Shown here: piece after piece, positions 1-64,000 of the stretch | Layout of the letters: every line of letters begins with the position of its first letter | Position numbering within the stretch: the stretch's first letter is position 1 | Virus record (IMG/VR): IMGVR_UViG_3300037358_000003 | Span: 1-64,000 of that record | Origin: a virus | Reading direction: 5' to 3' (one strand) | DNA: 64,000 bases | Notes under the pieces: model-generated | What the model was told of the DNA's origin: nothing | Seen by the model: only the letters and a program-made list of their open reading frames with translations | Databases searched by the model: none | Position numbers and translations under genes: made by a program

Positions 1-1706
1 GCTGGCAGCGTGACCGAAGACGAATCAACAATCATTGTTTTGTTGCCGGTCATGTCATTGCCAGTAACGAAGACCGAACCGTATGTGCCAGCATTGAGTG
101 TCAGTGCGACGGTGTTGACGGAGGCTCCACCGATGGCGCCCATGTCGTTGCCCTGAATGACTGGCTGCGTATAACCACCAGAAACGGGTGAAACTATGAT
201 GCCGTTTGTCCATCCGCCAATCTGACAATTGGTAATGTCAAAGTCGGCAGCGGCGGTGACACTAGCGCCAGTGCTGCTGCCCTGTGCGCCAGATACGTTG
301 ATGATCCAGCAACCGACGAATTCGATACCACTATGAACTGATGATCCGCTTGTGGTAATGGCAATCGCCGCAGCATTCAACGATGCTGGAGATAGCGTAA
401 ACCAACAACCAACAAAGTGACAGCGAACGGCTGTGCCGGGTCCAGAAATCAGCAGAGAGTTCGTAACGCCTTGGTCAAAGAAACAATTGGTGGCGAAAAT
501 GGACGCCGTTACGTCGCCATTGGTCACGGTAAGGTTGAGGTTCACTAAACACTGAACGATCCCACAGTCCACCATGAGGACCGCACCGCCATTGGGACAG
601 GCGATGCCGTTGGCAGAGTGTCCAGTGCCGGGGAGACCAGCTGCGTTACCGATCATCTCTAGATCAGAAAAGTACGGACTGGCATTCAATCCATTGACGT
701 TGATCGCAGTTCCAGTCCAACCCTCAAAGAAACAGGCTCGCACCACCGCACCGTTACCGCCGTTGGTGGCGTCAGAGAATGTGATGCAACCGGCGAACGG
801 ATCGCCTCCACCAGCGGTGAAGATGCATCCCTCAATGAATGTGTTGATATTGGCGCCGCAGTCGATGACGTAGTTACCGGTCATGGTGACGAACGTCTGA
901 AACAACATATCGCGAATCGACGTATACGTTGACGCCGGGTCACTGCTGTAGAGCGTAATCAAATTGGTGCTGGTAATCGGCGTGTTGACCCAAATGAGTC
1001 CAGACGACCCGTGCACGCCCTGAATGGCGAAGTCCTTGGTAAATGCGGTTAATGCTGCACTCACGTACACGTTGCCCGGTGGGAAGTAGATACACGATCT
1101 GTCCGGAGCGTCAGCAAAAATAGCATTCAGCGCCGTAACATTGGCGGTTGCAGCCCCAGTCGTGGCGTTGTTCATGATGACGTTTGCGTATTGGTTGTTG
1201 CTAACGTCGATCCAGCCATTGGTCAGGGTGGATACAATTGAACCAATGGATGCCGCCGTCCACTGGCTCGTGACGCCATTGTAGACTAGAAATTCATCAT
1301 TAGTCGGGGTTGTGCTCGATACGGAGAACCCCTGGAGAGCCACTGCGTTCTGCTGTATTTGACCGACGCCATCGTACAGCGTCCAACCCGCCTGCGTGTA
1401 CTCCAATCGGCCACCAGCTGGAATGGTGCAGGTAGCGACGCGCGTAGTCGTGCCATTCGCAAACACGCTTGCGGATGTTGACGTGACCGCAGTATTGGTC
1501 AGCGTGACCATTGACACCAGAGCGTAGTTGCCACCGCCTGGAGAGTAGATCGTCGTGGCGCCCGTTCCGAGAACGACAGCGCCAGAAGACGGCACAAGGT
1601 TTTCGTAGGTTGAACCGTTCAGACGGCCCCACGCGGCCACATTGATTGCTGATCCAGCACTAGCAAATCCGACGAGAGAGTCTGTTCCGTTAAGAGGAAT
1701 CGTCAT
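1..1706 (-). CDS. Tail fibre/spike protein, beta-helix type, C-terminus beyond window
   Basis: An uninterrupted frame runs from the ATG at 1706 to the left edge (568 codons visible), so the 3' end is missing. Residues 1-120 repeat the N-terminal domain of the gene at 2380-3144, starting MTIPLNGTDS and sharing the RLNGSTYENLVPS and GWTLYDG blocks; I infer this is the module that docks on the tail. The remainder is rich in short Gly/Asn/Thr strands with recurring TNCxF, GCWF and I.GN patterns, typical of right-handed beta-helix fibres. The start overlaps the stop of the upstream gene as TGATG, so translation is probably coupled. Role inferred: receptor binding or polysaccharide degradation at the tail tip; no catalytic motif was seen. 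Confidence 0.8.
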   Translation of the reverse strand, partial: MTIPLNGTDSLVGFASAGSAINVAAWGRLNGSTYENLVPSSGAVVLGTGATTIYSPGGGNYALVSMVTLTNTAVTSTSASVFANGTTTRVATCTIPAGGRLEYTQAGWTLYDGVGQIQQNAVALQGFSVSSTTPTNDEFLVYNGVTSQWTAASIGSIVSTLTNGWIDVSNNQYANVIMNNATTGAATANVTALNAIFADAPDRSCIYFPPGNVYVSAALTAFTKDFAIQGVHGSSGLIWVNTPITSTNLITLYSSDPASTYTSIRDMLFQTFVTMTGNYVIDCGANINTFIEGCIFTAGGGDPFAGCITFSDATNGGNGAVVRACFFEGWTGTAINVNGLNASPYFSDLEMIGNAAGLPGTGHSANGIACPNGGAVLMVDCGIVQCLVNLNLTVTNGDVTASIFATNCFFDQGVTNSLLISGPGTAVRCHFVGCWFTLSPASLNAAAIAITTSGSSVHSGIEFVGCWIINVSGAQGSSTGASVTAAADFDITNCQIGGWTNGIIVSPVSGGYTQPVIQGNDMGAIGGASVNTVALTLNAGTYGSVFVTGNDMTGNKTMIVDSSSVTLP

Positions 1707-2380
1707 CAGATCACCATCGCTATTGGATTACCCGTTGGCGTTACCCATGTGATAATGATTTGACCGGCAGATCCCGCTCCACCAGTGGTGGTGCCCGTAC
1801 CGCCGCCGCCACCGCCACCGGCGCCAGGAGAACCACCGGCAACACCACTGCTTCCGTTAGAGCTTCCACCACCCGAACCACCCGCGGCGCCACCAGGACT
1901 ACCCGTCCCAGCAGTACCACCTGCACCAGCAGTACTGCCCGTACCCGAACCGCCAGCACCACCAGCACCAGTTGATCCACCAGAACCACCACCACCACCA
2001 CCAGCGTTACCGGCACTGACAGCAGAACCACCAGTGCCACCACTTTGAGCACCCGATGACGGGGTACATGCCGCAGCGGTACCCGCGGTAACGCTATTGG
2101 CTGTAGCTGCTTGAGCTATGACATTGACAGCATCGCCAGGGAAAGTCGAGTTGGTTCCTGAGTTACCAGCACCAATGGTCGCAGTGTAGGAGCCAGATGC
2201 ACCTACGACAACGGCTACGTTCTGAGTGTACGCACCACCACCACCACCGATGCCACCAGTAGCAACACCGTTACCAGCCGCACCCGACGCTCCAGCACCC
2301 CATGCTTCGACTATCAGTGACGTGACGCCAGCGATGCGAGTCCATGTAGGGGCGGCAACAGTGAGTGTTTGACTGGGCAT
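1706..2380 (-). CDS. Polyglycine-rich tail-tip adhesin
   Basis: This 224-residue protein has an N-terminal 35-residue block (PSQTLTVAAPTWTRIAGVTS) followed by about 150 residues dominated by Gly, Ala, Ser and Thr with many GGGG and GGSG runs, and ends in a short hydrophobic strand segment (GQIIITWVTPTGNP). The layout, a short capping segment then Gly-rich loops, resembles polyglycine-II adhesins of phage tail tips such as S16 gp38; that is family knowledge, and the match here is by composition only. It lies between two fibre genes that share an N-terminal domain, which supports a host-binding role. An open frame on the opposite strand at 1785-2048 is the mirror of the Gly codons. Confidence 0.75.
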   Translation of the reverse strand: MPSQTLTVAAPTWTRIAGVTSLIVEAWGAGASGAAGNGVATGGIGGGGGAYTQNVAVVVGASGSYTATIGAGNSGTNSTFPGDAVNVIAQAATANSVTAGTAAACTPSSGAQSGGTGGSAVSAGNAGGGGGGSGGSTGAGGAGGSGTGSTAGAGGTAGTGSPGGAAGGSGGGSSNGSSGVAGGSPGAGGGGGGGTGTTTGGAGSAGQIIITWVTPTGNPIAMVI

Positions 2381-3144
2381 TACGCTGTCACCTGAAATAC
2401 AATCGTCACGGTCAGTCCAGCGGGTGTTGATGCTGGCGATGTAATGACAATCTGGAAAATATCGCGAGCGTTCACAGTCGGAGTGCCCGTCGCCGCAGTC
2501 GTGGTTGGTGTGGTGGTAACTGCAATCGCACTCAATCCCGTGACCGCTGAAAAACTGGGGGTACTAGCGAATGTGGCCTTGTTCACGGCGACCGTGCATG
2601 TGCCAGTAAGCATTGAACAGTTCGCTTCTTGAATTGTTAGCGTTTGACCTGCCGCAAGTGGTGGTGCGTAGAACCACGGGACTGGAGTGGTAGCAGATGC
2701 GACAATGGTGCCTTGTAGCGCGAACGTTTGGCTGATGTTGAACGGAAAGGAGCTTGCTGGCAGACCCTGAATGCCCTGTTGTCCCACTGTTTGCAAGTTG
2801 CCGTTGCCATCATAGAGATGCCAACCCTGTTGCGCATATTCGGCGCGACCACCAGGAACAATCGTAAACTGAGCGATGCGAGTGGTTGAACCGTTGGCGA
2901 ATACGCTAGCGGACGTGGTGGATGTGCTGACATTGGTCAGTGTGGCGTACGATACGACTGCATAATTCGTGCTGGTGGGTGAGTAGATCGTGCCGACTGA
3001 TGTGCCAAGCGTGACGGCACCGCCAGATGGTACGAGGTTTTCGTATGTGGCACCATTGAAGCGACCCCACACTGCGCACTCGATAGCGCCAGCAGCGGAT
3101 GCGTTGCCCTGAATGGAGTCAGTACCATTGAGCGGAATCGTCAT
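2380..3144 (-). CDS. Tail fibre protein with shared N-terminal domain
   Basis: I start this 254-residue protein at the ATG at 3144 (MTIPLNGTDS) because that matches the start of its paralogue at 1706 and overlaps the preceding stop as TAATG. Residues 1-125 are the shared docking-type domain; residues 130-254 are a separate Thr/Ala/Val-rich beta domain containing a Cys pair (ANCSMLTGTC). It ends against the start of the Gly-rich adhesin. Most likely a short fibre or fibre-base protein. Confidence 0.75.
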   Translation of the reverse strand: MTIPLNGTDSIQGNASAAGAIECAVWGRFNGATYENLVPSGGAVTLGTSVGTIYSPTSTNYAVVSYATLTNVSTSTTSASVFANGSTTRIAQFTIVPGGRAEYAQQGWHLYDGNGNLQTVGQQGIQGLPASSFPFNISQTFALQGTIVASATTPVPWFYAPPLAAGQTLTIQEANCSMLTGTCTVAVNKATFASTPSFSAVTGLSAIAVTTTPTTTAATGTPTVNARDIFQIVITSPASTPAGLTVTIVFQVTA

Positions 3145-3389
3145 TAGCCCGCCAAAAAGAATGCGTAGTCTTCGGTAGCGCCTGGGGGCGTGGTCCACTC
3201 AAGTCCAGATGGATCAGCGCCTCCGACCGTGAGTACAGTATTGGCTGAACCTTGGGCGAGAAGTTCGCCAGTGCCAGAGCCTGTGCCGACGAAGATTTGT
3301 CCAGCAGCAGTGAACTGCTTTTCAATTTGCGCTGCTGTCAGTTTGTACGGAGCAGCACCGAACGGAGGGATTGGAATTTTGATCGCCCC
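3144..3389 (-). CDS. Fibre extension ORF without canonical start, in frame after an amber stop
   Basis: Immediately after the TAG (3390-3392) ending the 583-residue fibre gene, the same frame stays open for 81 codons to a TAA that overlaps the next ATG. It encodes GAIKIPIPPFGAAPYKL followed by a hinge-like block (GQIFVGTGSGTGELLAQGSA, then VLTVGGADPSG) of a type common in phage tail fibres. No ATG, GTG or TTG lies in frame near its beginning. Either the amber codon is read through to give a 664-residue fibre, or translation starts at a rare codon: AGGGGG at 3386-3391 precedes an ATT by 8 nt. I cannot decide between these. Confidence 0.6.
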   Translation of the reverse strand, partial: GAIKIPIPPFGAAPYKLTAAQIEKQFTAAGQIFVGTGSGTGELLAQGSANTVLTVGGADPSGLEWTTPPGATEDYAFFLAG

Positions 3390-5141
3390 CTAGAGAACTG
3401 TCCAGCACACGCCGTCGCCGCCAGTGCTACCGATGATGTAAATTTCGTTTGCGTTAGCGCAGGTGAACGGGACCGCCTGACCAGGTTGCAATTGATATCC
3501 GGTTGATGTAGTAACGCCCGATGGTCCGACCTCAACGCTTGTCCCAGTATTACCGACGAGTGCCTGAACAAGTACGCCGTTGGTTACTGGTGTCGATGAG
3601 GCTGTGATTTGAACTGCGGCGCCACTTGTCCACGTGGTTTGTCCAGTGATCGGACCCGTTGTCGTTAATGTGCCGACATCCCATGTCCCGCTTTGTGAGA
3701 CGCCCTGCACTCCATACGGAATTGCAGTAACGCTACCGCTGACGACTTCGGACCATGCTCCAGCCTGTACAACAGACACGCTGCCCGACACGACTTGGTT
3801 GGCGGGAAAGTTCGATACTGAAGCTCCCCAGTTTCCCTGCTGGGCGGCATTGACCGTACCGGAAACAACCCACGGTGATGTGCCTTGTGTGACAGACGCT
3901 CCCCAGTTGCCAGACTGCGCCGCAGTGACAGACCATGGGGCGCCAGATTGACTAACGGATTGGACTGCTGGGAAGTTCTGTACAGAGACAGAGCCAGATA
4001 TGGTATCAATAGTGAAAGGGTTTAATACGCTAACGGAGCCTGCCACATTCTGCGTGGCCGGAAAGTTGCTAATCGAAGCGCCGTAGTTACCCTGTTGCTG
4101 TGCATTGACAGTTCCCGACACAACCCATGGACTTGTGCCCTGAGTCGTGACGACGGTTCCCTGGACTGATGCGCCCCACGGACTGCCAGACTGGCTGACG
4201 AGCCAGGGCGATGTCGCTTGCGTGACTGGCAACTGACCTTGAACAGATGCGGTCCATGCGCCTGATTGCGATACTGGCTGCACCGCAGGGAAGTCCGTGA
4301 CATTGACGGAACCAGTAACGCTGACAGAACCGCTGACGGTCTGGTTGCCAAATGGAATTGCGGTGACCGATCCGCTGACCGCCTGGACTGCGGGGAAGTT
4401 TTGAACGGAGACCGAACCAGAGATTGTGTCTATGGTGAATGGATTCAGAACCGACACAGACCCGGCCACAGTCTGTGTGACTGGGAAGTTGTTAACTCCG
4501 ACCTCGCCAACAACGGACACGCTGCCAGCAACGGACACGCTGCCAGCAACGACTTGTGTCGCAGGGAAATTCGATATGGACGCGCCATAGTTGCCGACTT
4601 GCTCGGCACCGACAGTCCATGGTCCACCCTGGAATGCGGTAACGCTGCCAGCAGTGAACGTGACCTGCTCGACATTGAGCACCGACACAGAGCCGCTGAC
4701 GGCCTGAGTGGCTGGAAAATTCTGGACGCTTACCGAACCACTGATTGTGTCGATCGTGAACGGATTGAGCACCGAGACAGAGCCGGATGTAACAGTATTC
4801 CACGTACCCTGTTGAATCGCACTGACTGAGCCTGAAATCGGCGTGGGCTGAGTGGTAAAGTTCGGATCGGTCGGCAGTACGTCGTAGATGATCTGGAGTT
4901 GGTCGGTGCTCGACAGACCGCTTGGCAACGACGTGAGGTTGATGACATTGCCGGGTCCAGACACTGTAGCTTGCGCCAATGTGGGAACTGCAAAGTTGTA
5001 AATGATCTCGTTGTTGGTAACGTCCGTAATGAGGTACAGACGTGACAGGTCAACAGATGCGGCAGCGTTGCCGTATGCAGATAGCGTGACAGTTTTGGCG
5101 CTAACGCTGAAGACGTATGGCTCAATGATCTGCTTGCTCAT
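3390..5141 (-). CDS. Repeat-rich tail fibre
   Basis: The 583-residue protein has an N-terminal domain of about 105 residues followed by roughly 380 residues of short imperfect repeats based on SGSVSVQNFPATQAVSG and QGTSPWVVSGTVNAQQQGN, then a C-terminal domain of about 80 residues ending GDGVCWTVL. Repeats of this kind form fibrous beta structures in phage fibres. The start ATG overlaps the stop of the upstream gene by 4 nt. The stop is TAG followed by GGG, and the frame stays open for 81 further codons. Confidence 0.8.
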   Translation of the reverse strand: MSKQIIEPYVFSVSAKTVTLSAYGNAAASVDLSRLYLITDVTNNEIIYNFAVPTLAQATVSGPGNVINLTSLPSGLSSTDQLQIIYDVLPTDPNFTTQPTPISGSVSAIQQGTWNTVTSGSVSVLNPFTIDTISGSVSVQNFPATQAVSGSVSVLNVEQVTFTAGSVTAFQGGPWTVGAEQVGNYGASISNFPATQVVAGSVSVAGSVSVVGEVGVNNFPVTQTVAGSVSVLNPFTIDTISGSVSVQNFPAVQAVSGSVTAIPFGNQTVSGSVSVTGSVNVTDFPAVQPVSQSGAWTASVQGQLPVTQATSPWLVSQSGSPWGASVQGTVVTTQGTSPWVVSGTVNAQQQGNYGASISNFPATQNVAGSVSVLNPFTIDTISGSVSVQNFPAVQSVSQSGAPWSVTAAQSGNWGASVTQGTSPWVVSGTVNAAQQGNWGASVSNFPANQVVSGSVSVVQAGAWSEVVSGSVTAIPYGVQGVSQSGTWDVGTLTTTGPITGQTTWTSGAAVQITASSTPVTNGVLVQALVGNTGTSVEVGPSGVTTSTGYQLQPGQAVPFTCANANEIYIIGSTGGDGVCWTVL

Positions 5142-5608
5142 AGTGCCGTCGCCATAGCTATAACAAATCCTTCTGAGACACCTTCGATGTCAACGATTGG
5201 TCCAGTGGGATTTGTGACGGTGATTGAACCATCGGGCGATGCAATCTGCAATATGGTCGTGCCAGAGGGAAACAACTTGAAGCCGCTGCCGTCTTCATAG
5301 TTCAGCGAACCATTGTTGGGGATCGCAGTTGGCGGAACGATGGGGACGTTGTTGATGTAGAGTTCAATCGTCTGCACCGAACCGCTGGTGTTCGGGAAGT
5401 ACGCGCTGGAGATGAGTGCGGAGACGGATGCGGCGTTCGTATAGATGGTGCCGATACTCGTTGGCACGTAGCCCTGTGCTGGAGTGTCATACGATTGTGC
5501 TACGGGCGGCGTGGCCGTGTTCATCACAAGGCCAGTGACGGTGTAGAAAACCACGCTGGCGGATGCCGTCTGTCCCTGGAGCGATTGGTTCGGACCGAGT
5601 GCGATCAT
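5138..5608 (-). CDS. Minor tail/fibre-associated protein
   Basis: A 156-residue protein starting MIALGPNQSLQGQT, predicted all-beta from its alternating Val/Thr/Ser pattern and lacking Cys. A central stretch (YVPTSIGTIYTNAASVSAL) resembles receptor-binding or connector proteins of siphophages. It overlaps both neighbours by 4 nt, so it belongs to the fibre operon. Exact role unknown. Confidence 0.6.
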   Translation of the reverse strand: MIALGPNQSLQGQTASASVVFYTVTGLVMNTATPPVAQSYDTPAQGYVPTSIGTIYTNAASVSALISSAYFPNTSGSVQTIELYINNVPIVPPTAIPNNGSLNYEDGSGFKLFPSGTTILQIASPDGSITVTNPTGPIVDIEGVSEGFVIAMATAL

Positions 5609-5979
5609 CCGGCTTGCACCGTGTAGTGACCTACGTCAAAAAATGCGCTAGCACCAGCGGCAACCGGACCAACTACAGCAATACCCGGCGTGCCGATCTG
5701 AAAGTTTCCACCAGACAACGAATCCCAGAATCCGGCATATAGGTCACCGCCGACAGCCGGGAGGCCAGTGAACGTCTGCGTATTCGTGGAACTCTGGACG
5801 TAACTACTTGCGCCGCCAAACGTTATTGGCTGACGTGCATACGGTCCAGTTCCACCGGATATCTCATTAGCGCCATTGTCGCCAGGTGCGGCGAAGTGGA
5901 GTGACATGAAATATGTCGTGGTCGGTGTTGCACCACCGTCTAGTGCGTTATCCGCGTAGACCGAACTCAGGTCGGGCAT
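5605..5979 (-). CDS. Tail fibre protein, paralogue of the 62421-62801 gene
   Basis: This 124-residue protein shares its layout with the gene at 62421-62801: a start of the type MPDL..YADNAL, then TTTYFMSLHFAAPGDNGA, then ARQPITFGGAS and a Gly-rich end. Proteins of this layout are annotated as tail fibre or minor tail proteins in actinophages. Two copies lie about 57 kb apart in two tail clusters, which suggests duplication. It overlaps the portal stop by 1 nt. Confidence 0.6.
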   Translation of the reverse strand: MPDLSSVYADNALDGGATPTTTYFMSLHFAAPGDNGANEISGGTGPYARQPITFGGASSYVQSSTNTQTFTGLPAVGGDLYAGFWDSLSGGNFQIGTPGIAVVGPVAAGASAFFDVGHYTVQAG

Positions 5980-8699
5980 TACGAATCATCTCTAGCAATC
6001 GAAATCGTGCCGTCATCGTTACGACTTACGACGCTCTTTTGCGGCTGCGTGTGGACGTGGATGTCTGGTGTGTCCTGCTTCGGCACCTTGACATTGACGA
6101 TTGGCTGCTCAACGTGGATCTCAGGGTTTACCGTGACTTGCGGCGGGTCTGATTTCTCCACGGTGATCGAATGCGTACTCGTCGCATCAATCGGGGCGTC
6201 CACTTGGATGTGATGGACCGGATTGGTCGTCGCATCTATGTTGTGAGTTTGCGAGGCGTCAATGTGATGCGTGCTCGTAGCGTCAACGTCCACCTTTGGC
6301 TGGAATTCTGCGTGGAGATGAATGTCTGGGATGATCGGCTTTGGCTGCTCGTTGTGGATCGTGATCTGCGGGGCGTTGTCATTCTTGCCCTTGGTCAGAT
6401 CACGGACGGAATCGAGCAGGCCATACGTGAGCCGCAAACGTTCCAGGTCGTCCCGTAGGTTATCGCTAACCATCTTGGCGGCAATGAGTGCGGTAGGTGG
6501 TTCGGGGGGCGTGTAGGCGACTACAGCGGTGTCTGGTGCCAGTTTAGCGACAGGCTCTAGCGTGACTTCGGTAGGGACCGGAGCATCGTCTTTAACCACG
6601 TCAGGATTCGGTGCAGCATAGGGTGCCTCACGAACGTCAGCAATGACGGATTTGACAAACTCAAAGTCGCCGGTACGGAGCGAGTCGTTTAGCAGGTCAG
6701 CCCGTACTGCGCTTTGATGGCTGAACTGAAACTCTCTGGGCGATGCCTGCCCCATATGGGATCTGGCGTACTTTTGGAACGCTGCGAGTTCCTTCTCGGC
6801 GTCGGTGTCCGGCTGGCGTGCGTCGTCCTTGGGCGTGACATCGGGCTTTGAGTCGGGGGCGACAGATGCGCTGGATGATTTTGGCGCAACGCTTGCACTA
6901 GTTGATCCGACACTTGCAGACGTTCCCACACTTGCGCTAGTCGCGTGCGGCTGCGTTCCGTCAGGGTTGACGGCTTGGCCTGTGGTGGGATCGGTGTGGG
7001 TTCCATCGGGGTTTGCGACGACGACCTTTGGTGTGGGTGGTTGGGCGGCAAGTTGCTGTTGAGTCTGTTGCGCTTCAAGACCGCCAGTCAGGTACGATAC
7101 GCCAGTGGCGGTCGTGACGCCCAACTGATCTGCCTCTGGGGTCGGGTCAAGAGGCACCCCACGCTCAGCGCGAATCTCATTGCGACTGCGAATGCCAGCG
7201 TTCACGTCGATCTGATCGGCCTGTGCGCGAGTCAGGTCATCGTCATCGTTTCCACCGCCAGTGGCCGTCATTGTCAACTCGGGACCAACGCCCATGAATC
7301 GACGCGTGAGGTCGTTGATGCAGTCAATGATGTGTTGCTTTAGTGCGTCAGTGGCAAACTGCTCCGACTGGTCGCCCTGTTGCTTGCCCTGTGCTCCCCC
7401 GCCAATAGACGAGTGCATCTGAATACCAAGCAACGATTGCGGAACGCCAAACTTCGCGCCAATTTGTAAAACGAGCATATCATCGTACGCCCCTTGATAA
7501 CTGTGCTCCAGCATGTCCATCTGATGTGCGGTCATGCCTGGGCGCAGTAAGAGCGCTTGCTGACGACGCTGGATCTGACCGGACAACTGATCGTTCAAAA
7601 TCTGGCTGTAGTAGCCGACTTGCTCGGGTGTCCAGCTGTCAGTCTCTGCCATCTCAATGATGAGTTGCGGCAAGATGCCATGCGAGTATTCAGCGTGCAA
7701 CCATGCTTGACGCGCTTGATAGATGGTCGCAATGTTGATGCACTCTTCAACGGGAGAGAATCCGTAGACAGTGTGCGGGCGTGGCCTGCGCAAATAGTAT
7801 GCCAGTTGGTCGCGAACGAATTCACTGGGAACGTTACCGTCGTAGTCAACGTCTTCAGCTTGAAATTCTCCACGAGGAAACCCGTACAGAATCTGCTGAT
7901 ACGCGGGCGCGGGCGGACGCGGCGGAAACCCTTGATTGTCAAGTAGAATCTTAATGGTGGGCGTGTCGATTTGCGACAGCGACAACAACTCTCCGCCGAG
8001 TGAAAATTCGGGAGCTACGGCCACACCATCGTACGTTAATGTTGACCATATAAACTGCGTCAGCCAGGGCGCGAATGGTTGGTTGGATCGCTTGTCCGGG
8101 TACTCCCAGAATTGCTGAACGCGGTTTAGCTCGTCACCATACTTCTCACGCGCGAAGGCGTTCGCCTTTGCAGTGTTCGTCAGATTCTGCTCTTGCATGA
8201 TTTGCTGCAAGATTTGCTGAGAGAATCCCCACGACCAATCCAGACCAGAGAGGGAATCTTGAATTAGCTCGATACACCTCGACACGACATCGCACTCAGA
8301 TGCCAGGCGTGATAGCACATACCAAGGAGTGTTGCGAGATAGGAGATTGACATTTTCGGTAACGCGGTACTGTGATCGCCGTGGCTGCGCTCTACCCTGA
8401 TCGTTAAGCGCGTCCAGTGGAGATGGTATTAATGGGTAGCCCGGTCCAAAGAGGGACGCAAACGTATCATCGGGACGCGGGAGCGGTGCATACGAGTCGC
8501 CAAATCCACCCTGTTGTGTAAACGGATTGGATGGATTGGCGAGCGGATACGTGGCACCAGAACTGGCGACAGTCTGAACTCCGGTCTGAGCAGCCATAGC
8601 GACCGCTGGAGAAATGGCCTTCTCTATGGCGTTGCCAATAGTCGTGGCGAGTTCAGTCTGGCGACGTTCCTTCCGTGTCGTGAGAATCGGTACTCGCAT
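5979..8699 (-). CDS. Phage portal protein with long C-terminal extension
   Basis: The product (906 residues from the ATG at 8699) has a portal core at about residues 100-500, with blocks such as CDVVSRCIELIQDSLSGLDW, YYLRRPRPHTVYGFSPVEEC and GAKFGVPQSLLGI. Portals form the dodecameric DNA gate of the capsid. I prefer the ATG at 8699 because GGAGAG lies 5 nt upstream; a start at 8738 would add 13 residues. The last about 350 residues are unusual: an Ala/Ser/Val repeat stretch (TSASVGSTSASVAP) and His-Asp-Val repeats (HHIDASQTHNIDATT, PIDATSTHSITVE). No head genes follow; the next genes are tail fibres, so the synteny is unusual. Confidence 0.85.
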   Translation of the reverse strand: MRVPILTTRKERRQTELATTIGNAIEKAISPAVAMAAQTGVQTVASSGATYPLANPSNPFTQQGGFGDSYAPLPRPDDTFASLFGPGYPLIPSPLDALNDQGRAQPRRSQYRVTENVNLLSRNTPWYVLSRLASECDVVSRCIELIQDSLSGLDWSWGFSQQILQQIMQEQNLTNTAKANAFAREKYGDELNRVQQFWEYPDKRSNQPFAPWLTQFIWSTLTYDGVAVAPEFSLGGELLSLSQIDTPTIKILLDNQGFPPRPPAPAYQQILYGFPRGEFQAEDVDYDGNVPSEFVRDQLAYYLRRPRPHTVYGFSPVEECINIATIYQARQAWLHAEYSHGILPQLIIEMAETDSWTPEQVGYYSQILNDQLSGQIQRRQQALLLRPGMTAHQMDMLEHSYQGAYDDMLVLQIGAKFGVPQSLLGIQMHSSIGGGAQGKQQGDQSEQFATDALKQHIIDCINDLTRRFMGVGPELTMTATGGGNDDDDLTRAQADQIDVNAGIRSRNEIRAERGVPLDPTPEADQLGVTTATGVSYLTGGLEAQQTQQQLAAQPPTPKVVVANPDGTHTDPTTGQAVNPDGTQPHATSASVGTSASVGSTSASVAPKSSSASVAPDSKPDVTPKDDARQPDTDAEKELAAFQKYARSHMGQASPREFQFSHQSAVRADLLNDSLRTGDFEFVKSVIADVREAPYAAPNPDVVKDDAPVPTEVTLEPVAKLAPDTAVVAYTPPEPPTALIAAKMVSDNLRDDLERLRLTYGLLDSVRDLTKGKNDNAPQITIHNEQPKPIIPDIHLHAEFQPKVDVDATSTHHIDASQTHNIDATTNPVHHIQVDAPIDATSTHSITVEKSDPPQVTVNPEIHVEQPIVNVKVPKQDTPDIHVHTQPQKSVVSRNDDGTISIARDDS

Positions 8700-9450
8700 T
8701 AGCTCTCCGTCGTTCCCACCTAGCACTCGCACCAGCACTACGGCGGGAGCGTTCTTCTTCCGTCATATCTTCTCTACGTCGCCTCTTTTGGGGTTCGCGT
8801 AACCCGAGTTCGACTAGACGTAAGTGTTCCAGAGCGCCCTTGCGCTGATTCTCAATCCACTCTGGCGTTCTTGGGATGCCCTTATGGGCTGCGCTCATGT
8901 TTGCTTTAGCTTCATCTGTATGTTTGTAGCCCAGCGTACGTTGATTGCCTTTATGCGCCGCACTCTGTTTGGCACGAGTCTCCGCAGTGGCCTTCTTGCC
9001 GGTGTTGCTCGGATTGCCCATGTGTCCGAGACTCATGCGAGCACGTTGTTCATCTGTGAATGTACGACCCTTGCGCTGTTCGCTCAGCAACGCTTTGGTT
9101 TCTTCCGTATGCTTGAATCCAAGATTGCTACCAGCAACCGGCGCAATGTTGAAATCGTAAGTGATGTCTATGTGGAGTTCATCGAACCACCACTGTTCGG
9201 CAGCAGCCAGCACTTCCGCAGCCGCCTTGCGATCTGATGGTGTCTGCGTGCGCTCCATGACCGTAAACGTAAATGCATCTTCGCCGTATTCATTCCAAGC
9301 TTCTTGAAGGCGCTTGTTGCGGTGACGATTATTGCGCAGATCGCTCCTGTGATTACCGAAACGATTTTTGATGTTAGCGCTGCTACCCGCGTACCGTCGA
9401 TCGTCTCGATCGTTGGTAATAAGATATACGCCGCCTAGAAATTGTTCCAT
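8653..9450 (-). CDS. GIY-YIG homing endonuclease with NUMOD3 motifs
   Basis: The N-terminal GIY-YIG nuclease domain begins GGVYLITNDRDDRRYAGSS, with the conserved Arg in NIKNRFGNHRSDL and the Glu in AAEQWWFDEL. Residues 120-200 hold three NUMOD3-type DNA-binding modules (GFKHTEETKALLSEQRKG, GKKATAETRAKQSAAHKG, GYKHTDEAKANMSAAHKG). The C-terminus is strongly basic. I start at 9450 because GGGAGGG is 4 nt upstream. Its 3' end overlaps the start of the portal gene by 47 nt, as expected for a free-standing homing endonuclease lodged next to a conserved gene. Confidence 0.85.
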   Translation of the reverse strand: MEQFLGGVYLITNDRDDRRYAGSSANIKNRFGNHRSDLRNNRHRNKRLQEAWNEYGEDAFTFTVMERTQTPSDRKAAAEVLAAAEQWWFDELHIDITYDFNIAPVAGSNLGFKHTEETKALLSEQRKGRTFTDEQRARMSLGHMGNPSNTGKKATAETRAKQSAAHKGNQRTLGYKHTDEAKANMSAAHKGIPRTPEWIENQRKGALEHLRLVELGLREPQKRRRREDMTEEERSRRSAGASARWERRRANASTDSHDTEGTSPD

Positions 9451-9537
9451 GTGCCCTCCCGATAAAAAGGGGTTTATATTTAGTTGATCGGCCAACGCCG
9501 CAAGTGTTATCGGGCACTCACGACGTGGCCGAAATCT

Positions 9538-10311
9538 TTAGCCAATGATGGACATCGCCCATTGATGTAAGGGCGCTTCCGTTCCAAACATTGTATCAAA
9601 CGTTTCTGGCTTGTTGTCACGCCAATAAACTAGCGATTCTCTCACCGATGACGCCCAGTCGCTCCGTGGCCGAATTGACGACTTCTCAATGCTGCCCGGA
9701 ATCTCTTGGATAAGCCTGGCGCTATTAGCGATGTCGGGGAACCGATGCGGCAGAACTCCTAACCGGATCTCGTGCTCCACGTGCTCCATTGAATTGTGGA
9801 ACTGTTCATCCAACAACCCGTACTCGTTCAAATCGTCAGCAGTAAACATCGTCCATGCGCCAACCGAATGCCCGTAATACTCAACCTCGCCTACAGTTTC
9901 AACTGGACCGCCAATGTTGGCGGGTCCGTGGTGAGCGAAAGCGAAGTGTGACACGCCGGTATCTTGCATGACCCGCAGATACTCCGTCACAGCATCACTT
10001 GACTGAATGATCAGGTCGTCCTCCATGACGAAGATGACATCGCACTTACGCTCATTGAGCAAGTAGCGGATGCCAGTGTTCTTAGCCTTGGCAACGCCGC
10101 CGTTCACTTCAAGCGGCACATAGTTGCCACCGAATGATTGCACTGCCTTCTCGACACGTCGATACGCGCCATTGTGTTTGGCGTCCGATCCATCATTCAC
10201 CACAACGATATGATCGACAACTTCGGTCAAGTGTTTACGCACGCTCTTAACGGCACGCTCACAATATTCTGGCCGATTCATCGTTACGATGCAAAGTCCG
10301 ATGGTGCTCAA
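9538..10311 (-). CDS. GT-A glycosyltransferase (family 2-like)
   Basis: The 257-residue protein starts STIGLCIVTMNRPEYCERAV and carries the family 2 nucleotide-binding signature HIVVVNDGSDAKH, the GVAKAKNTGIRYL helix and the DxD-like metal site FVMEDDLII. Such enzymes transfer sugars from nucleotide-sugars. In phages they decorate DNA, the tail, or host surface polymers; the substrate cannot be told here. It overlaps the integrase stop by 4 nt and is the last gene of a three-gene glycosyltransferase-integrase-glycosyltransferase unit. Confidence 0.85.
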   Translation of the reverse strand: MSTIGLCIVTMNRPEYCERAVKSVRKHLTEVVDHIVVVNDGSDAKHNGAYRRVEKAVQSFGGNYVPLEVNGGVAKAKNTGIRYLLNERKCDVIFVMEDDLIIQSSDAVTEYLRVMQDTGVSHFAFAHHGPANIGGPVETVGEVEYYGHSVGAWTMFTADDLNEYGLLDEQFHNSMEHVEHEIRLGVLPHRFPDIANSARLIQEIPGSIEKSSIRPRSDWASSVRESLVYWRDNKPETFDTMFGTEAPLHQWAMSIIG

Positions 10312-11138
10312 ATCGTCAATCCACTCACAACGCCAGATGCTTGCGAAATATCGCTGGCAGCATACCCGGCCGTAGTTTGAGGACTTGAATGTCCCATGAG
10401 TTCTTGGGTGAGCCGCAGGTCTTTCGATGACCGATAGACCATCGTTCCATAGAAATGTCGAAGTGTGTGCATGGTCGATTTGATACCAAGCGAATGTAGG
10501 TAACGGTTGCCCTTGCGACTAACGCTTGCGGGCGTCTCATCCCACAACGGACCCGATGACTTCATAGGCAACGCTCGCAGGGCGTTCAGAACGTCTTGGT
10601 GCAAAACACCCCAACGCTCTTTATCTCCTTTGCCAAATCGCACCTGAAGTCGCATGGACTCAGGATAGATATCTTCCGCCGCAATGCCAGCGACCTCTTG
10701 ACATCTTAGACCCGCCAAACTCGCAAGCAATAGCCAACACGTCATCTGTGGCGTTGCATTCGCAAGTGCAAGTTTCAGATCGTCATTCGGGATTGGGCGT
10801 GGTTGTCGTGGATGCATACGCGGCTTGCTGATTCCGGCAATCGGATTGAAGAACGTTCCATCCTCATTCTTCGGAAATACCGGCTCGCCATTGTCGCCCT
10901 TGTAGCAAAACGTATACAGCGAGTTCAGCGTACTCAGCCACATGTTCCTCGTCTTGGCGGAAATGTCACGACCTCCGAGCCAGGCGATTACGTTCTGTTC
11001 TGTCGCTGTGGCGAACCCAACCTCACGGCTAAATTTGCGAAGATACCTACGGCGAGTGGATATTGTCGTAGGGAGAAGTGCACGAAACTTCATGTCGGCC
11101 TCGTAGGCGTCCATGATTTCTTCGTCAGTCATTGTCAT
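10308..11138 (-). CDS. int: Tyrosine recombinase (phage integrase)
   Basis: The 276-residue protein has a core-binding domain (residues 1-110) and a catalytic domain with the expected residues: Arg in LASLAGLRCQEVAG, Lys in FGKGDKERWG, the HTLRHFYG box and the His of LMGHSSPQTT, then GYAA supplying the catalytic Tyr. Such enzymes integrate phage DNA or resolve multimers. It sits between two glycosyltransferase genes, overlapping both by 4 nt, which is an unusual place; integrases usually lie next to attP. It may therefore be an invertase or resolvase rather than a lysogeny integrase. Confidence 0.85.
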   Translation of the reverse strand: MTMTDEEIMDAYEADMKFRALLPTTISTRRRYLRKFSREVGFATATEQNVIAWLGGRDISAKTRNMWLSTLNSLYTFCYKGDNGEPVFPKNEDGTFFNPIAGISKPRMHPRQPRPIPNDDLKLALANATPQMTCWLLLASLAGLRCQEVAGIAAEDIYPESMRLQVRFGKGDKERWGVLHQDVLNALRALPMKSSGPLWDETPASVSRKGNRYLHSLGIKSTMHTLRHFYGTMVYRSSKDLRLTQELMGHSSPQTTAGYAASDISQASGVVSGLTI

Positions 11139-12292
11139 ACGGTGTCAACCTGAAAGAACTGACGATACACAGTGTCCCAATCTTTCCAGCGATCTTTTAT
11201 GTCGTGCCCTTCCGCAACTGCACGATTCTGCTTGCCCTCAATGCGCCGCACTTCAGGATCGAGCAAGTCATACAGGTGATTGATCCATGACGACGGCTTG
11301 TCATTGCGTGCCACTCGTCCAGCGGAACCTTCGTCAATGAGGATCTGTTGCTCAGGGAATCCGGCACTCACGATGTAAGGAACGCCACACGCACACGCCT
11401 CAAGCGACTTCAGGAATGACTTAGCCTCATTGAAACGGCATCGCTCAAGCGGCACCAACGCAATCGCAACGGGTTCCCACAACTTGGGATACTCTGCGAT
11501 GTGTGTCAAAGGCGCCGAATCGTAGCGAACTTTCGTAGTGTCAATGCCAATCTGATCAGCGGCGGTTGGCACTCCCGGCACATTGCTATGACCACCATGC
11601 CAAAAGGGTACCTGATTAGCCTCAAGCCACTGCGGCAATCCAATAGCACGGAGCACAGGCAGGTCGGCGGCTCGCCACTGAATTCCGCCCACCCAGCTTA
11701 CGTAGCCTTGGCCGGGATCTAACTGCGGCCAGTGATCGAGTTGAATGGCGTTGCGCACAGTGAATGCAGGAACGCCGAGTCGCTCCATTTCACGTCGCAA
11801 CGGATCTGTCGATGTCGTTACGAAGTCACACTCCGCAAGCATTTTCCAGTAGTGGTCACGGTTAAAGGATTTGTTATTTTTAGCGTCGGTGGTTTGCGAT
11901 GCGATGTTCGACTTCGGAAGCGCGTTAAATGCGTCATCGAGATCAGCGATACATAATTGCCCAGCAGCACGCGCTCGTTTGATCTGATCCGCACCGTCTT
12001 CATGCATCCATCGCTGCGACCAGAACACGTCGGGATCGTGCCAGTTGCCTTCAAGATCAAGGGTTTGGATATGACCATCGGGTGCGACCTGGAATCGCCA
12101 CGCAAGATGATTGTCGTAGCCATGCTTGTTGAGTTCCATCGCTGGCATTGCGCCACGTTGCAGAAAAGTCCCACCGAATGACATCTGCTTGACGCCAGGC
12201 TTGAACACTTGCTTACCTTGGATCATTGACTGTTCTTCGTCAATGACGGGCTGGCTACTAAAATCGGTACTGAAGTACCCGATTGATGTCAC
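11135..12292 (-). CDS. GT-B type glycosyltransferase
   Basis: The 385-residue protein has a two-domain GT-B layout: an N-terminal acceptor region and a C-terminal half with YVSWVGGIQWRAADLPVLRA and the signature FNEAKSFLKSLEACACGVPYIVS of family 1/4-like enzymes, where the conserved Glu contacts the nucleotide-sugar. The start is the GTG at 12292 with GGGAGAGC just upstream; that Shine-Dalgarno lies in the 3' arm of a possible small hairpin with an A-rich loop (about 12296-12318). Its stop overlaps the integrase start, so the genes are coupled. Confidence 0.75.
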   Translation of the reverse strand: MTSIGYFSTDFSSQPVIDEEQSMIQGKQVFKPGVKQMSFGGTFLQRGAMPAMELNKHGYDNHLAWRFQVAPDGHIQTLDLEGNWHDPDVFWSQRWMHEDGADQIKRARAAGQLCIADLDDAFNALPKSNIASQTTDAKNNKSFNRDHYWKMLAECDFVTTSTDPLRREMERLGVPAFTVRNAIQLDHWPQLDPGQGYVSWVGGIQWRAADLPVLRAIGLPQWLEANQVPFWHGGHSNVPGVPTAADQIGIDTTKVRYDSAPLTHIAEYPKLWEPVAIALVPLERCRFNEAKSFLKSLEACACGVPYIVSAGFPEQQILIDEGSAGRVARNDKPSSWINHLYDLLDPEVRRIEGKQNRAVAEGHDIKDRWKDWDTVYRQFFQVDTV

Positions 12293-12319
12293 ATGCTCTC
12301 CCGTTTTTTTCGGAGCGTG

Positions 12320-12565
12320 TTACTGCTTAGATGCGTCGTATAACTTTCCCTGCTCCGGCAACGGCTCATCTGCGAACACTTCAGGATACTGTTGTCGTAA
12401 CTCATACACCTTGATCAACTCACGGTCGTTCTCAAGTTGTTTGCGAGGTTTGGGAAACTTGCGCCACCACGGTTCCAACTCCCACGACGTGACGAGCACA
12501 ATGGTTGGACATGCAAACACAACGATGATGGCGACATAAAGCAGGATTTCTACGAGTTCCTTCAC
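12320..12565 (-). CDS. Small membrane protein
   Basis: This 81-residue protein has one N-terminal transmembrane helix (about residues 5-27, ILLYVAIIVVFACPTIVLV) and a charged cytoplasmic-type tail. The GTG start overlaps the stop of the 41-residue ORF upstream. No family recognised. Confidence 0.65.
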   Translation of the reverse strand: MKELVEILLYVAIIVVFACPTIVLVTSWELEPWWRKFPKPRKQLENDRELIKVYELRQQYPEVFADEPLPEQGKLYDASKQ

Positions 12566-12687
12566 GATCCATTCGCTTTCGTATGCGCTGCTGCGATATC
12601 ACTCGACGTAATGTCACCAGTTGACGCCATACCGCGTGACAGGTAACCGGATCTGCCGTCACCGACGACTACGACAACGATGTCCAC
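12562..12687 (-). CDS. 41-residue coupled microprotein
   Basis: A GTG-started frame (MDIVVVVVGDGRSGYLSRG) fills the gap between two genes, overlapping the upstream stop as TAGTG and the downstream start as GTGA. The exact fit at both ends supports it despite its size. Function unknown. Confidence 0.6.
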   Translation of the reverse strand: MDIVVVVVGDGRSGYLSRGMASTGDITSSDIAAAHTKANGS

Positions 12688-12950
12688 TACAGTTCGACGC
12701 GAGTTAAGTCATTTCGTTGGCAACGAGGACACGAGTTGATGGCACTCTGCCAACCACATTCGCACTCCCAGTACTTGCCGAGTTTCGGCATACCACCCGT
12801 TGCCAGGTAGCCGCCCTTTTTGAGAAACGCAGCATCCTTGGGGTCGTCAACGTGAATGAATCCTTGACGATCGGCCTTGTAGGTTCGACCCGAATATTCA
12901 GATGTCACCCCTTGACACCCAGGAGCATCAAACATCAGTTTCTCACTCAT
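12687..12950 (-). CDS. Zinc-ribbon protein
   Basis: An 87-residue protein whose C-terminal half has CECGWQSAINSCPRC, a C-x-C...C-x2-C zinc-ribbon arrangement. The N-terminal half (SEYSGRTYKADRQGFIHVDD) resembles small structural or regulatory phage proteins. Coupled to both neighbours. Function unknown. Confidence 0.65.
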   Translation of the reverse strand: MSEKLMFDAPGCQGVTSEYSGRTYKADRQGFIHVDDPKDAAFLKKGGYLATGGMPKLGKYWECECGWQSAINSCPRCQRNDLTRVEL

Positions 12951-13714
12951 GCAGCCACCTCCCAGTTTGCCGCAACGTACGCTTGAAATACTTCAAGATG
13001 TACTGGACCGTTCCTACCAACACCGAATCCGTTGGCAACTCCCCACGCCCTCACCTCAGCAGTAGTAACGCCAGATTCCTGAATGGCTTTCTTCTCTGCC
13101 TTATCCCTGCGACGTTGTTCCTTGTCCCACTCGCTTTTACAGATTCGACAAAATCGAGCGACAAGCCCCGATCCTTTGTACTTGCCAGACTTCGGACGAT
13201 GCCCGACGTTTTTGGGGTCAGTAAGATCGTGACCATTCCCGCAGAACTCCCTCGCAGCAACAGTTTCGGCGTGGCGCTCCCATTGTTCTTCTGTCCAGGG
13301 AGCTATCACCTGATTCTGTCGTGTAATCTTTAGAATGGCGCGTGTTTCTGGTGTGTGATTCCATCCTTTCGGACGACCACGACCTCCGCGATTTCCATCT
13401 TCTTTGCGACGAATCGGGGGGTTCTCGCCGCCATCGGTTCCGTTGACCAGATCATCTCCGCATTCACGCAGCAAATGAATCCACTCACGCTCCAGCGAAA
13501 ACCGATCCTCATCATATGGACAATCTTCAAGTAGACGGATCATTGGATTGACGCCCTGCTTCCGAAGACTCCGAATCCAGTTGGCTCTGTGATTCTTTTC
13601 TTTTTTGGCGTCATTGACATGACCATACAGTCGCTTATGGAGCGGTTGGATCGTCACACCAACGTATCGAATGCGACCATCTCTCGGATCGTACAATCCG
13701 TAAATGCTTGCCAT
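12947..13714 (-). CDS. GIY-YIG nuclease fused to an Lsr2-type DNA-binding domain
   Basis: Residues 1-90 form a GIY-YIG domain (ASIYGLYDPRDGRIRYVGVT, with the Arg in KRLYGHVND and the Glu in LEREWIHLLRECG). Residues about 150-205 contain a Cys-His cluster (CGNGHDL...FCRICKSEWDKEQRRR) like those of actinophage HNH proteins. The last 35 residues (TTAEVRAWGVANGFGVGRNG, then PVHLEVFQAYVAAN) match the Lsr2 C-terminal fold, which reads AT-rich minor grooves. This is a homing-type nuclease with a borrowed silencer DNA reader. The ATG at 13714 is chosen because GGAGGG is 5 nt upstream. Confidence 0.8.
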   Translation of the reverse strand: MASIYGLYDPRDGRIRYVGVTIQPLHKRLYGHVNDAKKEKNHRANWIRSLRKQGVNPMIRLLEDCPYDEDRFSLEREWIHLLRECGDDLVNGTDGGENPPIRRKEDGNRGGRGRPKGWNHTPETRAILKITRQNQVIAPWTEEQWERHAETVAAREFCGNGHDLTDPKNVGHRPKSGKYKGSGLVARFCRICKSEWDKEQRRRDKAEKKAIQESGVTTAEVRAWGVANGFGVGRNGPVHLEVFQAYVAANWEVAA

Positions 13715-13801
13715 ATTGCCCTCCTGAGAAAAGGGGTAGTTGGAATAACTGACAGAACACAACCAGTGTTCTCAGCAAAGGTCGCGCTCTGTCAGACTTT
13801 G

Positions 13802-13897
13802 TTAGTCGCCACAGCAATGGTGGCGAAATCCGCAATGGGGACATCTCCACTTCGTTGCCACGGGATCGAACTTTTTATCGCAGTTGATACAGATCAT
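13802..13897 (-). CDS. 31-residue zinc-ribbon microprotein
   Basis: The ATG overlaps the large-terminase stop as ATGA and encodes MICINCDKKFDP, then WRCPHCGFRHHCCGD before a TAA. Two C-x2-C knuckles in 31 residues and precise coupling to the terminase gene argue that it is expressed. Function unknown; small zinc proteins often bind nucleic acid or protein partners. Confidence 0.6.
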   Translation of the reverse strand: MICINCDKKFDPVATKWRCPHCGFRHHCCGD

Positions 13898-16647
13898 CGT
13901 CGCCACCCTTGGCGAGAAAATGGGTCGAACTGCTGGTTCGGACCGTAAGTTTTTATCGCGTCCAAAACGGCCTGATTCGGGTCTACGCCAGAGTGCTGAT
14001 TTGCGGCATTAGGCGCAGATACCCCAGAAGTTAAACTGAACGCCTCTGGCGCAGTTTCAGCCGTGTCTGATGGCACATCTAGCTCGGCCTGGCAGGTCGC
14101 ACAATGTGTAGCCGTAAGTGGATTCGGAGTGGGGCACCCTTTCGGACACATAATGCTTTGACTCTCCAACCAAGCCCTCGCTTGCCAGCCGCCACCGCCA
14201 TTGTAAAACGCAAGACACGCGGCATCAGCCAAGTCCGGCGATGTCACGCCACGCTTCTTCGCTTGCTCTTTCGATTCCACCTTGATCCGTCCACGCATGT
14301 CGTAGTCGTAGAACAACGCAGACATCTGCGAACGCAAGATGGCAACTTCACGATCTATGCAGTCGGGATTGATCGTCAATGATTGATCGCGGAAACGGTC
14401 ACGCAATGACCACCACAACTCATCTCGCAACATCACGAAATCTTCAGGGTGATTGGTCTTGCTGCCAGCGTTCACATCGACAACGCTCAGACCAGCCGTA
14501 CGCATGAAGTCGAGCACCGGACCGCCAAGTCCGCCAGAGTCACCCCAGATACGAGTGACGCCATATTCACGCGCACGATTCGCAGCCCAGCCGCCAACCT
14601 CTGGACCGCTCGCACCGTGCATACGCTCTAGGTGAATGATCTGCGGTCCACGACGAATGCACATGGCCGAATCGTCATTACCGAAACGGGCAATGTCCAG
14701 TCCCATTTGCGGACGATCCGTCTTGTCAAACTCAATCGGCTCACGCTTAATGCGATCAAACCACGCAAGCGGAACGATGATGCGAGTGCCAACGTCAGGA
14801 AACTGACCGAGCACTTTGGAGATCCAACGAGGATCGTCTTCGCCCCACTCGTCGCGACGTTCCTCAACCCATTGCTTTGTAACGAGCTTCGGGTATGGAA
14901 CCTCGCCGTCAGGTGCTTGCAGATTCGGCGTATCAAACGCCGAGATCGGTATGCACTTCCAGCGAGGATTTGACGCCGCTTCGTAGAACGGTCCAGACGA
15001 TTCAATCGGGTTACCAATGAGCAGGCAGGCGGAATCGCCACCGGCCAACAGACCGTTGATCGCTTCGTAGATCGGCGCTTCAACGCCAGCCGCTTCGTCA
15101 ACGACGACGAGCACGCGGCCTTCGTGATAACCCTGCAAGTTTGTCGGGTCAACGACAGAAAGACCACGCGCCCAATTGGACGGTGATATCACCCATTCGG
15201 GAGCACGCGGCAATAGGCGACCAGGAAGCGACGGTTGCCAACCCTTACGAATCTCGCCCCACAGAATCGTTTCGACCTGATTCCAAGTCGTTGCGGTCGT
15301 GATGGCGATGGCGTCAGGTGCGGTCGCTACCCACGCCATGACGACACGAGCGGCGGTCCATGAGTTATGTGTCGGTATGAGCGATTCGCCAGCCAGGAAT
15401 AGGTGACGTGGTGAGTCAACGCTGATGCACTGTGTCGGAACTGATGGAATCTCAGTAATAGATGTAATCGTATGGAGCGACGATCTGCCGGTTCGTGAAT
15501 TCTGTGCTGATGCCTTGCGTTCCATTTTGAACACTGGCATATCCGGCGTAAACGTCATGCGCCAACGAGTGCCGACCACGCGGCCGTCCATGGTAGCGGG
15601 ACGTTCACGAATACTGATCTTCCAACCAAGTGACCGAACCAATTCAGCTACATCGTAGGACAGTTGCTTGTCACAGAGATCAATACTGGCGGCACTCTTG
15701 CTTACGGTACCGTCTGTGTCCATCAATCCTTGCAACAACGCAAGCCGCTGAGCGACAGATGCACGCATATATGCAACGGGAATGTGCTTTATCCCGCCAA
15801 GCATGCCCAGCGATCGGAGATGTGTTTTAACCCCGCGAACGCTTAGTCGCGCAATGTGTTCACGTCCACGAATGCCCGACACCGTTGTGCCGATACCTTC
15901 ACGTTCGATATATGTGGCGACCTCGACAGCATCCACAATTCCCATGGTAATTTCAGCACGAGACGTAGTTCCATCACCGAGCCACACGCCTAACGTGTAC
16001 GGTGGGATGGGCAGATCGGCGGTAGTTCCGAGAACTGGACGGGCTAATGGAATACACCACTTCGCCTGTCGTGTCGTCGTGAACTCTCGCCACAAACCAT
16101 CGTCAGCAATATCATGTGTGCTAACCGTGCGCGCAGAATCCCAGTGCTCACGCCAATCGGAAATACCGCCAGAACTCCCCTGTGTCAGCGAATGACGAGT
16201 ATTCCACGCAAGGGCGGTCCACTCGTGCTCACCTGAAACGACTAGCGATGATCCGTCATCAAACTCGACGCGGAACGACGGCAAATCCCAGACTGGTGAT
16301 TTCGCGGCCACTCTACACGGTTGACCCAACTCGTCATAAATCCAGTCGCCAACGGACAGTGCGCCCATTGTTGACCAGCCATCTGACGTGGCTATGGGGG
16401 TGTCTAGTGCGAGCGCCTTGCCGCTAGCGAAACATGACGGCACAACGACACGACCACGATCCCACAGTTCAGACATGATCTCACGTTGAACTTGCCACGG
16501 TTCCTCGTGCAGAATCTCGTCAACGAAATCAATGGGTCGATCCCTGTACGAATACAGGCGTCGATTTTCAGCCGTCGCTAGTTGTTGCTTCAGATCCTTC
16601 AGCCGGGCCAATTTCTCCGGCGGCGCTTCGATCCTGACGTTCGGCAA
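13894..16647 (-). CDS. terL: Terminase large subunit interrupted by an intein
   Basis: The 917-residue precursor is a 566-residue terminase after removal of residues 78-428. The spliced ATPase domain has a Walker A (CFASGK joined to SWTAARV) and a Walker B (RVLVVVDEAAG). The C-terminal RNase H-like nuclease has its acidic residues in MGLDIARFGNDDSAM, RIWGDSGGLGGP and TSPDLADAACLAF. The enzyme packages DNA by ATP hydrolysis and cuts concatemers. After the nuclease comes a zinc ribbon (CPKGCP...CATC) and a Gln/Pro-rich tail, which is an unusual extension. Its 5' end overlaps the small terminase by 80 nt and its stop overlaps the 31-residue zinc gene. Confidence 0.93.
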   Translation of the reverse strand: MPNVRIEAPPEKLARLKDLKQQLATAENRRLYSYRDRPIDFVDEILHEEPWQVQREIMSELWDRGRVVVPSCFASGKALALDTPIATSDGWSTMGALSVGDWIYDELGQPCRVAAKSPVWDLPSFRVEFDDGSSLVVSGEHEWTALAWNTRHSLTQGSSGGISDWREHWDSARTVSTHDIADDGLWREFTTTRQAKWCIPLARPVLGTTADLPIPPYTLGVWLGDGTTSRAEITMGIVDAVEVATYIEREGIGTTVSGIRGREHIARLSVRGVKTHLRSLGMLGGIKHIPVAYMRASVAQRLALLQGLMDTDGTVSKSAASIDLCDKQLSYDVAELVRSLGWKISIRERPATMDGRVVGTRWRMTFTPDMPVFKMERKASAQNSRTGRSSLHTITSITEIPSVPTQCISVDSPRHLFLAGESLIPTHNSWTAARVVMAWVATAPDAIAITTATTWNQVETILWGEIRKGWQPSLPGRLLPRAPEWVISPSNWARGLSVVDPTNLQGYHEGRVLVVVDEAAGVEAPIYEAINGLLAGGDSACLLIGNPIESSGPFYEAASNPRWKCIPISAFDTPNLQAPDGEVPYPKLVTKQWVEERRDEWGEDDPRWISKVLGQFPDVGTRIIVPLAWFDRIKREPIEFDKTDRPQMGLDIARFGNDDSAMCIRRGPQIIHLERMHGASGPEVGGWAANRAREYGVTRIWGDSGGLGGPVLDFMRTAGLSVVDVNAGSKTNHPEDFVMLRDELWWSLRDRFRDQSLTINPDCIDREVAILRSQMSALFYDYDMRGRIKVESKEQAKKRGVTSPDLADAACLAFYNGGGGWQARAWLESQSIMCPKGCPTPNPLTATHCATCQAELDVPSDTAETAPEAFSLTSGVSAPNAANQHSGVDPNQAVLDAIKTYGPNQQFDPFSRQGWRR
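15364..16416 (-). other. Class 3 intein with LAGLIDADG endonuclease inside terL
   Basis: This 351-residue insertion lies exactly between Lys and Ser of the terminase P-loop. It starts with Ala (ALALDTPIATSDGW) rather than Cys and ends PTHN before a +1 Ser. The class 3 WCT signature is visible: Trp in block B (GEHEWTALAW), Cys in block F (PTQCISVDSPRHLFLAG) and Thr just before the terminal His-Asn. Class 3 inteins splice through a branched intermediate on the block F Cys. Between the splicing blocks are two dodecapeptide-type motifs (LGVWLGDGTTS and LLQGLMDTDGTVS), so the homing endonuclease is probably intact. Confidence 0.88.
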
Positions 16648-17143
16648 GTTGCATCTCCAAACGACTGATTTCCTCGTCTACCAGATCCTCGGTAATGACC
16701 TGAACCGTTGAGCGTGTCGGTGCGTCCAGACCCATAAGTCGTGAACGCCGTTCTTGAACACGCAACAACGAACCGGCAGCAGTGACGCCAGGTCCATCGT
16801 CCAGTAGTCGCTCGCCATTCTCATCGTCACGAATAATCTTGCCGTGATCGACCTTGACGTGTGCTCGCTCCATTACGCCAAGCAAGTGCGCTTCGATGCG
16901 ATTGAGTTTTTCCAACTCAAGTCGGCGCGCTTCTTTTGCGTCCTCCGTTGGAATCATCGCAAACGCACGTTGCGTGGCTTCGTATGCGGTCGAAACAGAT
17001 ATTCCGAGCTTTGCTGCGATTGCCGGGAACGTCATGGAACGTGATCGCATTTCTGCGATTTCCATGTCTCTCATTGCAGTTTCGATTGATCGCATTGCAC
17101 GTCCTCGTCCGTCACGCGCTTTGATGTTATTTCCGATGGTCAT
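16568..17143 (-). CDS. terS: Probable terminase small subunit
   Basis: The 191-residue protein, directly upstream of and overlapping terL, has a helix-turn-helix at residues about 35-60 (MTFPAIAAKLGISVSTAYEA) and a following helical region with conserved-looking charged pairs (EARRLELEKLNRIEAHL). Small terminases recognise the packaging site with such an N-terminal domain. Start choice is uncertain: ATG at 17143 or GTG at 17185 (14 residues longer); neither has a strong ribosome-binding site. Confidence 0.7.
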   Translation of the reverse strand: MTIGNNIKARDGRGRAMRSIETAMRDMEIAEMRSRSMTFPAIAAKLGISVSTAYEATQRAFAMIPTEDAKEARRLELEKLNRIEAHLLGVMERAHVKVDHGKIIRDDENGERLLDDGPGVTAAGSLLRVQERRSRLMGLDAPTRSTVQVITEDLVDEEISRLEMQLAERQDRSAAGEIGPAEGSEATTSDG

Positions 17144-17213
17144 AGCGTTTCGCTTATTTGGTCCCCATCCGAGTGAATCGCACACCCGCTAGTCGCTTGC
17201 GATGGGGTGATGT

Positions 17214-17399
17214 TCAAACGTCTCTCAGCGAATCAATCTCAGCCTTGATGCTCTCCCAATCGTTCGCCACGACCTCGCATATGAATGCGACGATGACGAT
17301 CGCTAGTCCGAGCCACCAAAGTGCGATGAGGTTGAGAGCGATGCCGATGGTTGCGAGTGCAGCAGCCGCCAACGCAATGCGGAACGGCCACTGTCGCAT
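17214..17399 (-). CDS. Small two-helix membrane protein
   Basis: This 61-residue protein is mostly hydrophobic (residues 6-46, AALATIGIALNLIALWWLGL and AIVIVAFICEVV), consistent with two transmembrane segments and an acidic C-terminal tail. It overlaps the upstream gene by 1 nt. Possible holin or accessory membrane protein; no direct evidence. Confidence 0.6.
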   Translation of the reverse strand: MRQWPFRIALAAAALATIGIALNLIALWWLGLAIVIVAFICEVVANDWESIKAEIDSLRDV

Positions 17400-17590
17400 C
17401 AGACGAGCTTCAACTCGGGGATGCCGTACGAACCCTCACCGCTGCCATCTTCTAGGACGACTGTCGCATACGTCTTCGGGCGTCCACGCTGACCAGGCAG
17501 GCGCAACGGAACGAGTTCCTTCACGACTCCAAAGTTGCCAGTGGACTTGATGGTCACACGATTGCCGGGTGATACCTTAATGCTTGCCAT
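17399..17590 (-). CDS. Conserved-looking small basic protein
   Basis: A 63-residue protein (MASIKVSPGNRVTIKSTGNF) with alternating hydrophobic and charged residues that suggest a small beta-barrel of SH3 or KOW type. The ATG has GGAGAGC 6 nt upstream; that Shine-Dalgarno is the 3' arm of a CTCC-GAAAAAA-GGAG hairpin (17592-17608) which could hide it. Function unknown. Confidence 0.65.
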   Translation of the reverse strand: MASIKVSPGNRVTIKSTGNFGVVKELVPLRLPGQRGRPKTYATVVLEDGSGEGSYGIPELKLV

Positions 17591-17626
17591 GCTTGTGCTC
17601 TCCTTTTTTCGGAGCGGTTATTGTCT

Positions 17627-17869
17627 TTAGTTCATGCCCATACCAGCGAAGTAGCGAAGGCCGGTAATACCGATCCCCGTTGCCTTCCACGCTGACATGT
17701 TTTTACTGTACGCCGGATGCAACACATGCACATCCTCTTCGCCCATCACGTTGTCGGCAAGGATTACCCAATCCACGGTGATCAAATCGCCATAGAGCAC
17801 CCGCATCAATTTTTGAATTGACTCGTCAACCTCACGTTGTGCCCTGGCAATCAAAACATCATTTGCCAT
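17627..17869 (-). CDS. Hypothetical protein with optional N-terminal extension
   Basis: From the ATG at 17869, which has AGGAGA 5 nt upstream, the product has 80 residues (MANDVLIARAQREVDESIQK) and no recognised family. The same frame remains open upstream to 18041 (GTG at about 18027) encoding a Pro/Thr/Ser-rich segment (TSAPGSTVPDAAVTET), so a longer form of about 130 residues is possible and would fill an otherwise empty 170-bp gap. Confidence 0.55.
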   Translation of the reverse strand: MANDVLIARAQREVDESIQKLMRVLYGDLITVDWVILADNVMGEEDVHVLHPAYSKNMSAWKATGIGITGLRYFAGMGMN

Positions 17870-18041
17870 CGTAATCTCCTGGGACGGATCTGGACTTCCA
17901 CCGGTCATATCTGTTTGGGTTTCCGTAACTGCGGCATCCGGAACAGTTGAGCCAGGTGCACTGGTCGTTTGATTCACAGTGGGGTTGGAGTAATCCTCCG
18001 CACGACGGGCAAGCCATCGCCACAGATCCACTAGCCACAAT

Positions 18042-18437
18042 TCAACATTCCTCGGCTTCGCCACGTCCAGCATGATCAGAAAAGTCACAACGATCAAACG
18101 CGTATTTATCAGCAATACCACGCACCGCCGACCAAAGTTCCATCGCCTGTTCAAAGTCTGACTCGTCAGGACCGTCATACATTGGACCGCCGCAGTCAGG
18201 GCAGGTACCATCGTCGTGAACCGCTGAGATCCGAGCGGCTTCTAGCGCCGCCTCTTCGTCTGGGTCGTCGTTGAAGAAATCCAGCGCCAGGTCAATGCCA
18301 GCTTCCAAGCACGGCAGATCGTCATCAGTGCAAATCTCTTTTGCGTACTCACAGAACGCTGCGATATTCTGAGCATCGTCCCAACTCAGATTCTTCGTTG
18401 CGACCAAAGCACCAAGCAACGCAAACTCCTGAGCCAT
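18042..18437 (-). CDS. Acidic hypothetical protein with a Cys motif
   Basis: A 131-residue, strongly acidic protein (FFNDDPDEEAALEAAR) with a C-x2-C pair (GTCPDCGGPMYDG) and a second Cys-containing end. It directly follows the 18438-18683 gene. Function unknown. Confidence 0.6.
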   Translation of the reverse strand: MAQEFALLGALVATKNLSWDDAQNIAAFCEYAKEICTDDDLPCLEAGIDLALDFFNDDPDEEAALEAARISAVHDDGTCPDCGGPMYDGPDESDFEQAMELWSAVRGIADKYAFDRCDFSDHAGRGEAEEC

Positions 18438-18683
18438 TTAAACCTCTTCTAGTTCGATCCCAATGGAGGTAATGTAGAATCCGTCTTTAATATCGTCGGG
18501 GTCGATGTCGTGAATCGTCGGACCCCACCACTCTTCCATCGTGGTATTGGTCTTGCCAAACACCATTCCGCTTAAAGTGACGGCACGTGCGTGTTCGTAT
18601 TCACAGCACAAACAAAGACCGATTGCAGACGTATCTTCAGCGAAATCTTCAAAGCAATGTAGACACCATCTGCGCACTGTCAC
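18438..18683 (-). CDS. Small Cys-rich hypothetical protein
   Basis: An 81-residue GTG-started protein with two Cys pairs (RRWCLHCFEDF and GLCLCCEYEHA), which is a plausible zinc site. The C-terminal part contains DIDPDDIKDGFYITS. No family recognised; it abuts the acidic gene downstream. Confidence 0.6.
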   Translation of the reverse strand: MTVRRWCLHCFEDFAEDTSAIGLCLCCEYEHARAVTLSGMVFGKTNTTMEEWWGPTIHDIDPDDIKDGFYITSIGIELEEV

Positions 18684-18744
18684 GTTAGAAAGTCCTTCCG
18701 AAAAGTGCGTAAGTGTCGCTATATTTAGTATACATATCGTTCAC

Positions 18745-19092
18745 TCAAGTCCTAGTAGTGGACTTTTTGATAACGTCCATCAAATCATCCGTAGGTAGAA
18801 ACCATTCTCCGTGCTGGCGACTGTCCGCAAACTTTTGATGCAAACGTGCTTCGGTGATAGGTCCACCTAGAATGCGTCCTAGCAAAACACACGGCCCAGC
18901 GCCAGTTTGGATGCTAGTGATTCGATCTGTGATGTTGGTCGTGGTGCCGATCTTGATAAACCCATCAATATCTCGTTGCAAGAAATAAACCATCGGTTCA
19001 TGATTCTTGCTCCGCGATTTAGGTTGACGGGACTCGATCTCCAAAGCTTCATTCATACCGCCTTCTTGCATCCACACAGACAGATCACGCAT
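18745..19092 (-). CDS. GIY-YIG-like protein (T5orf172/MUG113 type)
   Basis: The core EPMVYFLQRDIDGFIKIGTT, then DRITSIQTGAG and ARLHQKFADSRQHGEWF, matches the T5orf172/MUG113 branch of the GIY-YIG superfamily: a degenerate GIY-YIG (VYF..IKIG), the downstream Arg, and a His-x3-Glu. Proteins of this group are phage-encoded and probably nucleases. The ATG at 19092 overlaps the upstream stop by 8 nt. A further start 12 residues downstream (MNEALEIES) is also possible. Confidence 0.75.
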   Translation of the reverse strand: MRDLSVWMQEGGMNEALEIESRQPKSRSKNHEPMVYFLQRDIDGFIKIGTTTNITDRITSIQTGAGPCVLLGRILGGPITEARLHQKFADSRQHGEWFLPTDDLMDVIKKSTTRT

Positions 19093-19591
19093 CGGCTTCC
19101 TCAGCCTCCTTCTGCACCCTGGATGCCTTTGTGGCATTGATAAACACAGTTCGATCTGGGCGTCCGGCCCTCACGAATCGTTGATAGCATTTATCGTCAA
19201 ATCCACTGACCACGCGTGTGAGGCACGGATCGCCACATGCCAGACAGTCGGGCACTGTACGTTGAGCACGAGCAACCACATCGACGGCAGACAGATCACG
19301 AATCCACTTCGCCATAGTCAACCATTGATTTATTGAGGTAGCCATCTTGGTAATCGTCTTACCGATGTCTTCGCTACGCTCCGACCAACACGCCTCTTCG
19401 CCAGTCGGATCACTGGTGTATGGCGGTGGAGTGCCTTCCATCTCACCCAACTCGCCCTTCAGGTGAAGGCGTTGACCAGACGTAAAGTGGTCACGCAATA
19501 TCACATGACTTGCGTCTTCTTCAAAATCTTGGATAGTCGCTACCAGTTCTTGAAGGTCTTTAATGGCCTTGTTTTGTTGAGAACGATTCAC
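19085..19591 (-). CDS. Hypothetical protein with C-terminal Cys cluster
   Basis: A 168-residue protein. The first 110 residues are helical and charged; residues 115-140 hold CLACGDPCLTRVVSGFDDKC, a possible zinc site, and the basic C-terminus (TKASRVQKEAEEADA) suggests nucleic-acid contact. It lies just downstream of the helicase block. Function unknown. Confidence 0.6.
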   Translation of the reverse strand: MNRSQQNKAIKDLQELVATIQDFEEDASHVILRDHFTSGQRLHLKGELGEMEGTPPPYTSDPTGEEACWSERSEDIGKTITKMATSINQWLTMAKWIRDLSAVDVVARAQRTVPDCLACGDPCLTRVVSGFDDKCYQRFVRAGRPDRTVFINATKASRVQKEAEEADA

Positions 19592-19603
19592 GGTATCAAC
19601 AAA

Positions 19604-19840
19604 CTACACCGATGAAACTTCCCCGTCAACCTTTGCCAACGGACCCCATCCATCGTTGCTATCGCTTCGCTCATAAATACGCTTCCCCCTAGTCACTCGC
19701 ACATCCGTGAACTTCAATCCAAGCATCTGTGCCAAGCTGCGCCCAATGTCGTCTGGATGCTTGGACAGCTTTCCCCAAGTCTTTATTCGCACGTTGTAGG
19801 TGAGATCCAAATCCTGCTCTTGGTCAGCTTTCTTTACCAT
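19604..19840 (-). CDS. Small hypothetical protein in the replication operon
   Basis: A 78-residue protein (KTWGKLSKHPDDIGRSLAQM) ending one base before the helicase stop region, so it is probably co-translated. No recognisable motif. Confidence 0.55.
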   Translation of the reverse strand: MVKKADQEQDLDLTYNVRIKTWGKLSKHPDDIGRSLAQMLGLKFTDVRVTRGKRIYERSDSNDGWGPLAKVDGEVSSV

Positions 19841-21070
19841 TTATCTCCATTCCCCCACGAAGGGCCACTTTGACCCACTCACACTTCCGCGCTCAATATG
19901 TGTCGGCCAGTCCGTATGCGTACGGCTCCCCTTCCAATGCTTGAGATTAAACGAGTCATAGCAATCTTCCTCGGTCGGTTCCAACCCGATTCCAATGTCC
20001 AGCCACCTGCGCCACATGGATGACCCGTACGGTCGCAACGGTCGTTTACCGTGACTGTCCGCTTGTGGCATGTGATCCTCCAGCATCAGCGCAAAATCGT
20101 ACCGCACCATCAACCGTTTCAGCGTGCGTTGCACCTCAAGTGCTGGACCTTCCCATGACTCGCCCGGCTTATTCTCGTACGCGCAGTACATCGGGCCGAG
20201 ACATACCAAGTCTGGACGCCGCGTCTTGATGACATTCTCCAATGCAGCGACATCAGCACGGTTACGCAGATTGATGCCAGCAGGCTTCCACCACAGACGA
20301 TTGACAGTTTCGGATTGCGGATTGAAATCGGTCACTTTGCGCAGGATCATCTCAAACGTCTCAAACAACGCATCCTCTGGATTCTCAAGGTCCACGATGA
20401 GCGTACGGATCGGCTTCACACGATCGTGTCGAAACGGTTGTATGCCGTACGCTGCACATACAGCGATAAACCTTAAAGCGACCGACTTTCCGGAACCTTC
20501 CGGCGCGATTAACATGAGCTTATGTTGGCGCCGGATCAGTCCATGAATGACCCACTTGGCAACGCTCTCGCGTTCTCGTTGCATGAACTCTTCGACGGAC
20601 ACGTCATCAGGCTCGCTATCAACGATCGCTGCGCCCATTTCAGCCACCACTGCCTGATGTGTCTCAAGTACATCGTGGGCGCTATAGGTCACGTTGTACG
20701 CCTGTTCAACCCATTCCTGACCCTCAGTGACCATACGGCGCCGCAGAGCGTGCTCCATGATGATATCGGCATAATGACGACCGTTGGCAATCGACGGAGT
20801 GTTGGCTTGTAGCGAAATGAAGATTGACGGATCGCCAATCATGTCCAGCAATCCCTGACCTTGAATTTCATCCATGACGGTTACAGCATCAATGCCACCA
20901 CCCTTTGCACGTAAACGAGTAATCGCATCATAAATGATGGCATACGATGGTTTGTAGAAGTCTGACGCTAGTACGGATTCACTAACAACATCAATAACGT
21001 TGGCGCTTAACAGCATGGCGCCTAGCAATGACTCTTCAGCTTCTAGGTCATGTGGCGGCTGCCTAGCCAT
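19841..21070 (-). CDS. DnaB-like replicative helicase
   Basis: Residues 1-100 match the DnaB N-terminal domain (DLEAEESLLGAMLLSANVID, then SDFYKPSYAIIYDAI). The ATPase domain is of the RecA/RepA type, with Walker A (LMLIAPEGSGKSVALRF) and Walker B (RTLIVDLENPED), and a later LEDHMPQ in sensor position. The 409-residue length is a little short for DnaB. It would unwind phage DNA at the fork and probably cooperates with the replication protein immediately upstream, whose stop it overlaps. Confidence 0.85.
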   Translation of the reverse strand: MARQPPHDLEAEESLLGAMLLSANVIDVVSESVLASDFYKPSYAIIYDAITRLRAKGGGIDAVTVMDEIQGQGLLDMIGDPSIFISLQANTPSIANGRHYADIIMEHALRRRMVTEGQEWVEQAYNVTYSAHDVLETHQAVVAEMGAAIVDSEPDDVSVEEFMQRERESVAKWVIHGLIRRQHKLMLIAPEGSGKSVALRFIAVCAAYGIQPFRHDRVKPIRTLIVDLENPEDALFETFEMILRKVTDFNPQSETVNRLWWKPAGINLRNRADVAALENVIKTRRPDLVCLGPMYCAYENKPGESWEGPALEVQRTLKRLMVRYDFALMLEDHMPQADSHGKRPLRPYGSSMWRRWLDIGIGLEPTEEDCYDSFNLKHWKGSRTHTDWPTHIERGSVSGSKWPFVGEWR

Positions 21071-21920
21071 CTAGTTCGACTTTACCTTCACTAAACTGCG
21101 CATAGAATGCTTCACGTTCCTCTTCTGTTTTGAACATCGGCCTAGCATGATCCGCAGACTTGCTAGTGCTAGTTGATGATACGCCGCGTTCGCTATCCCA
21201 ACCAACACGCTTACGAATCCAGGTTTGCCATGCTCTATCCCAATCGACAAACCTAGAACCGCGGCTAGCGTGGTGGTCTAGAAATAGTTGGGTTTGATTC
21301 TCTAAGTCCAATCCGTCGAACTTGTTTTTAATCGCCCATTCTTTTAAGTGTGGGGTGACCTCAAATGACTCAGGCGTTGCGGTCCCCAACTTTTTGCGGC
21401 GCGCACCACTAGATTCTTCTGTCTCTGTCTCTGTCTCTGTCTCTGTCTCTGTCTCTGTGTTCAACGGTTTGGCAAGCACTTGCTTCGTGTTTGCTTCAAG
21501 CACTTGCTTCGGTTTTGCTTCGTTTTTGCTTCCCTGACGCCGTGACCTGCCACTATGTAGGCCGCCGATTCGTCCAGCCTCGACCTTCTTGCGGTACGAC
21601 TCTTCGATTTCGTCGGCAGTCTGATTCCATTCTGACCAACTTGGTACCGTCATCCATCCGTGAATGTCGTCGGGCGCGTCGATCAATCCGACACCCATAA
21701 GTTCGTGAATCATGTCCACAATGTCGTGATCTTCGTCGGCCAAATCGCCGCCAGCCTGTCGAATCTGACGCAATGAGAGCACGCCATCGGTCATCATTCG
21801 CTTGCATGTGCAAAGGCATCGGACGTACAAAAGTTCCGCTAGCGGACTGATGTCGGCAACCTTAGCATCTTGGTAGTAGTTGATGTCTAGTTGTAGATAG
21901 ATACGCCCCGCTTTAGCCAT
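21063..21920 (-). CDS. Replication initiation or helicase-loader-like protein
   Basis: The N-terminal 110 residues (IYLQLDINYYQDAKVADISP, then LYVRCLCTCKRMMTDGVLSL) form a winged-helix-type domain seen in phage replication proteins; the C-terminal part (VTPHLKEWAIKNKFDGLDLE, then WDRAWQTWIRKRVG) resembles the DnaT/primosome-type domain that contacts helicase. The two are joined by a linker with seven Glu-Thr pairs from a hexanucleotide repeat. It is directly upstream of the helicase gene. Role inferred from context and layout. Confidence 0.7.
   Translation of the reverse strand: MAKAGRIYLQLDINYYQDAKVADISPLAELLYVRCLCTCKRMMTDGVLSLRQIRQAGGDLADEDHDIVDMIHELMGVGLIDAPDDIHGWMTVPSWSEWNQTADEIEESYRKKVEAGRIGGLHSGRSRRQGSKNEAKPKQVLEANTKQVLAKPLNTETETETETETETEESSGARRKKLGTATPESFEVTPHLKEWAIKNKFDGLDLENQTQLFLDHHASRGSRFVDWDRAWQTWIRKRVGWDSERGVSSTSTSKSADHARPMFKTEEEREAFYAQFSEGKVELDG
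21421..21456. repeat. Hexanucleotide microsatellite (GTCTCT)6
   Basis: Six perfect tandem GTCTCT units code for the Glu-Thr linker of the replication protein on the minus strand. Because the unit is two codons long, copy-number changes would alter linker length without shifting the frame. Confidence 0.95.
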
Positions 21921-22040
21921 TCAGATCCTTATCTTTGCAACGTATCCGTACTCTTTTGCGCTAGCCACTATGCGCTCAACAAAGTGACGATAGGCGCTAG
22001 ATTCGCCAGCGAACTCGGGCCACTCACGGCTTAGGCACTA
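21921..22040 (-). other. Open frame between whiB and the replication gene, no canonical start
   Basis: A 40-codon open frame (WPEFAGESSAYRHFVERIVA, then SAKEYGYVAKIRI) fills the 110-bp gap and ends with TGA directly before the next ATG. It reads like protein, but its only start codon is a GTG at 21968 that would leave 15 residues. It could be entered by a frameshift near the end of whiB, or be a decayed gene. Confidence 0.35.
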
Positions 22041-22345
22041 GCAGACCTGGCTATCCACGACTGTTGCGTAGAGCGTTGCATACGCCGCCAAAACAATCGA
22101 CGCTCGTTAGCCGTCAAACCACCATACACGCCCAGCCAATCGCTAAACGCATTGGACCGATCAAACGGTAGCTCGTACTCCAGGCATTCCTGCACGACCG
22201 GACACTGAGCGCACACGGATTTCGCCTCAGCAATGATCTGACGGTCCATGCTGTGAAACATGTCAGGATCTAGTCCACCGCACGCTGCTCGCCGCTTCCA
22301 TGCGCCCGGATCGTCTCTGGTGTCGATTGGTGCGTCCATTTCCAT
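22031..22345 (-). CDS. whiB: WhiB-family Fe-S transcription factor
   Basis: The 104-residue protein has the four WhiB cysteines in RRAACGGLDPDMF, KSVCAQCPVVQECLEY (C-x22-C-x2-C-x5-C) followed by the GVYGG turn and a basic C-terminus (LTANERRLFWRRMQ). WhiB proteins bind a 4Fe-4S cluster and partner with the primary sigma factor; phage copies such as TM4 WhiBTM4 can block host septation or WhiB2. This family is confined to actinobacteria and their phages, so it sets the host. Its 5' part overlaps the 58-residue gene in another frame. Confidence 0.93.
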   Translation of the reverse strand: MEMDAPIDTRDDPGAWKRRAACGGLDPDMFHSMDRQIIAEAKSVCAQCPVVQECLEYELPFDRSNAFSDWLGVYGGLTANERRLFWRRMQRSTQQSWIARSASA

Positions 22346-22446
22346 TCCTCCATATCAAAATGACTGACCGGTAGTCGGCAAACAAGGCAGTGAATACGTC
22401 CGCTGCGTTCCCATTCTGGCTCTACTTCGTGGTCACTGTCTGTCAC
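22270..22446 (-). CDS. 58-residue protein overlapping whiB
   Basis: The GTG at 22446 overlaps the end of the nuclease gene and opens 58 codons (MTDSDHEVEPEWERSGRIHC, then LVCRLPVSHF), with a C-x2-C pair, ending inside whiB. The last 26 codons overlap whiB in another frame. It fills an otherwise unexplained gap, which supports it, though no homologue was recognised. Confidence 0.5.
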   Translation of the reverse strand: MTDSDHEVEPEWERSGRIHCLVCRLPVSHFDMEEWKWTHQSTPETIRAHGSGEQRAVD

Positions 22447-22810
22447 GTAGCATCTCGCATAGTTGTTCCAACGTCATGACGGCGTACGCTTCGCTGGTTG
22501 ACTTGTTGCGACGCTTCACAATCAAGAATCCGTACCGTGTCTGAGCGTTCTCGATCTCTTGCTTCAACTCGTCCACGCCTCCAGCCAAGTCGATAGCTTT
22601 GGTCGCCTTAGCCTCCCACGTGTACGGTCCAGCGTTGATGATGTCGCCCTTGTCAGTACCGCCAGCAAGTGCCCGACGTTCGGCTTCAGGCCATCCTTGC
22701 ATCTTCAGAAAGTTGACGACATCAGTCTCAAAACGTGTGCCCTTAATCTTCGGTCTATTGACCAACGTGACGCCTCCGGTCAGCGGTATGTCCGTTGTGC
22801 CAGCGTCCAC
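22433..22810 (-). CDS. PD-(D/E)XK nuclease, Holliday-junction-resolvase-like
   Basis: The 125-residue protein has the archaeal-type resolvase or VRR-like layout: KGTRFETDVVNFLKMQGWPE, an AGGTDKGDI motif supplying the Asp, then TWEAKATKAID supplying the Glu-x-Lys. It would cut branched recombination or packaging intermediates. Its place among ERF, SSB and exonuclease genes fits a recombination module. It overlaps the zinc gene upstream by 56 nt. Confidence 0.78.
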   Translation of the reverse strand: MDAGTTDIPLTGGVTLVNRPKIKGTRFETDVVNFLKMQGWPEAERRALAGGTDKGDIINAGPYTWEAKATKAIDLAGGVDELKQEIENAQTRYGFLIVKRRNKSTSEAYAVMTLEQLCEMLRDRQ

Positions 22811-22955
22811 AATGCGGACACCGATACGTGGTTAATTTACCGCCGCCATGTTCTGCCATCGCACGCTTGGCGTACTTCTTGGCATCATGCGAATTGTCGT
22901 AAGAGCACTTGCCTTGGCATTGTCGCTCGGCGTCCGCAACGTATGATGCGCTCAC
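22755..22955 (-). CDS. Small zinc-finger protein
   Basis: A 66-residue GTG-started protein with CSYDNSHDAKKYAKRAM followed by YRCPHCGRWHNGH, a compact Cys/His zinc site often found in actinophage microproteins. It overlaps both neighbours. Function unknown. Confidence 0.6.
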   Translation of the reverse strand: MSASYVADAERQCQGKCSYDNSHDAKKYAKRAMAEHGGGKLTTYRCPHCGRWHNGHTADRRRHVGQ

Positions 22956-23305
22956 TGCGTCTTCAGTGTTTCAGACCAGTAGCCCTGACAGTTGAACATG
23001 ATGCCGCCAAGTGCATCCGCAATCGTCACTTGTTCACCCGATTCTGGCCGCGTCGCTTCGTGGCCTTCGTGGATCATCCATAGATCCATAACGTGTCGCA
23101 ACATGGAACTGACGTAAGAGTCCAACGGTATGCCGTTCTTCCAGTTTCCACCTGATCGCATTGATCCGTCAGGAAGCTGGCGGCAAGAGTGCATGTACGC
23201 AGAGAACGCTGTCAGTACCGCAGGATCAAAGAACCCCGCATAGTCGTACTTGTCATCGTCAACGTCGCGGTTGGCACCACTATCGAACTGCCGGACCTTG
23301 GACAA
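22952..23305 (-). CDS. dATP/dGTP diphosphohydrolase-like protein (DUF5664 type)
   Basis: The 117-residue protein has the hallmark order RQFDSGANRDVDDDKYDYAG, FFDPAVLTAFSAYMHSCRQL, GGNWKNGIPLDSYVSS and RHVMDLWMIHEGHE. This family includes MazZ, which hydrolyses dATP and dGTP in phages that replace adenine by 2-aminoadenine. No PurZ-like synthetase was found in the window, so base replacement is not implied; a nucleotide-pool role is the safer reading. Confidence 0.75.
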   Translation of the reverse strand: MSKVRQFDSGANRDVDDDKYDYAGFFDPAVLTAFSAYMHSCRQLPDGSMRSGGNWKNGIPLDSYVSSMLRHVMDLWMIHEGHEATRPESGEQVTIADALGGIMFNCQGYWSETLKTQ

Positions 23306-23525
23306 CGTAACCTCGGGCTTTCATAATCTCGCTGTAACTGAATGTGTCTATGCGCTCGCCACGATCACCCATCCGACCATGAGTGCCCCAACCCTTCGGT
23401 TTCCTGTTCTTCTCTTTGCGTGCTAGGTCAGCAATCTTGCGGCACGTCATACAGCGCCGACCACCGTCCTTTTCGATTCTCCAGTCGGCGTGGCCTTTGC
23501 TGCACTTCGTGGACGTGCCAGCCAT
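23280..23525 (-). CDS. Small Cys-rich DNA-binding-like protein
   Basis: The ATG at 23525 overlaps the upstream stop as TAATG. The 81-residue product has CSKGHADWRIEKDGGRRCMT followed by CRKIADLARKEK, the Cys-His plus basic-helix block that precedes HNH domains in many actinophages, but here no HNH follows. Confidence 0.6.
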   Translation of the reverse strand: MAGTSTKCSKGHADWRIEKDGGRRCMTCRKIADLARKEKNRKPKGWGTHGRMGDRGERIDTFSYSEIMKARGYVVQGPAVR

Positions 23526-23881
23526 TAGATGACCGGCGTGTATCCGGTGGCCCAAACGATGACCTCGTTCTCATCGTAGAACACTTGGATACCGTTGTGC
23601 TCAGCGAAGTCCACCTCATCATCAGCACCAACACTTTGACCTGGCATACGCAATAGAGCGTCGCAACGGACGAGGAACGCGAGATCGAAATCGTACCAGA
23701 ATTCATTTGAATGTTGGTGAAGAAAGTCCCACAACATGTTCAAATGAGGTACGCACGCAGTGATCAATCCCGTCTGTTCAAGACGCTCAGCGACATTGAT
23801 GGCATTGTGCGTATTACCGACAGCTTCGCCGCTGTATGGGCCAGCGATATACACCAAAGGTCTTTCAATGTGTGCCTTCAT
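23525..23881 (-). CDS. Nucleoside 2-deoxyribosyltransferase-like protein (DUF4406 type)
   Basis: The 118-residue protein begins RPLVYIAGPYSGEAVGNTHN and has ACVPHLNMLWDF, then CDALLRMPGQSVGADDEVDF and HNGIQVFY, the signature of the deoxyribosyltransferase-like fold with the catalytic Glu after GAD. Relatives swap bases on deoxynucleosides or act on nucleotide signals. Next to a dATP/dGTP hydrolase-like gene, it suggests a small nucleotide-metabolism unit. Confidence 0.75.
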   Translation of the reverse strand: MKAHIERPLVYIAGPYSGEAVGNTHNAINVAERLEQTGLITACVPHLNMLWDFLHQHSNEFWYDFDLAFLVRCDALLRMPGQSVGADDEVDFAEHNGIQVFYDENEVIVWATGYTPVI

Positions 23882-24136
23882 TCATTCCCTCTCCATGAAT
23901 ACATCGCCGTTCTGAGCCTGCTTTTTGCGTTCGTACGGTGTAACGATACGAGCGTATACCTCCTGCAAACAGCACTCCAGCACGCCAACGGCACTATTGA
24001 GTCGATCATAGTCGGGAACCAGTCCCACGAATTGGTCAACCAGGTCGCTGACGATAAAGTTCAACTCTCCAGTTGTGATACCTGGCGGTAACGTATATGC
24101 GATCTCCGCACGTCGCAACGGCTCGATGTATGGCAC
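23882..24136 (-). CDS. Conserved phage protein (DUF6899-like)
   Basis: The 84-residue protein has MPYIEPLRRAEI, TTGELNFIVSDLVDQFVG, then VGVLECCLQEVYARIVTPYE and NGDVF, which matches the pattern I know for the DUF6899 family of phage proteins of unknown function. Adjacent to SSB. Confidence 0.65.
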   Translation of the reverse strand: MPYIEPLRRAEIAYTLPPGITTGELNFIVSDLVDQFVGLVPDYDRLNSAVGVLECCLQEVYARIVTPYERKKQAQNGDVFMERE

Positions 24137-24137
24137 G

Positions 24138-24497
24138 TTACGACTTCTGCGTGCGAGTCACCACCGCTGTCGCCCACTTCAAGTCAGGCCCGATTGCGTC
24201 AGCTATGACCTCAATTTTGTTGCGGCGCTCGCCATCCTTCTCCCACGACTGGTAGTTCAACCGCCCGGTGACAACGACGCGTGTGCCCTTCATGATCGTC
24301 TCTGCCACGTTCTCTGCAAACTCACCGAACGACTTGACCTCGTAGAACTGCGGATCTCCGTCAACCCACTCACCGTTGACTTGCTTGCGACTGTTGATCG
24401 CCAAGCCAAAGCTGGTGATGGCTGTACCCTGAGCGGAGAAAGAAAGGTCTCCGTCACGGGTTGCGTTGCCCACGAGTGTCACATGATTTTCGGCCAC
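24138..24497 (-). CDS. ssb: Single-stranded DNA-binding protein
   Basis: A 119-residue OB-fold protein with HVTLVGNATRDGDLSFSAQG, FYEVKSFGEFAENVAETIMK and KGTRVVVTGRLNYQSWEKDG, as in bacterial SSB. It lacks the usual C-terminal acidic tail (it ends VTRTQKS). Curiously, the ERF-like protein encoded just upstream ends with such a tail (EPEYEPGMEPF). Its start overlaps the ERF stop. It would coat replication and recombination intermediates. Confidence 0.9.
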   Translation of the reverse strand: MAENHVTLVGNATRDGDLSFSAQGTAITSFGLAINSRKQVNGEWVDGDPQFYEVKSFGEFAENVAETIMKGTRVVVTGRLNYQSWEKDGERRNKIEVIADAIGPDLKWATAVVTRTQKS

Positions 24498-25222
24498 TAG
24501 AACGGCTCCATTCCTGGTTCGTATTCTGGTTCATTGGTTTGTTTCGGTGATGCGATTGCTTGTTCCTTGGCTGTCTTCTTCAGTAGCGTCACGTCCTCGT
24601 CTGTCAGCATTGTGAATGACTCAACGTCACGTCCGAGAATCACGCCAGCCCACTTGTGTCGGTCGGCATCATCCGTGGGCACGATACTTTTACCGTCCCT
24701 GCCTTTGATCGCAAATAGGCCAGCGAGATTGGGTCCAGCGTCGTCGGTTACCGCAGGCTTTGCTTCAGCCTTCGGTGCCGCACGCTTTGTAGTTGTACCG
24801 GTTGCTTTGGCTGTGGCCGGTTGTGCCGACACTGACGCACTGTTGCCGTCATCATCGTCGTCTGCCACCAGTCCGAGAATCGCCATGTACGAGTACCGAC
24901 GCGCATAGGTGGTGGCACTCCCCATTCCCTGCGAATCCTTCTTGGTCAAGTACAACCGCATCATGTCTTCAATCCACTGGCCGCTTTCGTGCAGCAGTCG
25001 AGTGGTCAGCGTGTCGTCATCCTGAAAGTAGCCAAGCGTCTGCACGATGGACAGTCCGTTGGCAGCAAGGATCGGTGCAGCAGCTTTCACAACGGCTGGC
25101 AGGTCTGCGTACTTGCTCTTGAAGAATGGGTTGTTCGCATCCTTCGGCACCGACTCAAACTCGCCTTGCGCTTTCGATAACGCCTTCGCCAGTTCTGCGA
25201 TCTCCGCTGAAGTGTCCATCAT
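24497..25222 (-). CDS. ERF-family single-strand annealing protein
   Basis: The N-terminal 150 residues carry the ERF-family blocks (ALSKAQGEFESVPKDANNPF, FKSKYADLPAVVKAAAPILA, NGLSIVQTLGYF, GSATTYARRYSYMAILGLVA). ERF proteins anneal complementary single strands in phage recombination. A Thr/Ala-rich linker follows, and the end is acidic with a Pro-Phe terminus (EPGMEPF), as in SSB tails that recruit partners. Coupled to the exonuclease gene upstream and SSB downstream. Confidence 0.88.
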   Translation of the reverse strand: MMDTSAEIAELAKALSKAQGEFESVPKDANNPFFKSKYADLPAVVKAAAPILAANGLSIVQTLGYFQDDDTLTTRLLHESGQWIEDMMRLYLTKKDSQGMGSATTYARRYSYMAILGLVADDDDDGNSASVSAQPATAKATGTTTKRAAPKAEAKPAVTDDAGPNLAGLFAIKGRDGKSIVPTDDADRHKWAGVILGRDVESFTMLTDEDVTLLKKTAKEQAIASPKQTNEPEYEPGMEPF

Positions 25223-25923
25223 CGTCCCATCGCCTCTTTCTTGAGTGCCTTCATGGTATCAGTCCTCGTCCACTTGTACGCCTGCAACAGCGCACAGAAT
25301 ACCTCAAACGTATCACCATCGGCGGGATAGCGGTCCAAGTTGTACGTTCCGTCCTCTTTCACGTATAAACACCCGCACCAGTCGATCGGTGGCATTCGTC
25401 GCAACTCAGTGAGATTGCCGTCATTGTCATAGCTCGCCATGCCGTCAGCGAAGCGATACGCAGACAGTTGGAGCGCATGTTCAGCCGGGTATGCGCTGCC
25501 TGTCTTTAGATCAATGAGTGCCGTCTCGGCGTTGATCTCAGCAATCAAGTCGAACCGCCCGCCGTAGCCAAGATTGGACAGCACGATCTCTTCCTGTGCG
25601 ATGACCTTCGTGTTGTAGTCGAGAATGAACTTTTCTAGCGCATCCACGAATCCCTTTTCATCGTCGGCCTGGTCGATGTCCTCGCCACGCAGAAACGATT
25701 CCAGGTGACCATGCACTCTGGTCCCACGATCCGCTTTCGCCTTCCAGACCTCTCGATAGTTCAATCCCTGGTCGCGCAGTTTCATGGCGGCACCAGCGAA
25801 CGCGCCGGACTTGCCATCATCCATCAGTCCAGAGATGGCTGTCACGTTGATGGCGATCTCGCCAGACGGGAGGCGATACTTGTGCTTCTCCGCTAGTTGA
25901 CGGTCTGTGTCACCTTTTGCCAT
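25219..25923 (-). CDS. PD-(D/E)XK exonuclease (RecB/Cas4-like)
   Basis: The 234-residue protein has the active-site run LGYGGRFDLIAEIN then ETALIDLKTGSAYPAEHALQ (Asp...Asp-x-Lys, followed by the Gln of the QxxxY motif, LQLSAYRFA). Such nucleases resect DNA ends so that the ERF protein and SSB can pair strands. The three genes overlap by 4 nt each and form a complete two-component recombination system. Confidence 0.85.
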   Translation of the reverse strand: MAKGDTDRQLAEKHKYRLPSGEIAINVTAISGLMDDGKSGAFAGAAMKLRDQGLNYREVWKAKADRGTRVHGHLESFLRGEDIDQADDEKGFVDALEKFILDYNTKVIAQEEIVLSNLGYGGRFDLIAEINAETALIDLKTGSAYPAEHALQLSAYRFADGMASYDNDGNLTELRRMPPIDWCGCLYVKEDGTYNLDRYPADGDTFEVFCALLQAYKWTRTDTMKALKKEAMGR

Positions 25924-26089
25924 GTTGTCCCTTCGGTTCGATTGCCCTCCGCCAAGCGTAGTCGTCCAGCTGCCGGATTTCGCGCACGGTATATCTGGTG
26001 ATGACGTTGAGCTTGTCGGTGAAGAACGCGAGCGCGGCCCAGTGTTTGTGATGGACCTCTTCTGCCCACTTCTTGCCGAACAAACTCAC
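25910..26089 (-). CDS. 59-residue hypothetical protein
   Basis: A GTG start at 26089 overlaps the upstream stop as GTGA and opens MSLFGKKWAEEVHHKHWAAL followed by a helical, basic sequence to a TGA inside the exonuclease start. The tight overlap at both ends supports it. Function unknown. Confidence 0.55.
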   Translation of the reverse strand: MSLFGKKWAEEVHHKHWAALAFFTDKLNVITRYTVREIRQLDDYAWRRAIEPKGQHGKR

Positions 26090-26217
26090 TCGTCGTCCTC
26101 GGCCATGCAGCGGTCGGCGTCAATGCACGCGTTATGAGATTCCTTGAGCGTTCCCAATTCCGCCAAAAACGCGCACCAGTCGGAATGGTCTGGGTACTTG
26201 TAGCCGCTCGTTGTCAT
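26086..26217 (-). CDS. 43-residue hypothetical protein
   Basis: From the ATG at 26217 the frame encodes MTTSGYKYPDHSDWCAFLAE and ends EDDE, overlapping the next GTG. It contains two further Cys. Function unknown. Confidence 0.5.
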   Translation of the reverse strand: MTTSGYKYPDHSDWCAFLAELGTLKESHNACIDADRCMAEDDE

Positions 26218-26238
26218 TGCGCTCCTGTCATCGTTCGT

Positions 26239-26388
26239 TTACACAAAGTGGGCATCGTCAGCCGGAAGTTCCTCGTAGTCGCCGTCCCACTCGCCACCCG
26301 AAATCTTGTTGAGATACGCAGCGAACGCGGTGGGCAGTTCCTCATCCTTGATTCCGAACTCTTCGCAATAGTCATCGAAACTCTGCAT
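26239..26388 (-). CDS. 49-residue acidic protein
   Basis: The ATG at 26388 has GGAGGC 5 nt upstream and encodes MQSFDDYCEEFGIKDEELPT with an acidic end. The strong ribosome-binding site and the clean stop support it. Function unknown. Confidence 0.6.
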   Translation of the reverse strand: MQSFDDYCEEFGIKDEELPTAFAAYLNKISGGEWDGDYEELPADDAHFV

Positions 26389-26436
26389 GCTATGCCTCCT
26401 GTGGACAACTAGGTTGAAATCTGTTGCTTTCGGCCA

Positions 26437-26667
26437 TCACCATTCCTCATACGGTTTCGTCGTGCAGCCGATGCCATTCTGGCAGATACACGGATCGTCA
26501 GTGCACTCCGGCTCCAGTAACGATTTGGCACGAATCGTCAGTTGCATGTTGAATTCGTCGCACAGCAGTTGGAATATGCTCCACAGCGTGTCGTGTGTCC
26601 GCTGATAACTCTCGCGTTCTTGTTCCAACTCGGATGTCAGTAGCTTGATCTGCTTGCGTTTATTCAT
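26437..26667 (-). CDS. Small coiled-coil protein with Cys-rich tail
   Basis: A 76-residue protein: residues 1-45 are a charged coiled-coil-like helix (KLLTSELEQERESYQRTHDT) and the tail has four Cys (PECTDDPCICQNGIGC). It overlaps the Lsr2-like gene upstream by 4 nt. Confidence 0.6.
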   Translation of the reverse strand: MNKRKQIKLLTSELEQERESYQRTHDTLWSIFQLLCDEFNMQLTIRAKSLLEPECTDDPCICQNGIGCTTKPYEEW

Positions 26668-27161
26668 GTTGGCACTTGTTCATGGTTTCCGTGAACTTCT
26701 GCATACTTGGCTCGCAGATTCTTGCTGACCCGCTGGAAAGTGATACCCTCAGAATCAGCCCACTCTCGCACTGTCTGATCGTCCACCATTGGTGCCTCAG
26801 ATGGCGCAGGAGCCGTTGGAACATCTGCGGGCGGCAACGATACCTCCGAATTAGCAGGGCTAATCTCAGGCGCTTCATGGGCGATTCGGTACTGCTCTTT
26901 CAGCGCCCTGGTTATGTGCCCACCCGGTTTAATCACGATGCCGACACGCATGCACCAGTTTCGGACGGTCGCATTATGCAGATCGTCCTCAGATTTGGGC
27001 TTGCGATCAGGTGCGATCTCCTTGGCACCCTCTACGATCATGACCATCGCTTGCCGATGAGCTTCCTGCAATAACTCGATGCCACGCCGATACGATCTAT
27101 TGCTGTCCTGAATGGACCTGCACTCGGTGAATAAGTCCATGAGGTCGGCGGTCGTGGTCAT
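26664..27161 (-). CDS. Lsr2-like protein with two DNA-binding modules
   Basis: The 165-residue protein lacks the Lsr2 N-terminal oligomerisation domain but carries two copies of the Lsr2 C-terminal DNA-binding fold: residues 63-97 (NATVRNWCMRVGIVIKPGG, then ALKEQYRIAHE) and 127-158 (DQTVREWADSEGITFQRVSK, then LRAKYAEVHG), joined by a Pro/Ala linker. Lsr2 silences AT-rich foreign DNA in actinobacteria by minor-groove contacts. A phage protein with two readers and no oligomerising domain could compete with host Lsr2; that is inference. It lies near the divergent promoter at the head of the minus operon. Confidence 0.78.
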   Translation of the reverse strand: MTTTADLMDLFTECRSIQDSNRSYRRGIELLQEAHRQAMVMIVEGAKEIAPDRKPKSEDDLHNATVRNWCMRVGIVIKPGGHITRALKEQYRIAHEAPEISPANSEVSLPPADVPTAPAPSEAPMVDDQTVREWADSEGITFQRVSKNLRAKYAEVHGNHEQVPT

Positions 27162-27172
27162 TGGGCGGGATC

Positions 27173-27787
27173 TTACAGAGAATCGTCGCCAGAGTCAAGG
27201 TCTTGATCGACTGAATCGTTCTTGCTGACATTGCAACCGAGATGACTGGCTTGCACGTTGGCCCTGATGTGGTCCCCACCTTTTGAGATGGGAATAATAT
27301 GATCGAGCGATACGGAAAGCATGTCGTGTCTTCCGTTTGGAAGATCCCTGCGTCGATCTGGATCAATTGGCTCCTGACAGATACCACAGATCCACTGATC
27401 ACGGTCAAAGATTTCTGTGTGGGTAAAATTTTCTACAATACCACCAGCCTTTTGTGCACTACGTTTGGCGTTGCTCGCCCTGGCGTAAGCTCGTCTCTTC
27501 TCAAGATTGGCAGCTACCCATGCCCTATTGCGCTCTCGCTCTGACGGACGAGCCGCCTTGCGCTCCTCCCTGGCTGCGGCTTCGATCAAACGCTGCGGAT
27601 CATTGGCATATCGGTCTCTGTGATATTGTCTGCTTTTCTCAACATCTCTATAATAATCTGCCTGTTGGCGCGCCCTCACCTTATCTGGATTGGCGGCGTT
27701 CCACTCTTTCTGATATTGTGCATTAATGGCCCGTTCTTCTGCGTTCTTGGGCTTGTTGATTTTTCTGGGTTGGTTTGATTCAGTCAT
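27173..27787 (-). CDS. HNH endonuclease
   Basis: From the ATG at 27787 the 204-residue protein has a long basic helical N-terminal region (repeated RD, RQ and EAAAREERK patterns) and a C-terminal HNH domain: WICGICQEPIDPD, then SLDHIIPISKGGDHIRANVQ and ASHLGCNVSKND, with two Cys pairs and the DH/N/H catalytic set. Probably a free-standing homing nuclease or a packaging-associated HNH. It is the first gene of the minus block, divergent from 27861. GAAGGG lies 7 nt before the ATG. Confidence 0.85.
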   Translation of the reverse strand: MTESNQPRKINKPKNAEERAINAQYQKEWNAANPDKVRARQQADYYRDVEKSRQYHRDRYANDPQRLIEAAAREERKAARPSERERNRAWVAANLEKRRAYARASNAKRSAQKAGGIVENFTHTEIFDRDQWICGICQEPIDPDRRRDLPNGRHDMLSVSLDHIIPISKGGDHIRANVQASHLGCNVSKNDSVDQDLDSGDDSL

Positions 27788-27824
27788 TTTGTAACCCTTC
27801 AGTGTAGCAGGAAAAAAGAAATGG

Positions 27825-27853
27825 TTGACAATGGTAGCGCCATGTGGTTCAAT
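27825..27853 (+). promoter_or_regulatory. Leaderless-type promoter for the 27861 gene
   Basis: TTGACA (27825) and TTCAAT (27848) are separated by 17 bp, and the ATG lies 7 nt after the -10 box, so transcription should start at the ATG. It lies in the divergent gap between the two main blocks. Confidence 0.6.
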
Positions 27854-27860
27854 CTCAACC

Positions 27861-28025
27861 ATGTTCGATTGCCAAGCCCGTGCGGCGGGTGAGAAAGAGT
27901 GCGACTACGCCACGCCGGACGAGATTCGTGACTACTGGCTCGCACGCTGTCGTGAGGTCATTGACGAAGCCACGAAGGCGAAAGCGTTGTTGCTGGCCGA
28001 ATTGAGGCGACATGGAGCTGCCTGA
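27861..28025 (+). CDS. Small helical protein, first gene of the plus block
   Basis: A 54-residue protein (MFDCQARAAGEKECDYATPD) whose second half is an amphipathic helix rich in Ala, Arg and Lys. I start at 27861 because the promoter places the mRNA 5' end at this ATG. Function unknown. Confidence 0.6.
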   Translation: MFDCQARAAGEKECDYATPDEIRDYWLARCREVIDEATKAKALLLAELRRHGAA

Positions 28026-28179
28026 CACGTGGGAAGAACTCGACATGCGCTATCTGGCGAGTAAAGATCCGAAGCACCCGGCGAACTGTCTGTGCATGTT
28101 TTGTGTGCAGATCAGTCATCCGTGCGGCAACCCAAGATGCACCGATCCAGACTGTCTAGTGATTGATTGGAAGAAGTAA
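28012..28179 (+). CDS. 55-residue Cys-rich protein
   Basis: It overlaps the previous gene by 14 nt and encodes MELPDTWEELDMRYLASKDP followed by CLCMFCVQISHPCGNPRCTD, a dense Cys/His cluster likely to bind zinc. The stop overlaps the next ATG as TAATG. Confidence 0.6.
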   Translation: MELPDTWEELDMRYLASKDPKHPANCLCMFCVQISHPCGNPRCTDPDCLVIDWKK

Positions 28180-28541
28180 TGATCGAAATCGACCGATACG
28201 ACGCCATGCTTGTCGCAGACGGTGCTGCCCATATGGACGCACAGGTTCCTGGTTGGGAACGGCATGTGGACGTGTCGAAAATCGACATGGCGTCTGGCTG
28301 TCAATGTGTGCTTGGTCAGGTGGGACAAGTCATCATGGAAAAGCAACGTGCGGTCTGGTTGAGTGATCATTGCATGCAGATGCCAGATGGGGAGATCAGT
28401 ACCCCGTGGTCATGGATGAAGACCCACTTTGACTTTGACATCGTGGGTGCATTTTCATCGACCAGCGTACACGACGCATGGGTGGCGCTCATTAAAGAGC
28501 GGTTCGATTCCGGCATCCTCTCAGACGCAAATTACGACTGA
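28179..28541 (+). CDS. Hypothetical protein
   Basis: A 120-residue protein (MIEIDRYDAMLVADGAAHMD) with a GCQCVLGQVGQ block and a Trp-containing end (DAWVALIKERFDSG). The segment resembles small actinophage proteins of unknown role. Coupled to neighbours by TAATG and TGATG overlaps. Confidence 0.6.
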   Translation: MIEIDRYDAMLVADGAAHMDAQVPGWERHVDVSKIDMASGCQCVLGQVGQVIMEKQRAVWLSDHCMQMPDGEISTPWSWMKTHFDFDIVGAFSSTSVHDAWVALIKERFDSGILSDANYD

Positions 28542-28573
28542 TGGGCGAAAGTTGTGGTTTACGACATGAATGA
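28541..28573 (+). CDS. Bridging mini-ORF MGESCGLRHE
   Basis: A 10-codon ORF starts in the TGATG that ends the previous gene and stops 5 nt into the next gene (ATG at 28566). It coincides with a copy of the 20-nt start-associated element. It may relay ribosomes between the two genes; expression is inferred. Confidence 0.35.
   Translation: MGESCGLRHE
28547..28565 (+). repeat. Start-associated element, copy 1 (19 nt)
   Basis: GAAAGT, then TTTACGAC, ending directly before the ATG at 28566. It is one base shorter than the other copies. Confidence 0.65.
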
Positions 28574-28871
28574 GGAAGTTTACGACTGGTTCAGGGTGTC
28601 CACCGATGGCACTCGTCCGAACATTTGGTGCGGACATTGCGGCCCGACAGTCGATCTAGGTGACCTTGCGATTTGGGAAGCGTGCATGGGTCATTTGTAC
28701 ATCTATCCCGGCAACCGCTGGTATTCCCGAGTGCTTGGAGATGACGTGCATGTGTGCGCCGATCCCGGCCCGTTGTGGGAGTTGGATGAGTTCGGTGCTC
28801 TGTATCAGGTAGGTGCATCAATGGGTCCGAATATCGTGGGGAATTTACGACAAGAGTTAGCAGGTATCTAA
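28566..28871 (+). CDS. Hypothetical protein
   Basis: A 101-residue acidic protein (MNEEVYDWFRVSTDGTRPNI) with a C-x2-C-x2 pattern (WCGHCGPTVDLGDLAIWEAC). The ATG directly follows the start-associated element; a GTG 12 nt upstream is an alternative. The stop overlaps the next ATG. Confidence 0.6.
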   Translation: MNEEVYDWFRVSTDGTRPNIWCGHCGPTVDLGDLAIWEACMGHLYIYPGNRWYSRVLGDDVHVCADPGPLWELDEFGALYQVGASMGPNIVGNLRQELAGI

Positions 28872-29557
28872 TGCCTTTTGGGAGGAAAAGTGACAGCAAT
28901 CGGAAAACCGCGTCGAGTGGTGCAGATTCCGAAGCCAGAGGAGATGCCGGACACATGGGAAACTCCGACGACCACGCCGGTACAGCAGCCACAACAAGTC
29001 CCCGTGCCAGCGTAGGTCAGCTAGAGCCAATTAAGGCATGGCGTGGCGTCCAGTTTTCTGCCACCAAATCTACGGTTCTGATTAGTGGTGGCGACGGCCA
29101 AATGGTTTCTGGCGAGCAACCAAGGGCAATGTGCAGAAACGGCCAAGATCACCGCGCACCCGATTGGAAATGCTCTTGCGGTTATTACGCAGTCAAGAAA
29201 CGGGAGGACACTGTTGGGTATGGCATGCTTGCGGAGGTGGATCTGTACGGAACTGTAATTGAGCATGACGTTGGTTATCGTGCTGAATTCATGCGAGTCC
29301 TGGCGCTCAGATTTCCCCGCAAGCATTGCGAGGGTGGTAAGTTCTTGTGCTCTGGCACTCCCGAGATGCTTGCGTTTCCCGATCCAGTAGAAATCCAGAT
29401 GCACTCTGCTGCGTCCGTTTCATACGGCATGCAGACAACTCAATGGTCGCCACCACCTACGGCGGTTTGCACAGAGTGTGCGACCATGTTTGATAGAAGC
29501 GCATCATTGCAGCAAGTGGCAGCACGAATTGGGTGCGAAGTCCGCTGGGATGACTAA
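28871..29557 (+). CDS. Hypothetical Cys-containing protein
   Basis: The 228-residue frame starts at the ATG overlapping the previous stop (TAATG). Its first 40 residues are low-complexity (Ser, Gly, Asp, Ala) and overlap a second ORF, so the true start may be the ATG at 28955. The body has CRNGQDHRAPDWKCSCGYYA and a later CTECATMFDRS, two zinc-knuckle-like sites. This arrangement occurs in actinophage proteins of unknown function. Confidence 0.6.
   Translation: MPFGRKSDSNRKTASSGADSEARGDAGHMGNSDDHAGTAATTSPRASVGQLEPIKAWRGVQFSATKSTVLISGGDGQMVSGEQPRAMCRNGQDHRAPDWKCSCGYYAVKKREDTVGYGMLAEVDLYGTVIEHDVGYRAEFMRVLALRFPRKHCEGGKFLCSGTPEMLAFPDPVEIQMHSAASVSYGMQTTQWSPPPTAVCTECATMFDRSASLQQVAARIGCEVRWDD
28890..29015 (+). 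CDS. Nested 41-residue Pro/Gln-rich ORF
   Basis: A GTG preceded by GGGAGGAAAA opens MTAIGKPRRVVQIPKPEEMP followed by DTWETPTTTPVQQPQQVPVP to a TAG. The strong ribosome-binding site and protein-like composition contrast with the low-complexity reading of the overlapping frame, so this may be the true product here. Confidence 0.5.
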   Translation: MTAIGKPRRVVQIPKPEEMPDTWETPTTTPVQQPQQVPVPA

Positions 29558-29560
29558 CTC

Positions 29561-29569
29561 TGTGGATAA
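29561..29569 (-). promoter_or_regulatory. Perfect DnaA-box sequence
   Basis: TGTGGATAA is the complement of the consensus TTATCCACA. It lies between two genes. A single box may be chance; three more occur further right. Confidence 0.35.
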
Positions 29570-29576
29570 CTTGTTT

Positions 29577-29596
29577 AGAAGTCCATACTTTCAAAC
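29577..29596 (+). repeat. Start-associated element, copy 2
   Basis: AGAAGT, N5, CTTTCAAAC: a degenerate 20-nt copy lying 11 nt before the ATG at 29608, with GGAG between them. Confidence 0.5.
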
Positions 29597-29607
29597 GAAG
29601 GAGTAGA

Positions 29608-29919
29608 ATGAGTGCATCTGAGGCTACTTACGCAGTGAGGCAAACGGAAGAGTGCTACCCTGATCGTGATGCTGGTGCTGTCATGATTCAGATGAACGTG
29701 CTGGAAGAGGTCTTTGAGTCGGTGCTGTCAACCGTGCGTCAGGTTGAGCATCGTTTGGAACACGTCATCAACCCCAACTCGTTTCCAACGGGTGTAGCCA
29801 AGTTGGGCGAAGCACAGGAAAGTCTCAGTCCGCTGGCAGATCGCTTGCGGACGATCAACGATAGGATGCGCGACTTGCGTACCGAAGTCGGAGCATGGAC
29901 CGAGAGGATTGAGCTTTAA
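29608..29919 (+). CDS. Coiled-coil protein
   Basis: A 103-residue protein with a long heptad-like helix (VLEEVFESVLSTVRQVEHRL and LADRLRTINDRMRDLRTEVG). It has a clear Shine-Dalgarno (GAAGGAG, 5 nt before the ATG). Possible structural or scaffolding microprotein; function unknown. Confidence 0.6.
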   Translation: MSASEATYAVRQTEECYPDRDAGAVMIQMNVLEEVFESVLSTVRQVEHRLEHVINPNSFPTGVAKLGEAQESLSPLADRLRTINDRMRDLRTEVGAWTERIEL

Positions 29920-29948
29920 TGAATCAGCAGACATTAGAACATGACTAG
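29919..29948 (+). CDS. Bridging mini-ORF MNQQTLEHD
   Basis: A 9-codon ORF that starts in the TAATG ending the previous gene and stops 8 nt into the next gene. Same arrangement as the mini-ORFs at 28541, 35101 and 41914, but without a clear 20-nt element. Confidence 0.3.
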   Translation: MNQQTLEHD

Positions 29949-30117
29949 CGAGATACCGGAAATTGCTGGATACACTCTAGACGACGCGGGGTGGCGTAGA
30001 TTTTGTGAAGAGCGCGGGATGGACCCTGATCGGATTGATCTGTTGGACCCGCATTCGATTAACGCAGAAGTTGACCGAGTGTATGACGATAGCGGCGATC
30101 TACGCGAAGGAAAGTAG
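29941..30117 (+). CDS. 58-residue acidic protein
   Basis: Encodes MTSEIPEIAGYTLDDAGWRR and an acidic end (DRVYDDSGDLREGK). The opening TSEIPE resembles the MTEIPD and MSEIPD starts at 50051 and 50430. Function unknown. Confidence 0.55.
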   Translation: MTSEIPEIAGYTLDDAGWRRFCEERGMDPDRIDLLDPHSINAEVDRVYDDSGDLREGK

Positions 30118-30129
30118 GACTATTACGAC
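30110..30129 (+). repeat. Start-associated element, copy 3
   Basis: GAAAGT, N5, TATTACGAC, ending directly before the ATG at 30130. The same bases (TATTACGAC) are read as coding sequence after the ATG at 48075. Confidence 0.75.
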
Positions 30130-30447
30130 ATGAGCAAAGACGCATGGAAGCAGGAGCACGACCTGCACGAAAAGTTCACCAAGGAATGGGACGTTCGACC
30201 CGACCTTTCAGTGGTTGCGTTGGCGTGTGATCGTACTGTACGCTTTGATCTGCGGTATTCAGATGACGGTCCACTGAAAATGGGACGTTGGCACTCGACG
30301 CAACGAAACGTGGGGACGATGAGAGAACTAGCCAACGCACTTTTGGATGCTTGCGATTTTGTGGAGGCGTCAAATCCGAAGTGGACCGCACGCAAGGGTG
30401 AACCTGACGCCATCGAACGCGTCTTGGCCCAATGGAACGCCGAATGA
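30130..30447 (+). CDS. Hypothetical protein
   Basis: A 105-residue protein (MSKDAWKQEHDLHEKFTKEW) with alternating helix and strand pattern, no Cys cluster. Preceded directly by the start-associated element; the stop overlaps the next ATG. Confidence 0.6.
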   Translation: MSKDAWKQEHDLHEKFTKEWDVRPDLSVVALACDRTVRFDLRYSDDGPLKMGRWHSTQRNVGTMRELANALLDACDFVEASNPKWTARKGEPDAIERVLAQWNAE

Positions 30448-30587
30448 GCAAGCGCAGTCTCGGCCCCGCAGCATCCATCAAAGCTGGCAAAGAGATCCAG
30501 CGCAAGCAACGTATCCGCCATCGTGAGAAGGTGGCGGCGAAGGCCGAACGTGAAGCAACCGAACAAAAGGAGCAAGATGCCGTTTAG
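30444..30587 (+). CDS. 47-residue basic helical protein
   Basis: Encodes MSKRSLGPAASIKAGKEIQR and a Lys/Arg/Glu-rich helix (REKVAAKAEREATEQKEQ). It overlaps both neighbours (4 nt and 11 nt) and its 3' end supplies the Shine-Dalgarno of the GroES gene. Confidence 0.55.
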   Translation: MSKRSLGPAASIKAGKEIQRKQRIRHREKVAAKAEREATEQKEQDAV

Positions 30588-30897
30588 TTTGCACAGTGAT
30601 CGAGTCGCTGTAATCGCTGACCCGTTGGAGTCCAAGACCGCCAGCGGTCTGCACATTCCAGAGGGCGCTCAGGACTATCAGGAGCCACGCTACGGCACCG
30701 TTGCGGTAGTTGGCATCGGACATCGCTCGGAGCAGACTGGCGAGCTTGTGCCGATGGATTTCAAGGTCGATGATCGCGTGTTCTTTCACAAGGCTGCTGG
30801 CGAGGTGTGGAAGTTTGATGGGACTGAGTACCTTGTGCTCGGGCCACGTGAGATAATTGGCAAGGATGATGGCAAGAAGTTGAAGGCGGTCAAGTAG
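30577..30897 (+). CDS. groES: GroES-like co-chaperonin
   Basis: The 106-residue protein has the co-chaperonin layout: LHSDRVAVIADPLESKTASG (the roof and mobile-loop region with LHIPEGAQDYQEP), GTVAVVGIG, and the C-terminal DRVFFHKAAGEVWKFDGTEY followed by LVLGPREIIG. Like T4 gp31, phage GroES homologues pair with host GroEL to fold capsid proteins; that is family knowledge. AAGGAG lies 4 nt before the ATG at 30577. No GroEL gene is present. Confidence 0.85.
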   Translation: MPFSLHSDRVAVIADPLESKTASGLHIPEGAQDYQEPRYGTVAVVGIGHRSEQTGELVPMDFKVDDRVFFHKAAGEVWKFDGTEYLVLGPREIIGKDDGKKLKAVK

Positions 30898-31080
30898 GTG
30901 AAGGCGTTCTGGACGTTCCTATTTCTGTTTGCTGGCGGATTTTTCGTCTTTGACGTGATCGAGTCCGTCCACTTTTCCAGTCTGCACAATACGGGTCAGA
31001 CAGTATTCTTTGCCCTGTGTGCCATCGTGGAGTGTCTGATCGTCGGATTTGCGGCGGCGATGTTCTCACGAGAGTTTTAG
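30898..31080 (+). CDS. Small two-helix membrane protein
   Basis: A 60-residue GTG-started protein with hydrophobic segments at residues 3-20 (FWTFLFLFAGGFFVFDVI) and 35-55 (TVFFALCAIVECLIVGFAAA). Starts right after the GroES stop. Function unknown; its own stop overlaps a mini-ORF that the IS element split. Confidence 0.6.
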   Translation: MKAFWTFLFLFAGGFFVFDVIESVHFSSLHNTGQTVFFALCAIVECLIVGFAAAMFSREF

Positions 31081-31085
31081 TGGCC

Positions 31086-31101
31086 GAAAGTATGAGATTT
31101 C
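31086..31101 (+). repeat. Left part of a start-associated element split by the IS
   Basis: GAAAGTATGAGATTTC joins 33206-33209 (AGAC) when the insertion and one target copy are removed, restoring a full 20-nt element (copy 4). The restored mini-ORF starts at the GTG at 31080 (MAESMRFQT) and its stop overlaps the GTG at 33210. Confidence 0.75.
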
Positions 31102-31126
31102 GGGGATTATCCCTTCATGGTAGGTA
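31094..31126 (+). repeat. Left target duplication and inverted repeat of the IS
   Basis: GAGATTTC (31094-31101) is the 8-bp target duplication. The 25-bp left inverted repeat begins GGGGATTATCCCTT at 31102. Confidence 0.9.
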
Positions 31127-31130
31127 CTAG

Positions 31131-32177
31131 GTGAGTTACCCTAGTAGTGCCTGCGACCGTCCAGAATGGGCGCGACGGACCATGAACAGGGGACTTATGC
31201 CGCTCGACTACGGGATGCTGCTCACGGCGGTCCATCTTTCCAACGGGCGTAAGGCCCTTGGAACTGGGTTTTTCGTCACGGTTGAGAGCGAGGTGCCTGA
31301 GGGTGATCCCCACGGATATCTGGTGACCGCTTATCACGTCATTCACAAGGTGCCGAAGGTCTACGCCCAGGTGCCCAACGCCTTTGGCAATGGGGAGATT
31401 TACCCGCCGCGGCTCGTAGACAACTGGAAACGACCGCTAGGCGGGGTTGACATTGCCGTGGCGTCGTTTGAGGGTCCAGAGGATCACAACTACGTGGGTA
31501 TCCCGTTCGATCACATCATGCCCACGGCTGACGGGCTGATTTACCCCTACCTGGGTGCCCATATCTACTACCTCGGCCTCTTTGCACCAGCCCAGCGCAT
31601 GATGGCTAGGTCTGGCACTATCGGCGCTCTTGAGCAAACGGGATTGTCTGAGTCAATGGGCGACGCAAAGAAGGGTCTCAAGTACGGGGACTACCCCGTC
31701 CACCTAGTCGATTGTCGGTCTTATGGTGGCTTTAGTGGGTCGCCCTGCTTCGTAGAGTCGGGTCGTCCCGGTCTGCTGGTCGAGCCTCCACCTACCAACG
31801 CTCCCAAAGGCATTCAGTATCCCCCAATGGGGGTCATGCACTATTTCGCAACCCTCTGCGGAATGTTCGTTGCTCACTATGACGATGTTGGGAACAAGGT
31901 AACCAACCCCGCCGACGTGGTGAGCAAATACGGCGTTGGCATCATGTTGCGGGGTCAAGAGATCAAGGAGGCATTGATGGTTAAGGATTTCCAAACCGAA
32001 AGGCGCATCAAAGACGCCAAGGCTCGGGTCGAAGTCGAGCGGAATACAGTAAAGCCCAAGTTGGCAAGTGCGAATGATGGCGACGAGCTGACGGTCGGTG
32101 CGTTTGATGACGCCCTGCATCGCTCCACTCGCATCACAGCGCCGGACGAATCTGCTCCAGAAGGCTCAGGAACATAG
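31131..32177 (+). CDS. Trypsin-like serine peptidase, IS passenger
   Basis: The 348-residue frame has a chymotrypsin-fold triad in order: His in YLVTAYHVIHKVP, Asp in GGVDIAVASFEG, and Ser in YGGFSGSPCFVES. The oxyanion loop GFSGSP is typical of trypsin-2/DUF-type stand-alone peptidases. A charged helical tail follows (RRIKDAKARVEVERN). No signal peptide is seen, so it should act in the cytoplasm. GTG at 31131 is the first start; ATG at 31182 is an alternative. Passenger genes are known in some IS1595 groups; a protease passenger could be a defence or counter-defence gene, which is inference. Confidence 0.8.
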   Translation: MSYPSSACDRPEWARRTMNRGLMPLDYGMLLTAVHLSNGRKALGTGFFVTVESEVPEGDPHGYLVTAYHVIHKVPKVYAQVPNAFGNGEIYPPRLVDNWKRPLGGVDIAVASFEGPEDHNYVGIPFDHIMPTADGLIYPYLGAHIYYLGLFAPAQRMMARSGTIGALEQTGLSESMGDAKKGLKYGDYPVHLVDCRSYGGFSGSPCFVESGRPGLLVEPPPTNAPKGIQYPPMGVMHYFATLCGMFVAHYDDVGNKVTNPADVVSKYGVGIMLRGQEIKEALMVKDFQTERRIKDAKARVEVERNTVKPKLASANDGDELTVGAFDDALHRSTRITAPDESAPEGSGT

Positions 32178-33150
32178 GGTGAGCCTCCCCACGTCGGTTG
32201 TAACGCCAGGTGTATTCGTTGACGTACCCCTGGAGCCACTTGGTGCTGACGTGGTGGTGGGTGCCCACGATGCCAGTTTTCATGTTCGCCCAAAAGCCTT
32301 CGATCTGCTGGGTGTGGATCGCTCCATCCACGTAGATGCCCTTGGAGTGGTTGATCGTGTGGTGAGTGAACCCGTCGCTCTCCAGGCGGTCGTAAATCCG
32401 AGCGTCGTCGGTGTAGATCATGGTCCCATCTTCGACCTGATCGGCAATGTGCTCCATGATCGCGGCTTGGGGGTTCTTGGGGACCACGTAAGCGGCAACT
32501 TTGCCGTAGCGGGTGATCTCAGGCTTGGTCTTACCGTCCCGCAGGATGTGGTTGTTCCGCTCCACCATGCCAAACACGGGCACTTTCTTGTCATGCGACC
32601 ACTTGATCGCTGCCGACTGGCGACCGGCAGGAGACTTGCGAAACTCAGCCTTGTCGGAGTTCCGGGGCTTGCCGCCGATGTATGTCTCGTCCATCTCGAC
32701 CCGGCGCCCAAGCGACGTGTCATCCGGCCCCATGAGTTCGTTTCGGATCTTGGTGAACATCCTCCAGGCGGTTTTGTACGTCACCCCAAGGTCACGCTCC
32801 AGCTGCTTGGCCGAGATGCCGCACTTGGTCTGCGCCATCAGGAAAATGGCGTGAAACCAAAGCTGGAGCGACGTAGACGACTTGTGCATGATCGTCCCTG
32901 CCGTGGGGTGGATGTGATGCCCGCAGGAGTCACAGGAGTACGAGGGACGACTGGCGACCCGGTGGAACTTGCGAATCTCTCCACACTTGGGACAGTGCGC
33001 CCGCTCGGGGGTGTCCAGGGCGTAATGACGGCGCCACAGGTACTCAAGGCAGGCCGCATCGTCGGGAAAATCCCGCATGAAGTCCATAATCGTGTAGGTA
33101 GAGGTGCTCCCACCTGCTCTTTTGGAGTTATTCCGGTTACCTGGTGCCAT
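32134..33150 (-). CDS. IS1595/ISXO2-like transposase
   Basis: The 338-residue protein has an N-terminal zinc ribbon (AHCPKCGEIRKFHRVA, then YSCDSCGHHIHPTAGT), a helical region (ISAKQLERDLGVTYKTAWRM) and the ISXO2-like catalytic core: first Asp in RRVEMDETYIGGKPR, second in TMIYTDDARIYD, and the third acid/Asn region in HTQQIEGFWANMKTG. All motifs are present, so it is probably active. It starts 23 bp inside the right inverted repeat. Confidence 0.92.
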   Translation of the reverse strand: MAPGNRNNSKRAGGSTSTYTIMDFMRDFPDDAACLEYLWRRHYALDTPERAHCPKCGEIRKFHRVASRPSYSCDSCGHHIHPTAGTIMHKSSTSLQLWFHAIFLMAQTKCGISAKQLERDLGVTYKTAWRMFTKIRNELMGPDDTSLGRRVEMDETYIGGKPRNSDKAEFRKSPAGRQSAAIKWSHDKKVPVFGMVERNNHILRDGKTKPEITRYGKVAAYVVPKNPQAAIMEHIADQVEDGTMIYTDDARIYDRLESDGFTHHTINHSKGIYVDGAIHTQQIEGFWANMKTGIVGTHHHVSTKWLQGYVNEYTWRYNRRGEAHPMFLSLLEQIRPAL

Positions 33151-33172
33151 GGGATAAGAATACCATGAAATC

Positions 33173-33205
33173 TACCTACCGTCAAGGGATAATCCCCGAG
33201 ATTTC
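33173..33205 (-). repeat. Right inverted repeat and target duplication of the IS
   Basis: The 25-bp right inverted repeat ends with AAGGGATAATCCCC at 33197; GAGATTTC (33198-33205) repeats the left target sequence exactly. Confidence 0.9.
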
Positions 33206-33209
33206 AGAC

Positions 33210-33416
33210 GTGAGCGAGGGGGAGTCAGAGACGTTTGCCGAATGGCAATTCAGGGTCAAGCCGTTTCTGACTGCTCGCAACAAATGGATTGACGAAAACA
33301 TCCACTACATTTCTGGTCCGATTGAGTACAAATCGACATCTCCGTCAGTGTCGTTTCACATGCGTCCAGCGTTTTGGTTAGATGAGAATTGGGAGGCCCA
33401 TTGGGATGACGAATGA
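33210..33416 (+). CDS. 68-residue hypothetical protein next to the IS
   Basis: The GTG at 33210 (MSEGESETFAEWQFRVKPFL) is the natural start before the insertion, since it overlaps the stop of the restored mini-ORF as GTGA. The IS end now provides an in-frame upstream ATG at 33144 that could give an N-terminally extended protein. The IS probably separates this gene from its upstream promoter. Confidence 0.6.
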   Translation: MSEGESETFAEWQFRVKPFLTARNKWIDENIHYISGPIEYKSTSPSVSFHMRPAFWLDENWEAHWDDE

Positions 33417-33468
33417 AACTTACGATCCAATGTGCGGGCCAGTCTTGAGATAATGAGTGTGGATAGAC

Positions 33469-33732
33469 ATGTCTGACGGGCTTTCAGACGAACGGATCGT
33501 AGTGGGCACATCGTGGATTGACCAAGTGTGTGTTGACTGTGGCGAGCAAGCGTATTGGGTCTGTGTCGCTAATGGTTTCAATGAGGGTATGATTAAGGTG
33601 TCTCAATCACAGTACGACCATGAGAAAAAACAGCACGTCGTGGAGCAGATACCTGGTCGGTCGTTCCTGCACTTCAAGTGTGAGACGCATTACGTTGAGT
33701 GGATCGAACATATGACGCGTGGTGTAGAATAA
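33469..33732 (+). CDS. Hypothetical zinc-binding-like protein
   Basis: An 87-residue protein (MSDGLSDERIVVGTSWIDQV) with CVDCGEQAYWVCV and a distant FKCETHYVEW that could complete a zinc site. The DNA around the start (GTCTGACGGGCTTTCAGAC) is a shortened version of the start-associated element and an inverted repeat. Start at ATG 33469; GTG 33457 is possible. Confidence 0.6.
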   Translation: MSDGLSDERIVVGTSWIDQVCVDCGEQAYWVCVANGFNEGMIKVSQSQYDHEKKQHVVEQIPGRSFLHFKCETHYVEWIEHMTRGVE

Positions 33733-33882
33733 CTAACGGTGGTCAGAAAAGAGACTGACGAGTCGTAAAAACGGAGAATGGGACATTGGGGTCATTCCTG
33801 CGCTTGACGAATGGGCAGGTCACACCTGGTTGATACCTCACCCGCCACCATATTCACTTTTAACAAACCAAGGAGAACCAAG

Positions 33883-34065
33883 ATGACGCTGTCGGCTAAT
33901 CGAGTAGAGGGAACGCAGAACATCAAGGTCCGCACCACCTATGGACCCGTGACCAACGAGGTTGATGAGAACTTCCAGCATGTGCGAGGATTCCATACGC
34001 AGCTTGGTCAGATTCTTGATCAGATGGACGCGGAATACGCCCCGAAGCCTCCCGACTCTGTTTGA
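33883..34065 (+). CDS. 60-residue hypothetical protein
   Basis: The ATG at 33883 has AAGGAGA 6 nt upstream and encodes MTLSANRVEGTQNIKVRTTY. The 150 bp before it (33733-33882) hold no gene that I can support; a weak TTGATA/TATTCA pair at 33830-33856 is the only promoter-like sequence. Confidence 0.6.
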   Translation: MTLSANRVEGTQNIKVRTTYGPVTNEVDENFQHVRGFHTQLGQILDQMDAEYAPKPPDSV

Positions 34066-34071
34066 ATATTG

Positions 34072-34203
34072 ATGCTTTCAACCGTGACCAATCAGGCACT
34101 GTCCCATCAAATAACGAACAGTGCGGACATTACGGATATGCTAGTCGGCTTCTGTACCATTATACTTATTTGGCATAACTGGTATTTGCGCAGGGGAAGA
34201 TAA
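34072..34203 (+). CDS. 43-residue single-helix membrane protein
   Basis: Encodes MLSTVTNQALSHQITNSADI then MLVGFCTIILIWHNWYLRRG: one hydrophobic helix followed by a basic end, typical of inner-membrane microproteins. It ends within the start-associated element of the next gene. Confidence 0.5.
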   Translation: MLSTVTNQALSHQITNSADITDMLVGFCTIILIWHNWYLRRGR

Positions 34204-34223
34204 TAAAGTGTTGGATTTCCTTC
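34204..34223 (+). repeat. Start-associated element, copy 5
   Basis: TAAAGT, N5, ATTTCCTTC, ending directly before the ATG of the MT-A70 gene at 34224. The 5' part is degenerate. Confidence 0.55.
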
Positions 34224-34781
34224 ATGTTTGATGGACTCACGCCGCCCTACTCAACCATCGTGGCCGATCCTCCGTGGCAATACGGGTCGTGGGGGAAGCC
34301 GAGCAATCGACGGTTAGCGAAGTCGGCGGACACGATTTATCCACTCCCGTATCCGTCTATGACACTAGACGAGATCAAGTCACTTCCAGTGCAATCGCTA
34401 GCAGGTGATGACTGCGAGCTGTATTTGTGGACCACGCAGAAGTATCTATCGAACGCCTTTGACGTTCTTGGCGCATGGGGGTTTCGGTACTGTCAAATCC
34501 TGACGTGGTGTAAGCAACCAAGGGGTCTTGGGCAAGGTGGCGTTTACTGTCCCACCACCGAGTTCGTTTTATTGGGCAGACGGGGATGGATGCCCAAGGT
34601 GCGTCGTCAAGATTCGACGTGGTATCTCTGGAAACGACCAAATAACGCACACTCAAAAAAGCCACCAGAGTTCTTTGATCTCATTGAACAGACAACGACA
34701 GGACCGCGAGTTGAACTATTTGCCAGAGAACGCAGGGAAGGGTGGGACGCCTGGGGCGATGAGATAGAGTGTGTGGCATGA
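34224..34781 (+). CDS. MT-A70-type DNA N6-adenine methyltransferase
   Basis: The 185-residue protein has the catalytic STIVADPPWQYGS motif, LYLWTTQKYLSNAFDVLGAW, the Trp-rich block ILTWCKQPRGLGQGG, and a C-terminal RVELFARERREGWDAWGDE, as in MT-A70 family enzymes. These transfer a methyl group from AdoMet to adenine N6. It is the first of five methyltransferases within about 8.4 kb. Likely role is protection from host restriction or an epigenetic mark. Confidence 0.9.
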   Translation: MFDGLTPPYSTIVADPPWQYGSWGKPSNRRLAKSADTIYPLPYPSMTLDEIKSLPVQSLAGDDCELYLWTTQKYLSNAFDVLGAWGFRYCQILTWCKQPRGLGQGGVYCPTTEFVLLGRRGWMPKVRRQDSTWYLWKRPNNAHSKKPPEFFDLIEQTTTGPRVELFARERREGWDAWGDEIECVA

Positions 34782-35104
34782 ACGATGGTCACGCATCCTG
34801 GTGTTCTCCCGATGAAGAGTGTGATATGCCCATCCACGAGTGGACACGGGGATATGGGCACGAACCAATCAACGTGCCTGGTGGTCAGATGTGCGGCAAG
34901 TGCGAAGAGTCGTGGCCGTGTAATAATGTTGCCCCAATCCTGTTGCCGAGCAGTCCCGTGATAGTCGAACTAAACTCGGCGATTTTAGACATGACCGATC
35001 AAAATAAACGACTACTTGATGTATTGGCGGTCCTTGCCAACAGAACCGACAGTTTGCCTGATTGGGCTGAGCCGATGTTAGCCCCATATAGGCGGTTTGA
35101 ATGA
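34778..35104 (+). CDS. Hypothetical protein with N-terminal Cys motifs
   Basis: A 108-residue protein with WCSPDEECDMPIHEW and MCGKCEESWPC near the start and a helical second half (MTDQNKRLLDVLAVLANRTD). It overlaps the methyltransferase by 4 nt (ATGA). Function unknown. Confidence 0.6.
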   Translation: MNDGHASWCSPDEECDMPIHEWTRGYGHEPINVPGGQMCGKCEESWPCNNVAPILLPSSPVIVELNSAILDMTDQNKRLLDVLAVLANRTDSLPDWAEPMLAPYRRFE

Positions 35105-35130
35105 AAATCGTTATTTTACGTCATGGGTAA
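35101..35130 (+). CDS. Bridging mini-ORF MKIVILRHG
   Basis: A 9-codon ORF starts in the ATGA that ends the previous gene and stops 8 nt into the next gene at 35123. It coincides with start-associated element copy 6. Confidence 0.35.
   Translation: MKIVILRHG
35103..35122 (+). repeat. Start-associated element, copy 6
   Basis: GAAAAT, N5, TTTTACGTC, ending directly before the ATG at 35123. Confidence 0.65.
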
Positions 35131-35659
35131 GCGAAACTGGCTGGACAGGATCAACAACCCCGAAGAGGGTGACCGTGAACTCCTGCACGCCAAACTGCAC
35201 AAGTATTACTGGGACGAGTGGCACGCGGCATTGAAGGCGTATCTCAAAGATCCTCGTGACCCGAGCAACGCCATCTATTTTTTGGAGATGCATCCCGCGA
35301 ACCAGCGCCACGGCTTCGGTTCACCTGATGGGGCGTTCCACGAGAACATGTGGTGGGCGTGCGTCAAGGTCGATCCGGCCAGCAAGCATGTTGAGAACGA
35401 CAAGAGCCGCAATACGTTGACGCAGTTTTGGGTGGAGTGGGGTCCACACATGGAGGAATCCGAGTTCACCGACCGTGATCGAGAACTGGACGCGGTTCCG
35501 AAGGGTGGTTGTTCATCCCATGACTACCGTGTGGATACAGGCGCCGATACGTTTGAGGGCGCCCTGGTGAATCTGGCGCACAACATCTGGAAACTGTACG
35601 GAGAGAACGCCAGATGCGAGCACGACGGCAGCAGGCTTAAAAAGAAGGACCGCTGGTGA
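35123..35659 (+). CDS. Hypothetical protein
   Basis: A 178-residue protein (MGKRNWLDRINNPEEGDREL) rich in Trp and acidic residues, with a basic tail (GSRLKKKDRW). A Cys and two His occur in the last third (CSSHDY, CEHDG). No family recognised. It lies between methyltransferase and SLOG genes. Confidence 0.6.
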   Translation: MGKRNWLDRINNPEEGDRELLHAKLHKYYWDEWHAALKAYLKDPRDPSNAIYFLEMHPANQRHGFGSPDGAFHENMWWACVKVDPASKHVENDKSRNTLTQFWVEWGPHMEESEFTDRDRELDAVPKGGCSSHDYRVDTGADTFEGALVNLAHNIWKLYGENARCEHDGSRLKKKDRW

Positions 35660-35666
35660 CTCGTCT

Positions 35667-35686
35667 AGATATGCTCATTTTAAGAC
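35667..35686 (+). repeat. Start-associated element, copy 7
   Basis: AGATAT, N5, TTTTAAGAC, ending 1 nt before the ATG at 35688; the 5' half is degenerate. Confidence 0.5.
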
Positions 35687-35687
35687 G

Positions 35688-36203
35688 ATGCGCGTAGCTG
35701 TTACTGGTCACAGACCACAACATCTTAAACTTGAGGATGGCTACTGGATTCAGCATGAGTTCGACCGACTCATTAAGAAGATCAGACCAACGATTGCTAT
35801 CAGCGGCATGGCGTTGGGCGCTGATACTTGGTGGGCAAATGCAGCCGTGACAATGTTGCCACCTTACGGTCCAGTTTCGCTCCATGCCTATGTGCCATTT
35901 CCAGGACAAGATGAGCGGTGGCGGGAGGACGACAGGATCTTTTATCGCCAAATGTTGGCGCAAGCCACCGAGATCATTACCGTCTGCCTAGAATATTCAC
36001 CTGCAGCATTTGAGTTACGAAACCGAGCCATGATCGACAATTGTGACCTTCTGATTGCCGCCTGGAATGGCAAACGATCTGGTGGTACGTTTAACGCTGT
36101 TACCTATGCCAAGAAAAAGGACATGGATATCGTGTATGTTGATCCAGTGCGACGGGTGACCACCATCAGTCGTTCGTCCGAAAGCGCTGACTTTACGACG
36201 TGA
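35688..36203 (+). CDS. SLOG-fold protein (YpsA/DprA-like)
   Basis: The 171-residue protein opens MRVAVTGHRPQHL, followed by TIAISGMALGADTWWANAAV, HAYVPFPGQDERW, then NRAMIDNCDLLIAAWNGKRS and GGTFNAVTYAKKK. This is the SLOG Rossmann-like fold of the YpsA/DUF1273 group, with the G-x-R and G-A-D loops that bind nucleotide-derived ligands. SLOG proteins sense or process NAD-like or cytokinin-type nucleotides and occur in phage-bacteria conflict systems. Two more SLOG genes follow at 43539 and 44850. Confidence 0.75.
   Translation: MRVAVTGHRPQHLKLEDGYWIQHEFDRLIKKIRPTIAISGMALGADTWWANAAVTMLPPYGPVSLHAYVPFPGQDERWREDDRIFYRQMLAQATEIITVCLEYSPAAFELRNRAMIDNCDLLIAAWNGKRSGGTFNAVTYAKKKDMDIVYVDPVRRVTTISRSSESADFTT
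36180..36199 (+). repeat. Start-associated element, copy 8
   Basis: GAAAGC, N5, CTTTACGAC, ending directly before the GTG at 36200; it lies inside the 3' end of the SLOG gene. Confidence 0.7.
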
Positions 36204-36865
36204 TTTACTACGATCTAGACGGTATTACGATCCATCATGCGAACTGTGCTGATGTCATGGTGACTCCAAGCGATGTGGCTCTATTGCTCACTGATCCACC
36301 CTATGGAATCGCCTATAAGTCATCCGCTACTAGGTCTGTTTTGGCCACGTCCCGCGCAGCAGTCGAAATCGTAGGCGACGATAAACCATTTGACCCATCA
36401 TGGTTGCTGCAGTACCCACGAATAGTCCTGTGGGGTGCAAACCACTATGCTGATAAGCTGCCGCCGTCATCGTCGTGGGTCGTGTGGGATAAACTAAACG
36501 GACTCACTAGCGACAGAGACATTGGGTTTAACGACTCATCAGATTGTGAACTGGCGTGGACTAATATTGGTGGGCCAGCGCGTATTTTTTCGCATCGTTG
36601 GATTGGGATGTTACGCGATAGCGAGCGTGACAGGACTGGTTGGCATCCAACGCAAAAACCCGTGGCACTTATGTCTTGGATTTTGAGGGCGTGGACTAAA
36701 CCTGGGGATCTGGTGTACGATCCGTATATGGGGAGTGGCCCCGTAGCAGAGGCTTGCCATTTGGCTGGTCGTAGGTACGTTGGCGTGGAAATGAATGAGG
36801 GCTATTGCGAAAAGGCTGCCAGCAGACTAGCCCAAGGTGTGTTGGACATCTTCGCCAATGTTTGA
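36200..36865 (+). CDS. DNA adenine/cytosine-N4 methyltransferase (DPPY)
   Basis: The 221-residue protein has the catalytic LLLTDPPYGIAY near the N-terminus and the AdoMet motif YDPYMGSGPVAEACHLAGRR near the C-terminus, the beta-class order. TGWHPTQKPVALMSWIL is typical of small phage enzymes. It is a close relative of the gene at 39439, sharing MGSGPVA and KPVALM. GTG start overlapping the SLOG stop by 4 nt. Target site unknown. Confidence 0.88.
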   Translation: MIYYDLDGITIHHANCADVMVTPSDVALLLTDPPYGIAYKSSATRSVLATSRAAVEIVGDDKPFDPSWLLQYPRIVLWGANHYADKLPPSSSWVVWDKLNGLTSDRDIGFNDSSDCELAWTNIGGPARIFSHRWIGMLRDSERDRTGWHPTQKPVALMSWILRAWTKPGDLVYDPYMGSGPVAEACHLAGRRYVGVEMNEGYCEKAASRLAQGVLDIFANV

Positions 36866-36883
36866 AAGCTCCTGCTTTACTTC
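36864..36883 (+). repeat. Start-associated element, copy 9
   Basis: GAAAGC, N5, CTTTACTTC, ending 3 nt before the ATG at 36887. Confidence 0.65.
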
Positions 36884-36886
36884 AAA

Positions 36887-37528
36887 ATGACAAAACCTCG
36901 CCTTCTCGATCTTTTTTGCGGCGCTGGCGGCGCCGCTATGGGCTATTCGCGTGCTGGGTTTGACGTAATCGGCGTTGACATTAAGCATCAACCTAACTAT
37001 CCGTTTAGGTTTCACCAGATGGATGCGTTACGAGCATTGGGGGTTGATGAATTCCGCGAGAACTTCGATGCGATTCATGCTTCGCCGCCGTGCCAGGCGT
37101 ACAGCTCTGCAACCGCAGACCACTCCAAGCATCCCGACCTTTACGAACCCACGAGGAAGAGACTAGAGGCCGTAGGGCTGCCATGGGTGATTGAGAACGT
37201 CATTGGCGCTCCGTATCGCCAGGGAATTGTCCTGTGTGGGTCCATGTTCGGTCTAGAGATTTACCGGCACCGCAACTTTGAGTCGTCGTTTCTGATGATG
37301 CCACCCCACTGTCGCCACTCCGAATTCGGGCGTCCATACACGATCACTGGGCATTTGAGTACGGAGCAGGAATACAGGCACTCCAAAAAACCATCTCGCC
37401 AACAGGCTGTCGAGATCATGGGGATGCCGTGGGCGACCTGGGACGAGGCCGTTTTGGCCATTCCGCCAGCGTATACGGAGTGGATCGGCACACGCCTGAT
37501 GGAATATCTGTCGCAAGTAGCCGTTTGA
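36887..37528 (+). CDS. DNA cytosine-5 methyltransferase
   Basis: The 213-residue protein has motif I (RLLDLFCGAGGAAMGYSRAG), the catalytic Cys in HASPPCQAYSS (motif IV) and PWVIENVIGAPY (motif VI). It is shorter than typical bacterial Dcm enzymes (over 300 residues), so its target-recognition region must be small. It is the last gene of its block; a leaderless promoter follows. Likely role: modification of phage DNA against host restriction. Confidence 0.88.
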   Translation: MTKPRLLDLFCGAGGAAMGYSRAGFDVIGVDIKHQPNYPFRFHQMDALRALGVDEFRENFDAIHASPPCQAYSSATADHSKHPDLYEPTRKRLEAVGLPWVIENVIGAPYRQGIVLCGSMFGLEIYRHRNFESSFLMMPPHCRHSEFGRPYTITGHLSTEQEYRHSKKPSRQQAVEIMGMPWATWDEAVLAIPPAYTEWIGTRLMEYLSQVAV

Positions 37529-37544
37529 CCTGCATGTTTACCTG

Positions 37545-37573
37545 TTGACAATTGATGTGCCGAGGCGCATAAT
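37545..37573 (+). promoter_or_regulatory. Leaderless promoter P1
   Basis: TTGACA, 17 bp, CATAAT, and an ATG 6 nt further (37580), so the transcript should begin at the start codon. Confidence 0.8.
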
Positions 37574-37579
37574 ATGTAT

Positions 37580-37786
37580 ATGGCTACTACATACAAGGCA
37601 ACCAACGGAAGAACCTTCAGAGAGAACGCAGATGACAGTCTCGTTTGCGCCCATCGGGATCTGAGCGTCTGCGACGAGTGCGAGGCTCAGACCACAGAAC
37701 TGACGGAATGCTATGGTAACTACTACTGGGACCCCAACGGGGAACTCATGATGGCGTTGCAGTCAGATCTGACAGAAGATGACTGA
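37580..37786 (+). CDS. Small Cys-containing protein, leaderless
   Basis: A 68-residue protein (MATTYKATNGRTFRENADDS) with CAHRDLSVCDECEAQT, a possible zinc site, and an acidic end. I take ATG 37580 rather than 37574 because it fits the predicted mRNA 5' end. Confidence 0.6.
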   Translation: MATTYKATNGRTFRENADDSLVCAHRDLSVCDECEAQTTELTECYGNYYWDPNGELMMALQSDLTEDD

Positions 37787-37982
37787 ATGCGAGTGGTTCT
37801 ACAAATGCCACGACGAAAGCGTGGCCGTGGTTGAGCATCCGACTGTTGGTGATGTAGAAATCTGCCATCGCCACCTTGATTGGATTCAGGCGGATTGGAG
37901 TCCTACCAAAATGGTACCACCACTAGCCGCCAAGCATGCTGCTCGCCTGGCTCAGAACTTGGAGAATTTGACCGATGTCTGA
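37779..37982 (+). CDS. 67-residue hypothetical protein
   Basis: Encodes MTECEWFYKCHDESVAVVEH then EICHRHLDWIQADW, a Cys/His set that could bind one metal. Overlaps both neighbours by 8 nt. Confidence 0.6.
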   Translation: MTECEWFYKCHDESVAVVEHPTVGDVEICHRHLDWIQADWSPTKMVPPLAAKHAARLAQNLENLTDV

Positions 37983-38415
37983 ATACGTGGGCTTTACGAC
38001 ACAGGGTGAAGAAACGTTCCTGCGAGACTGGGCATCCCGAAACAAGTCCATCTATGAAAACGAGGGCAGCTGTGGATTCGGACGTGATTGCGTGGGAATC
38101 ACCAGCGGTCAGGTGTGGATTGATCTTGGTCCAACGGTCACCAAGCAGTTTGAGGGTGCGTTGGCGTCGGACACCTACGAAGACCAAGAGATTGACGGGG
38201 ACGCTTGGCCACCAGAAGGCGTGGACGACGCGTATCACAAGCACGACTGCTTGGCTGTGCTGGGTCATGGTCCGGCCGCCGTTCATCAACTTTATTTGTG
38301 GGTTAAGAATCTGGACTCCCACGGATTTGTGGTGAAGAAGGCAACGCGCTCCACGAAGGACATTTACGACGCCCTGCTGCACGGTGGCGACTACGTTTAC
38401 TTGGAGAAGGCGTGA
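37975..38415 (+). CDS. Hypothetical protein
   Basis: A 146-residue protein that begins MSEYVGFTTQGEETFLRDWA; its first codons are read from start-associated element copy 10. It has no known motif. The C-terminal TKDIYDALLHGGDYVYLEKA is conserved in style with other small actinophage proteins. Confidence 0.6.
   Translation: MSEYVGFTTQGEETFLRDWASRNKSIYENEGSCGFGRDCVGITSGQVWIDLGPTVTKQFEGALASDTYEDQEIDGDAWPPEGVDDAYHKHDCLAVLGHGPAAVHQLYLWVKNLDSHGFVVKKATRSTKDIYDALLHGGDYVYLEKA
37981..38000 (+). repeat. Start-associated element, copy 10
   Basis: GAATAC, N5, CTTTACGAC, starting 6 nt after the A of the ATG at 37975, read as coding sequence. Confidence 0.6.
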
Positions 38416-38618
38416 TGGCCGAAAGTAGCCCTATTCAGACGCCAGCGAAGGACATGCTTGACCTTTGGGATCGCCTGACTACCGCAAGATCAAAACTCAA
38501 CATGATGGCAGATGATGCTATCTTGGATGGCAGCGAGGATGTTGATCGACTACAGGGTAAGGCCGAGGGTATTGGACTTGCGTTGTCCTATCTGGATGAG
38601 GTGATTCGGGAACGATGA
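38415..38618 (+). CDS. 67-residue helical protein
   Basis: Begins MAESSPIQTPAKDMLDLWDR, with the MAES..IQT opening produced by the start-associated element, followed by an amphipathic helix. Function unknown. Confidence 0.6.
   Translation: MAESSPIQTPAKDMLDLWDRLTTARSKLNMMADDAILDGSEDVDRLQGKAEGIGLALSYLDEVIRER
38421..38440 (+). repeat. Start-associated element, copy 11
   Basis: GAAAGT, N5, TATTCAGAC, starting 6 nt after the A of the ATG at 38415. Confidence 0.8.
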
Positions 38619-38998
38619 CGAACTTTTTGGTGGAGACGAAAGAAGCCATTAACCACAGCGGACATAAGCCTACTGACATTGTGTTTATCGGGTCGGTAGA
38701 TTCTGGCTATAACTGCAATTGGGACCAGTTCGTGAAATTGGCTGGATTTGAGTATGACTCTGGATTTGGCGGTCAACAGATCGCTTCGGATCTCATCATT
38801 GCATTCTCTGACGGTGCCAGCATGAAGCGTGGCGAGTATGACGGGAGCGAGTGGTGGGAGTACGCGATGCCATTTGTGATGCCAGAAAAGCAGATCCCGA
38901 TTGAAACTTTCATGGACCCTGGCGGTGCATCGTGGACGATGCTAGAAGAGATGCACCAGCCTGGCGGCAAGTACGGCTGGGACGACGAAGATGACTGA
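38615..38998 (+). CDS. Hypothetical protein
   Basis: A 127-residue acidic protein (MTNFLVETKEAINHSGHKPT) with an IVFIGSVDSGYNC strand-turn and a Gly-rich C-terminus (PGGKYGWDDEDD). Function unknown; overlaps both neighbours. Confidence 0.6.
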   Translation: MTNFLVETKEAINHSGHKPTDIVFIGSVDSGYNCNWDQFVKLAGFEYDSGFGGQQIASDLIIAFSDGASMKRGEYDGSEWWEYAMPFVMPEKQIPIETFMDPGGASWTMLEEMHQPGGKYGWDDEDD

Positions 38999-39164
38999 CG
39001 CGAAGGAAAGTACAGCTATTCCTCCAGACGTTTCTGTGAAGTGTCGCACCTGCGGCGAACCGTACGAGGAGCGGATGAGTCTGATCCACAGAAAGATGCT
39101 ATGGTTTCCCACCTGCAACCACATTGCTGGCAAGGATTCGGCGGAGATAACGCCCAATGTCTGA
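38991..39164 (+). CDS. 57-residue zinc-knuckle protein
   Basis: ATG 38991 overlaps the previous stop. The product MTDAKESTAIPPDVSVKCRT, CGEPYEERM has a C-x2-C pair and a later Cys-His. Its N-terminus is read from start-associated element copy 12. Confidence 0.6.
   Translation: MTDAKESTAIPPDVSVKCRTCGEPYEERMSLIHRKMLWFPTCNHIAGKDSAEITPNV
39006..39025 (+). repeat. Start-associated element, copy 12
   Basis: GAAAGT, N5, TATTCCTCC, starting 15 nt after the A of the ATG at 38991 and in frame with it. Confidence 0.65.
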
Positions 39165-39435
39165 GCATCCATTCACCAATGACGAATTACGTGGACTGAG
39201 AGCATGGTATAAACCCGACCAGACGGGAGCCGCAGCGGTCCGGCAGTCTGACAATGCGGCGCAGGACTTCCCTATCCTGTTGGATATGGTGGAGTGTTTC
39301 CGGTCCCTAGTTGAACAAGCCCTATTCCTGCGGATGTACGGTGAACGCCCACCAGGCGCACCTAAAGATCCAGCAGGGGAGACATGGCGAGATTGGGACA
39401 CGCGTGCGGAAGCGGCCCTACGTGGGGACGTTTGA
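39157..39435 (+). CDS. Hypothetical protein
   Basis: A 92-residue protein (MSEHPFTNDELRGLRAWYKP) dominated by helix. Starts MSE like its neighbours but lacks a clear copy of the 20-nt element. Function unknown. Confidence 0.6.
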   Translation: MSEHPFTNDELRGLRAWYKPDQTGAAAVRQSDNAAQDFPILLDMVECFRSLVEQALFLRMYGERPPGAPKDPAGETWRDWDTRAEAALRGDV

Positions 39436-39438
39436 CTT

Positions 39439-40095
39439 GTGAAATTATATTATGATCAAAACGGTATAACGATTTATCATGGAGATTGCCGCGACATTTT
39501 ACACAATCTGGACATGGCCGACCTTCTGCTGACTGACCCTCCGTACGGAATTAATAACGGGACACGTTGGCCAAAACGACAACCCACGCCTTGGAGTAAG
39601 GATTATGATCCGATAGTGGGGGATGATCAACCATTCGACCCTACCCACCTGCTGGGAATCGCCCGCCACCACGTTATCTTCGGCGGCAATCTTTTTAGCA
39701 ATAAATTGCCTGAAGCTAGTTGTTGGATTGTATGGGATCAGAAACGAAATCAACATCCAGACTGGAATACGGCACACGGAGAGATGGCGTGGACGGATTT
39801 CGCGTGTGGAATTCGCATTTTCCCGTATCTGTGGGACGGGTACAAGCGTGATGGAGAGGTGGGGCGGCACGTCCATCCCAACCAAAAGCCTGTGGCCCTG
39901 ATGGAATGGATCATAACCAGGTGGACCAAGCCTGGAGAATCAATTTTAGACCCCTACATGGGAAGCGGTCCTGTAGCAAAAGCATGTCAAACGCTTGGAC
40001 GACGGTATGTGGGTATTGAAGTTGAGGAAGAATACTGTGAAGCCACCATTGAACGACTTGCTCAACCACCCTTATTTTCACTTGACATTTTGTAG
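39439..40095 (+). CDS. DNA methyltransferase (DPPY), paralogue of the 36200 gene
   Basis: The 218-residue GTG-started protein has LLLTDPPYGINNG and the AdoMet motif LDPYMGSGPVAKACQTLGRR, with HPNQKPVALMEWII between. The opening (YYDQNGITIYHGDCRDIL) and the MGSGPVA motif mirror the enzyme at 36200, so the two arose by duplication; differences in the middle third may give them different targets. A leaderless promoter overlaps its 3' end. Confidence 0.88.
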   Translation: MKLYYDQNGITIYHGDCRDILHNLDMADLLLTDPPYGINNGTRWPKRQPTPWSKDYDPIVGDDQPFDPTHLLGIARHHVIFGGNLFSNKLPEASCWIVWDQKRNQHPDWNTAHGEMAWTDFACGIRIFPYLWDGYKRDGEVGRHVHPNQKPVALMEWIITRWTKPGESILDPYMGSGPVAKACQTLGRRYVGIEVEEEYCEATIERLAQPPLFSLDIL

Positions 40096-40110
40096 GATCA
40101 GGGCCATAAT
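40082..40110 (+). promoter_or_regulatory. Leaderless promoter P2
   Basis: TTGACA, 17 bp, CATAAT, then 6 nt to the ATG at 40117; the -35 box lies inside the end of the methyltransferase gene. Confidence 0.8.
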
Positions 40111-40116
40111 GAATAT

Positions 40117-40293
40117 ATGACCAAGACACACAACACTACAGAGACCACTGACAGCTACAAGGCCATGTGCGACAGGGAGCGTGCCCGCAAGGACGCTCTC
40201 GACCTCCCTTGCGCCATCCGGGTTCGGATGCCCAAGTTCACCGAGGGCGAAGCCCCCAAGAACGTTGGCCGCTACGCTCGCCCCGGAATCTAG
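40117..40293 (+). CDS. 58-residue basic protein, leaderless
   Basis: Encodes MTKTHNTTETTDSYKAMCDR and a Lys/Arg-rich C-terminus (FTEGEAPKNVGRYARPGI). Begins ATGACC like the other leaderless genes. Function unknown. Confidence 0.6.
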   Translation: MTKTHNTTETTDSYKAMCDRERARKDALDLPCAIRVRMPKFTEGEAPKNVGRYARPGI

Positions 40294-40307
40294 GGGCGGC
40301 TAGCGCC

Positions 40308-40748
40308 ATGAAGCGATGCTCTCAGTGTCTTGCGCCGTCTGATGGTTGGCCAGATGGCGAGGGTGGCGAATTGTGTCAAGATCATTGGACGCAGCACCGC
40401 TGTGGCGAACCTCGTACTGAACATCCTGAATGGTATTGTCTGACATGCGGGTGCTGGAACGATGTGCATCCAGGCGCCTGCGCTGTGAGTGACTGCGTCT
40501 GCACGAATCTCCACCTTCAGGGATACCCAAGCAGAAAAGAATACGAGAAGGAGAGACGCAAGGCTAAGGGGCACTACATCGTTCAGGCGCCTCCACCCGC
40601 TAGCCACTATTGCGAGAAGCCGTCTACGTTCTATGCGCGTCCAGGAGAAATATGGCAGTGCGACATCTGTCATCAAAAATGGAAGTTCCGCAGGTCATTG
40701 CTTGATCGGCTCGCGATGGTCCAGGGTGATTGGAGTCCGACACGATGA
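40308..40748 (+). CDS. Multi-zinc-knuckle protein
   Basis: From ATG 40308 the 146-residue protein carries several Cys pairs: MKRCSQCLAPSDGW, LCQDHWTQHRCGEP, WYCLTCGCWNDVH, CAVSDCVC, and WQCDICHQKWKFRR. It looks like three or four tandem zinc sites, suitable for nucleic-acid or protein binding. Function unknown. Confidence 0.65.
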   Translation: MKRCSQCLAPSDGWPDGEGGELCQDHWTQHRCGEPRTEHPEWYCLTCGCWNDVHPGACAVSDCVCTNLHLQGYPSRKEYEKERRKAKGHYIVQAPPPASHYCEKPSTFYARPGEIWQCDICHQKWKFRRSLLDRLAMVQGDWSPTR

Positions 40749-41053
40749 GCGAAAGTACAGATATTCAGACACGTAGTTGCGCTGAGTGCATCCATGCGGT
40801 CTTTCAGGAAACCGGCTACTCCAACTACACGGTCGAGGGTAGGGATTTCTGGTGTAGCAAAAATCTCCATCCTGACGATGGCTTCGACGCTTGGTACGAC
40901 AGGGATGATCGCTTAAAGTTTGCGGAGGAGTGTCCAGAATACTGGCAAGGTGAACCTATCAGTATCGATGTTGACCAGGAAGAACTAGTGTCACTTAGTC
41001 CAGACCGACGTGCTATTTACGACGAGACAATGAAGCGGGCTTACGGTGACTAG
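40745..41053 (+). CDS. Hypothetical protein with MSES..IQT start
   Basis: A 102-residue protein opening MSESTDIQTRSCAECIHAVF; the first residues come from start-associated element copy 13. It has C-x2-C and later Cys (FWCSKNL, EECPEY) plus an acidic C-terminal half. Function unknown. Confidence 0.62.
   Translation: MSESTDIQTRSCAECIHAVFQETGYSNYTVEGRDFWCSKNLHPDDGFDAWYDRDDRLKFAEECPEYWQGEPISIDVDQEELVSLSPDRRAIYDETMKRAYGD
40751..40770 (+). repeat. Start-associated element, copy 13
   Basis: GAAAGT, N5, TATTCAGAC, starting 6 nt after the A of the ATG at 40745: the consensus copy. Confidence 0.8.
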
Positions 41054-41303
41054 CCCGTCTGAAAGCAACGCTATTCCTTCAAAGGTTTATCTTGCCGTGC
41101 GATCTTGGGATAATTGGGAGAGCGACATTGGTGAAAGATTCCTAGGAGCGTTTACAACGCTTGAAGGGGCTAAGCGATTTTGTGAGGAAAAATACAGAGG
41201 CGATGAACCCGTTTGGCGTGATTACACCTACGGGTCATCTTGGACACTAGATACACGGCGACAGGATTCGATAGATATTGAGCTGACGGAGGTCGGCCCA
41301 TGA
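41046..41303 (+). CDS. Hypothetical protein
   Basis: An 85-residue GTG-started protein (MTSPSESNAIPSKVYLAVRS) whose N-terminus includes element copy 14; the rest is a mixed alpha-beta sequence (AKRFCEEKYRGDEPVWRDYT). Function unknown. Confidence 0.6.
   Translation: MTSPSESNAIPSKVYLAVRSWDNWESDIGERFLGAFTTLEGAKRFCEEKYRGDEPVWRDYTYGSSWTLDTRRQDSIDIELTEVGP
41060..41079 (+). repeat. Start-associated element, copy 14
   Basis: GAAAGC, N5, TATTCCTTC, starting 14 nt after the G of the GTG at 41046. Confidence 0.6.
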
Positions 41304-41662
41304 GTCAGTGGATCCACGTAGACGGTCATCTCAACGGAGTAGCCAAAGACCTGTCTGATGAAAAGACGCCGGAGGGATCAGAGGGCGGTCACCCTCTTAG
41401 CAAGTACATGGCGCACAATTGGATGTGGCATGCCGACCTGCGGGATCGTGGCGAAGAGGACGCTTCGTCAATTCGCGATTGGTTCGTCTCCCTGTGTCAG
41501 CGAACCCAACCGCATGATGCGGAACTCACCATTGACGTGGAGTTCGGTGGTCGCTATGATTTTACTTGGGATGCGGGACATCAAGACCTGATTCTGGAAA
41601 TCCCACCGCTCTACAGGGACGCACTTGATGATGAGCACATGGAGCGTGAAACTAATGTCTGA
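41300..41662 (+). CDS. Hypothetical protein
   Basis: A 120-residue protein (MSQWIHVDGHLNGVAKDLSD) with a strand-rich centre (AELTIDVEFGGRYDFTWDAG). Overlaps both neighbours (4 and 8 nt). Function unknown. Confidence 0.6.
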   Translation: MSQWIHVDGHLNGVAKDLSDEKTPEGSEGGHPLSKYMAHNWMWHADLRDRGEEDASSIRDWFVSLCQRTQPHDAELTIDVEFGGRYDFTWDAGHQDLILEIPPLYRDALDDEHMERETNV

Positions 41663-41921
41663 AAAGACAAGTATTCAGCCACCCGACGAACTTTGGACCT
41701 TTGACAAGGCTGAAATCCATCACGGCGGTCTTGGACTTTGGGAAATCTTCTTTTTTAAAGACGGACGCTCTGGCTGGTCCCACGTTGAGTGCGTCAACAC
41801 AAAACGAAAGGCACAGCGGAGGGCGCGAAGGGTTTTGCAAGATGGATATCTGTTTCGCCCACCCAAGGAAACAACGGCAGTGGAAACCATTACAAAAACG
41901 AGGAATTTGGGCCATGTCTGA
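41655..41921 (+). CDS. Hypothetical protein with MSEK..IQP start
   Basis: An 88-residue protein (MSEKTSIQPPDELWTFDKAE) with a basic helix (NTKRKAQRRARRVLQDGYLF). Start read from element copy 15. It ends inside the next mini-ORF. Confidence 0.6.
   Translation: MSEKTSIQPPDELWTFDKAEIHHGGLGLWEIFFFKDGRSGWSHVECVNTKRKAQRRARRVLQDGYLFRPPKETTAVETITKTRNLGHV
41661..41680 (+). repeat. Start-associated element, copy 15
   Basis: GAAAAG, N5, TATTCAGCC, starting 6 nt after the A of the ATG at 41655. Confidence 0.75.
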
Positions 41922-41943
41922 AAAGGATAGCTTTCTACCATGA
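41914..41943 (+). CDS. Bridging mini-ORF MSEKDSFLP
   Basis: A 9-codon ORF starts before the previous stop and its TGA overlaps the methyltransferase start as ATGA. It coincides with element copy 16 (41920-41939). Compare MSEKINFQP at 42578, where the same opening continues into a full gene. Confidence 0.4.
   Translation: MSEKDSFLP
41920..41939 (+). repeat. Start-associated element, copy 16
   Basis: GAAAAG, N5, CTTTCTACC, lying between the mini-ORF start and the ATG at 41940, which it touches. Confidence 0.65.
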
Positions 41944-42578
41944 ATCCTTACTACGAGGATTCGCTTGTGACGCTTTATTGCGGTGATAGTCGTGAGATCC
42001 TGCCGTTACTCAAGGCTGACGCTATTGTGACCGATCCTCCGTATGGCGTGAATCTGGACTACGACACTTTTGATGACTCGCCAGAGAACGTAGCAGCACT
42101 CGCCGCAGATATTGTGCCAATGATGCGTGACGCTGCACCAGTTTCGGCGCTTTTTACGGGTGTCAAGAATCTTCACAAGTGGCCAACGCCTGACTGGACG
42201 ATGTGCTGGTTTATGTCAAATGGCATCGGCGTGGGTCCGTATGGATTCTGTACCTGGCAGCCCATTCTGATTTATGGAAAAGATCCGTATGGAGGCAAAG
42301 GATCGCGTCCAGATGGCGTGTCTCTTCCGACTGCAGCTAGAGATATCGTCGGAGGTCATCCGTGCCCAAAGCCGGTCACCGTAATGACGTGGCTGATTCA
42401 GCGGATGATTTCAGACCCAGACGGTGTAGTCCTGGACCCGTTCACTGGCAGCGGATCAACGCTTGTAGCGGCCAAGCAACTCGGATATCATGCTATTGGG
42501 ATTGAACTTTCGGAGGCGTACTGTGATGTTGCGGTCAGACGGCTGGCGCAAGGGTCGTTATTTGAGGCGTTCGCGTGA
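41940..42578 (+). CDS. DNA methyltransferase (DPPY), third paralogue
   Basis: The 212-residue protein has DAIVTDPPYGVNLDYDTF and the AdoMet motif LDPFTGSGSTLVAAKQLGYH, with HPCPKPVTVMTWLI between; it is the most standard of the three DPPY enzymes. Its N-terminus (YYEDSLVTLYCGDSREIL) aligns with those at 36200 and 39439. Beta-class N6-adenine or N4-cytosine enzyme; target unknown. Confidence 0.9.
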   Translation: MNPYYEDSLVTLYCGDSREILPLLKADAIVTDPPYGVNLDYDTFDDSPENVAALAADIVPMMRDAAPVSALFTGVKNLHKWPTPDWTMCWFMSNGIGVGPYGFCTWQPILIYGKDPYGGKGSRPDGVSLPTAARDIVGGHPCPKPVTVMTWLIQRMISDPDGVVLDPFTGSGSTLVAAKQLGYHAIGIELSEAYCDVAVRRLAQGSLFEAFA

Positions 42579-43009
42579 TGTCTGAAAAGATAAACTTTCA
42601 ACCATGGCTACCTGGTGGTGACGGTGACTTCTGCCGCGGCTTAGACGCAGAGAAGGACGCCGACCCTGAAAAGGTGTTGGATGCGTTTTTGTGGGATCTG
42701 GAAGGATTGACCGTTGCCAAGCTGACGGAGACCGAACGTGACGCGCTCATGGACTGCTTGACGTTCATGCCCATGTTTTCGGTTATCAAGATTGACTGGG
42801 ATGATCTGGGAGAGGATTGTGAGTGGCACACGGACGGGCACGGCAAGCGATGCCGTCCTACTTGGTGGTTGGAGTATCGTGCGGGAGACATCATCGAAGA
42901 CGTGGTGGATCGTCTTCAGTCTGAGTGCTCACATGCGAATATCAACGAATCAGGTCTGTGGTGTAATGATTGTGGATATTCACAAAACTTCAAGAAGGTG
43001 ATGGCGTGA
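42578..43009 (+). CDS. Hypothetical protein with C-terminal Cys-His site
   Basis: A 143-residue acidic protein (MSEKINFQPWLPGGDGDFCR) ending in CSHANINESGLWCNDCGYSQ, a likely zinc ribbon. The start is formed by element copy 17 and overlaps the methyltransferase stop. Function unknown. Confidence 0.62.
   Translation: MSEKINFQPWLPGGDGDFCRGLDAEKDADPEKVLDAFLWDLEGLTVAKLTETERDALMDCLTFMPMFSVIKIDWDDLGEDCEWHTDGHGKRCRPTWWLEYRAGDIIEDVVDRLQSECSHANINESGLWCNDCGYSQNFKKVMA
42584..42603 (+). repeat. Start-associated element, copy 17
   Basis: GAAAAG, N5, CTTTCAACC, starting 6 nt after the A of the ATG at 42578. Confidence 0.65.
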
Positions 43010-43185
43010 CTGAGGAGACTTGTTGGGCCATCCTGTCGGCCTATTCAATCGTGCCGCCGCATTGCATTCTTCCCAAGGGGCACGATGGCAACCATCAGGC
43101 CCACCCGCTTGATGATCTGACATGGGCTAATGATGACCTCACTGCTCGCCAGCGGCAAACGGAAGTGCGGGAGACTGGCAAATGA
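43006..43185 (+). CDS. 59-residue hypothetical protein
   Basis: A GTG start overlapping the previous stop opens MTEETCWAILSAYSIVPPHC followed by ILPKGHDGNHQAHP; the Cys/His spacing resembles small zinc-binding phage proteins (H-x3-H, C). Function unknown. Confidence 0.58.
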   Translation: MTEETCWAILSAYSIVPPHCILPKGHDGNHQAHPLDDLTWANDDLTARQRQTEVRETGK

Positions 43186-43334
43186 AACTGCGCTGTAGAT
43201 TGAGACATCATGACTGGCTTAGCCCCGAGCCATGGCACGGCAGCCCGTTTTACCTCCGTACGCGCTGTCGATATTATGCCGACTGCGGTGGAGTTCAGTG
43301 GTTCCCGAGAAAGCCGGGGGTTGGCGATGTCTGA
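43182..43334 (+). CDS. 50-residue basic Cys-containing protein
   Basis: Encodes MKLRCRLRHHDWLSPEPWHG then RTRCRYYADCGGVQWFPRK, a typical C-x-H-x...C-x5-C microprotein. Ends inside the start of the next gene (MSEN...). Confidence 0.58.
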   Translation: MKLRCRLRHHDWLSPEPWHGSPFYLRTRCRYYADCGGVQWFPRKPGVGDV

Positions 43335-43542
43335 AAATGATAAGATTCCGACGAGGTGGTGTGATCGCAGCAGTTGCCAATACATGCTGCGGGCGGCTGG
43401 CGGAACGTCAAGGGTCTTGATGATGAGGTACGCGGACGGGGAAGGATTAGACAGTGATGGCCGAGAATCCGTCTGGCGTGACATCGCCACGTTTCCAAGC
43501 TATAACGACGCCGACTCAGTCCTGCGGAAGTTGCGGTCGTGA
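43327..43542 (+). CDS. 71-residue hypothetical protein
   Basis: Opens MSENDKIPTRWCDRSSCQYM, read from element copy 18 (43333-43352), then a strand-rich segment (RVLMMRYADGEGLDS). Function unknown. Confidence 0.6.
   Translation: MSENDKIPTRWCDRSSCQYMLRAAGGTSRVLMMRYADGEGLDSDGRESVWRDIATFPSYNDADSVLRKLRS
43333..43352 (+). repeat. Start-associated element, copy 18
   Basis: GAAAAT, N5, GATTCCGAC, starting 6 nt after the A of the ATG at 43327. Confidence 0.65.
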
Positions 43543-43919
43543 GTGAATCCGTGTCAAGAAGCGAGAACTTTCAACCAAGGCGTGTACTGGTCTATGGCGG
43601 GCGTGACTTTATGGATCGAGAGTTCATGGGGTCTGTGCTGCGGAAGCACCTTGAACCGGGCGACGTGATTGTTCACGGCGGCGCACCAGGGGCCGATTCC
43701 CTTGCCGGGGACATATCGGGGCGTGTGCTTGGTCACGACGTTGAGGTTCATCCTGCCCAGTGGAGCAAGTACGGCAAGGCCGCTGGCCCTATCCGCAATC
43801 AGGAAATGCTTGACTCGGGTATTCAGTTCGCCATTGGGTTCGCTGGTGGTCGTGGGACTGATGACATGACCAACCGGCTCATCAAGGCGAACGTGCTCCG
43901 TATCGGGCCAGCGTTCTGA
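43539..43919 (+). CDS. SLOG-family protein (DUF2493 type)
   Basis: The 126-residue protein has RRVLVYGGRDFMDREFMGSV, VIVHGGAPGADSLAGDISGR, VHPAQWSKYGKAAGPIRNQE and FAGGRGTDDMTNRLIK, the full DUF2493/SLOG pattern with its G-GR, GGAPGAD and GGRGT ligand loops. It is a paralogue of the gene at 44850. The extra N-terminus (MSESVSRSENFQP) contains a degenerate start-associated element at 43557-43576. Likely binds a nucleotide-derived ligand. Confidence 0.82.
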   Translation: MSESVSRSENFQPRRVLVYGGRDFMDREFMGSVLRKHLEPGDVIVHGGAPGADSLAGDISGRVLGHDVEVHPAQWSKYGKAAGPIRNQEMLDSGIQFAIGFAGGRGTDDMTNRLIKANVLRIGPAF

Positions 43920-43942
43920 TGTCTGAAAACCTCGACATCTAA
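43919..43942 (+). CDS. Terminal mini-ORF MSENLDI
   Basis: A 7-codon ORF starting in the TGATG that ends the SLOG gene, with a degenerate start-associated element (GAAAAC, N5, ACATCTAAAC) inside. No gene follows before promoter P3, so it may be the remnant of a lost gene or a leader. Confidence 0.3.
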   Translation: MSENLDI

Positions 43943-43967
43943 ACAAAAGGCATACAATAGTTAGCAC

Positions 43968-43996
43968 TTGACATTCTGACCATTGAGGCGCATAAT
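43968..43996 (+). promoter_or_regulatory. Leaderless promoter P3
   Basis: TTGACA, 17 bp, CATAAT, 6 nt, ATG at 44003. The core from GAGGCGCATAAT to TATATATGACC is almost identical to P1 and P6. Confidence 0.82.
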
Positions 43997-44002
43997 CTAT
44001 AT

Positions 44003-44200
44003 ATGACCACCACAGAGACAGGGTTTTCCTTCCCAGAGCGGATCATGGTTATCTCCTCTGGACGCGACCACAATGCCCGCAAGACGGCGGGTGGTTGGGT
44101 GCTGGAATGCACCAATCAGATCATCACGCTTGCTCACGCTCGTCCGGTAAACCCTGACGTGGGTGCGGGTGGACGTTGCGCACACTGCGAGGTGTGGTAA
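44003..44200 (+). CDS. 65-residue protein, leaderless
   Basis: Encodes MTTTETGFSFPERIMVISSG, then WVLECTNQIITLAHARPVNP and ends GGRCAHCEVW with a C-x2-C pair. Function unknown; leads a block ending with a second SLOG gene. Confidence 0.62.
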   Translation: MTTTETGFSFPERIMVISSGRDHNARKTAGGWVLECTNQIITLAHARPVNPDVGAGGRCAHCEVW

Positions 44201-44361
44201 TGATCAAGACAGAAACCCACGAAATGAAGCCCTCGCAGGGAACGCCAGTGGTGTTCACCAAGCAGGGTCGCCAGATCGTCGGCCACAGCACTTGCCCCAC
44301 ATGCGGAGAGGCTGTCGCCAAGGGTGGTCACGGTCCTAGCGGCTGGTATCACTCAAACTAA
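44200..44361 (+). CDS. 53-residue zinc-knuckle protein
   Basis: Encodes MIKTETHEMKPSQGTPVVFT then GHSTCPTCGEAVAKGGHGPS; one C-x2-C with downstream His forms a likely zinc site. Coupled by TAATG on both sides. Confidence 0.6.
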   Translation: MIKTETHEMKPSQGTPVVFTKQGRQIVGHSTCPTCGEAVAKGGHGPSGWYHSN

Positions 44362-44525
44362 TGGGTATCTGTCGATTGTTCCATCAGTGGGGTGTGTGGG
44401 CAACGTCTGATGAGATGGAGTACACACTGCGCAACCGGCATAGCTACGAGAAGATCGCCACGCAACCAGCGCAGGAACGGACGTGTGACCGGTGCGGACG
44501 ACGCCAAATGAAGAAGGTTCAATGA
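44361..44525 (+). CDS. 54-residue Cys-containing basic protein
   Basis: Encodes MGICRLFHQWGVWATSDEME with a late CDRCGRRQMKKVQ knuckle; the CRLFHQW / CDRCG layout recurs in small actinophage proteins. Overlaps the next ATG by 4 nt. Confidence 0.58.
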   Translation: MGICRLFHQWGVWATSDEMEYTLRNRHSYEKIATQPAQERTCDRCGRRQMKKVQ

Positions 44526-44689
44526 CTCTCGTTAAGCGTCCAGACCTTTTTGATCAAGTTCTCGCAGGCCAGGACATCCACCAAGTGATTCCAGCGGATG
44601 GAGATGTCTTTGCCTTATCCACAATCTGCCAAACGTGCGATCAACTCGCCTACTGGCGGATCGGAATAGCGAAATGGGAACACGCATGA
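44522..44689 (+). CDS. 55-residue hypothetical protein
   Basis: Encodes MTLVKRPDLFDQVLAGQDIH, then STICQTCDQLAYWRI with a C-x2-C pair. A DnaA-box sequence lies inside. Function unknown. Confidence 0.58.
   Translation: MTLVKRPDLFDQVLAGQDIHQVIPADGDVFALSTICQTCDQLAYWRIGIAKWEHA
44615..44623 (+). promoter_or_regulatory. Perfect DnaA-box sequence
   Basis: TTATCCACA, inside the 44522-44689 gene. Isolated from the other boxes, so possibly chance. Confidence 0.3.
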
Positions 44690-44853
44690 TGCACCACTGG
44701 TGGGTCTATCGCTGGGGACACGGACGCATATCGTGGAGCTATTGGGGCATCAAAGGTTCAGAGCCGATCTATTGGCTATGGATTGGACTCGGATGTCTCG
44801 GATTGCTTCTGGCGATTCAGACACTCCGAATCTGGTTGGCGTGGAAACGATGA
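44686..44853 (+). CDS. 55-residue Trp-rich membrane protein
   Basis: Encodes MMHHWWVYRWGHGRISWSYW then WLWIGLGCLGLLLAIQTLRI, one strong transmembrane helix with basic C-terminus. Overlaps the SLOG gene start as ATGA. Function unknown. Confidence 0.6.
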   Translation: MMHHWWVYRWGHGRISWSYWGIKGSEPIYWLWIGLGCLGLLLAIQTLRIWLAWKR

Positions 44854-45260
44854 CTAATGCGAACGATTCGCATTTGAAGAGAATCCGGGAGATTCAGACA
44901 TACGACCGTGTTTTAGTCTGTGGTGGGCGGGATTTTAGGGACGCACTGTCGATGCAAGATCAGTTACGACGAGTGATGGAACTAGGCGCTCAGCAATCGT
45001 GCCTACCCACTATCATCAATGGCGATGCAGCAGGCGCTGACCAGTTCGCTGATTGCGTGGCCCAACTATTGGGAATGCCTACTGAACGGTATCCGGCAGA
45101 CTGGAAAACACACGGCAAGTCAGCTGGACCCATTCGCAACCAAGAGATGCTGTCCACCGGGATTGACTATGCTGTAGTTATGCCTGGCGGACGTGGAACT
45201 GAAGACATGGTGGGCAGACTCATTAAATCCCGAGTCGGAATGCAGGTGGTTGGCAAGTGA
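44850..45260 (+). CDS. SLOG-family protein (DUF2493 type), second copy
   Basis: The 136-residue protein has DRVLVCGGRDFRDALSMQDQ, INGDAAGADQFADCVAQLLG, RYPADWKTHGKSAGPIRNQE and VMPGGRGTEDMVGRLIKSRV, the same SLOG loops as the copy at 43539, with different surface residues. A degenerate start-associated element (AGAATC, N5, GATTCAGAC; 44880-44899) lies 30 nt into the gene. It follows a membrane microprotein directly, an arrangement also found in conflict-type SLOG systems. Confidence 0.82.
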   Translation: MTNANDSHLKRIREIQTYDRVLVCGGRDFRDALSMQDQLRRVMELGAQQSCLPTIINGDAAGADQFADCVAQLLGMPTERYPADWKTHGKSAGPIRNQEMLSTGIDYAVVMPGGRGTEDMVGRLIKSRVGMQVVGK

Positions 45261-45469
45261 CGACCGAAAAGCCCAATATTCAAACGAGCAAGTGGCAAGC
45301 GTTCAAGGATGCGATTGGTGGCGAAACTGGCGGATGGGTCGCTGGCGATAACTGGGAGTGTGCTGATTGCGATGCTGGGGGTATCAGTGAAACGGCCAGT
45401 ATCGCACTGTATGTTCACAGGCAAAAGGCTCGCCATTGGAGCGGGGGTGTGGGTGCTGGTGCGCAATAA
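45257..45469 (+). CDS. 70-residue hypothetical protein
   Basis: A GTG-started protein (MTTEKPNIQTSKWQAFKDAI) with WECADCDAGG. Its opening is read from element copy 19. Overlaps the SLOG stop by 4 nt. Confidence 0.6.
   Translation: MTTEKPNIQTSKWQAFKDAIGGETGGWVAGDNWECADCDAGGISETASIALYVHRQKARHWSGGVGAGAQ
45265..45284 (+). repeat. Start-associated element, copy 19
   Basis: GAAAAG, N5, TATTCAAAC, starting 8 nt after the G of the GTG at 45257. Confidence 0.65.
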
Positions 45470-45602
45470 CTCGGCTAAGTGCGGGACGGGCGGCTCGGGT
45501 GAGTCGCCGCGGAGCCTGACAGCCCACACACTTAGGTTTGACCCTGCATTGGGGCCACTGCCGATCGGTTCTAGGCAAGATCCTAAGTGCAAGGCGTCAT
45601 GA
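45459..45602 (+). CDS. 47-residue hypothetical protein
   Basis: A GTG inside the end of the previous gene opens MRNNSAKCGTGGSGESPRSL and runs to a TGA that overlaps the next ATG. The double overlap fits the block's gene spacing, but composition gives little support. Confidence 0.42.
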   Translation: MRNNSAKCGTGGSGESPRSLTAHTLRFDPALGPLPIGSRQDPKCKAS

Positions 45603-45763
45603 CCGTGGAAACCCCAGAGTGGATGAAGTACATAACGCCAGACGGCAGAGTGTTTTTGCCTACTGGTAGCGGATTCGCTATGGCTCGTATTGAGACAGAT
45701 CAGTACGGACGTACAGTGTGGTACGATCGTGGCGAAGACGGCGGATTCAGGGTGGTGGAGTAA
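45599..45763 (+). CDS. 54-residue hypothetical protein
   Basis: Encodes MTVETPEWMKYITPDGRVFL then GQ-free beta-type sequence ending GGFRVVE. No motif. Coupled to the previous gene by ATGA. Confidence 0.58.
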   Translation: MTVETPEWMKYITPDGRVFLPTGSGFAMARIETDQYGRTVWYDRGEDGGFRVVE

Positions 45764-46021
45764 TTGGTCCACATTCAGACAGTCAGGCATGGACCCCTGC
45801 TGCGGCGTCCTGTCGGTTCTGCCATTGGCTGGCTTGTTGCACAATGCGACTGCGGATGGGAAAGTGGACACACCTGTTCTCAACTACAAGCGATTGAGTG
45901 GTATGGCGATCACCGAGCGGAGATGGGATTGACTGATGCTCCGACCAATATCTGCGAATGTCCCGAAGGGATATGTGTCGCATGGGAACCATTGAGCAGG
46001 TGTCGCGAATGGCGATCTTGA
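45764..46021 (+). CDS. Cys-rich hypothetical protein with TTG start
   Basis: The TTG directly after the previous TAA gives an 85-residue protein (MVHIQTVRHGPLLRRPVGSA) with CDCGWESGHTC and CECPEGIC. The DNA CATTCAGAC after the start is the 3' half of a start-associated element (45759-45778). Function unknown. Confidence 0.55.
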   Translation: MVHIQTVRHGPLLRRPVGSAIGWLVAQCDCGWESGHTCSQLQAIEWYGDHRAEMGLTDAPTNICECPEGICVAWEPLSRCREWRS

Positions 46022-46170
46022 GACGTTGGCACCAATGTTCGGCTAAGTGTACGATGTCTGGTGTTCATTACCAGTGCGAGCGGTTTCGCGGGCATTCGGG
46101 GACGTTGCACTATTCGCTGATGGGTCGCTTGGATATGGTTCAGTGGCCAGACGGGTGGGACAATGGCTGA
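46009..46170 (+). CDS. 53-residue zinc-type protein
   Basis: Encodes MAILRRWHQCSAKCTMSGVH then YQCERFRGHSGTLHYSL, a C-x3-C...C-x4-H-x4-H pattern common in small actinophage proteins. Function unknown. Confidence 0.58.
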   Translation: MAILRRWHQCSAKCTMSGVHYQCERFRGHSGTLHYSLMGRLDMVQWPDGWDNG

Positions 46171-46909
46171 ATGGAATTTTCGATTACGCGCCAAATTGGA
46201 TGACGGCGGAAATGTGTCCAAAATGGTCACGGAGTCACTAGAAAAAGATTGGGCCGAGTGGGACGCCGAACATCCGTACGAGCCACATCCGCGCGACTCC
46301 AGTGGTGGGTCGGCACATGATGCACATGGAGATTCGGTTGACTTGCACCATGACGTGCCGTCAACCGTCAGCGGCGGCGTCAAGTTAGAGGGTCCAGGGT
46401 GGACGAAAGAAGCCGCAGACAATACGCAGTCTGGCATTGATCGAGTTCAATCAGCTTTTCCTGATGCGCCCAAGTTGGACAACGTGCGTGTTGTGCCTGA
46501 CCAACAGGCGACTGGCAATAAATCTAATACCAACATTACGGTAAGTCCTCAATTTATCGACGGCATGACTGCTCGTGATAAGGATTTCGCTGGACTAGAA
46601 GTACATGGTGGTCAAGAGGGAATCATCGTTCACGAATACGGACACGTGTTGGACAGCAATCTTGGGCGTGATCACCCGGACGAAGCGAAACAATTAACTG
46701 CCTACCTCAATGAAAAGATGGATGTCCCTGGACTGGGTACGATAACCAGGCTTCAGGATGGACTCGGTGCTCCTAGTGCGTATGGTGCAGAAAACAGATA
46801 CGAATACGTGGCTGAAGCACTGTCTGACTCCATATTTAATGGTGACAACGCTAAACCAACGAGTCAGGCTGTTGCCGCAATCTTCCATCAAGCGTATGGT
46901 GGATCGTGA
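46163..46909 (+). CDS. HExxH zinc metallopeptidase-like protein
   Basis: The 248-residue protein has a central INVH-type motif EGIIVHEYGHVLDSNLGRD with HEYGH as the zinc-binding HExxH, and a downstream RYEYVAEALSDSI whose Glu can serve as the third ligand (gluzincin style). Residues 40-75 are low-complexity and His/Asp-rich (SAHDAHGDSVDLHHD), a probable linker. No signal peptide is present. The layout resembles the peptidase modules of phage head-associated or toxin-like proteins; here it stands among small early-type genes, so the target may be a host protein. Confidence 0.72.
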   Translation: MAEWNFRLRAKLDDGGNVSKMVTESLEKDWAEWDAEHPYEPHPRDSSGGSAHDAHGDSVDLHHDVPSTVSGGVKLEGPGWTKEAADNTQSGIDRVQSAFPDAPKLDNVRVVPDQQATGNKSNTNITVSPQFIDGMTARDKDFAGLEVHGGQEGIIVHEYGHVLDSNLGRDHPDEAKQLTAYLNEKMDVPGLGTITRLQDGLGAPSAYGAENRYEYVAEALSDSIFNGDNAKPTSQAVAAIFHQAYGGS

Positions 46910-47115
46910 CCACGGGTCCAGCGTGGCCGCGCTATTGGGACAATAGCGATCCTCAAATTGTGGAAGCGATGGCGGAACTGGATCGTATCAAGGCTGGTCG
47001 GATGACATTGGACCAGCTGCAAAACGTCGTTAGGCTTTTCACTGGTTCCAGAAGTCAGGCGAACGAAAAGTGGGCGCTGGCGTGTCAAAAAGAACTAGAA
47101 AAGAGGCGTGTATAG
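46906..47115 (+). CDS. 69-residue helical protein
   Basis: A GTG-started protein (MTTGPAWPRYWDNSDPQIVE) of mostly helical character with a basic tail. Overlaps the metallopeptidase stop by 4 nt, so the two may work together. Function unknown. Confidence 0.58.
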   Translation: MTTGPAWPRYWDNSDPQIVEAMAELDRIKAGRMTLDQLQNVVRLFTGSRSQANEKWALACQKELEKRRV

Positions 47116-47117
47116 AG

Positions 47118-47351
47118 ATGTCGTGTCCTCATTTTCCAAACCTCAGAGCTTTGGCCAGCAGTGCTAGGTTCTACGACTTTGAAAGTTCTCAACAGGAACT
47201 CAAGGACGTTGTGCAATGGATTGATGCTAGTCAAGACCTACTAGACGCCGTAGGCGATGAGATGATGACACTGCGAATGGATTCCATGTTCGATGAGGTT
47301 GTGGATGCTTACGATCGCATTTCTGCGTTGGCGAAGATAGTCGGCACGTGA
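47118..47351 (+). CDS. 77-residue helical protein
   Basis: Encodes MSCPHFPNLRALASSARFYD and an amphipathic helix (DVVQWIDASQDLLDAVGDEM). The ATG follows AGAGA. Function unknown. Confidence 0.58.
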   Translation: MSCPHFPNLRALASSARFYDFESSQQELKDVVQWIDASQDLLDAVGDEMMTLRMDSMFDEVVDAYDRISALAKIVGT

Positions 47352-47396
47352 CTAATGCCACCATATCGTTTCGTATCCGTGTATTATGAGAGCGCA

Positions 47397-47750
47397 ATGA
47401 GTTCTGACGTGACAAATATCACCTGCGAACCATGTGCTGATAGCTACCACGAACTGTGTAACCGCGACTACTGCGCCTGCTCCAAGGACGGACATTTGAT
47501 GAGTGAAAACGATACAGCAATGCTTCGCAGACAGTGTGTTATGTCGCGAGGTGCCTATAAGGCGTTTGGCACGCTGGTGTTTACTCCGGATCAGGGGATT
47601 GCCCTGTGTGATGAGACTGACCATCTTCGATCACGACTAGCTGTCAATGACATATCCTATTGGCCCCTGGGATCTGAAGATCCTCCGGATGATCACGAAT
47701 GCGACGTGCATGGAATGTTCGTTGGTCAATGCACCTCAGAGTGTGGATGA
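47397..47750 (+). CDS. Cys-rich hypothetical protein
   Basis: From ATG 47397 the product (117 residues) has CEPCADSYHELCNRDYCACS, then CDETDHLR and HECDVHGMFVGQCTSEC, many potential metal ligands. The ATG at 47355 is an in-frame alternative (131 residues) directly after the previous gene. Function unknown. Confidence 0.55.
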   Translation: MSSDVTNITCEPCADSYHELCNRDYCACSKDGHLMSENDTAMLRRQCVMSRGAYKAFGTLVFTPDQGIALCDETDHLRSRLAVNDISYWPLGSEDPPDDHECDVHGMFVGQCTSECG

Positions 47751-48073
47751 GACCTACTCTGACCATAGATCCTGGGTTGCAGTTTGGTGCGGTCTGCCTG
47801 ACGAACACCAGAGTTCCGGCAGATGCTGTCGCTGGCTGCGTGTTCGCTGGCGATTCGGTTGACTCGACCGCAGAGAACTACGGCACAGACAGGAATAGCG
47901 TCTTACTGGCATGTTGGTACGAAATCGAGCGATCACGGAGGATTCCCAAGTCTTACCGAACATCACGCGAACGAGACATGGTGAAGCGGTTCGGAAACTG
48001 GGCGACGCAAGTATTCGCCAGCTTGGCTGAGTATGATGGGCATCCTGATCCGTGGGACTTGAAGGAAAGTTGA
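47747..48073 (+). CDS. DUF433-like protein
   Basis: The 108-residue protein opens RPTLTIDPGLQFGAVCLTNT followed by RVPADAVAGCVFAGDSVDST and AENYGTDRNSVLLACWYEIE, the DUF433 signature (ID..P...G.....TRIPV...). DUF433 proteins form a small HTH-like fold and are often VapB-type antitoxins. No partner toxin gene is recognised next to it, so here it may act alone, for example as a decoy antitoxin. That last point is inference. Confidence 0.7.
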   Translation: MRPTLTIDPGLQFGAVCLTNTRVPADAVAGCVFAGDSVDSTAENYGTDRNSVLLACWYEIERSRRIPKSYRTSRERDMVKRFGNWATQVFASLAEYDGHPDPWDLKES

Positions 48074-48074
48074 T

Positions 48075-48293
48075 ATGTCTGAAAGTTCAGGTATTACGAC
48101 AACGCTGCATGACGACTTCAAACCAGACGCATCCCATCCGATAACTGTAGGCGAACTGATCGTGAAACTGAGTGCGTTGCCGTTTGACGCTAGCGTCCTT
48201 GTCTGTCCGTGGGAAGGTCACACCGCGTGTAGCTCCGTGACTGGCGTTGAGTATGACGATCATCACGTATTGCTGGAATCGGTCAAACCGTGA
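48075..48293 (+). CDS. 72-residue hypothetical protein
   Basis: Opens MSESSGITTTLHDDFKPDAS, read from element copy 20, then TVGELIVKLSALPFDASVLV and a Tyr/His-rich strand segment. It resembles small proteins of unknown function in phage accessory regions. Confidence 0.62.
   Translation: MSESSGITTTLHDDFKPDASHPITVGELIVKLSALPFDASVLVCPWEGHTACSSVTGVEYDDHHVLLESVKP
48081..48100 (+). repeat. Start-associated element, copy 20
   Basis: GAAAGT, N5, TATTACGAC, starting 6 nt after the A of the ATG at 48075. Identical in its last nine bases to copy 3, which instead precedes the ATG. Confidence 0.78.
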
Positions 48294-48466
48294 ATCCACC
48301 TACGCTTTGGGCCAGTGAGAAGGATTGGAACCGAGTCCTGCGGAGAATGAATCGCATGGTGCGCCGACAGGAACGATGGTTGCGTCGCCGTACTCGTGGT
48401 CCTGTCATCACAATGACGTGGGAGCAGTGGGATAGCCTTCTGACCTGCACAAATACAAAAACCTAG
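48290..48466 (+). CDS. 58-residue Arg-rich protein
   Basis: GTG start overlapping the previous stop; encodes MNPPTLWASEKDWNRVLRRM then NRMVRRQERWLRRRTRGP, strongly basic, probably nucleic-acid binding. Last gene before the structured RNA. Confidence 0.58.
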   Translation: MNPPTLWASEKDWNRVLRRMNRMVRRQERWLRRRTRGPVITMTWEQWDSLLTCTNTKT

Positions 48467-48484
48467 AAATCTTTGGAAAATGTA

Positions 48485-48513
48485 TTGACATCTGCATGCG
48501 AGAAGCGCATAAT
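48485..48513 (+). promoter_or_regulatory. Promoter P4, driving the structured RNA
   Basis: TTGACA, 17 bp, CATAAT, the same core as the leaderless promoters. The predicted start (48520-48521) falls on the first base of the RNA closing stem instead of an ATG. Confidence 0.8.
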
Positions 48514-48520
48514 GGGTTTT

Positions 48521-48751
48521 GTAAGGAAGTCGGTACCCAGGAGGTGCCCTCGCAAGTAAGCAGGTGAAGCGCCCTACGGCACTTAAGCACCGAGAGAAGT
48601 TTCTCGGATGAGCAGTGTTTATGAAGGTGGTGGATGCTGAACGGTAAGGGGAGCGAACTTGGAGAACGACCTGAAGAATCATTAGGGTAAGCTCGGAGTG
48701 GCCACGATGAGCCTAGAGTAAATGATTCGGACGGTCGGACCACTTCCTTAC
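48521..48751 (+). ncRNA. Structured RNA of about 230 nt, no known family recognised
   Basis: The interval 48467-48773 has no protein-coding frame that I can support. Its 5' segment GTAAGGAAGTCGGT (48521) pairs with ACCACTTCCTTAC (48739-48751) through 13 pairs and one bulge, closing a large domain. Inside are: AGGTGCC/GGCACTT (48542-48548 with 48578-48584), a perfect hairpin CCGAGA/TCTCGG (48590-48607), and a nested arm CGACC/GGTCG (48667/48733) enclosing AATCATT/AATGATT (48677/48721) and GCTC/GAGC. A short ACGC-TTT-GCGT hairpin (48750-48760) follows, then GGAGG and a GTG start. The 3' strand ACTTCC could instead pair with that GGAGGT, so it may be a cis-acting switch for the next gene, or a free-standing RNA. 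Confidence 0.75.
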
Positions 48752-48773
48752 GCTTTGCGTTACTGGAGGTTTT

Positions 48774-48941
48774 GTGAAGACTCGCAATCCACGGATCAAG
48801 ATTGAGAACTACGGCACAGAAAACTGGCGCACAGAGTGTCAAGATGATTGTGGCGACTGGGCGATTACCGGCCCACCCTACGCAACCAAAACGGAGGCAC
48901 TGTCAATGGTGTCCGAACTTGAGGAGACGTACTTCCAATGA
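48774..48941 (+). CDS. 55-residue protein downstream of the structured RNA
   Basis: A GTG start with GGAGG 4 nt upstream, the strongest ribosome-binding site of this block; most neighbours have none. It encodes MKTRNPRIKIENYGTENWRT then CQDDCGDWAITGPPYATKTE. If the RNA is a switch, this is its first target. Function unknown. Confidence 0.62.
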   Translation: MKTRNPRIKIENYGTENWRTECQDDCGDWAITGPPYATKTEALSMVSELEETYFQ

Positions 48942-49150
48942 CGGACCTATCGCCATTTGAGGCTGCTGAGATCGCATTTGACAAGGCGCTGGCAAATGAC
49001 CGAGTGGCGTCAGCGCAACGCTTAGAAACGATTCTAGGCGGCAATGGCGAGTATTCTGCGCACGTAGCGTTTGAATTGTGGCAACAGGAAATGACCACGC
49101 TCGGATTTGCCAAAAACGCGCACGATGCCACTGACGAATCTGGCTGGTAA
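48938..49150 (+). CDS. 70-residue helical protein
   Basis: Encodes MTDLSPFEAAEIAFDKALAN with a second helix (QEMTTLGFAKNAHDATDES). No Cys. Overlaps both neighbours (ATGA, TAATG). Confidence 0.58.
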   Translation: MTDLSPFEAAEIAFDKALANDRVASAQRLETILGGNGEYSAHVAFELWQQEMTTLGFAKNAHDATDESGW

Positions 49151-49311
49151 TGTACTGCCCGAAATGCGGTCACCTCATGGGGCACGAAGAGGATTGCGTC
49201 CACACTGAGCGGTGGGACGAGTGGCCAGACAGAGAAGTCACGGTTCTACAACGAGACGAATCCGGCACCGTTGCCATAATCCACGGCAAAGATGCAGGTC
49301 AGAGTAGTTGA
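49150..49311 (+). CDS. 53-residue zinc-knuckle protein
   Basis: Encodes MYCPKCGHLMGHEEDCVHTE, a C-x2-C...H...C-x-H knuckle, then a beta segment (REVTVLQRDESGTVAII). Its TGA is embedded in the -35 box of promoter P5. Confidence 0.6.
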   Translation: MYCPKCGHLMGHEEDCVHTERWDEWPDREVTVLQRDESGTVAIIHGKDAGQSS

Positions 49312-49335
49312 CATATTCGCATAAAAGCGCATAAT
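49308..49335 (+). promoter_or_regulatory. Leaderless promoter P5
   Basis: TTGACA, 16 bp, CATAAT, 6 nt, ATG at 49342. The spacer is one base shorter than in the others. Confidence 0.78.
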
Positions 49336-49341
49336 AGAGAT

Positions 49342-49599
49342 ATGACCACCACCCAAACCACCGAAGCCCTTCAAATCCCCACCTACAGCGGCGTCATCAC
49401 CATTGAGTCGGGTGCTGCCCACCTGACCTCCAACGGTCGCCACGTGGGGTTCATTGACCTCACCACCCCCATCACCCACGCCGACCACGGCGACTGGGTT
49501 GCCGTTGCCCACAACTCCACCGGCGCCTTCCGCGTCTCAATGACCGAGTTGGCAGCGGTCATTCTTTCTCAGGCCCTTCACCTGGAGATGGGGGCGTGA
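49342..49599 (+). CDS. 85-residue protein, leaderless
   Basis: Encodes MTTTQTTEALQIPTYSGVIT followed by strands and DHGDWVAVAHNSTGAFRVSM. No Cys. The codons are unusually C-rich in third positions compared with neighbours, suggesting higher expression. Function unknown. Confidence 0.62.
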   Translation: MTTTQTTEALQIPTYSGVITIESGAAHLTSNGRHVGFIDLTTPITHADHGDWVAVAHNSTGAFRVSMTELAAVILSQALHLEMGA

Positions 49600-49757
49600 G
49601 GTCCGAGGCTGATCAAATAGCGTTTCTAAACGATTGTTTAAACAAGGTGGACGCTACGGTGGAGAGAATCACGATGGAGCGAGACAAATGGCGACGACTG
49701 CTGGTGGATGCCGTAGGTGAAGACGTGGCCGAGATGAAGTACCGTTCGGATGCTTGA
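49596..49757 (+). CDS. 53-residue helical protein
   Basis: GTG start overlapping the previous stop; encodes MRSEADQIAFLNDCLNKVDA then ITMERDKWRRLLVDAVGEDV, a coiled-coil-like helix. Function unknown. Confidence 0.56.
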   Translation: MRSEADQIAFLNDCLNKVDATVERITMERDKWRRLLVDAVGEDVAEMKYRSDA

Positions 49758-50058
49758 GATCCCAACCAGTCGGTGGGATGAACATGATGGGTCCGTAGAG
49801 TACGGATGGCGAAGTGACCACGGTATTGCATACATCGGTAGCCGAGAAAACGTGGTTGGGTGGGCTGCTGGACTCACTGACCATATCGTGGCCCTTGTGC
49901 CGCTGGCCGAGTACGATCAGATGATGAACGAGAGATGGCAGGACGACTGTGAGTGTGGCCATGGACGCTGGCAACACCGCCCCAAGTGCGGAGCGTGGCC
50001 CGTTGATCCAGCGTGTGGATGCGCGGAGTTTCGGGAGGTCATCATTACTGATGACTGA
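49750..50058 (+). CDS. 102-residue zinc-binding-type protein
   Basis: Opens MLEIPTSRWDEHDGSVEYGW and ends with CECGHGRWQHRPKCGAWP, then PACGCAEF, a Cys/His cluster typical of small DNA- or protein-binding modules in actinobacteria. Function unknown. Confidence 0.6.
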   Translation: MLEIPTSRWDEHDGSVEYGWRSDHGIAYIGSRENVVGWAAGLTDHIVALVPLAEYDQMMNERWQDDCECGHGRWQHRPKCGAWPVDPACGCAEFREVIITDD

Positions 50059-50437
50059 GATCCCAGACCGCGCACTCAACTACATGCCAGATATTCCGAT
50101 TCCGGTCGATTTTCGACACAAATCCGAAGTGTCTGCATGTAGTCACGATGAAGTGATCCAAGTGAACGTAGGCATTTGGAAGTGTCAAGATTGTTCTGTT
50201 CCGTTTGTCCCGGGCCAGACAGAAGAACTACCGTGGTACCAATGCCCGATCCACCCGGATCTTCTATGTTCACTTCATGATAACTACTGTATTCATTTCA
50301 ACGGAGAGGGCGGACCTGGGTGCGATTGCGCGTTGCCTCGCCGTCTGGCCGAGCATGTCGGGAATCTACGTGCAGAGCCGTTCGGCACCCCCGACCAACC
50401 CGAAGGCGATCCTGATTGGGGTCCACATCGTGTCTGA
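50051..50437 (+). CDS. 128-residue Cys-rich protein
   Basis: From ATG 50051: MTEIPDRALNYMPDIPIPVD, with CSHDEVIQ, WKCQDCSVPF, YQCPIHPDLLCSLHDNYCIH and GCDCALPR. Many C-x2-C pairs suggest two zinc sites. Opens with the same TEIPD block as 50430 (SEIPD). Function unknown. Confidence 0.6.
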   Translation: MTEIPDRALNYMPDIPIPVDFRHKSEVSACSHDEVIQVNVGIWKCQDCSVPFVPGQTEELPWYQCPIHPDLLCSLHDNYCIHFNGEGGPGCDCALPRRLAEHVGNLRAEPFGTPDQPEGDPDWGPHRV

Positions 50438-50591
50438 AATCCCAGACGGGGCACGGGAGAAAATGGCACGATGGCTATGCGACCGCAGTAGCCTCTCATT
50501 CGATGATTGCAGTGTTAGTGAGCAGGAGAAGTGGTTGTGGGAGGCAGAGTTCACGATCTGCAAGGTACTAAGGTTGTGCGATGAATTCTGA
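50430..50591 (+). CDS. 53-residue protein with MSEIPD start
   Basis: A GTG start overlapping the previous gene opens MSEIPDGAREKMARWLCDRS; the rest is helical with two Cys. Similar N-terminus to the preceding gene suggests a shared start module. Confidence 0.55.
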   Translation: MSEIPDGAREKMARWLCDRSSLSFDDCSVSEQEKWLWEAEFTICKVLRLCDEF

Positions 50592-50796
50592 GGTCCAGTT
50601 CGTCGGGTTTCATCTGGACTTCTTTGTTGGCGAGCGCGTCACCGTGCGTATAGAATCAAATGGAGATGTCAGATATGTAGGGGGTGCCGTGACATCTAAG
50701 TCCGTTGACGGGAACTACTGGACGACGAGTGTAGATTGCGACGATGGATCGTCTGTGGATGTTCGTGAGTACGTCGTCATGGCACCCCGTGTCTGA
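50581..50796 (+). CDS. 71-residue beta-rich protein
   Basis: Encodes MNSEVQFVGFHLDFFVGERV with alternating strands (TVRIESNGDVRYVGGAV), consistent with a small beta-barrel. Last full gene before promoter P6. Confidence 0.6.
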   Translation: MNSEVQFVGFHLDFFVGERVTVRIESNGDVRYVGGAVTSKSVDGNYWTTSVDCDDGSSVDVREYVVMAPRV

Positions 50797-50833
50797 AATG
50801 TCTACTATTAGTGCAAGTTGTCCACAGGGTTGA
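50789..50833 (+). CDS. Terminal mini-ORF MSEMSTISASCPQG
   Basis: A 14-codon GTG-started ORF overlapping the previous stop and ending inside promoter P6. It opens MSE like the element-linked genes and contains a weak element (GAAATG, N5, TATTAGTGC). Same placement as the mini-ORF at 43919. Confidence 0.3.
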   Translation: MSEMSTISASCPQG

Positions 50834-50858
50834 CAGTTGGGGATTAAAGGCGCATAAT
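50830..50858 (+). promoter_or_regulatory. Leaderless promoter P6
   Basis: TTGACA, 17 bp, CATAAT, 6 nt, ATG at 50865. Confidence 0.82.
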
Positions 50859-50864
50859 CCATAT

Positions 50865-51242
50865 ATGACCATTACAGACATCCCCATCTACCTGCGTAAC
50901 CCAATTCACCGCCCAGTCCATGAGATCGTTCCGATCCCAGGCCATTCGCGTGACGAGTACGGCTCCGGTCGGGCCAACTCCATCTGCGGTTGGTGCCACA
51001 GAGCGTCCGGCGTCTACAAGGACATTCAGACCTGCATCGACAGACTGGTAGAGCACCACCTGAACGACTGCGACGGAGAGCAGGTGCCCAGCGTCATGAT
51101 CGTGGGTCCGCCCGACTCCCGCAGGTCCGAATTCGCTCCCAACTACGAGATCGTGGACGGTCACGCCTGCCACATCAGTTGGTGCAGGGCATTCAACGAC
51201 TTTTACCCGCACGTCGGGGACGCCTACAACAGCTACGCCTAG
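50865..51242 (+). CDS. 125-residue Cys/His-rich protein, leaderless
   Basis: Encodes MTITDIPIYLRNPIHRPVHE, then NSICGWCHRASGVYKDIQTC and HHLNDCDGEQ, ending with GHACHISWCRAFNDFYPHVG. Cys/His spacing suggests one or two zinc fingers. Third codon positions are strongly C-biased, as in the other leaderless genes. Function unknown. Confidence 0.65.
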   Translation: MTITDIPIYLRNPIHRPVHEIVPIPGHSRDEYGSGRANSICGWCHRASGVYKDIQTCIDRLVEHHLNDCDGEQVPSVMIVGPPDSRRSEFAPNYEIVDGHACHISWCRAFNDFYPHVGDAYNSYA

Positions 51243-51250
51243 CATTGCCA

Positions 51251-51288
51251 CCACGGTTGGCGTATCGGGGATCGTTCCCCCGGCGTGG
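51251..51288 (+). terminator. Stem-loop after the P6 gene
   Basis: CCACG (51251) pairs with CGTGG (51284) around an inner GGGGA/TTCCCC hairpin (51267-51280). No clear T-run follows; it could terminate or attenuate transcription into the next gene, whose ATG is 4 nt downstream. Confidence 0.45.
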
Positions 51289-51292
51289 CACC

Positions 51293-51436
51293 ATGAGTGA
51301 AGACAACCCGCCAGTCAGCGACACGCTGGTCAACTTCTGCCAATGCGAACCAGACTCCCACTGGACGACTGGTTCAGATGGCGGTGATATGCGGACGGAT
51401 TGTCAATGTCGATGCCTTACCTGTCAGGAATTTTGA
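51293..51436 (+). CDS. 47-residue Cys-rich protein
   Basis: Encodes MSEDNPPVSDTLVNFCQCEP then CQCRCLTCQEF, six Cys in 47 residues. The MSE start has only a weak resemblance to the 20-nt element. Confidence 0.55.
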   Translation: MSEDNPPVSDTLVNFCQCEPDSHWTTGSDGGDMRTDCQCRCLTCQEF

Positions 51437-51440
51437 CGAG

Positions 51441-51623
51441 ATGACGAACATTGATCCTGACTACGTGATCCAATTGCAACGCGCAGCTTGGGTTGCTCGT
51501 GACTGTTTACGTTCGTACCTCAAATATGGGGATTGGGATGAGCACGCAGATTACGGAACGCAGGCCGCATTTGATGCCCTGTCTGACGCACTGATACCCG
51601 ATGACGAAAATGTAGAGAGTTGA
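51441..51623 (+). CDS. 60-residue helical protein
   Basis: Encodes MTNIDPDYVIQLQRAAWVAR with an acidic end (DALIPDDENVES). The stop overlaps the -35 box of promoter P7. Function unknown. Confidence 0.57.
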   Translation: MTNIDPDYVIQLQRAAWVARDCLRSYLKYGDWDEHADYGTQAAFDALSDALIPDDENVES

Positions 51624-51648
51624 CAACCGTGTCGTGTGAGTATTAAAT
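51620..51648 (+). promoter_or_regulatory. Leaderless promoter P7
   Basis: TTGACA, 17 bp, TTAAAT (less canonical), 6 nt, ATG at 51655. Confidence 0.7.
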
Positions 51649-51654
51649 AGAGAT

Positions 51655-51921
51655 ATGACCAAAACGACCGCCACCCCAACATCGCACGACGATGAGTCTC
51701 CGTGTCAGCACTGCCAGTTTCCAGTTGAAGCTAACATGGGTCAGGCTGGTGGTCCGTTTCCTTACGTTCACTCCATGACGGGACAGGCGTTTTGCAAGGA
51801 CGAGCAGAAGTCCCTGAAAGATGCATTTCCTCCGAAGATTGAAGGCAGATCCCACGGAATGTCCGCCAGCGAGGTGCGGAAGGCCATTGCGACCAGCGAG
51901 CGCGCATACAGGAAAATGTGA
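51655..51921 (+). CDS. 88-residue protein, leaderless
   Basis: Encodes MTKTTATPTSHDDESPCQHC with QFPVEANMGQAGGPFPYVHS and a basic helical end. One C-x2-C pair. Function unknown; heads the block that leads to the Rpf-like gene. Confidence 0.6.
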   Translation: MTKTTATPTSHDDESPCQHCQFPVEANMGQAGGPFPYVHSMTGQAFCKDEQKSLKDAFPPKIEGRSHGMSASEVRKAIATSERAYRKM

Positions 51922-52286
51922 TGAGTTGGGACGCGTGGCTGACAAAGGATTGCGGCATTCGTCCATGTGACGAACAATCTCACGTCTTAGGCGATTGGAA
52001 CTACACCCACAACACCAGCAAAATGATTTACGGGGTGTTGATGCAGACGAACGACTATGACACGACTCCCGGCCCGTGGTGGAATCTCCTGAATGGCATG
52101 AATGGTGCCGAAGGTGGACGCTATCTCGACACCATTATTCGTGGACTAGAGGCCGATCCGCAGAAGTTTGAGGCGTGGAATCCCGAGAACAAGTGGGGAA
52201 GTTACGATGGTTTGTTGGGCGTACTCAGAGAGATGCACAAGGCGTGCATCATCGAACAACCAACGATCTGGGGTGCCTGTGGATAA
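51921..52286 (+). CDS. 121-residue protein
   Basis: From ATG 51921 (overlapping the previous stop): MSWDAWLTKDCGIRPCDEQS, then NYTHNTSKMIYGVLMQTNDY and a Trp-rich centre (GPWWNLLNGMNGAEGGRYLD). This pattern of a small actinophage protein beginning with SWxxWL and containing YTHN(T/C) recurs in my memory of tailed-phage annotation, but without a function. Confidence 0.62.
   Translation: MSWDAWLTKDCGIRPCDEQSHVLGDWNYTHNTSKMIYGVLMQTNDYDTTPGPWWNLLNGMNGAEGGRYLDTIIRGLEADPQKFEAWNPENKWGSYDGLLGVLREMHKACIIEQPTIWGACG
52278..52286 (-). promoter_or_regulatory. Perfect DnaA-box sequence
   Basis: TGTGGATAA, the complement of TTATCCACA, at a gene junction; 426 bp from another perfect box. Confidence 0.35.
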
Positions 52287-52539
52287 CCCGCGGGAATATC
52301 AACCAATTACGACGCACCATCCAGTAGTGTGTGAATCTGGACTGACGTGGAGGGAACTGGCCTCACAGCCCAAAGACTTGCTAGTGGAAATGACTGACGA
52401 GCAAATCGAACAGATCAGGGAGCGGATGGCCGAGAACGCACCGTGTCGGTACGACCGTGACCACGGAGGCCATTGGGTTCGCGACCAGCAGGGAACGAAC
52501 CGTTGGTGTGACGGGATACGTCCACAGGAGGGCCAGTGA
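52279..52539 (+). CDS. 86-residue hypothetical protein
   Basis: GTG start overlapping the previous stop region; encodes MDNPREYQPITTHHPVVCES, with an acidic helix (MTDEQIEQIRERMAENAP) and a Cys-His end. Function unknown. Confidence 0.57.
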   Translation: MDNPREYQPITTHHPVVCESGLTWRELASQPKDLLVEMTDEQIEQIRERMAENAPCRYDRDHGGHWVRDQQGTNRWCDGIRPQEGQ

Positions 52540-52546
52540 GAATCGA

Positions 52547-52900
52547 ATGGTGAATCCCGTGGCCTTACTGCGTGATATGCGACGACGGGGACTCTCCCTG
52601 GTGAGCAAGAACGGACATTTCCGAGGTAAGACCTACATCACATTGGGTGGAGAGAGATGGCAAGGTGTCCACTCTCCAGATCGGTGTAGTGGCGACGTTT
52701 GTGTTATCCACAATCCGAGCCAGCACCACATGCGTCAGTGGCCCATGCACCTGCGGGATACTGGGTTAATTGAGCGGATTTGCGAACATGGAGTGGGCCA
52801 TCCGGACCCCGACAGTTGGCCGTTCTTCGATAGAATGTACGGTCATGAACCCGGCACATGGTCGATTCATGGATGTTGCGGTTGCTGTCGTGCCGACTGA
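52547..52900 (+). CDS. 117-residue Cys/His-rich protein
   Basis: Encodes MVNPVALLRDMRRRGLSLVS, then DRCSGDVCVIHNPSQHHMRQ and ICEHGVGHPDPDSWPFFDRM, ending WSIHGCCGCC. The CVIHNPS.HHM and EHG.GHPDPD blocks recur in small actinophage and plasmid proteins of unknown function. Several possible metal ligands. Confidence 0.62.
   Translation: MVNPVALLRDMRRRGLSLVSKNGHFRGKTYITLGGERWQGVHSPDRCSGDVCVIHNPSQHHMRQWPMHLRDTGLIERICEHGVGHPDPDSWPFFDRMYGHEPGTWSIHGCCGCCRAD
52704..52712 (+). promoter_or_regulatory. Perfect DnaA-box sequence
   Basis: TTATCCACA, inside the 52547-52900 gene and in opposite orientation to the box at 52278. Confidence 0.35.
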
Positions 52901-53036
52901 TGATCCAACCACAGAGGCGATCAACAGAGTTGTGAAGCTGAACGTACTCTGGCACGAGGGTCGTATTCAGGCGAGCGACTATATCGGCTTGATTGATCTC
53001 ATCCATACGTGGTGGCGAAAGAGTCTGCGTGACTGA
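52845..53036 (+). CDS. 63-residue hypothetical protein
   Basis: Encodes MNPAHGRFMDVAVAVVPTDD and a helical second half (GLIDLIHTWWRKSLRD). ATG 52869 is an alternative start. Overlaps both neighbours. Confidence 0.55.
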   Translation: MNPAHGRFMDVAVAVVPTDDPTTEAINRVVKLNVLWHEGRIQASDYIGLIDLIHTWWRKSLRD

Positions 53037-53139
53037 CGAACCTGAGTCGTGTCCGGACTGCGGGCATCCGATGCAGGATGACGATGGCTGTTCATGGCCA
53101 TACTGTCCCGATTGCATCGAGGGTGAGTACCCGTGGTGA
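53029..53139 (+). CDS. 36-residue zinc-ribbon microprotein
   Basis: GTG start; MTDEPESCPDCGHPMQDDDG then CSWPYCPDCIEGEYPW gives two C-x2-C knuckles, a complete zinc ribbon in 36 residues. Coupled by GTGA overlaps on both sides. Confidence 0.58.
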   Translation: MTDEPESCPDCGHPMQDDDGCSWPYCPDCIEGEYPW

Positions 53140-53432
53140 GTGGTGAGGATATCATCAACGAGTGGTTCTTGTACGCCATGACTGGCGACAAGGATGCGAC
53201 CGTGACGATCTTATTGAAACAACTGCGAGGATCTATGCCAACTGACGATTCCAATCTTGCGCGTGTACTGCGAGCGTTACTGTCTGCTGGTGACGTGACG
53301 ATTGAAGCTGTCGAAGCTGGCGGATTGGGTAATCGGCGCACAGGCTACAGACTGACCGTGAACTCATCGGTCGTCGTGGACGCTCAACATATTCAGGCCA
53401 TCAAGCACTATGGAATAGTGGAGGGTATGTAA
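53136..53432 (+). CDS. 98-residue hypothetical protein, possible winged helix
   Basis: Encodes MSGEDIINEWFLYAMTGDKD, then ARVLRALLSAGDVTIEAVEA and GYRLTVNSSVVVDAQHIQAI. The helix-helix-strand order and LLSAGDVTIEAVEAGG-turn-RLTV hint at a winged-helix fold, so it may be a regulator. Low certainty. Confidence 0.55.
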   Translation: MSGEDIINEWFLYAMTGDKDATVTILLKQLRGSMPTDDSNLARVLRALLSAGDVTIEAVEAGGLGNRRTGYRLTVNSSVVVDAQHIQAIKHYGIVEGM

Positions 53433-53466
53433 CGGATCACCCTTGGGCTTGAAAATCGCCCAGCAT

Positions 53467-53524
53467 CTGACTGACGCCCCGAGCGTCACGGATCTGTCTA
53501 GTCGGGTAGACAGAGACCAGTCAG
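53467..53524 (+). other. Folded non-coding segment (three-way junction) before the Rpf-like gene
   Basis: The 169-bp gap 53433-53601 has no gene. CTGACT (53467) pairs with AGTCAG (53519), enclosing two hairpins: GACGC/GCGTC (53473-53487) and CTGTCTA/TAGACAG (53494-53513). The second hairpin is also an inverted repeat of the form TGTCTA-N6-TAGACA that recurs at 53669. It may be a leader RNA, terminator or operator for the hydrolase gene. Confidence 0.5.
53495..53512. promoter_or_regulatory. Inverted repeat TGTCTA-N6-TAGACA, site 1
   Basis: A perfect 6-bp inverted repeat with a 6-bp spacer, matching site 2 at 53669-53686 in both arms and spacer length. Possible operator. Confidence 0.45.
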
Positions 53525-53601
53525 AGAGCGACGGAGGCGGTTAGTCCACCAAACTAATCAGAGAGACGTTCGACCAAGAGCGTCCGTCCGAAAGGGGAGG
53601 C

Positions 53602-54078
53602 GTGAATATCCGCGCTCTAATCGTAGCCGCTGCAATGGCTGTTTCCGTTATCTTCGTATCGTCTATATTGTCTAGTCCACTAGACAAGATCCACAAAGCA
53701 CCAATGGCACTCGTCAGAGAGGCTGACCTAGCGGATATCGTACCCACTACATTGGCGTCTACGCTCGATCCTCGCCGTAATGCGGGAATACAACAAAGCA
53801 GGAGTACCGTGACGCCTACGACGACCCTGGCGCCCTCTGACGCCACCTCAGTTGATACGTCAGACTGGGCGTGTATCCGATTCAATGAGTCCAGGGACAA
53901 CTATGGCGAACAGGGTGGCGGTGCGTATCAGTTTGAAGACGGTACGTGGCAGACCATCACTGGCCTACCTGGCTCGGCGGAGGACTATTCGCCAGCGATA
54001 CAGGATGCCGCTGCGCTGAAGCTCTACGCTGAACGTGGGTGGGAGCCGTGGACGACTAGATACGTGTGCGGGCTGTAA
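53602..54078 (+). CDS. Rpf/transglycosylase-like wall hydrolase with N-terminal anchor
   Basis: The GTG start has GGGGAGG 2 nt upstream. Residues 5-24 are a signal or anchor helix (ALIVAAAMAVSVIFVSSILS), residues 45-85 a Thr/Ser/Pro linker, and residues 88-158 a transglycosylase-like domain: DWACIRFNESRDNYGEQGGG, AYQFEDGTWQTITGLPG, DAAALKLYAERGWEPWTT. The Glu of NES aligns with the catalytic Glu of resuscitation-promoting factors, which cleave actinobacterial peptidoglycan. Probable lysis or wall-remodelling enzyme of the phage. A second TGTCTA-N6-TAGACA repeat lies inside the gene. Confidence 0.8.
   Translation: MNIRALIVAAAMAVSVIFVSSILSSPLDKIHKAPMALVREADLADIVPTTLASTLDPRRNAGIQQSRSTVTPTTTLAPSDATSVDTSDWACIRFNESRDNYGEQGGGAYQFEDGTWQTITGLPGSAEDYSPAIQDAAALKLYAERGWEPWTTRYVCGL
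53669..53686. promoter_or_regulatory. Inverted repeat TGTCTA-N6-TAGACA, site 2
   Basis: Within the hydrolase gene; extends to TTGTCTAG/CTAGACAA, an 8-bp perfect palindrome with a 4-bp centre. Same arms and spacing as site 1, 174 bp upstream. Confidence 0.45.
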
Positions 54079-54081
54079 CTC

Positions 54082-54110
54082 TTGACATTTTCGCCCCATT
54101 CCTATTTAAT
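54082..54110 (+). promoter_or_regulatory. Leaderless promoter P9
   Basis: TTGACA, 17 bp, TTTAAT, 6 nt, ATG at 54117. Confidence 0.7.
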
Positions 54111-54116
54111 GGACTG

Positions 54117-54308
54117 ATGATGAATCAGTCCCGCGCAGGGATACTCATGGTGGACCCTGGAAGTGATGATGCCAGGCGATGCCGTGACGAGATATTGGTG
54201 CTGACACTGCGGCTGCAAAACGAAAGGAACCCAGCTACAGCTGTCATTCTTGGTGCGGCGATTGATTCCCTGTTCGATGATTACTTCGGGGAGATGATGT
54301 GTTCGTAA
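54117..54308 (+). CDS. 63-residue protein, leaderless
   Basis: Encodes MMNQSRAGILMVDPGSDDAR and a helical acidic C-terminus (DSLFDDYFGEMMCS). Follows the hydrolase gene. Function unknown. Confidence 0.6.
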   Translation: MMNQSRAGILMVDPGSDDARRCRDEILVLTLRLQNERNPATAVILGAAIDSLFDDYFGEMMCS

Positions 54309-54571
54309 TGCTCGCTACAGCCTACTACTCAGACACGTTCGACAACTACCTTCGTGGCGTCGTTCTTTGTCTGGCAATCATTGCACTTGGTGTAGCCATT
54401 GTTGTGTTCGTGCGACTCAAATACCGCAGGGACAACAGACCGCCGTTTAAGCAGCCGTCACACGTTGCGTCCGTCAAGATGCCATACGATCAGGACTTCG
54501 GCCATAGTGTGCTGGACTGGGATCATGTTCCCGTCGAGTGGTACGCACAACACGCCAAGAGCGAGTCGTGA
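54308..54571 (+). CDS. Small membrane protein, holin-like position
   Basis: From ATG 54308 (TAATG overlap) the 87-residue product has one strong transmembrane helix (GVVLCLAIIALGVAIVVFVR) followed by a basic stretch and a soluble tail. It lies two genes after the Rpf-like hydrolase, so a lysis accessory role is possible; a GTG at 54299 would add three residues. Confidence 0.6.
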   Translation: MLATAYYSDTFDNYLRGVVLCLAIIALGVAIVVFVRLKYRRDNRPPFKQPSHVASVKMPYDQDFGHSVLDWDHVPVEWYAQHAKSES

Positions 54572-54792
54572 GCGCATTAGAGATTACCGCAAGAGCGCTG
54601 TACGCGTGGGATCTGCGACGATACGCAGGAATTGATGTGCCCGACTTTTCCTTACTCAATGACGGCGGTAAGGAGCAATATCGCGAGCAGGCATCAGCAG
54701 TGTTGGACGCCATTCATTTTGAGAACGTGCTGCGTGGAGCGCAGGAGTTGCTGGACTCAATGGACGTACTTGATGAAATGGGGATTCTGTGA
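54568..54792 (+). CDS. 74-residue acidic helical protein
   Basis: GTG start overlapping the previous stop; MSALEITARALYAWDLRRYA then FENVLRGAQELLDSMDVLDE. No motif recognised. Confidence 0.57.
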   Translation: MSALEITARALYAWDLRRYAGIDVPDFSLLNDGGKEQYREQASAVLDAIHFENVLRGAQELLDSMDVLDEMGIL

Positions 54793-55004
54793 GCTATTAC
54801 CCAGCCGGATCAGACACGAAAATGGCGCCGTGGAATGAAGAACAATCGGAGTCGCTGCAAGACGTGTACTGCGATACGTGCGATCTGACGTGGCCCGATA
54901 TGGAGATAACGTGGTCAAATCAGAGCGACTATGGCTACACTGATTGCCCGGGCTGCGGGACTGAACTTGAGATAAAACCGCTGGAAAGGGACGAGGGCTG
55001 GTGA
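54789..55004 (+). CDS. 71-residue zinc-ribbon protein
   Basis: GTG start; VYCDTCDLTWPDMEITW with TDCPGCGTELEIKP gives two C-x2-C knuckles 30 residues apart, a classic zinc ribbon. Possible transcription-related protein; function unknown. Confidence 0.62.
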   Translation: MSYYPAGSDTKMAPWNEEQSESLQDVYCDTCDLTWPDMEITWSNQSDYGYTDCPGCGTELEIKPLERDEGW

Positions 55005-55282
55005 GCAAGTTGCGGTGGTTGCGACTCAAGATATTCGGCATCCCGCGCGCTGACGTGAGGCGCGTGCGCGAGACGTTAAAGAAGCGTGACCCTGTTGCGA
55101 TCTTGATCGACCTGGAGCCAGTCGTGCAAGATGCCGTCACATTCAGGGTACACGACGTAACTGCGCCCATTGAGGAGTCGCCGGAGATGGTACGGTGGAA
55201 CGAGTACGCCATTCGCAAGGAGATACGAGCGGAGATTGTGCGACAGTTGGTGCCCGTGGTGATTGAAGTGTTGGAATGGTGA
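55001..55282 (+). CDS. 93-residue hypothetical protein
   Basis: GTG start; MSKLRWLRLKIFGIPRADVR and a helical basic start followed by a hydrophobic C-terminal helix (EIVRQLVPVVIEVLEW). Function unknown. Confidence 0.58.
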   Translation: MSKLRWLRLKIFGIPRADVRRVRETLKKRDPVAILIDLEPVVQDAVTFRVHDVTAPIEESPEMVRWNEYAIRKEIRAEIVRQLVPVVIEVLEW

Positions 55283-55292
55283 CGTAGTGGTC

Positions 55293-55460
55293 ATGCTTGG
55301 TACCAGTGATCAGTGTTGGGCTGCACTTGAGTCCGAGAAGAGTTTGATGTGTGGTGCGCCTGTCGTGAATGATCTTGGTTTGTGTCAGCGTCATTTGGAT
55401 GAGATGGCTGCGGACGCAACAATGCCCGGTCCCCAACAAGAGAGTCAGGGACCGGGCTAA
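55293..55460 (+). CDS. 55-residue Cys-containing protein, end of the plus block
   Basis: Encodes MLGTSDQCWAALESEKSLMC then LGLCQRHLDEMAAD, a C-x11-C...C-x2-H pattern found in actinobacterial microproteins. The last codons overlap the terminator stem. GTG 55287 is an alternative start. Confidence 0.58.
   Translation: MLGTSDQCWAALESEKSLMCGAPVVNDLGLCQRHLDEMAADATMPGPQQESQGPG
55424..55457. terminator. Bidirectional terminator hairpin between converging operons
   Basis: GCCCGGTCCC (55424-55433) and GGGACCGGGC (55448-55457) form a perfect 10-bp GC-rich stem with a 14-nt loop, 28 bp before the stop of the converging minus gene. No long T-run follows either arm. Confidence 0.7.
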
Positions 55461-55484
55461 TCGCTTGTCTTTGATGCGTGTGTG

Positions 55485-55700
55485 TTACTTGGTGAAAACG
55501 GCCTTCAGCTTGGCGCTGGCGTAGGGTTGAATTGCCTTAACGATGGCTGTGACAATGGCACTGGCACCGATGATCCAACCAATGTAAGGTGCGCCGAGGT
55601 GGACCGACGTAGCAACGTTCAGGACAACGGCCAAAACCGCTGACACGGAAACCGCCACGATCAGTACGTCCGTCAGTAGTGTTTTCAGGTTGATCTTCAT
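55485..55700 (-). CDS. Holin-like two-helix membrane protein
   Basis: The 71-residue protein has two hydrophobic helices (DVLIVAVSVSAVLAVVLNVA and APYIGWIIGASAIVTAIVKA) with a basic N-terminus (MKINLKTLL) and a basic C-terminus (ASAKLKAVFTK). Length, two helices and charged ends are those of class II holins, and the layout fits actinophage holins. It shares no cassette with a recognised endolysin here. Confidence 0.65.
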   Translation of the reverse strand: MKINLKTLLTDVLIVAVSVSAVLAVVLNVATSVHLGAPYIGWIIGASAIVTAIVKAIQPYASAKLKAVFTK

Positions 55701-56083
55701 GCGCTTCCTTTACTTAGTAAATGACTGATGCACCTGGCGACATTCTCCGTAGCCAACTCGTTGAGTTTTGCATAGCGGTCCTGCTGCTTGGGTGACATCG
55801 ACAGCCATATGCTTGCGTTGAGACAGTGTACGAGTTCATGCACTGCTGCCAATTGGAGATCAGCATCAGTCATGGTGGCTGCTTGAACAAGGCTCCACTT
55901 GAAGGATGCTTGGCGATATTCCCAGTCGCAAACGGTGGTGCATATCACGCGATCTTCGGTGCCAGTGTCGAACGCATTCGTGACCTTGAGCCAACCAATG
56001 TCCATCTGCTCGACTAGACGATCCATTAGGTCGCGTATGCGCTGCTCGATTTCGTCCTGGTCGCGAATATGTGACTTGCTCAT
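55697..56083 (-). CDS. HExxH protein, SprT/minimal metallopeptidase-like
   Basis: The 128-residue protein carries LQLAAVHELVHCLNASIWLS, with HELVH as the zinc motif, and NELATENVARCISHLL, where the Glu can be the third ligand. The N-terminal half is helical with a small beta segment (EDRVICTTVCDWEYRQASFK). It overlaps the metallophosphoesterase stop by 4 nt. Substrate unknown. Confidence 0.68.
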   Translation of the reverse strand: MSKSHIRDQDEIEQRIRDLMDRLVEQMDIGWLKVTNAFDTGTEDRVICTTVCDWEYRQASFKWSLVQAATMTDADLQLAAVHELVHCLNASIWLSMSPKQQDRYAKLNELATENVARCISHLLSKGSA

Positions 56084-56919
56084 GCGTCTTTCATGAATCT
56101 GCTAACTGGTGCGCCAGCGTACCTGCGCGCAAGGAAGTCTAGCGATACTTCCATGAGATCAAAGTTGCCTGCACGCACCTCATGGAACACGAGGATGCCA
56201 CGCCATTCATCCGTCGCCTGTGGACCGCGATAGTCCTCGTTGTGCAAGTAACAACTCCCAGCGATGATCGCACGTTGACGACCACCCGCTACGGATCTTT
56301 GTGCTGATTGCAAACCCTGCTGATGGCCTTGAACGAAGGTATGGCCCACGGACTTCAAACGAGTCTCAGCCATGCCCGAATACGCACGCCCAGTGTTCGG
56401 CTGATAGAAGTAGTGACTATATGCTACGCCATCAAGCCACAGAATATTGAGGAAATCGTGAACTTGCCAGCCGTGTTGCTTGTAGTTCAAATGATCCAAA
56501 CTCAAGATGCCGTCTAGTTTCGGTTCATCCTCAATGGCGCGGGTGATGCGGTTCTCGTGATTGCCGATCAGTATGTGTCGCTCCGGCCACCACTGACGCT
56601 CCTTGTTTTTGCGACGCTTTTCGTTGAACTCAATCAGGGGAGCATTCAATTTGTCAAATGCTTTGTTAGCAGCCTCAAGGTCGGCAAGATAACGCTTGCC
56701 CTCCATCGTCTTGCTGCCCTTTTTGTCGTAGCTGCTCAAGCTGGACATGTCAGCGTGATCGCCTAAATGGATGATGCGAACGTTGTTGTCGTCGTGCCAA
56801 CGGTCTACGATATACTGACCGATCCAGTCAAAGTGTTTGGTCGGCGTTCCGACAGCCACCTGAGTGTCTGGGATGACAACGTGAGTTACGCTACCCTGAT
56901 CTGCCAATGGGACTCCCAT
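56080..56919 (-). CDS. Calcineurin-like metallophosphoesterase
   Basis: The 279-residue protein has the metal-binding motifs in order: VVIPDTQVAVGTP (D-x-Q variant of DxH), IIHLGDHADMSSLSSY (GDxxD), HILIGNHENRITRAI (GNHE), SHYFYQ and VQGHQQG. Phage members can act on nucleic acids or cyclic nucleotides; substrate here unknown. A possible leaderless promoter, TTGCTA then TATTTA with 6 nt to the ATG, precedes it on the minus strand. Confidence 0.85.
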   Translation of the reverse strand: MGVPLADQGSVTHVVIPDTQVAVGTPTKHFDWIGQYIVDRWHDDNNVRIIHLGDHADMSSLSSYDKKGSKTMEGKRYLADLEAANKAFDKLNAPLIEFNEKRRKNKERQWWPERHILIGNHENRITRAIEDEPKLDGILSLDHLNYKQHGWQVHDFLNILWLDGVAYSHYFYQPNTGRAYSGMAETRLKSVGHTFVQGHQQGLQSAQRSVAGGRQRAIIAGSCYLHNEDYRGPQATDEWRGILVFHEVRAGNFDLMEVSLDFLARRYAGAPVSRFMKDA

Positions 56920-56925
56920 CGCTCA

Positions 56926-56966
56926 TAAATACACGCTTGTAGTTCACACTAGCAAGTGCTATGATG
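56926..56966. promoter_or_regulatory. Divergent promoter region
   Basis: On the plus strand TTGTAG (56937) and TATGAT (56960) are 17 bp apart and serve the gene at 57003. On the minus strand TATTTA (56926-56931) lies 6 nt from the ATG at 56919 with TTGCTA 18 bp upstream, a leaderless-type arrangement. Confidence 0.5.
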
Positions 56967-57002
56967 CAGCGCAACCTTTGGATTTGACGAGAGGATCATT
57001 TA

Positions 57003-58076
57003 ATGCTAGGCGGACATGCTCACCAAGGACAGAAGCGCATTCTGCTTGCAATCGTCATTGCAGGCGCTCTCGCAATAGCAGGTGTCGTCGCACTCACCAT
57101 AGGCTACGGAGTACCGCCTAAAATGCCCCGTACCGTCACGACTTCCACGATGGCTACCACAACTCTGCCAACGTCTATTTCTGCGCCCACAACGACGACT
57201 GGCACGAGCGAAAGCCAGCCTATTACGACGAGCCAATCAGGTCACGTCAACGCGTCAAAAGTGACAGAAACGACGGTCCCGAGAACACCAGCCACGGTGA
57301 CGAAAACCGCAGTGAGCGTGACGCCCGCACCACCGCCCGTTCTCTCGGCACCGACCACGACGACGGTGTCGAACGCACCCGTCATCACTTACAGCGCCTA
57401 CGTCGATCCAAGGTACACGCAAAGTGCGACGAACCCACTTGCGGCAACGTTTAGTTACAGTGCTGGAGCGTCAACTAGCGACAATGGTGTCAACGTTGAA
57501 CTCGCATCATTGCCAAGTGGCACGTTGAGTCTGATGAGTGATGGGAGCGTTGAGTGCACCATGAATGTCGGCGTGCAGGTGAGTGGCAGCAGTTGCCCCG
57601 TGACGTACGCTACGTTTGGATCGTATGTCATTACGGCGGAGTACACCGAGGAGTCCAACGTGTATACAAGTGCGACGGACACTGACGCTATCGCTCCGTA
57701 CTCGACTACCACTGTTGCGGTCATCAAAGGCGGCGGCTCAGAGGGCGGATTGTTGTTCGACGCCGACGTGACCGATAGCAACGGCAACGCTGTCACGACA
57801 GGCACGGTATCCATGACTGTTACAGATGTAACGCAAGGATGGTCGTATGTCGTGACTGGCGCTCAGGGAATGGATGGAGCCGACCAGACTGCGTTCAGTT
57901 GCATCTTTATCGAGAACTACCCGAAGGTCGGTGATTATAGTGGCTGCGGCCTACAGGGACAGATTCAAGTCACGCCGGGAACGGGCGATGAACTCACGCT
58001 TGTTGCGACGTACGTCGGAACTGTGGATTGGACCGGATCAGCGTCGTCAACCACCACGTACACGATGCCATCATAG
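57003..58076 (+). CDS. Membrane-anchored Ig-like surface protein
   Basis: The 357-residue protein has a basic N-terminus and one transmembrane anchor (residues 12-34, ILLAIVIAGALAIAGVVALT), a long Thr/Ser/Pro stalk (residues 40-125, for example TTTTGTSESQPITTSQSG), then two Ig-like beta-sandwich domains (SYSAGASTSDNGVNVELASL ... and GGGSEGGLLFDADVTDSNGN ...). The architecture predicts an extracellular protein displayed on the host cell. It is transcribed against the flanking tail genes, from its own promoter, as expected of a moron or a superinfection-exclusion gene; that role is inference. Confidence 0.75.
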   Translation: MLGGHAHQGQKRILLAIVIAGALAIAGVVALTIGYGVPPKMPRTVTTSTMATTTLPTSISAPTTTTGTSESQPITTSQSGHVNASKVTETTVPRTPATVTKTAVSVTPAPPPVLSAPTTTTVSNAPVITYSAYVDPRYTQSATNPLAATFSYSAGASTSDNGVNVELASLPSGTLSLMSDGSVECTMNVGVQVSGSSCPVTYATFGSYVITAEYTEESNVYTSATDTDAIAPYSTTTVAVIKGGGSEGGLLFDADVTDSNGNAVTTGTVSMTVTDVTQGWSYVVTGAQGMDGADQTAFSCIFIENYPKVGDYSGCGLQGQIQVTPGTGDELTLVATYVGTVDWTGSASSTTTYTMPS

Positions 58077-58078
58077 CA

Positions 58079-58597
58079 TCACTGCGAACCGACGAAGAAC
58101 ACGTGCAGGAACGTGGAGTAAGCATTGTTCTGCGTGGACAGTGTGGCAGACGCTCCCTGGACGGCGACGAGGCCCAACGTATCGCTCGCGGAACATGCCA
58201 CCAACCCGCCGCCGGATGAACCGGGAAATGTGGTTGCGGTTGGTACGGTGGACCCCTGGATCACGACACTACCGTTGTGATATACGGAGCAGTTCATGTC
58301 GTTAGCGCCGGGGCTGCCGGAACCGCCAACTTGGACCGCAAACTGAACAGAGTAGACGCCTGTGAGTGGGACGATCACATTGTTGCTGGACACGGAAAAG
58401 CCGTAACCGTCAGCGGTGATGCCGCCAAGGGAGATTTGTGTTGGCGTGCCGTCTGTGAGTGAGGTACTGACTGAGTTGTATGCGAGAATATACGGCACTT
58501 GATAGAGAAAGGTCTCATTGTTGGCTACGCCATTCCAGTCCGTTACCGAGAGCACGTCTCCCGAAACATGAGTTACCGGGGATGTCCATGATGCCAT
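58079..58597 (-). CDS. Tail-tip protein with jelly-roll (C1q/TNF-like) domain
   Basis: The 172-residue protein begins MASWTSPVTHVSGDVLSVTD WNGVAN-type, a segment common at the start of phage tail-tip proteins, and continues with a C1q-like beta-sandwich: GYGFSVSSNNVIVPLTGVYS, VQFAVQVGG and a FLHVFFVG end. AGGAGA precedes the ATG. Such domains bind receptors. It is downstream of the large tail gene. Confidence 0.72.
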   Translation of the reverse strand: MASWTSPVTHVSGDVLSVTDWNGVANNETFLYQVPYILAYNSVSTSLTDGTPTQISLGGITADGYGFSVSSNNVIVPLTGVYSVQFAVQVGGSGSPGANDMNCSVYHNGSVVIQGSTVPTATTFPGSSGGGLVACSASDTLGLVAVQGASATLSTQNNAYSTFLHVFFVGSQ

Positions 58598-58606
58598 TTT
58601 TTTCTC

Positions 58607-61600
58607 CTAAAGTGTAAGTACCGCTTCAGACGCTGATTCGCCAAAGCGCCAAGTTCCTAATATCGTCGGCTCCAGCAATATCTCATACGGCGATAATGAA
58701 AAAACGGTTGTCCATGTAGGACCACTCATGTCCACAGTGTGTTGAATCTGTTCCACTAGGGCATCTTGCGCGAACACGCTCCCTGGCGTTTGCCCCTGAT
58801 ACTGCACCGTGAGCCGATCATACAATCCCCGCTGTAACATCTGCGAAATGTTATTGCCACTGTTACCCTGAGAATTCAGAGTCAGTTGTGTGACGCGCTG
58901 GATCGGAACGCCATACCAGTTGAAGTAATTTTGCGCAATAGAGAGCGCATCAGAATTATATGCCATCTGCAAACTCGTAAGTCCCTGAAGTGTCCTACCC
59001 CCATAGACCGAGGCCGACTGCGCCGCAGCCGCAGACTGCGCTGGTCCCCATTCTTGTAACACACCAATCTCAACTTGCCCAGTTGTCGCAGTCGCCGGAA
59101 TCCCGCTTTGTACCTCTATGTCGTTCCACGTGTCCAAGTCATCACTCGTAATCTGCAATGACGGCCCATCAAAACGATACGCCGCAGCACTCGTATCACC
59201 AAAGATGCCCTGACTCACGATGCTCGTCGGATTGAGGTACTGATACTGGCGACTGTACGCGTTGATCATCCCGTTTGGCGCCTGAAAGATCAGCCCCGGC
59301 TCACTCTCTGTTTGCGTTTGTAGATAGTTCAACGCTGACGTTGTAGTGACCGCATCTTGTTCGGCGTACAGGAGCGTCCTGAATTGATAGGGCACATTCA
59401 AAATGGTGGACGGATTAAGTTTGGCAACTTGCAGCACCTTGTTGAAACGGCCAGCCAACGGACCGCCAACAGACGCACCGAACTCCTGAGTCTGGAACCA
59501 TGTGAAAGTGTGATAGTCGCTTATGATCTGCGTCCCAGTCATCAGCGTGTCGTACAGTGCCACCTCGTCTATGACGCCAGGAAATCCATTGGTCTCCTCT
59601 GCTTGCAGCAGCGACTCAACCGCACCACCCGTCAACACGCCATCGGCCGCTGGCTGACCAAACTTCCACGTTCCCAATATCGTCGGCACAAGAGATTCCG
59701 CTGACGTGGTAGCCGACTCAATGCCGATTTGAATACCGTACGGACTGGACCCAGTGAGCGTAACGAACGCGCCAAGGTTCAGCTCCACGCCATCGACCAC
59801 CGGCACCACCGCATTGAGGCTATCGTCGTACACAACTACGAGATGGTGCCACCCTCCGTCCATGAGAACAGTGTTGGGGACGATGGCGCTGAAGTTGGAG
59901 AAACAGAGCCATTGGATTGCACCATCGGTCGTAATCGCTCCAATGGTGGTATTCCACACTGGTTGTGAGCTTCCCGACGATCCTGTCGTCACGTCCATAT
60001 AGAACAAGAAGCCACTGGCACCAGAGGGGCAAATAAGGGTGCCTGTCGAGTACGACGTGCTGGCTTCCCATCCATTTCCACACCATCCAGGCGAAAGAAT
60101 GAACGCATCGTTGAATGTGTTGACAGCCGAAACACTGGCACCAGATGGATTGGCTACAGAGACGAGTCCCTGACCAACCTGAATGGCGATCTGTTCACCG
60201 CTGGCAGCGGTGGCATAAAAGACGGTGCCCACGCCACCATCGGTCACCGCGGCAGTTTGTGTCCATTTCAGCAGACACTCAAAGCTCCAGTTGGTGGCCG
60301 ACTGTAGTGGGTTATGAATCGTGGGCGGTTGCGTCGTGTTGTCAATTGTGCAAAACCCACCGTTAGGGCCGTTCGTGCCATTCGTGCAGTCGAGTGCGGT
60401 GTTCGGATCGTACAACATCGCACCCGCGCTACCGTAAGCTGGCGTGCCCGAGATGCCCGATATCAGACTCCCGGTATACCCGTTACCAGACGAATCCAAT
60501 GTCGTGTAAGTAGCGGGCTGATCGCCAAGACGATAGTACGCTACTGGACCATTCGATAGCACCGACTGCGCGTAGTTATTGTTCGCTAGATATTGCAGCG
60601 ACAACATTTGGAAGATGTCCACGCAGGTGATCTCGGCGTCAACGTTCAACGCGTCCGTGATCTGTGGCACAACTGCTTGAATGTACCCGTAGTATTGCGG
60701 CGACGTAACGCCATCCCACGCAGCCGTGACTTTTACTGGATTCATCGGCTTGAGTCCGAGTCCGTTATTGTAAAGATAACTAGACGTGTTCCATGTATTA
60801 AATGAGCCGTCACGGTTGTTGGCAATAATCTGAGCGCTGGCAGCTTGCACGCGGTCAAGTTCGTGCTGGCGACCGAGCGGGCCGAGCGTCATGCTGCGCA
60901 TGTAGCTAGACGCGTTCGTCCACACGCCAGTGCCCTCTAGTGGCGCAAGGAAGTTGTTGGTCGTGCTGATCTCAACGAGCGTTTCGGGGAACTGAAACTC
61001 TGGGTTGAGTCCAGCAACGCCCGCAACGAAACATGCCTCAACCGCCGCCCACGCTTGCGATGACCCCATTCCCCAATCCATCGCAGAGGCAACAGAACCG
61101 CTAAGAACAGAATACGCTGCGACGGTATTAGCCCCAGGCATTGGCAGCGCAGTAAAGCCGCCTGTTGGTAAACCAATGGTCACTGAGTCCGTAGTGCCAA
61201 CGGATATGACCAAATCACGGTCCGCTCGTGGCTGTACGGTTTGCGGAATAATCGACTCGGACGTTCCGAAGTTTTGACTCCACTGATCTAGCGGATCGAC
61301 GTACCATAAGCCAGACCACTCGGTCACATTGATTGCAGCGTATGCAGCGGTGGCGCATGTGATCGTGACCGACGCGCTGCCTCCGCTAATTCCGCGTGCG
61401 GCCCATAGTTCACAGCCGACAATCATGTTAGACGGATACGAATATCCGATCTGAATCCAACGTGATCCGATGGAGTCGGTAATGGACTCTACCGGTACGG
61501 TTGTTGCGATAGCGACTGTGAGGAGATCACCCGCAGCGGTGGAAGATGATAGAGGAACAGTTACGGATGTGGTATCTCCCAACGCCCCATCTGTGGTCTG

Positions 61601-62413
61601 CACCAGATTCGGATAGCCGGGTCGATAACTTGAACCAGTAGCAGTACCAGTGAAGGTGTATGACCCTACACCAGTCCCGTATGTGGTGAGAATACCGGCA
61701 GCGACTCCGGTGAAAGTGTACGAACCCGTTCCAGTTGCAACACCCGCAGAAATGGTGACCGTAGTTGCGATCCACTCCGCCGAAGTTCCAAGCGTAGACG
61801 ATGCTGCCTGCGCTGTTGTGGTCGCACTGAGCGTTTTATAGCCAACACGCGTCGCAACTGTGTGCGATGCGATTGTGTCGCTAACCTGAGTGAGCGACGT
61901 ATAGCCTGTTGAAATTGTGCCAATGACACCATCGCCAATTTCAGAAATGACGCCAATAACGAAATCATTGGGCTGACTAAGTGTAGCGGTATTGCCAGAG
62001 TTTGCGGCGGTGGATGACCCCGTTGCGACAACAAACTTGTCGAGTGCGCCCGCCACCGCGCCGGTAATCTCCATTCCCTGAATGGCAAAGTTCAAGTTGG
62101 TTGGACTGCTTGACAGCGTAATTTGGATGGTCGTTACTGACAACGCGGCAGGACAGAACCACACGTCTTGTCGGCCAGCGGTTGCACCAGCGAACGCACC
62201 CGTGGAGAGTTGCGTCCAGCCAGCGTTACTCGCGGAGTCTGTGATGCCAGTAACGGTAGGCGCTCCGGTGCCAATCCTGGTGATGCACAGGATCAGTCCG
62301 TTGCCAGACACCGTTGTGGTGAGACTACTGTTGGCGTTAGTTAGCGTTAGCGGCGACGAGTCGGGATTTGACGTTGTGGCGTAGCTGAATGACTGCTTGA
62401 GTGACCAGGCCAC
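58607..62413 (-). CDS. Large minor tail protein with LamG-like domain
   Basis: The 1,268-residue protein has two tandem N-terminal beta domains (residues 1-240 and 270-450; VTVPLSSSTAAGDLLTVAIA is typical), a minor-tail domain (about 500-620, NTSSYLYNNGLGLKPMNPVK), a concanavalin/LamG-like domain (about 640-960, with LGDQPATYTTLDSSGNGYTG, DGGWHHLVVVYDDS) and a C-terminal tail-tip domain. The motif LVPTILGTWKFGQPAADGVL recurs at the extreme C-terminus as LEPTILGTWRFGESASEAVL, an unexpected internal repeat. GTG start without a clear ribosome-binding site. Probably baseplate or receptor binding. Confidence 0.78.
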   Translation of the reverse strand: MAWSLKQSFSYATTSNPDSSPLTLTNANSSLTTTVSGNGLILCITRIGTGAPTVTGITDSASNAGWTQLSTGAFAGATAGRQDVWFCPAALSVTTIQITLSSSPTNLNFAIQGMEITGAVAGALDKFVVATGSSTAANSGNTATLSQPNDFVIGVISEIGDGVIGTISTGYTSLTQVSDTIASHTVATRVGYKTLSATTTAQAASSTLGTSAEWIATTVTISAGVATGTGSYTFTGVAAGILTTYGTGVGSYTFTGTATGSSYRPGYPNLVQTTDGALGDTTSVTVPLSSSTAAGDLLTVAIATTVPVESITDSIGSRWIQIGYSYPSNMIVGCELWAARGISGGSASVTITCATAAYAAINVTEWSGLWYVDPLDQWSQNFGTSESIIPQTVQPRADRDLVISVGTTDSVTIGLPTGGFTALPMPGANTVAAYSVLSGSVASAMDWGMGSSQAWAAVEACFVAGVAGLNPEFQFPETLVEISTTNNFLAPLEGTGVWTNASSYMRSMTLGPLGRQHELDRVQAASAQIIANNRDGSFNTWNTSSYLYNNGLGLKPMNPVKVTAAWDGVTSPQYYGYIQAVVPQITDALNVDAEITCVDIFQMLSLQYLANNNYAQSVLSNGPVAYYRLGDQPATYTTLDSSGNGYTGSLISGISGTPAYGSAGAMLYDPNTALDCTNGTNGPNGGFCTIDNTTQPPTIHNPLQSATNWSFECLLKWTQTAAVTDGGVGTVFYATAASGEQIAIQVGQGLVSVANPSGASVSAVNTFNDAFILSPGWCGNGWEASTSYSTGTLICPSGASGFLFYMDVTTGSSGSSQPVWNTTIGAITTDGAIQWLCFSNFSAIVPNTVLMDGGWHHLVVVYDDSLNAVVPVVDGVELNLGAFVTLTGSSPYGIQIGIESATTSAESLVPTILGTWKFGQPAADGVLTGGAVESLLQAEETNGFPGVIDEVALYDTLMTGTQIISDYHTFTWFQTQEFGASVGGPLAGRFNKVLQVAKLNPSTILNVPYQFRTLLYAEQDAVTTTSALNYLQTQTESEPGLIFQAPNGMINAYSRQYQYLNPTSIVSQGIFGDTSAAAYRFDGPSLQITSDDLDTWNDIEVQSGIPATATTGQVEIGVLQEWGPAQSAAAAQSASVYGGRTLQGLTSLQMAYNSDALSIAQNYFNWYGVPIQRVTQLTLNSQGNSGNNISQMLQRGLYDRLTVQYQGQTPGSVFAQDALVEQIQHTVDMSGPTWTTVFSLSPYEILLEPTILGTWRFGESASEAVLTL

Positions 62414-62420
62414 GAGTTAG

Positions 62421-62801
62421 TTACGTAACCGTTTGGTTAACGGCACCGCTGTTGAACACCACGGACGAGCCGAGAGAGATGGCGCCAGACAGTCCGGTCG
62501 TTGTACCGCCGCCAAGATAAGTGCCCCCGGTTAAGACTATCCACAGGCCGTAATATGGAGTGCCCCCAGATTCAGCGGGCATGTTTGAGAACGTCTGGGC
62601 ATTGTTTGATGCCTGTGAGCCAGCGGACGGATTGGCAAAGGTGATCGCCTGGCGGCCATAGGCACTGCCGCCAGAGTTCGTTACCTCACTGGCGCCACCG
62701 CCGCCTGGGTTGGATGTGTGTAGGCTGAGATAGTACGTAGTTGAAGGCACGAATGCTGCGGTGAGCATCGTATTCGCTTGTGTTGCGGGGAGGTCTGCCA
62801 T
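62421..62801 (-). CDS. Tail fibre protein, paralogue of the 5605-5979 gene
   Basis: The 126-residue protein has TYYLSLHTSNPGGGGASEVT, YGRQAITFANPSAGSQASNN and YYGLWIVLTGGTY, matching the gene at 5605-5979 in order and length. AAGGAT precedes the ATG. Probably a small tail-tip or fibre component. Confidence 0.68.
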   Translation of the reverse strand: MADLPATQANTMLTAAFVPSTTYYLSLHTSNPGGGGASEVTNSGGSAYGRQAITFANPSAGSQASNNAQTFSNMPAESGGTPYYGLWIVLTGGTYLGGGTTTGLSGAISLGSSVVFNSGAVNQTVT

Positions 62802-62816
62802 TGCGATCCTTTGTTC

Positions 62817-62845
62817 TTGACAATTGGAGTGATCGGGCGTAAGAT
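62817..62845 (+). promoter_or_regulatory. Leaderless promoter P8
   Basis: TTGACA, 17 bp, TAAGAT, 7 nt, ATG at 62853, on the plus strand inside a minus-strand tail cluster. Confidence 0.68.
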
Positions 62846-62852
62846 GGTGCCC

Positions 62853-63002
62853 ATGACCAAGTGGTTTGTGCTAGCGATAGTGGCGTACAACGTTTGTGCG
62901 CAGATGATTCTGGACTGGTGGCCCCTTGTGGCGCTACTGACCATTGGAATCTTCAATGGTGCATGGATGTTGCAGAACGTGCGGCGTTATCGCCTGTCTT
63001 AA
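62853..63002 (+). CDS. 49-residue membrane protein, leaderless
   Basis: Encodes MTKWFVLAIVAYNVCAQMIL then DWWPLVALLTIGIFNGAWML, two hydrophobic helices with a basic C-terminus (QNVRRYRLS). It has its own promoter and opposite orientation to the tail genes, the hallmark of a moron. Function unknown. Confidence 0.65.
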   Translation: MTKWFVLAIVAYNVCAQMILDWWPLVALLTIGIFNGAWMLQNVRRYRLS

Positions 63003-63019
63003 TATTGCAGTTTACGACG

Positions 63020-63274
63020 TTAGCGAGGCACGGCATTCGTGTTGATGCCTGTTGACGTGGCCTGTTGCGTGCCCCCAGCGTACTGGCCGAACGCGTTTCC
63101 CGTCGCCCGAGCACTCTTCAACACTTTGGATGTCACAGCAGTAGTCAGTTGTGACAAGAGAGTTGGATTGTTGACCAACGCACTGACCATGCGCGGCAAG
63201 AGTGCCGCAACCAACTGATCCCCGCTAACCGTCATCTCTATGCCTGATACATCCATATCCCCATCGTTAGCCAT
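63020..63274 (-). CDS. 84-residue hypothetical tail-region protein
   Basis: Encodes MANDGDMDVSGIEMTVSGDQ with a helical middle (PRMVSALVNNPTLLSQLTTA) and a Gly/Gln/Thr-rich end. It lies 7 nt downstream of the coiled-coil tail gene. Function unknown. Confidence 0.58.
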   Translation of the reverse strand: MANDGDMDVSGIEMTVSGDQLVAALLPRMVSALVNNPTLLSQLTTAVTSKVLKSARATGNAFGQYAGGTQQATSTGINTNAVPR

Positions 63275-63281
63275 GTTCGTC

Positions 63282-64000
63282 CTATCCGATTACGAGTTTG
63301 ATGCCGCCACTTGCCTTGATGCTGGTGTGCGGTAGCTGCGTGACCTTGATGCCCGTATTCAACTGACCCTTCAGCGCCGTCGTGTCTGTATTGATTTTTT
63401 GCATGGCCTCTTTCAAGTCTTCCAACTGACTCAACTTGGCCGTGTCTGTTTTGATTGACGCCTGAATGGACTTTTGGTCGGCGGCAGCGGTCTGAAGTGA
63501 TTGCAGCTTCTGATTAGCGTTGTCAACGGACTGCTTATCCTGTTGAATGGCTGCTGTGGACGCGTGCACGTCCTCAGCCTTGGCGAGCACGGACTTGGCC
63601 TCATCCACGGCAGCCTTGGCAGCGTCAATGTGTGCTGTGCCATACACTGAGTCGGCGTGTGCAGCGGCTTGCAGAACGTCGATTTTGTCCTTCAGACTGC
63701 TGATATTGGTGTCAACGGAGGTCAGTTTGTCCAACCCGCCGAGCTTGGGAAACCACTTTTGTTCCGTGGTGATCAGTGCGTTATCTGCGGCTTTTGCTTC
63801 TGCCGAATTCTTGCCGTACTCTGTGGCCTGTTGTGTCGCAGTTGCCTTCAATTGACTTAGAACTGCCATTTGCTTTTGTAGAGTGGAGTCCTTGGCGCGA
63901 TCCGTATCGAGCTTACTCTGTGAGCCAGGTGCCGCTGTTGGAGAACTGGGGGCTAGTGCATGAAAAAGACCCCCAAAGGCATGATTGATGTCATTATTGA
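63282..64000 (-). CDS. C-terminal part of a coiled-coil tail protein, tape-measure-like
   Basis: The frame is open to the right edge, so the N-terminus is missing; 238 residues are visible. They are almost all helical and Ala/Gln/Lys/Asp-rich (ADQKSIQASIKTDTAKLSQL, SLKDKIDVLQAAAHADSVYG), with an FGGLFHALAPSSPTAAPGSQ segment upstream and an end TSIKASGGIKLVIG. The composition and position just before the tail-tip genes suit the end of a tape-measure protein. An ATG at 63869 lies within the frame and is not the real start. Confidence 0.62.
   Translation of the reverse strand, partial: NNDINHAFGGLFHALAPSSPTAAPGSQSKLDTDRAKDSTLQKQMAVLSQLKATATQQATEYGKNSAEAKAADNALITTEQKWFPKLGGLDKLTSVDTNISSLKDKIDVLQAAAHADSVYGTAHIDAAKAAVDEAKSVLAKAEDVHASTAAIQQDKQSVDNANQKLQSLQTAAADQKSIQASIKTDTAKLSQLEDLKEAMQKINTDTTALKGQLNTGIKVTQLPHTSIKASGGIKLVIG

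Follow-up and report, generated by a model that had tools for sequence, protein, structure and literature searches.

A trypsin-like protease carried by an IS1595-family element in a virus record, and a short opposite-strand peptide shared by the related transposons

On balance, the element described here is probably one of a clade of IS1595-family transposons whose terminal inverted repeats enclose a transposase gene, a cargo gene that can be exchanged and, on the strand opposite the transposase, the coding sequence of a peptide acting as a docking or adaptor helix. It was found in the window, a stretch of 64 kb from a virus record of 101,772 bases. The preliminary description of this DNA proposed an IS1595-type element with intact ends, a target duplication and a complete transposase, inserted in a phage. 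All of this was borne out, the record having genes for a terminase, a portal protein and a replicative helicase.

The element occupies 31102-33197 (2,096 bp) and is present once in the virus record. Two exact copies of GGGGATTATCCCTT, and no more, are present in the window, one at 31102-31115 (+) and the other at 33184-33197 (-). Compared inward, the terminal repeats are identical at 23 of 25 positions (20 of 22 in a shorter comparison), and GAGATTTC is found at both flanks as a perfect 8-bp target duplication. The features of the element are as follows.

31094..31101, no strand: left copy of the 8-bp target duplication, GAGATTTC
31102..31126, + strand: left terminal inverted repeat
31131..32177, + strand: passenger coding sequence, trypsin-like serine protease (Trypsin_2 match, structure model, triad)
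31335..31337, + strand: codon for the catalytic His (VTAYH), conserved in all 17 aligned relatives
31449..31451, + strand: codon for the catalytic Asp (VDIAV), conserved in all 17 aligned relatives
31740..31742, + strand: codon for the catalytic Ser (GFSGSP), conserved in all 17 aligned relatives
32082..32141, + strand: putative degenerate C-terminal tail, DELTVGAFDDALHRSTRITA, a predicted helix after a flexible linker (assigned by position; it fails the leave-one-out profile)
32134..32177, no strand: convergent overlap of 44 bp between the 3' ends of passenger and transposase, as first described
32134..33150, - strand: intact IS1595-family transposase of 338 aa (NCBIfam and Pfam matches)
33157..33185, - strand: promoter-like site into the transposase, TTGACG, 17 nt, TATTCT (9 of 12 matches)
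33173..33197, - strand: right terminal inverted repeat
33198..33205, no strand: right copy of the 8-bp target duplication

The transposase scores 201.3 bits against the NCBIfam IS1595 model NF033547 (cut-off 75) and matches Pfam DDE_Tnp_IS1595 (PF12762) with an E-value of 9.7e-40; the N-terminal zinc-ribbon PF12760 gives a weak match (E 4.5e-4; 20.6 bits, short of the curated 25.4). By its DDE transposase, inverted repeats and 8-bp duplication the element is a member of the IS1595 family, which was reportedly defined by Siguier et al. in 2009. The -35 box of the promoter-like site sits in the right inverted repeat; about one site of this quality is expected by chance. When the flanks are joined to give the empty site, the insertion falls between small phage genes, with no clearly disrupted gene. 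The only convincing ORF to span the empty site would have its start codon within the upstream gene. Counting upstream from the element, the second phage gene (window 30523-30897, +) encodes a GroES-like co-chaperonin, and a DNA methyltransferase gene (phrog_359, E 1.5e-48) is found downstream at window 34224-34781 (+).

The passenger had been described as a trypsin-like protease with His-Asp-Ser motifs, and its match to Pfam Trypsin_2 (E 8.7e-9, 36.7 bits, cut-off 27.6) agrees with this, as does the conservation of the triad in all 17 aligned protease relatives. An ORF for the 348-residue protein first reported does run from the first GTG at 31131. The ATG at 31182, giving 331 aa, is at least as likely a start because roughly the first 40 residues of the longer protein correspond to nothing in the relatives. 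The structure model has a mean pLDDT of 73.7, with much of the core above 80, and over residues 1-273 it resembles HtrA-type protease domains (Foldseek E-values to 7e-9). The closest solved structures are those of the HtrA/Deg proteases AlgW, DegP, DegS and MamO (VIA-align Z 20-22 over about 190 residues, top 21.9), with which the passenger shares the trypsin-type fold and the His-Asp-Ser triad. In contrast to these proteases, with which its identity is 14-20%, the passenger has no Pfam match to a PDZ domain; instead, past the core the model shows a long helix, then a linker of low confidence and finally a short helix at 305-315, the tail helix. It is therefore not called an HtrA protein, and is best described from the model as a probable trypsin-like protease with an HtrA-type core.

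A sequence search of the PDB with the passenger gave a chance match only. Searches with the protease alone detected no close relatives among phages or in viral and genome contigs; in plasmids there was one weak match (26.9%, E 0.04). This weak relative, L234:5046-5813 (+), is on an Agrobacterium plasmid, where it adjoins a TIR-domain gene. A search with a two-sequence protease alignment added one further viral locus, L103. In L014, L074, L075, L079, L084 and L088 the protease ORF can start at a TTG within the right-end inverted repeat (MTVG); with this start the repeat of these Acidobacteria-type elements would encode the first residues of the protein.

The relatives of the transposase comprise 22 viral loci and at least 79 loci from sequenced genomes, or at least 102 with the window. 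The ends of 63 elements were mapped, 61 by script and L011 and L012 by a relaxed search; L011 and L015 are from the same contig, and the set excludes L005 and L031, whose ends were implausible, as well as all loci where ends were not found. The 8-bp duplication is perfect in 56 of the 61 script-mapped elements and matches at 7 of 8 positions in the other 5, and in L011 and L012 it is not conserved. The 63 elements are 1,659-4,093 bp long with a median of 2,284 bp. With a transposase of about 1 kb, space for cargo is therefore usual.

Among the loci listed, 16 besides the window have a protease relative next to a transposase of this clade, and the element ends are mapped in 13 of these; the repeated association within inverted repeats that the preliminary description named as a check does occur. 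IS1595 elements with related proteases are present in Acidobacteria, Deltaproteobacteria, Chloroflexi and Patescibacteria. The protease label, mapped on a tree of 135 transposases, requires 5 changes and the fused state, in which the peptide discussed below forms the end of the cargo protein, requires 6; L204 was scored as separate on this tree only because its locus is cut, and it is the same element as L112, which is fused. The window transposase scores 441 bits against the A1 profile, which includes it, and is nested among L024, L025 and L026. These three are its nearest relatives among the matches listed (70%, 61% and 59% identity); on the tree it shares a starred group with L024 and L026 and adjoins L025. 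All three have a separate tail gene and the other large cargo family rather than a protease, and cargo has therefore been exchanged in this lineage. The long-term association of both genes suggested earlier is thus not supported for this lineage. The preliminary description had also set two observations against a stable unit. One of them was made, related IS copies without the protease being the majority; the other, protease homologues never near this transposase, was not, as they often adjoin it. The association of protease and transposase is real but not fixed.

A variety of cargo is carried by the clade: trypsin-like proteases, N6- and C5-methyltransferases, and proteins with RelA/SpoT, PIN, DUF3800, DUF4145 and DUF6941 domains. 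The commonest other cargo, at 37 of the 101 loci listed, is a protein some 250 aa long in which LRSALDH and N.DKHR motifs are conserved, for example L029:5616-6359 (+). It had no Pfam match in the two members scanned, and its structure model had no PDB match at E 0.001; the R....H spacing is presumably reminiscent of HEPN ribonucleases. Many elements (L029:5460-6359, L037, L025, L027, L030, L050, L063, L065, L080, L087 and others) have a cargo gene on the strand opposite the small tail gene and divergent from it, with the two starts separated by only 16 to 21 bp. This spacing is reminiscent of symmetrical bidirectional promoters with leaderless messages, for which the figure is 18 bp. RelA/SpoT-domain cargo is found in L036:2844-4112 (-) and L043:3418-4533 (-), the latter matching the PADLOC candidate PDC-S33 with an E-value of 1e-105, and the cargo L071:5426-6337 (-) matches the candidate PDC-S42 along almost its full length (E 2.3e-81).

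Common to these elements is a short basic peptide of about 55 aa, encoded on the opposite strand beyond the 3' end of the transposase gene, with the consensus EIPVPTR.EF...L.KVAKP. The first sign of it was the likeness between the C-terminal ends of two methyltransferases, a small ORF and a protease. It exists either as a gene of its own or as the C-terminal tail of cargo, namely of trypsin-like proteases and of two N6-methyltransferases. In L098 and L171 the protease is unfused and the tail is a separate ORF directly behind it. Such natural alternation of fused and separate forms is a classical hint of a functional link between proteins. The small tail protein belongs to no Pfam or NCBIfam family, as judged from 10 members scanned.

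A tail profile of 25 residues, built from 50 seeds, finds the motif on the opposite strand downstream of the transposase 3' end in 39 of 52 non-seed discovery loci, a count that includes an internal and doubtful match in L062. Matches of at least 12 bits number 86, of which 84 have this arrangement and two (L031, L046) lie upstream on the same strand. Among 23,638 shuffled control segments, 3 reach 8 bits and none 12, compared with 95 and 86 real segments. In leave-one-out trials 49 of the 50 seeds were recovered as the best match of their locus, the single failure being the window. The tail lies inside the repeats and opposite the transposase in 58 of the 63 elements with mapped ends; the profile recognises none in the other 5.

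The pattern holds in loci taken from the best matches of five group searches with the transposase, which gave 54 clade loci, or 37 once 17 discovery repeats were removed. The tail was detected at 8 bits or more in 27 of these 37 elements, and in 27 of the 35 whose 3' flank is 300 bp or longer, the remaining 2 having less. The misses with adequate flank are L168, L211, L219, L220, L221, L223, L225 and L227; six of the ten misses in all (L219, L220, L221, L223, L225 and L227) come from the Patescibacteria search. In more distant IS1595 groups the motif was found at none of 44 loci, 39 of which have at least 1 kb of 3' flank, and the comparison of 27/35 with 0/39 gives a Fisher p of 2e-13. The held-out tests, both this one and that of protease mobility below, are not fully independent of each other because L203, L204 and L205 are the same elements as L116, L112 and L113.

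The codon-position mean entropies of the tail are 1.35, 1.12 and 1.80 bits (85 sequences, from loci with 38-71% G+C). Together with its recurrence across phyla, this points to selection on the tail at the protein level. We rejected the view that the tail is no more than antisense sequence from the transposase end, since the motif falls largely outside the transposase gene and its third codon positions are variable.

Might the peptide instead be an intrinsic regulator of transposition, such as a small inhibitor or an accessory protein that binds DNA or RNA, with fusion to cargo an incidental read-through that keeps the regulator expressed? The stand-alone forms are strongly basic (median pI 10.3 for 68 proteins, 61 with net positive charge and 7 below pI 7), their genes converge on that of the transposase, whose 3' end they often overlap, and the tail occurs with many unrelated cargos, as such a regulator might. 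The fusions, however, persist through an entire clade of Acidobacteria with a variable linker and a conserved tail, which suggests that fusion itself is useful, and we regard the regulator as rather unlikely. Among fused proteases, tail similarity correlates about equally well with that of the transposase (r 0.53) and with that of the protease core (r 0.48; partial values 0.47 and 0.41), so that a specific match of tail to transposase is only weakly suggested.

The tail also follows the mobility of the protease. A protease profile was searched against 10 genomes already known to have loci, 299 genomes of one class and 198 of another, and it matched in 24 of the 299 and 1 of the 198. Of the 32 protease-homologue loci, 8 have the transposase and all 8 have a tail, which in L109 is a separate ORF behind the protease; in L104 the tail is present and the transposase lies beyond the flank. 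With no transposase in view (23 loci), the tail profile detects nothing in 22 and a weak remnant of 8.2 bits in L110. For non-discovery loci only, the tail is found in 3/3 with the transposase versus 0/21 without (p 5e-4), several of the 21 being distant homologues or near contig ends. Of these 21, eight score above 150 bits (L114, L115, L117-L121 and L134), and the tail is missing from each.

The window protease itself ends less clearly. Its tail, DELTVGAFDDALHRSTRITA, scores -3.9 bits in the leave-one-out tail profile. A protease profile built without the window aligns into this tail and stops no more than two positions short of its end (E 2.8e-27). In a matrix of 15 fused tails the segment scores above all 4,614 control segments (1.7, the mean of the fused tails being 51.5). 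We read it, from its position only, as a probably decayed or diverged tail. Such degeneracy would also be expected if the protease were a stray capture and the tail a neutral C-terminal extension drawn from IS DNA, and the modest representation of the protease family in the larger class searched fits a passive passenger of this kind. That reading is quite improbable: the codon-position entropy and the recurrence across phyla indicate selection on the tail, the catalytic triad is invariant, and the protease label changes five times on the tree.

The arrangement we favour would have three modules inside the repeats, a transposase, a short basic peptide and a swappable cargo gene. In the window copy the peptide module would be fused, in degenerate form, to the C-terminus of the protease behind a flexible linker. 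The peptide would be a docking or adaptor helix with basic flanks that couples the cargo to a partner common to the elements of the clade, in cis where it is fused and in trans where it is separate. The element's own complex of transposase and DNA is a first guess for this partner, a host factor being less likely. A protease docked in this way may act locally on the transposase, or on host or competitor proteins, to the benefit of the element. A broader version is tentative and somewhat doubtful: a single short peptide might serve as a universal tag that couples proteases, DNA methyltransferases and candidate toxins to the transposon machinery, with the effectors being swapped while the docking point stays.

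A defence role for the protease is possible, to judge from profile matches. The window protease matches the PADLOC candidate PDC-S45 at the family level (E 2.4e-7), with the difference that the best stretch covers residues 36-79 only; for the L084 protease the E-value is 6e-15. The element could accordingly be imagined as a mobile defence cassette, with the protease an anti-phage or superinfection-exclusion effector riding on the IS and the tail its sensor or trigger. Of 150 cargo ORFs, 14 match PDC-S45 (best E 1.2e-19), two match PDC-S33, one PDC-S42, one PD-T7-4 (L034, 4e-8) and two type I methyltransferase; PIN and RelA/SpoT domains recur in cargo, and the weak plasmid relative of the protease has a TIR gene as its neighbour. 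Defence genes were not generally enriched in cargo, however, when the 150 longest of 164 cargo ORFs were compared with flanking ORFs reduced likewise to match in number and length: each set hit 114 PADLOC families. The PDC models are also guilt-by-embedding candidates, mostly unvalidated according to excerpts of PMC12988326, and insertion of an IS into a defence operon could itself produce such embedding. We consider the cassette unlikely. The matches to S33, S42 and S45 suggest that some embedding-based defence candidates have transposon cargo among their relatives.

Cargo in the IS1595 family is not new in itself. The cargo of MTnSag1, for example, is lincomycin resistance. Excerpts of PMC5704250 describe both tISCpe8 and MTnSag1 as IS1595 elements with passenger genes, and a reference title there gives lincomycin resistance for tISCpe8 as well. 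Like the window element, both have an IS1595-type DDE transposase, 25-bp inverted repeats, a target duplication and a passenger inside the repeats (PMC5704250, in part). No opposite-strand peptide or common tail was found in the IS1595 literature searched, which included parts of PMC12988326, PMC11514479, PMC5704250 and PMC7371123 and did not extend to Siguier et al. 2009. The present clade differs from tISCpe8 and MTnSag1 in its exchangeable enzymes and its common opposite-strand peptide module.

With the tail peptide as a query, elements of this kind and their cargo can be located simply from sequence. Where transposon cargo is related to PDC-S33, S42 and S45, the inference of defence functions from genes embedded in defence operons could be biased. 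Passenger genes of IS elements are usually regarded as chance hitch-hikers. A peptide that stays with its transposase across several phyla, alone or fused to unrelated enzymes, suggests that in this clade cargo is integrated at the level of protein.

Follow-up and report, generated by a model that had tools for sequence, protein, structure and literature searches.

A previously uncatalogued structured RNA behind a phage promoter belongs to a family spanning at least five actinophage lineages

Introduction

What is made from a strong phage promoter behind which no gene begins? The question is raised by a 64,000-nucleotide stretch of viral DNA (positions 1 to 64,000 of IMG/VR record IMGVR_UViG_3300037358_000003, referred to here as the window), in which a promoter of the leaderless type points at 48521, where no gene starts. 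Sequence analysis confirms that the 231 nt from 48521 to 48751 (+ strand) correspond to a real, previously uncatalogued structured non-coding RNA behind its own strong phage promoter, as judged from its folding, the absence of a reading frame and homologues in four further lineages. It is the comparative evidence that settles the reality of the RNA, folding energy alone being a weak argument.

Results

The promoter and the transcription start

The promoter (TTGACA-N17-CATAAT, 48485-48513, + strand) has its -35 box at 48485-48490 and, after a 17-nt spacer, its -10 box at 48508-48513. A pattern scan of the 101,772-base record finds seven exact matches to TTGACA-N15-18-SATAAT, this one included, and all seven are on the + strand; the reversed pattern, used as a control, has no matches in the 102-kb record. 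In five of the seven copies the -10 box is followed at a distance of exactly 6 nt by an ATG, and these near-identical promoters (TTGACA-N16/17-CATAAT at 37545, 40082, 43968, 49308 and 50830, all + strand) clearly constitute, to judge from their sequences, a leaderless promoter class. Because five sister promoters share this spacing, a +1 at 48520/48521 is credible, as the original prediction held, and the predicted RNA start coincides with the first paired base of the terminal stem, which begins at 48521. The seventh copy, at L021:2403 (record position 86403, + strand), has no open reading frame behind it and is antisense to a 287-aa minus-strand gene; it does not match the RNA family.

Extent and folding of the window RNA

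No gene-like frame is present between 48467 and 48773, and codon-usage scores are negative almost throughout on both strands, in agreement with the claim that no gene starts behind the promoter. The closed 231-nt domain that had been proposed, with a terminal stem (P1) of 13 pairs, is found as described. The 5' strand of P1 (48521-48534, + strand) pairs with its partner at 48739-48751 through a perfect 10 bp helix (48521-48530 with 48742-48751), followed by three pairs (48532-48534 with 48739-48741) beyond the bulged C48531. Pair probabilities in P1 are 0.96-0.996 in the complete window RNA, and of 20,000 shuffled sequences 5 contain a perfect helix of 10 bp or more anchored at the start site. 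Folding energy gives z = -1.56 when the 3' tail is included and z = -3.2 for the exact domain 48521-48751. The GGAGG ribosome site and GTG of the next gene (48766-48776, + strand; 55 aa, 48774-48941) are also present as claimed. Directly 3' of P1 an intrinsic terminator is not evident, so the RNA would be co-transcribed with the gene at 48774 unless processed.

Relatives in other phages

Searches for relatives with the portal, with the 248-aa gene and with a concatenation of three neighbour proteins yielded nothing. Terminase relatives (74-80%) were rejected as carriers, as they lack the RNA and the 17 nt that match in them form a terminator hairpin. A first 16-mer scan with the 5' half of the RNA gave seven matches, all by chance; a 20-mer scan of bacterial genomes gave none, and neither did blastn with the window RNA against phages and plasmids. 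The 15-mer GGGGAGCGAACTTGG, from the 3' half of the RNA, is present in 19 contigs, among which a covariance model built from the window RNA alone (R1) picked out L050, an 85-kb environmental phage contig, with a full-length match of 87.1 bits (E 1.3e-20). The two RNAs are letter-identical at AGGAGGTGCCCTCGCAAGTAA and GGTAAGGGGAGCGAACTTGGAGAAC and differ in their stems. The second of these segments (48643-48667, + strand) is a 25-nt identity with a distant phage, and its GGGGAGCGAA portion is also present in Myrna and ScoobyDoobyDoo.

Blastn with the L050 RNA matches 191 Mycobacterium phage records in up to two collinear pieces (two in Dandelion; E 0.02-3), and these matches fall in unannotated or 'hypothetical' stretches; by sequence alone, prior to the covariance model, the match to cluster C was weak. 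A two-sequence covariance model (R2) finds the RNA of Dandelion, a Bixzunavirus of cluster C, at the expected place, and that of Myrna (whole-genome E 0.019) inside a 704-nt unannotated gap between gp8 and gp9. ScoobyDoobyDoo, which like Myrna is a Myrnavirus, was added by blastn with the Myrna RNA (66% identity). The Dandelion RNA region is kept at 80% or more of its length in about 190 records, RefSeq/GenBank duplicates included. No matches to the L050 and Myrna RNAs were found in plasmids, and blast matches in Microbacterium and Erwinia were judged to be chance. Model R3, run over 14 whole records, finds members only, with one further match, in G007, at chance level (E 0.75).

These sequence comparisons show an RNA family with members in at least five actinophage lineages: the window, L050, Bixzunavirus, Myrna and ScoobyDoobyDoo. 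In all of them the gap that holds the RNA contains no CDS or dubious ones only. The family is not confined to environmental actinophage contigs and is carried by well-known mycobacteriophages too. In cluster C, annotated open reading frames overlap the RNA at the N-terminus of Dandelion gp71 and at Cane17 gp55, Tonenili gp76 and FoxtrotP1 gp66 (L060:3244-3402, L066:513-776, L061:713-976 and L062:513-704). These are probably mis-called; the small open reading frame that some records place within the RNA has a frameshift in FoxtrotP1 and is uncalled in Dandelion.

A promoter-like sequence precedes the RNA in every lineage. The Dandelion RNA sits behind a TATAGT -10 box, and a TTGCAA-N17-TACAAT promoter lies just upstream of the Myrna RNA. 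In L050 the promoter-like block CTGCGTACGATYCACTGTGTG..TACCAT occurs twice (826-925 and 1830-1925, - strand), fronting the RNA and the adjoining 298-aa gene, the latter again apparently leaderless.

Conservation of the structure

P1 is present in all five lineages and varies in length from 13 to at least 25 pairs. Its sequence is unalike between the window (GTAAGGAAGT/ACTTCCTTAC), L050 (CATGAGCTGAATGA/TCATTCAGCTCATG), Dandelion (CATCGACAACTCAAGAGAGCATCTGG/CCAGATGCTCCCTTGGGTTGTCGATG, with 25 of 26 paired) and Myrna (10+13, or 23 bp), while the outer part of the ScoobyDoobyDoo stem (15+10 pairs) resembles that of Dandelion.

The inner domains of four lineages, the window (W), L050 (L), Myrna (M) and cluster C as represented by Dandelion (C), were aligned by sequence only with MAFFT (alignment A6), after the variable loops at the distal end had been shortened in Myrna and Dandelion. 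Four helices are kept by compensatory changes: 96.8% of cells are paired, as against 34-55% when the structure is slid along the alignment, and double changes are seen in 12 of the 17 pairs. The covariation score is 0.686, compared with 0.02-0.19 for slid structures, and was reached in none of 500 shuffles; a 6-row alignment agrees with this result. The 17-pair structure was derived by hand and chosen on these same four sequences, and the fair test is ScoobyDoobyDoo (S). Held out of R3, it reaches 75 bits (E 7e-17); all of its pairs are standard, and two helices appear in new variants, P2a (CAGC/GCTG) and P3 (CTCCACC/GGTGGAG).

In the window RNA, the 5' strand of P2a (CCAGG, 48537-48541, + strand) pairs with CTTGG at 48658-48662, and the helix covaries from CAGG/CTTG in W to CGAG/CTTG in L, CGAC/GTCG in M, CACC/GGTG in C and the variant of S. 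At one position of P2c (CCCT, 48547-48550, + strand; partner at about 48647-48650) the pair is variously CG, UG or GC. P2b (AGCA, 48559-48562, + strand) pairs with TGCT at 48635-48638, and its variants, GCA/TGC, CCC/GGG and CTC/GAG, are altered on both sides in all three pairs. P3 (CGCC, 48570-48573, + strand; partner GGTG, 48626-48629) is CGCC/GGTG in W, CACG/CGTG in L, ACATCCC/GGGATGT in C and TCCCGCCA/TGGCGGGG in M.

In every lineage P2b and P3 are separated by a 3-base loop followed by GA, with GA on the opposite strand immediately before the 3' strand of P2b. In the window the first strand (48563-48568, + strand) consists of the loop GGT and GAA and the second (48632-48634, + strand) is GGA; the corresponding strands are GAT-GAA/GGA in L050, TGT-GAA/GGA in Dandelion, CGA-GAT/GGA in Myrna and CGC-GA/CGA in ScoobyDoobyDoo. 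The second strand is therefore invariant in W, L, M and C, and its GA is kept in S. Sequence and helix covariation together display the canonical features of a kink-turn, with P2b as the C helix, a 3-nt bulge, tandem G-A/A-G pairs and P3 as the NC helix, and point to a putative bend in the inner arm.

A distal variable hairpin (CCGAGA...TCTCGG, 48590-48607, + strand) gives way in L050 and Dandelion to different hairpins at this position, and cluster C has a large insertion there. The helices of the 3' arm (48667-48737, + strand), CGACC/GGTCG, GAATCATT/AATGATTC and GCTC/GAGC, covary between the window and L050. A second conserved domain, AGTAC.GA.GG...GTGCGCAC...GAGA.TAGG, is common to the Dandelion, Myrna and ScoobyDoobyDoo RNAs (the 3' part of the RNA in L071 and L074, and about 3270-3340 of L060), and is not evident in either the window RNA or that of L050. 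Given its presence in Myrna and Dandelion, the function of the RNA may differ between lineages.

Comparison with known RNAs

At gathering thresholds, Rfam 15 contains no match for the window, L050, Dandelion, Myrna, ScoobyDoobyDoo or Tonenili RNAs, in a comparison that took in tmRNA, RNase P, group I and II introns, 6S, GOLLD, ROOL, OLE and riboswitches. The earlier failure to recognise tmRNA, RNase P or group I or II landmarks accords with this, and for tmRNA neither a tRNA-like domain with a tag reading frame nor a match to model RF00023 was found. The best subthreshold match of the window RNA is to the box C/D RNA sR2 (10.6 bits), possibly due to kink-turn-like boxes in the sequence, and it fits the kink-turn reading. 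Three findings had been named in advance as counting against a new structured RNA, namely a known family, loss of P1 in homologues and a protein frame. All were looked for and none was found; there is no Rfam match, P1 is kept in the homologues through compensatory change, and there is no protein frame. In the literature covered, from which subscription journals are largely missing, this RNA is not reported for Bxz1, Myrna or Bixzunavirus.

Several known systems are instructive. OLE (Ornate Large Extremophilic) RNA is likewise a large structured bacterial RNA with an essential kink-turn of the same arrangement, a C helix, 3-nt bulge, sheared G-A pairs and NC helix, which is bound by YbxF/OapC (PMC9723947). 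OLE differs in being about 600 nt long and bacterial, whereas the window RNA has no Rfam match and no OLE partner gene was seen. The kink-turn motif itself (Klein et al. 2001, as cited in PMC9723947) resembles the NNN-GA/GA arrangement that each lineage has between covarying C and NC helices, although it is a motif and not an RNA family. The early non-coding RNA at the right end of the cluster A phages L5, D29 and StarStuff is very abundant and stable, and its region is toxic to the host (PMC5712189). It is similar in being an actinophage non-coding RNA made from an early lytic promoter (PMC5712189). Homology to the D29 RNA was rejected, there being no R3 match in D29 and no conserved motifs in the right-end stretch.

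Discussion

A probable independent RNA

The explanation that we favor overall, and consider probable, is a family of structured phage non-coding RNAs that are independent, stable, made early and trans-acting, in the form of a kink-turn ribonucleoprotein. The RNA would be made early by host RNA polymerase and persist as a separate species, its long P1 joining the 5' and 3' ends and so shielding both from decay. The kink-turn would bend the inner arm and offer a putative site for a host protein of the L7Ae type (YbxF/YlxQ family), and the conserved loops (GGTAAGGGGAGCGAA; CTGACGGYTAACGACCAC / CTGAAYGAA) would contact the real target in trans. The ribonucleoprotein would work in host takeover, not as a switch for the downstream gene. 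More tentatively, an early trans-acting kink-turn ribonucleoprotein, or an RNA-only assembly, common to unrelated actinophages could capture or remodel a core host machine, such as the ribosome or RNA polymerase, and would then be a phage RNA machine of a categorically new class.

Alternative explanations

In the original prediction the RNA was a simple on/off mechanism for the gene at 48774. As a cis-acting leader, riboswitch-like or protein-sensing, it would open P1 and let ACTTCC of the P1 3' strand pair with GGAGGT, controlling translation. The RNA does occupy the space that separates the promoter from the start codon, leaving 22 nt free, six such pairs are possible in the window, and several members of the family precede a gene with its own ribosome site. 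However, because P1 is so stable (0.96-0.996), the alternative hairpin is not favored in the complete RNA. Comparable pairing with the ribosome site is not found in L050 or ScoobyDoobyDoo, the complement in ScoobyDoobyDoo lying away from the ribosome site, and five pairs are possible in Dandelion; Myrna's next annotated gene begins about 280 nt past the stem. The flanking genes are unrelated across the three lineages compared, such that the RNA is not consistently linked to any one kind of downstream gene, and the relative of the gene at 48774 (L002, in G001) has no such RNA upstream. Since the neighbors are unrelated and that relative lacks the RNA, an independent RNA is favored over a leader; the proposed switch finds no support, and we regard a cis-acting role as unlikely.

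Alternatively, the RNA could form homo-oligomers without protein, through its conserved loops and palindromes such as GUGCGCAC in the 3' domain of Myrna and Dandelion. The precedents are GOLLD and ROOL, phage RNAs that form nanocages (PMC12286853), and the family described here is also phage-encoded and ornate, with a long closing stem, no linked protein gene and, in C, M and S, a conserved segment that is palindromic. Against this, W and L lack the palindrome, the GOLLD and ROOL Rfam models are unmatched, and at 231 nt the window RNA is much smaller. GOLLD and ROOL are larger (many GOLLD exceed 800 nt) and often near tRNA islands (PMC12286853); there are no tRNA genes in the window. An assembly of this sort is improbable.

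The RNA is bracketed by an exact 8-bp direct repeat, GGTTTTGT, at 48515-48522 and 48768-48775 (+ strand). Because a copy lies at each end, one at the start site and one at the start codon, and removal of the RNA would leave the promoter in front of a leaderless GTG gene at the spacing of the other promoters plus one, insertion of an RNA cassette into a leaderless gene is suggested. Such a mobile cassette, intron- or insertion-like, could account for the presence of the RNA beside unrelated genes in other phages, but inverted ends are absent, the record contains a single copy, no intron family is matched, the other lineages retain their own promoters, and the repeat itself may be chance. We consider mobility quite doubtful.

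A chance structure in a non-coding gap, or a degraded gene, is consistent with the moderate folding z-score alone, but has a negligible probability and is already refuted by covariation in the sequences, with compensatory changes in five lineages, successful prediction of the held-out ScoobyDoobyDoo and the long identity with L050. Other readings were dropped: no reverse transcriptase or TnpB is encoded among the right-arm proteins scanned, as a retron or transposon-guide RNA would call for, and an anti-Shine-Dalgarno sponge acting via AGGAGGTG is set aside because Dandelion has GAGGCACC there.

Significance

The known phage non-coding RNA families with genuine covariation are few, and those studied best are without an established function. 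Bixzunavirus and Myrnavirus, which infect Mycobacterium smegmatis and are among the most intensively sequenced phage groups, carry this covarying RNA in gaps or doubtful open reading frames, and annotation gaps in phage genomes can thus hide shared, conserved parts. As some of the phages that carry the RNA are amenable to growth and engineering in a laboratory strain, the function of a large phage RNA becomes directly testable.

Other features of the window

The terminase large subunit gene (13894-16647, - strand) is interrupted in frame by an intein-like insertion of about 340 aa (SGK/ALALDTPIATSDGW...LIPTHN/SWTAA) that is absent from relatives with 74-80% identity. The + strand arm encodes a SLOG-family (YspA) protein together with several DNA methyltransferases (MT-A70, N6/N4 and C5), at 44700-45260, 34224-34781, 36200-36865 and 36887-37528.
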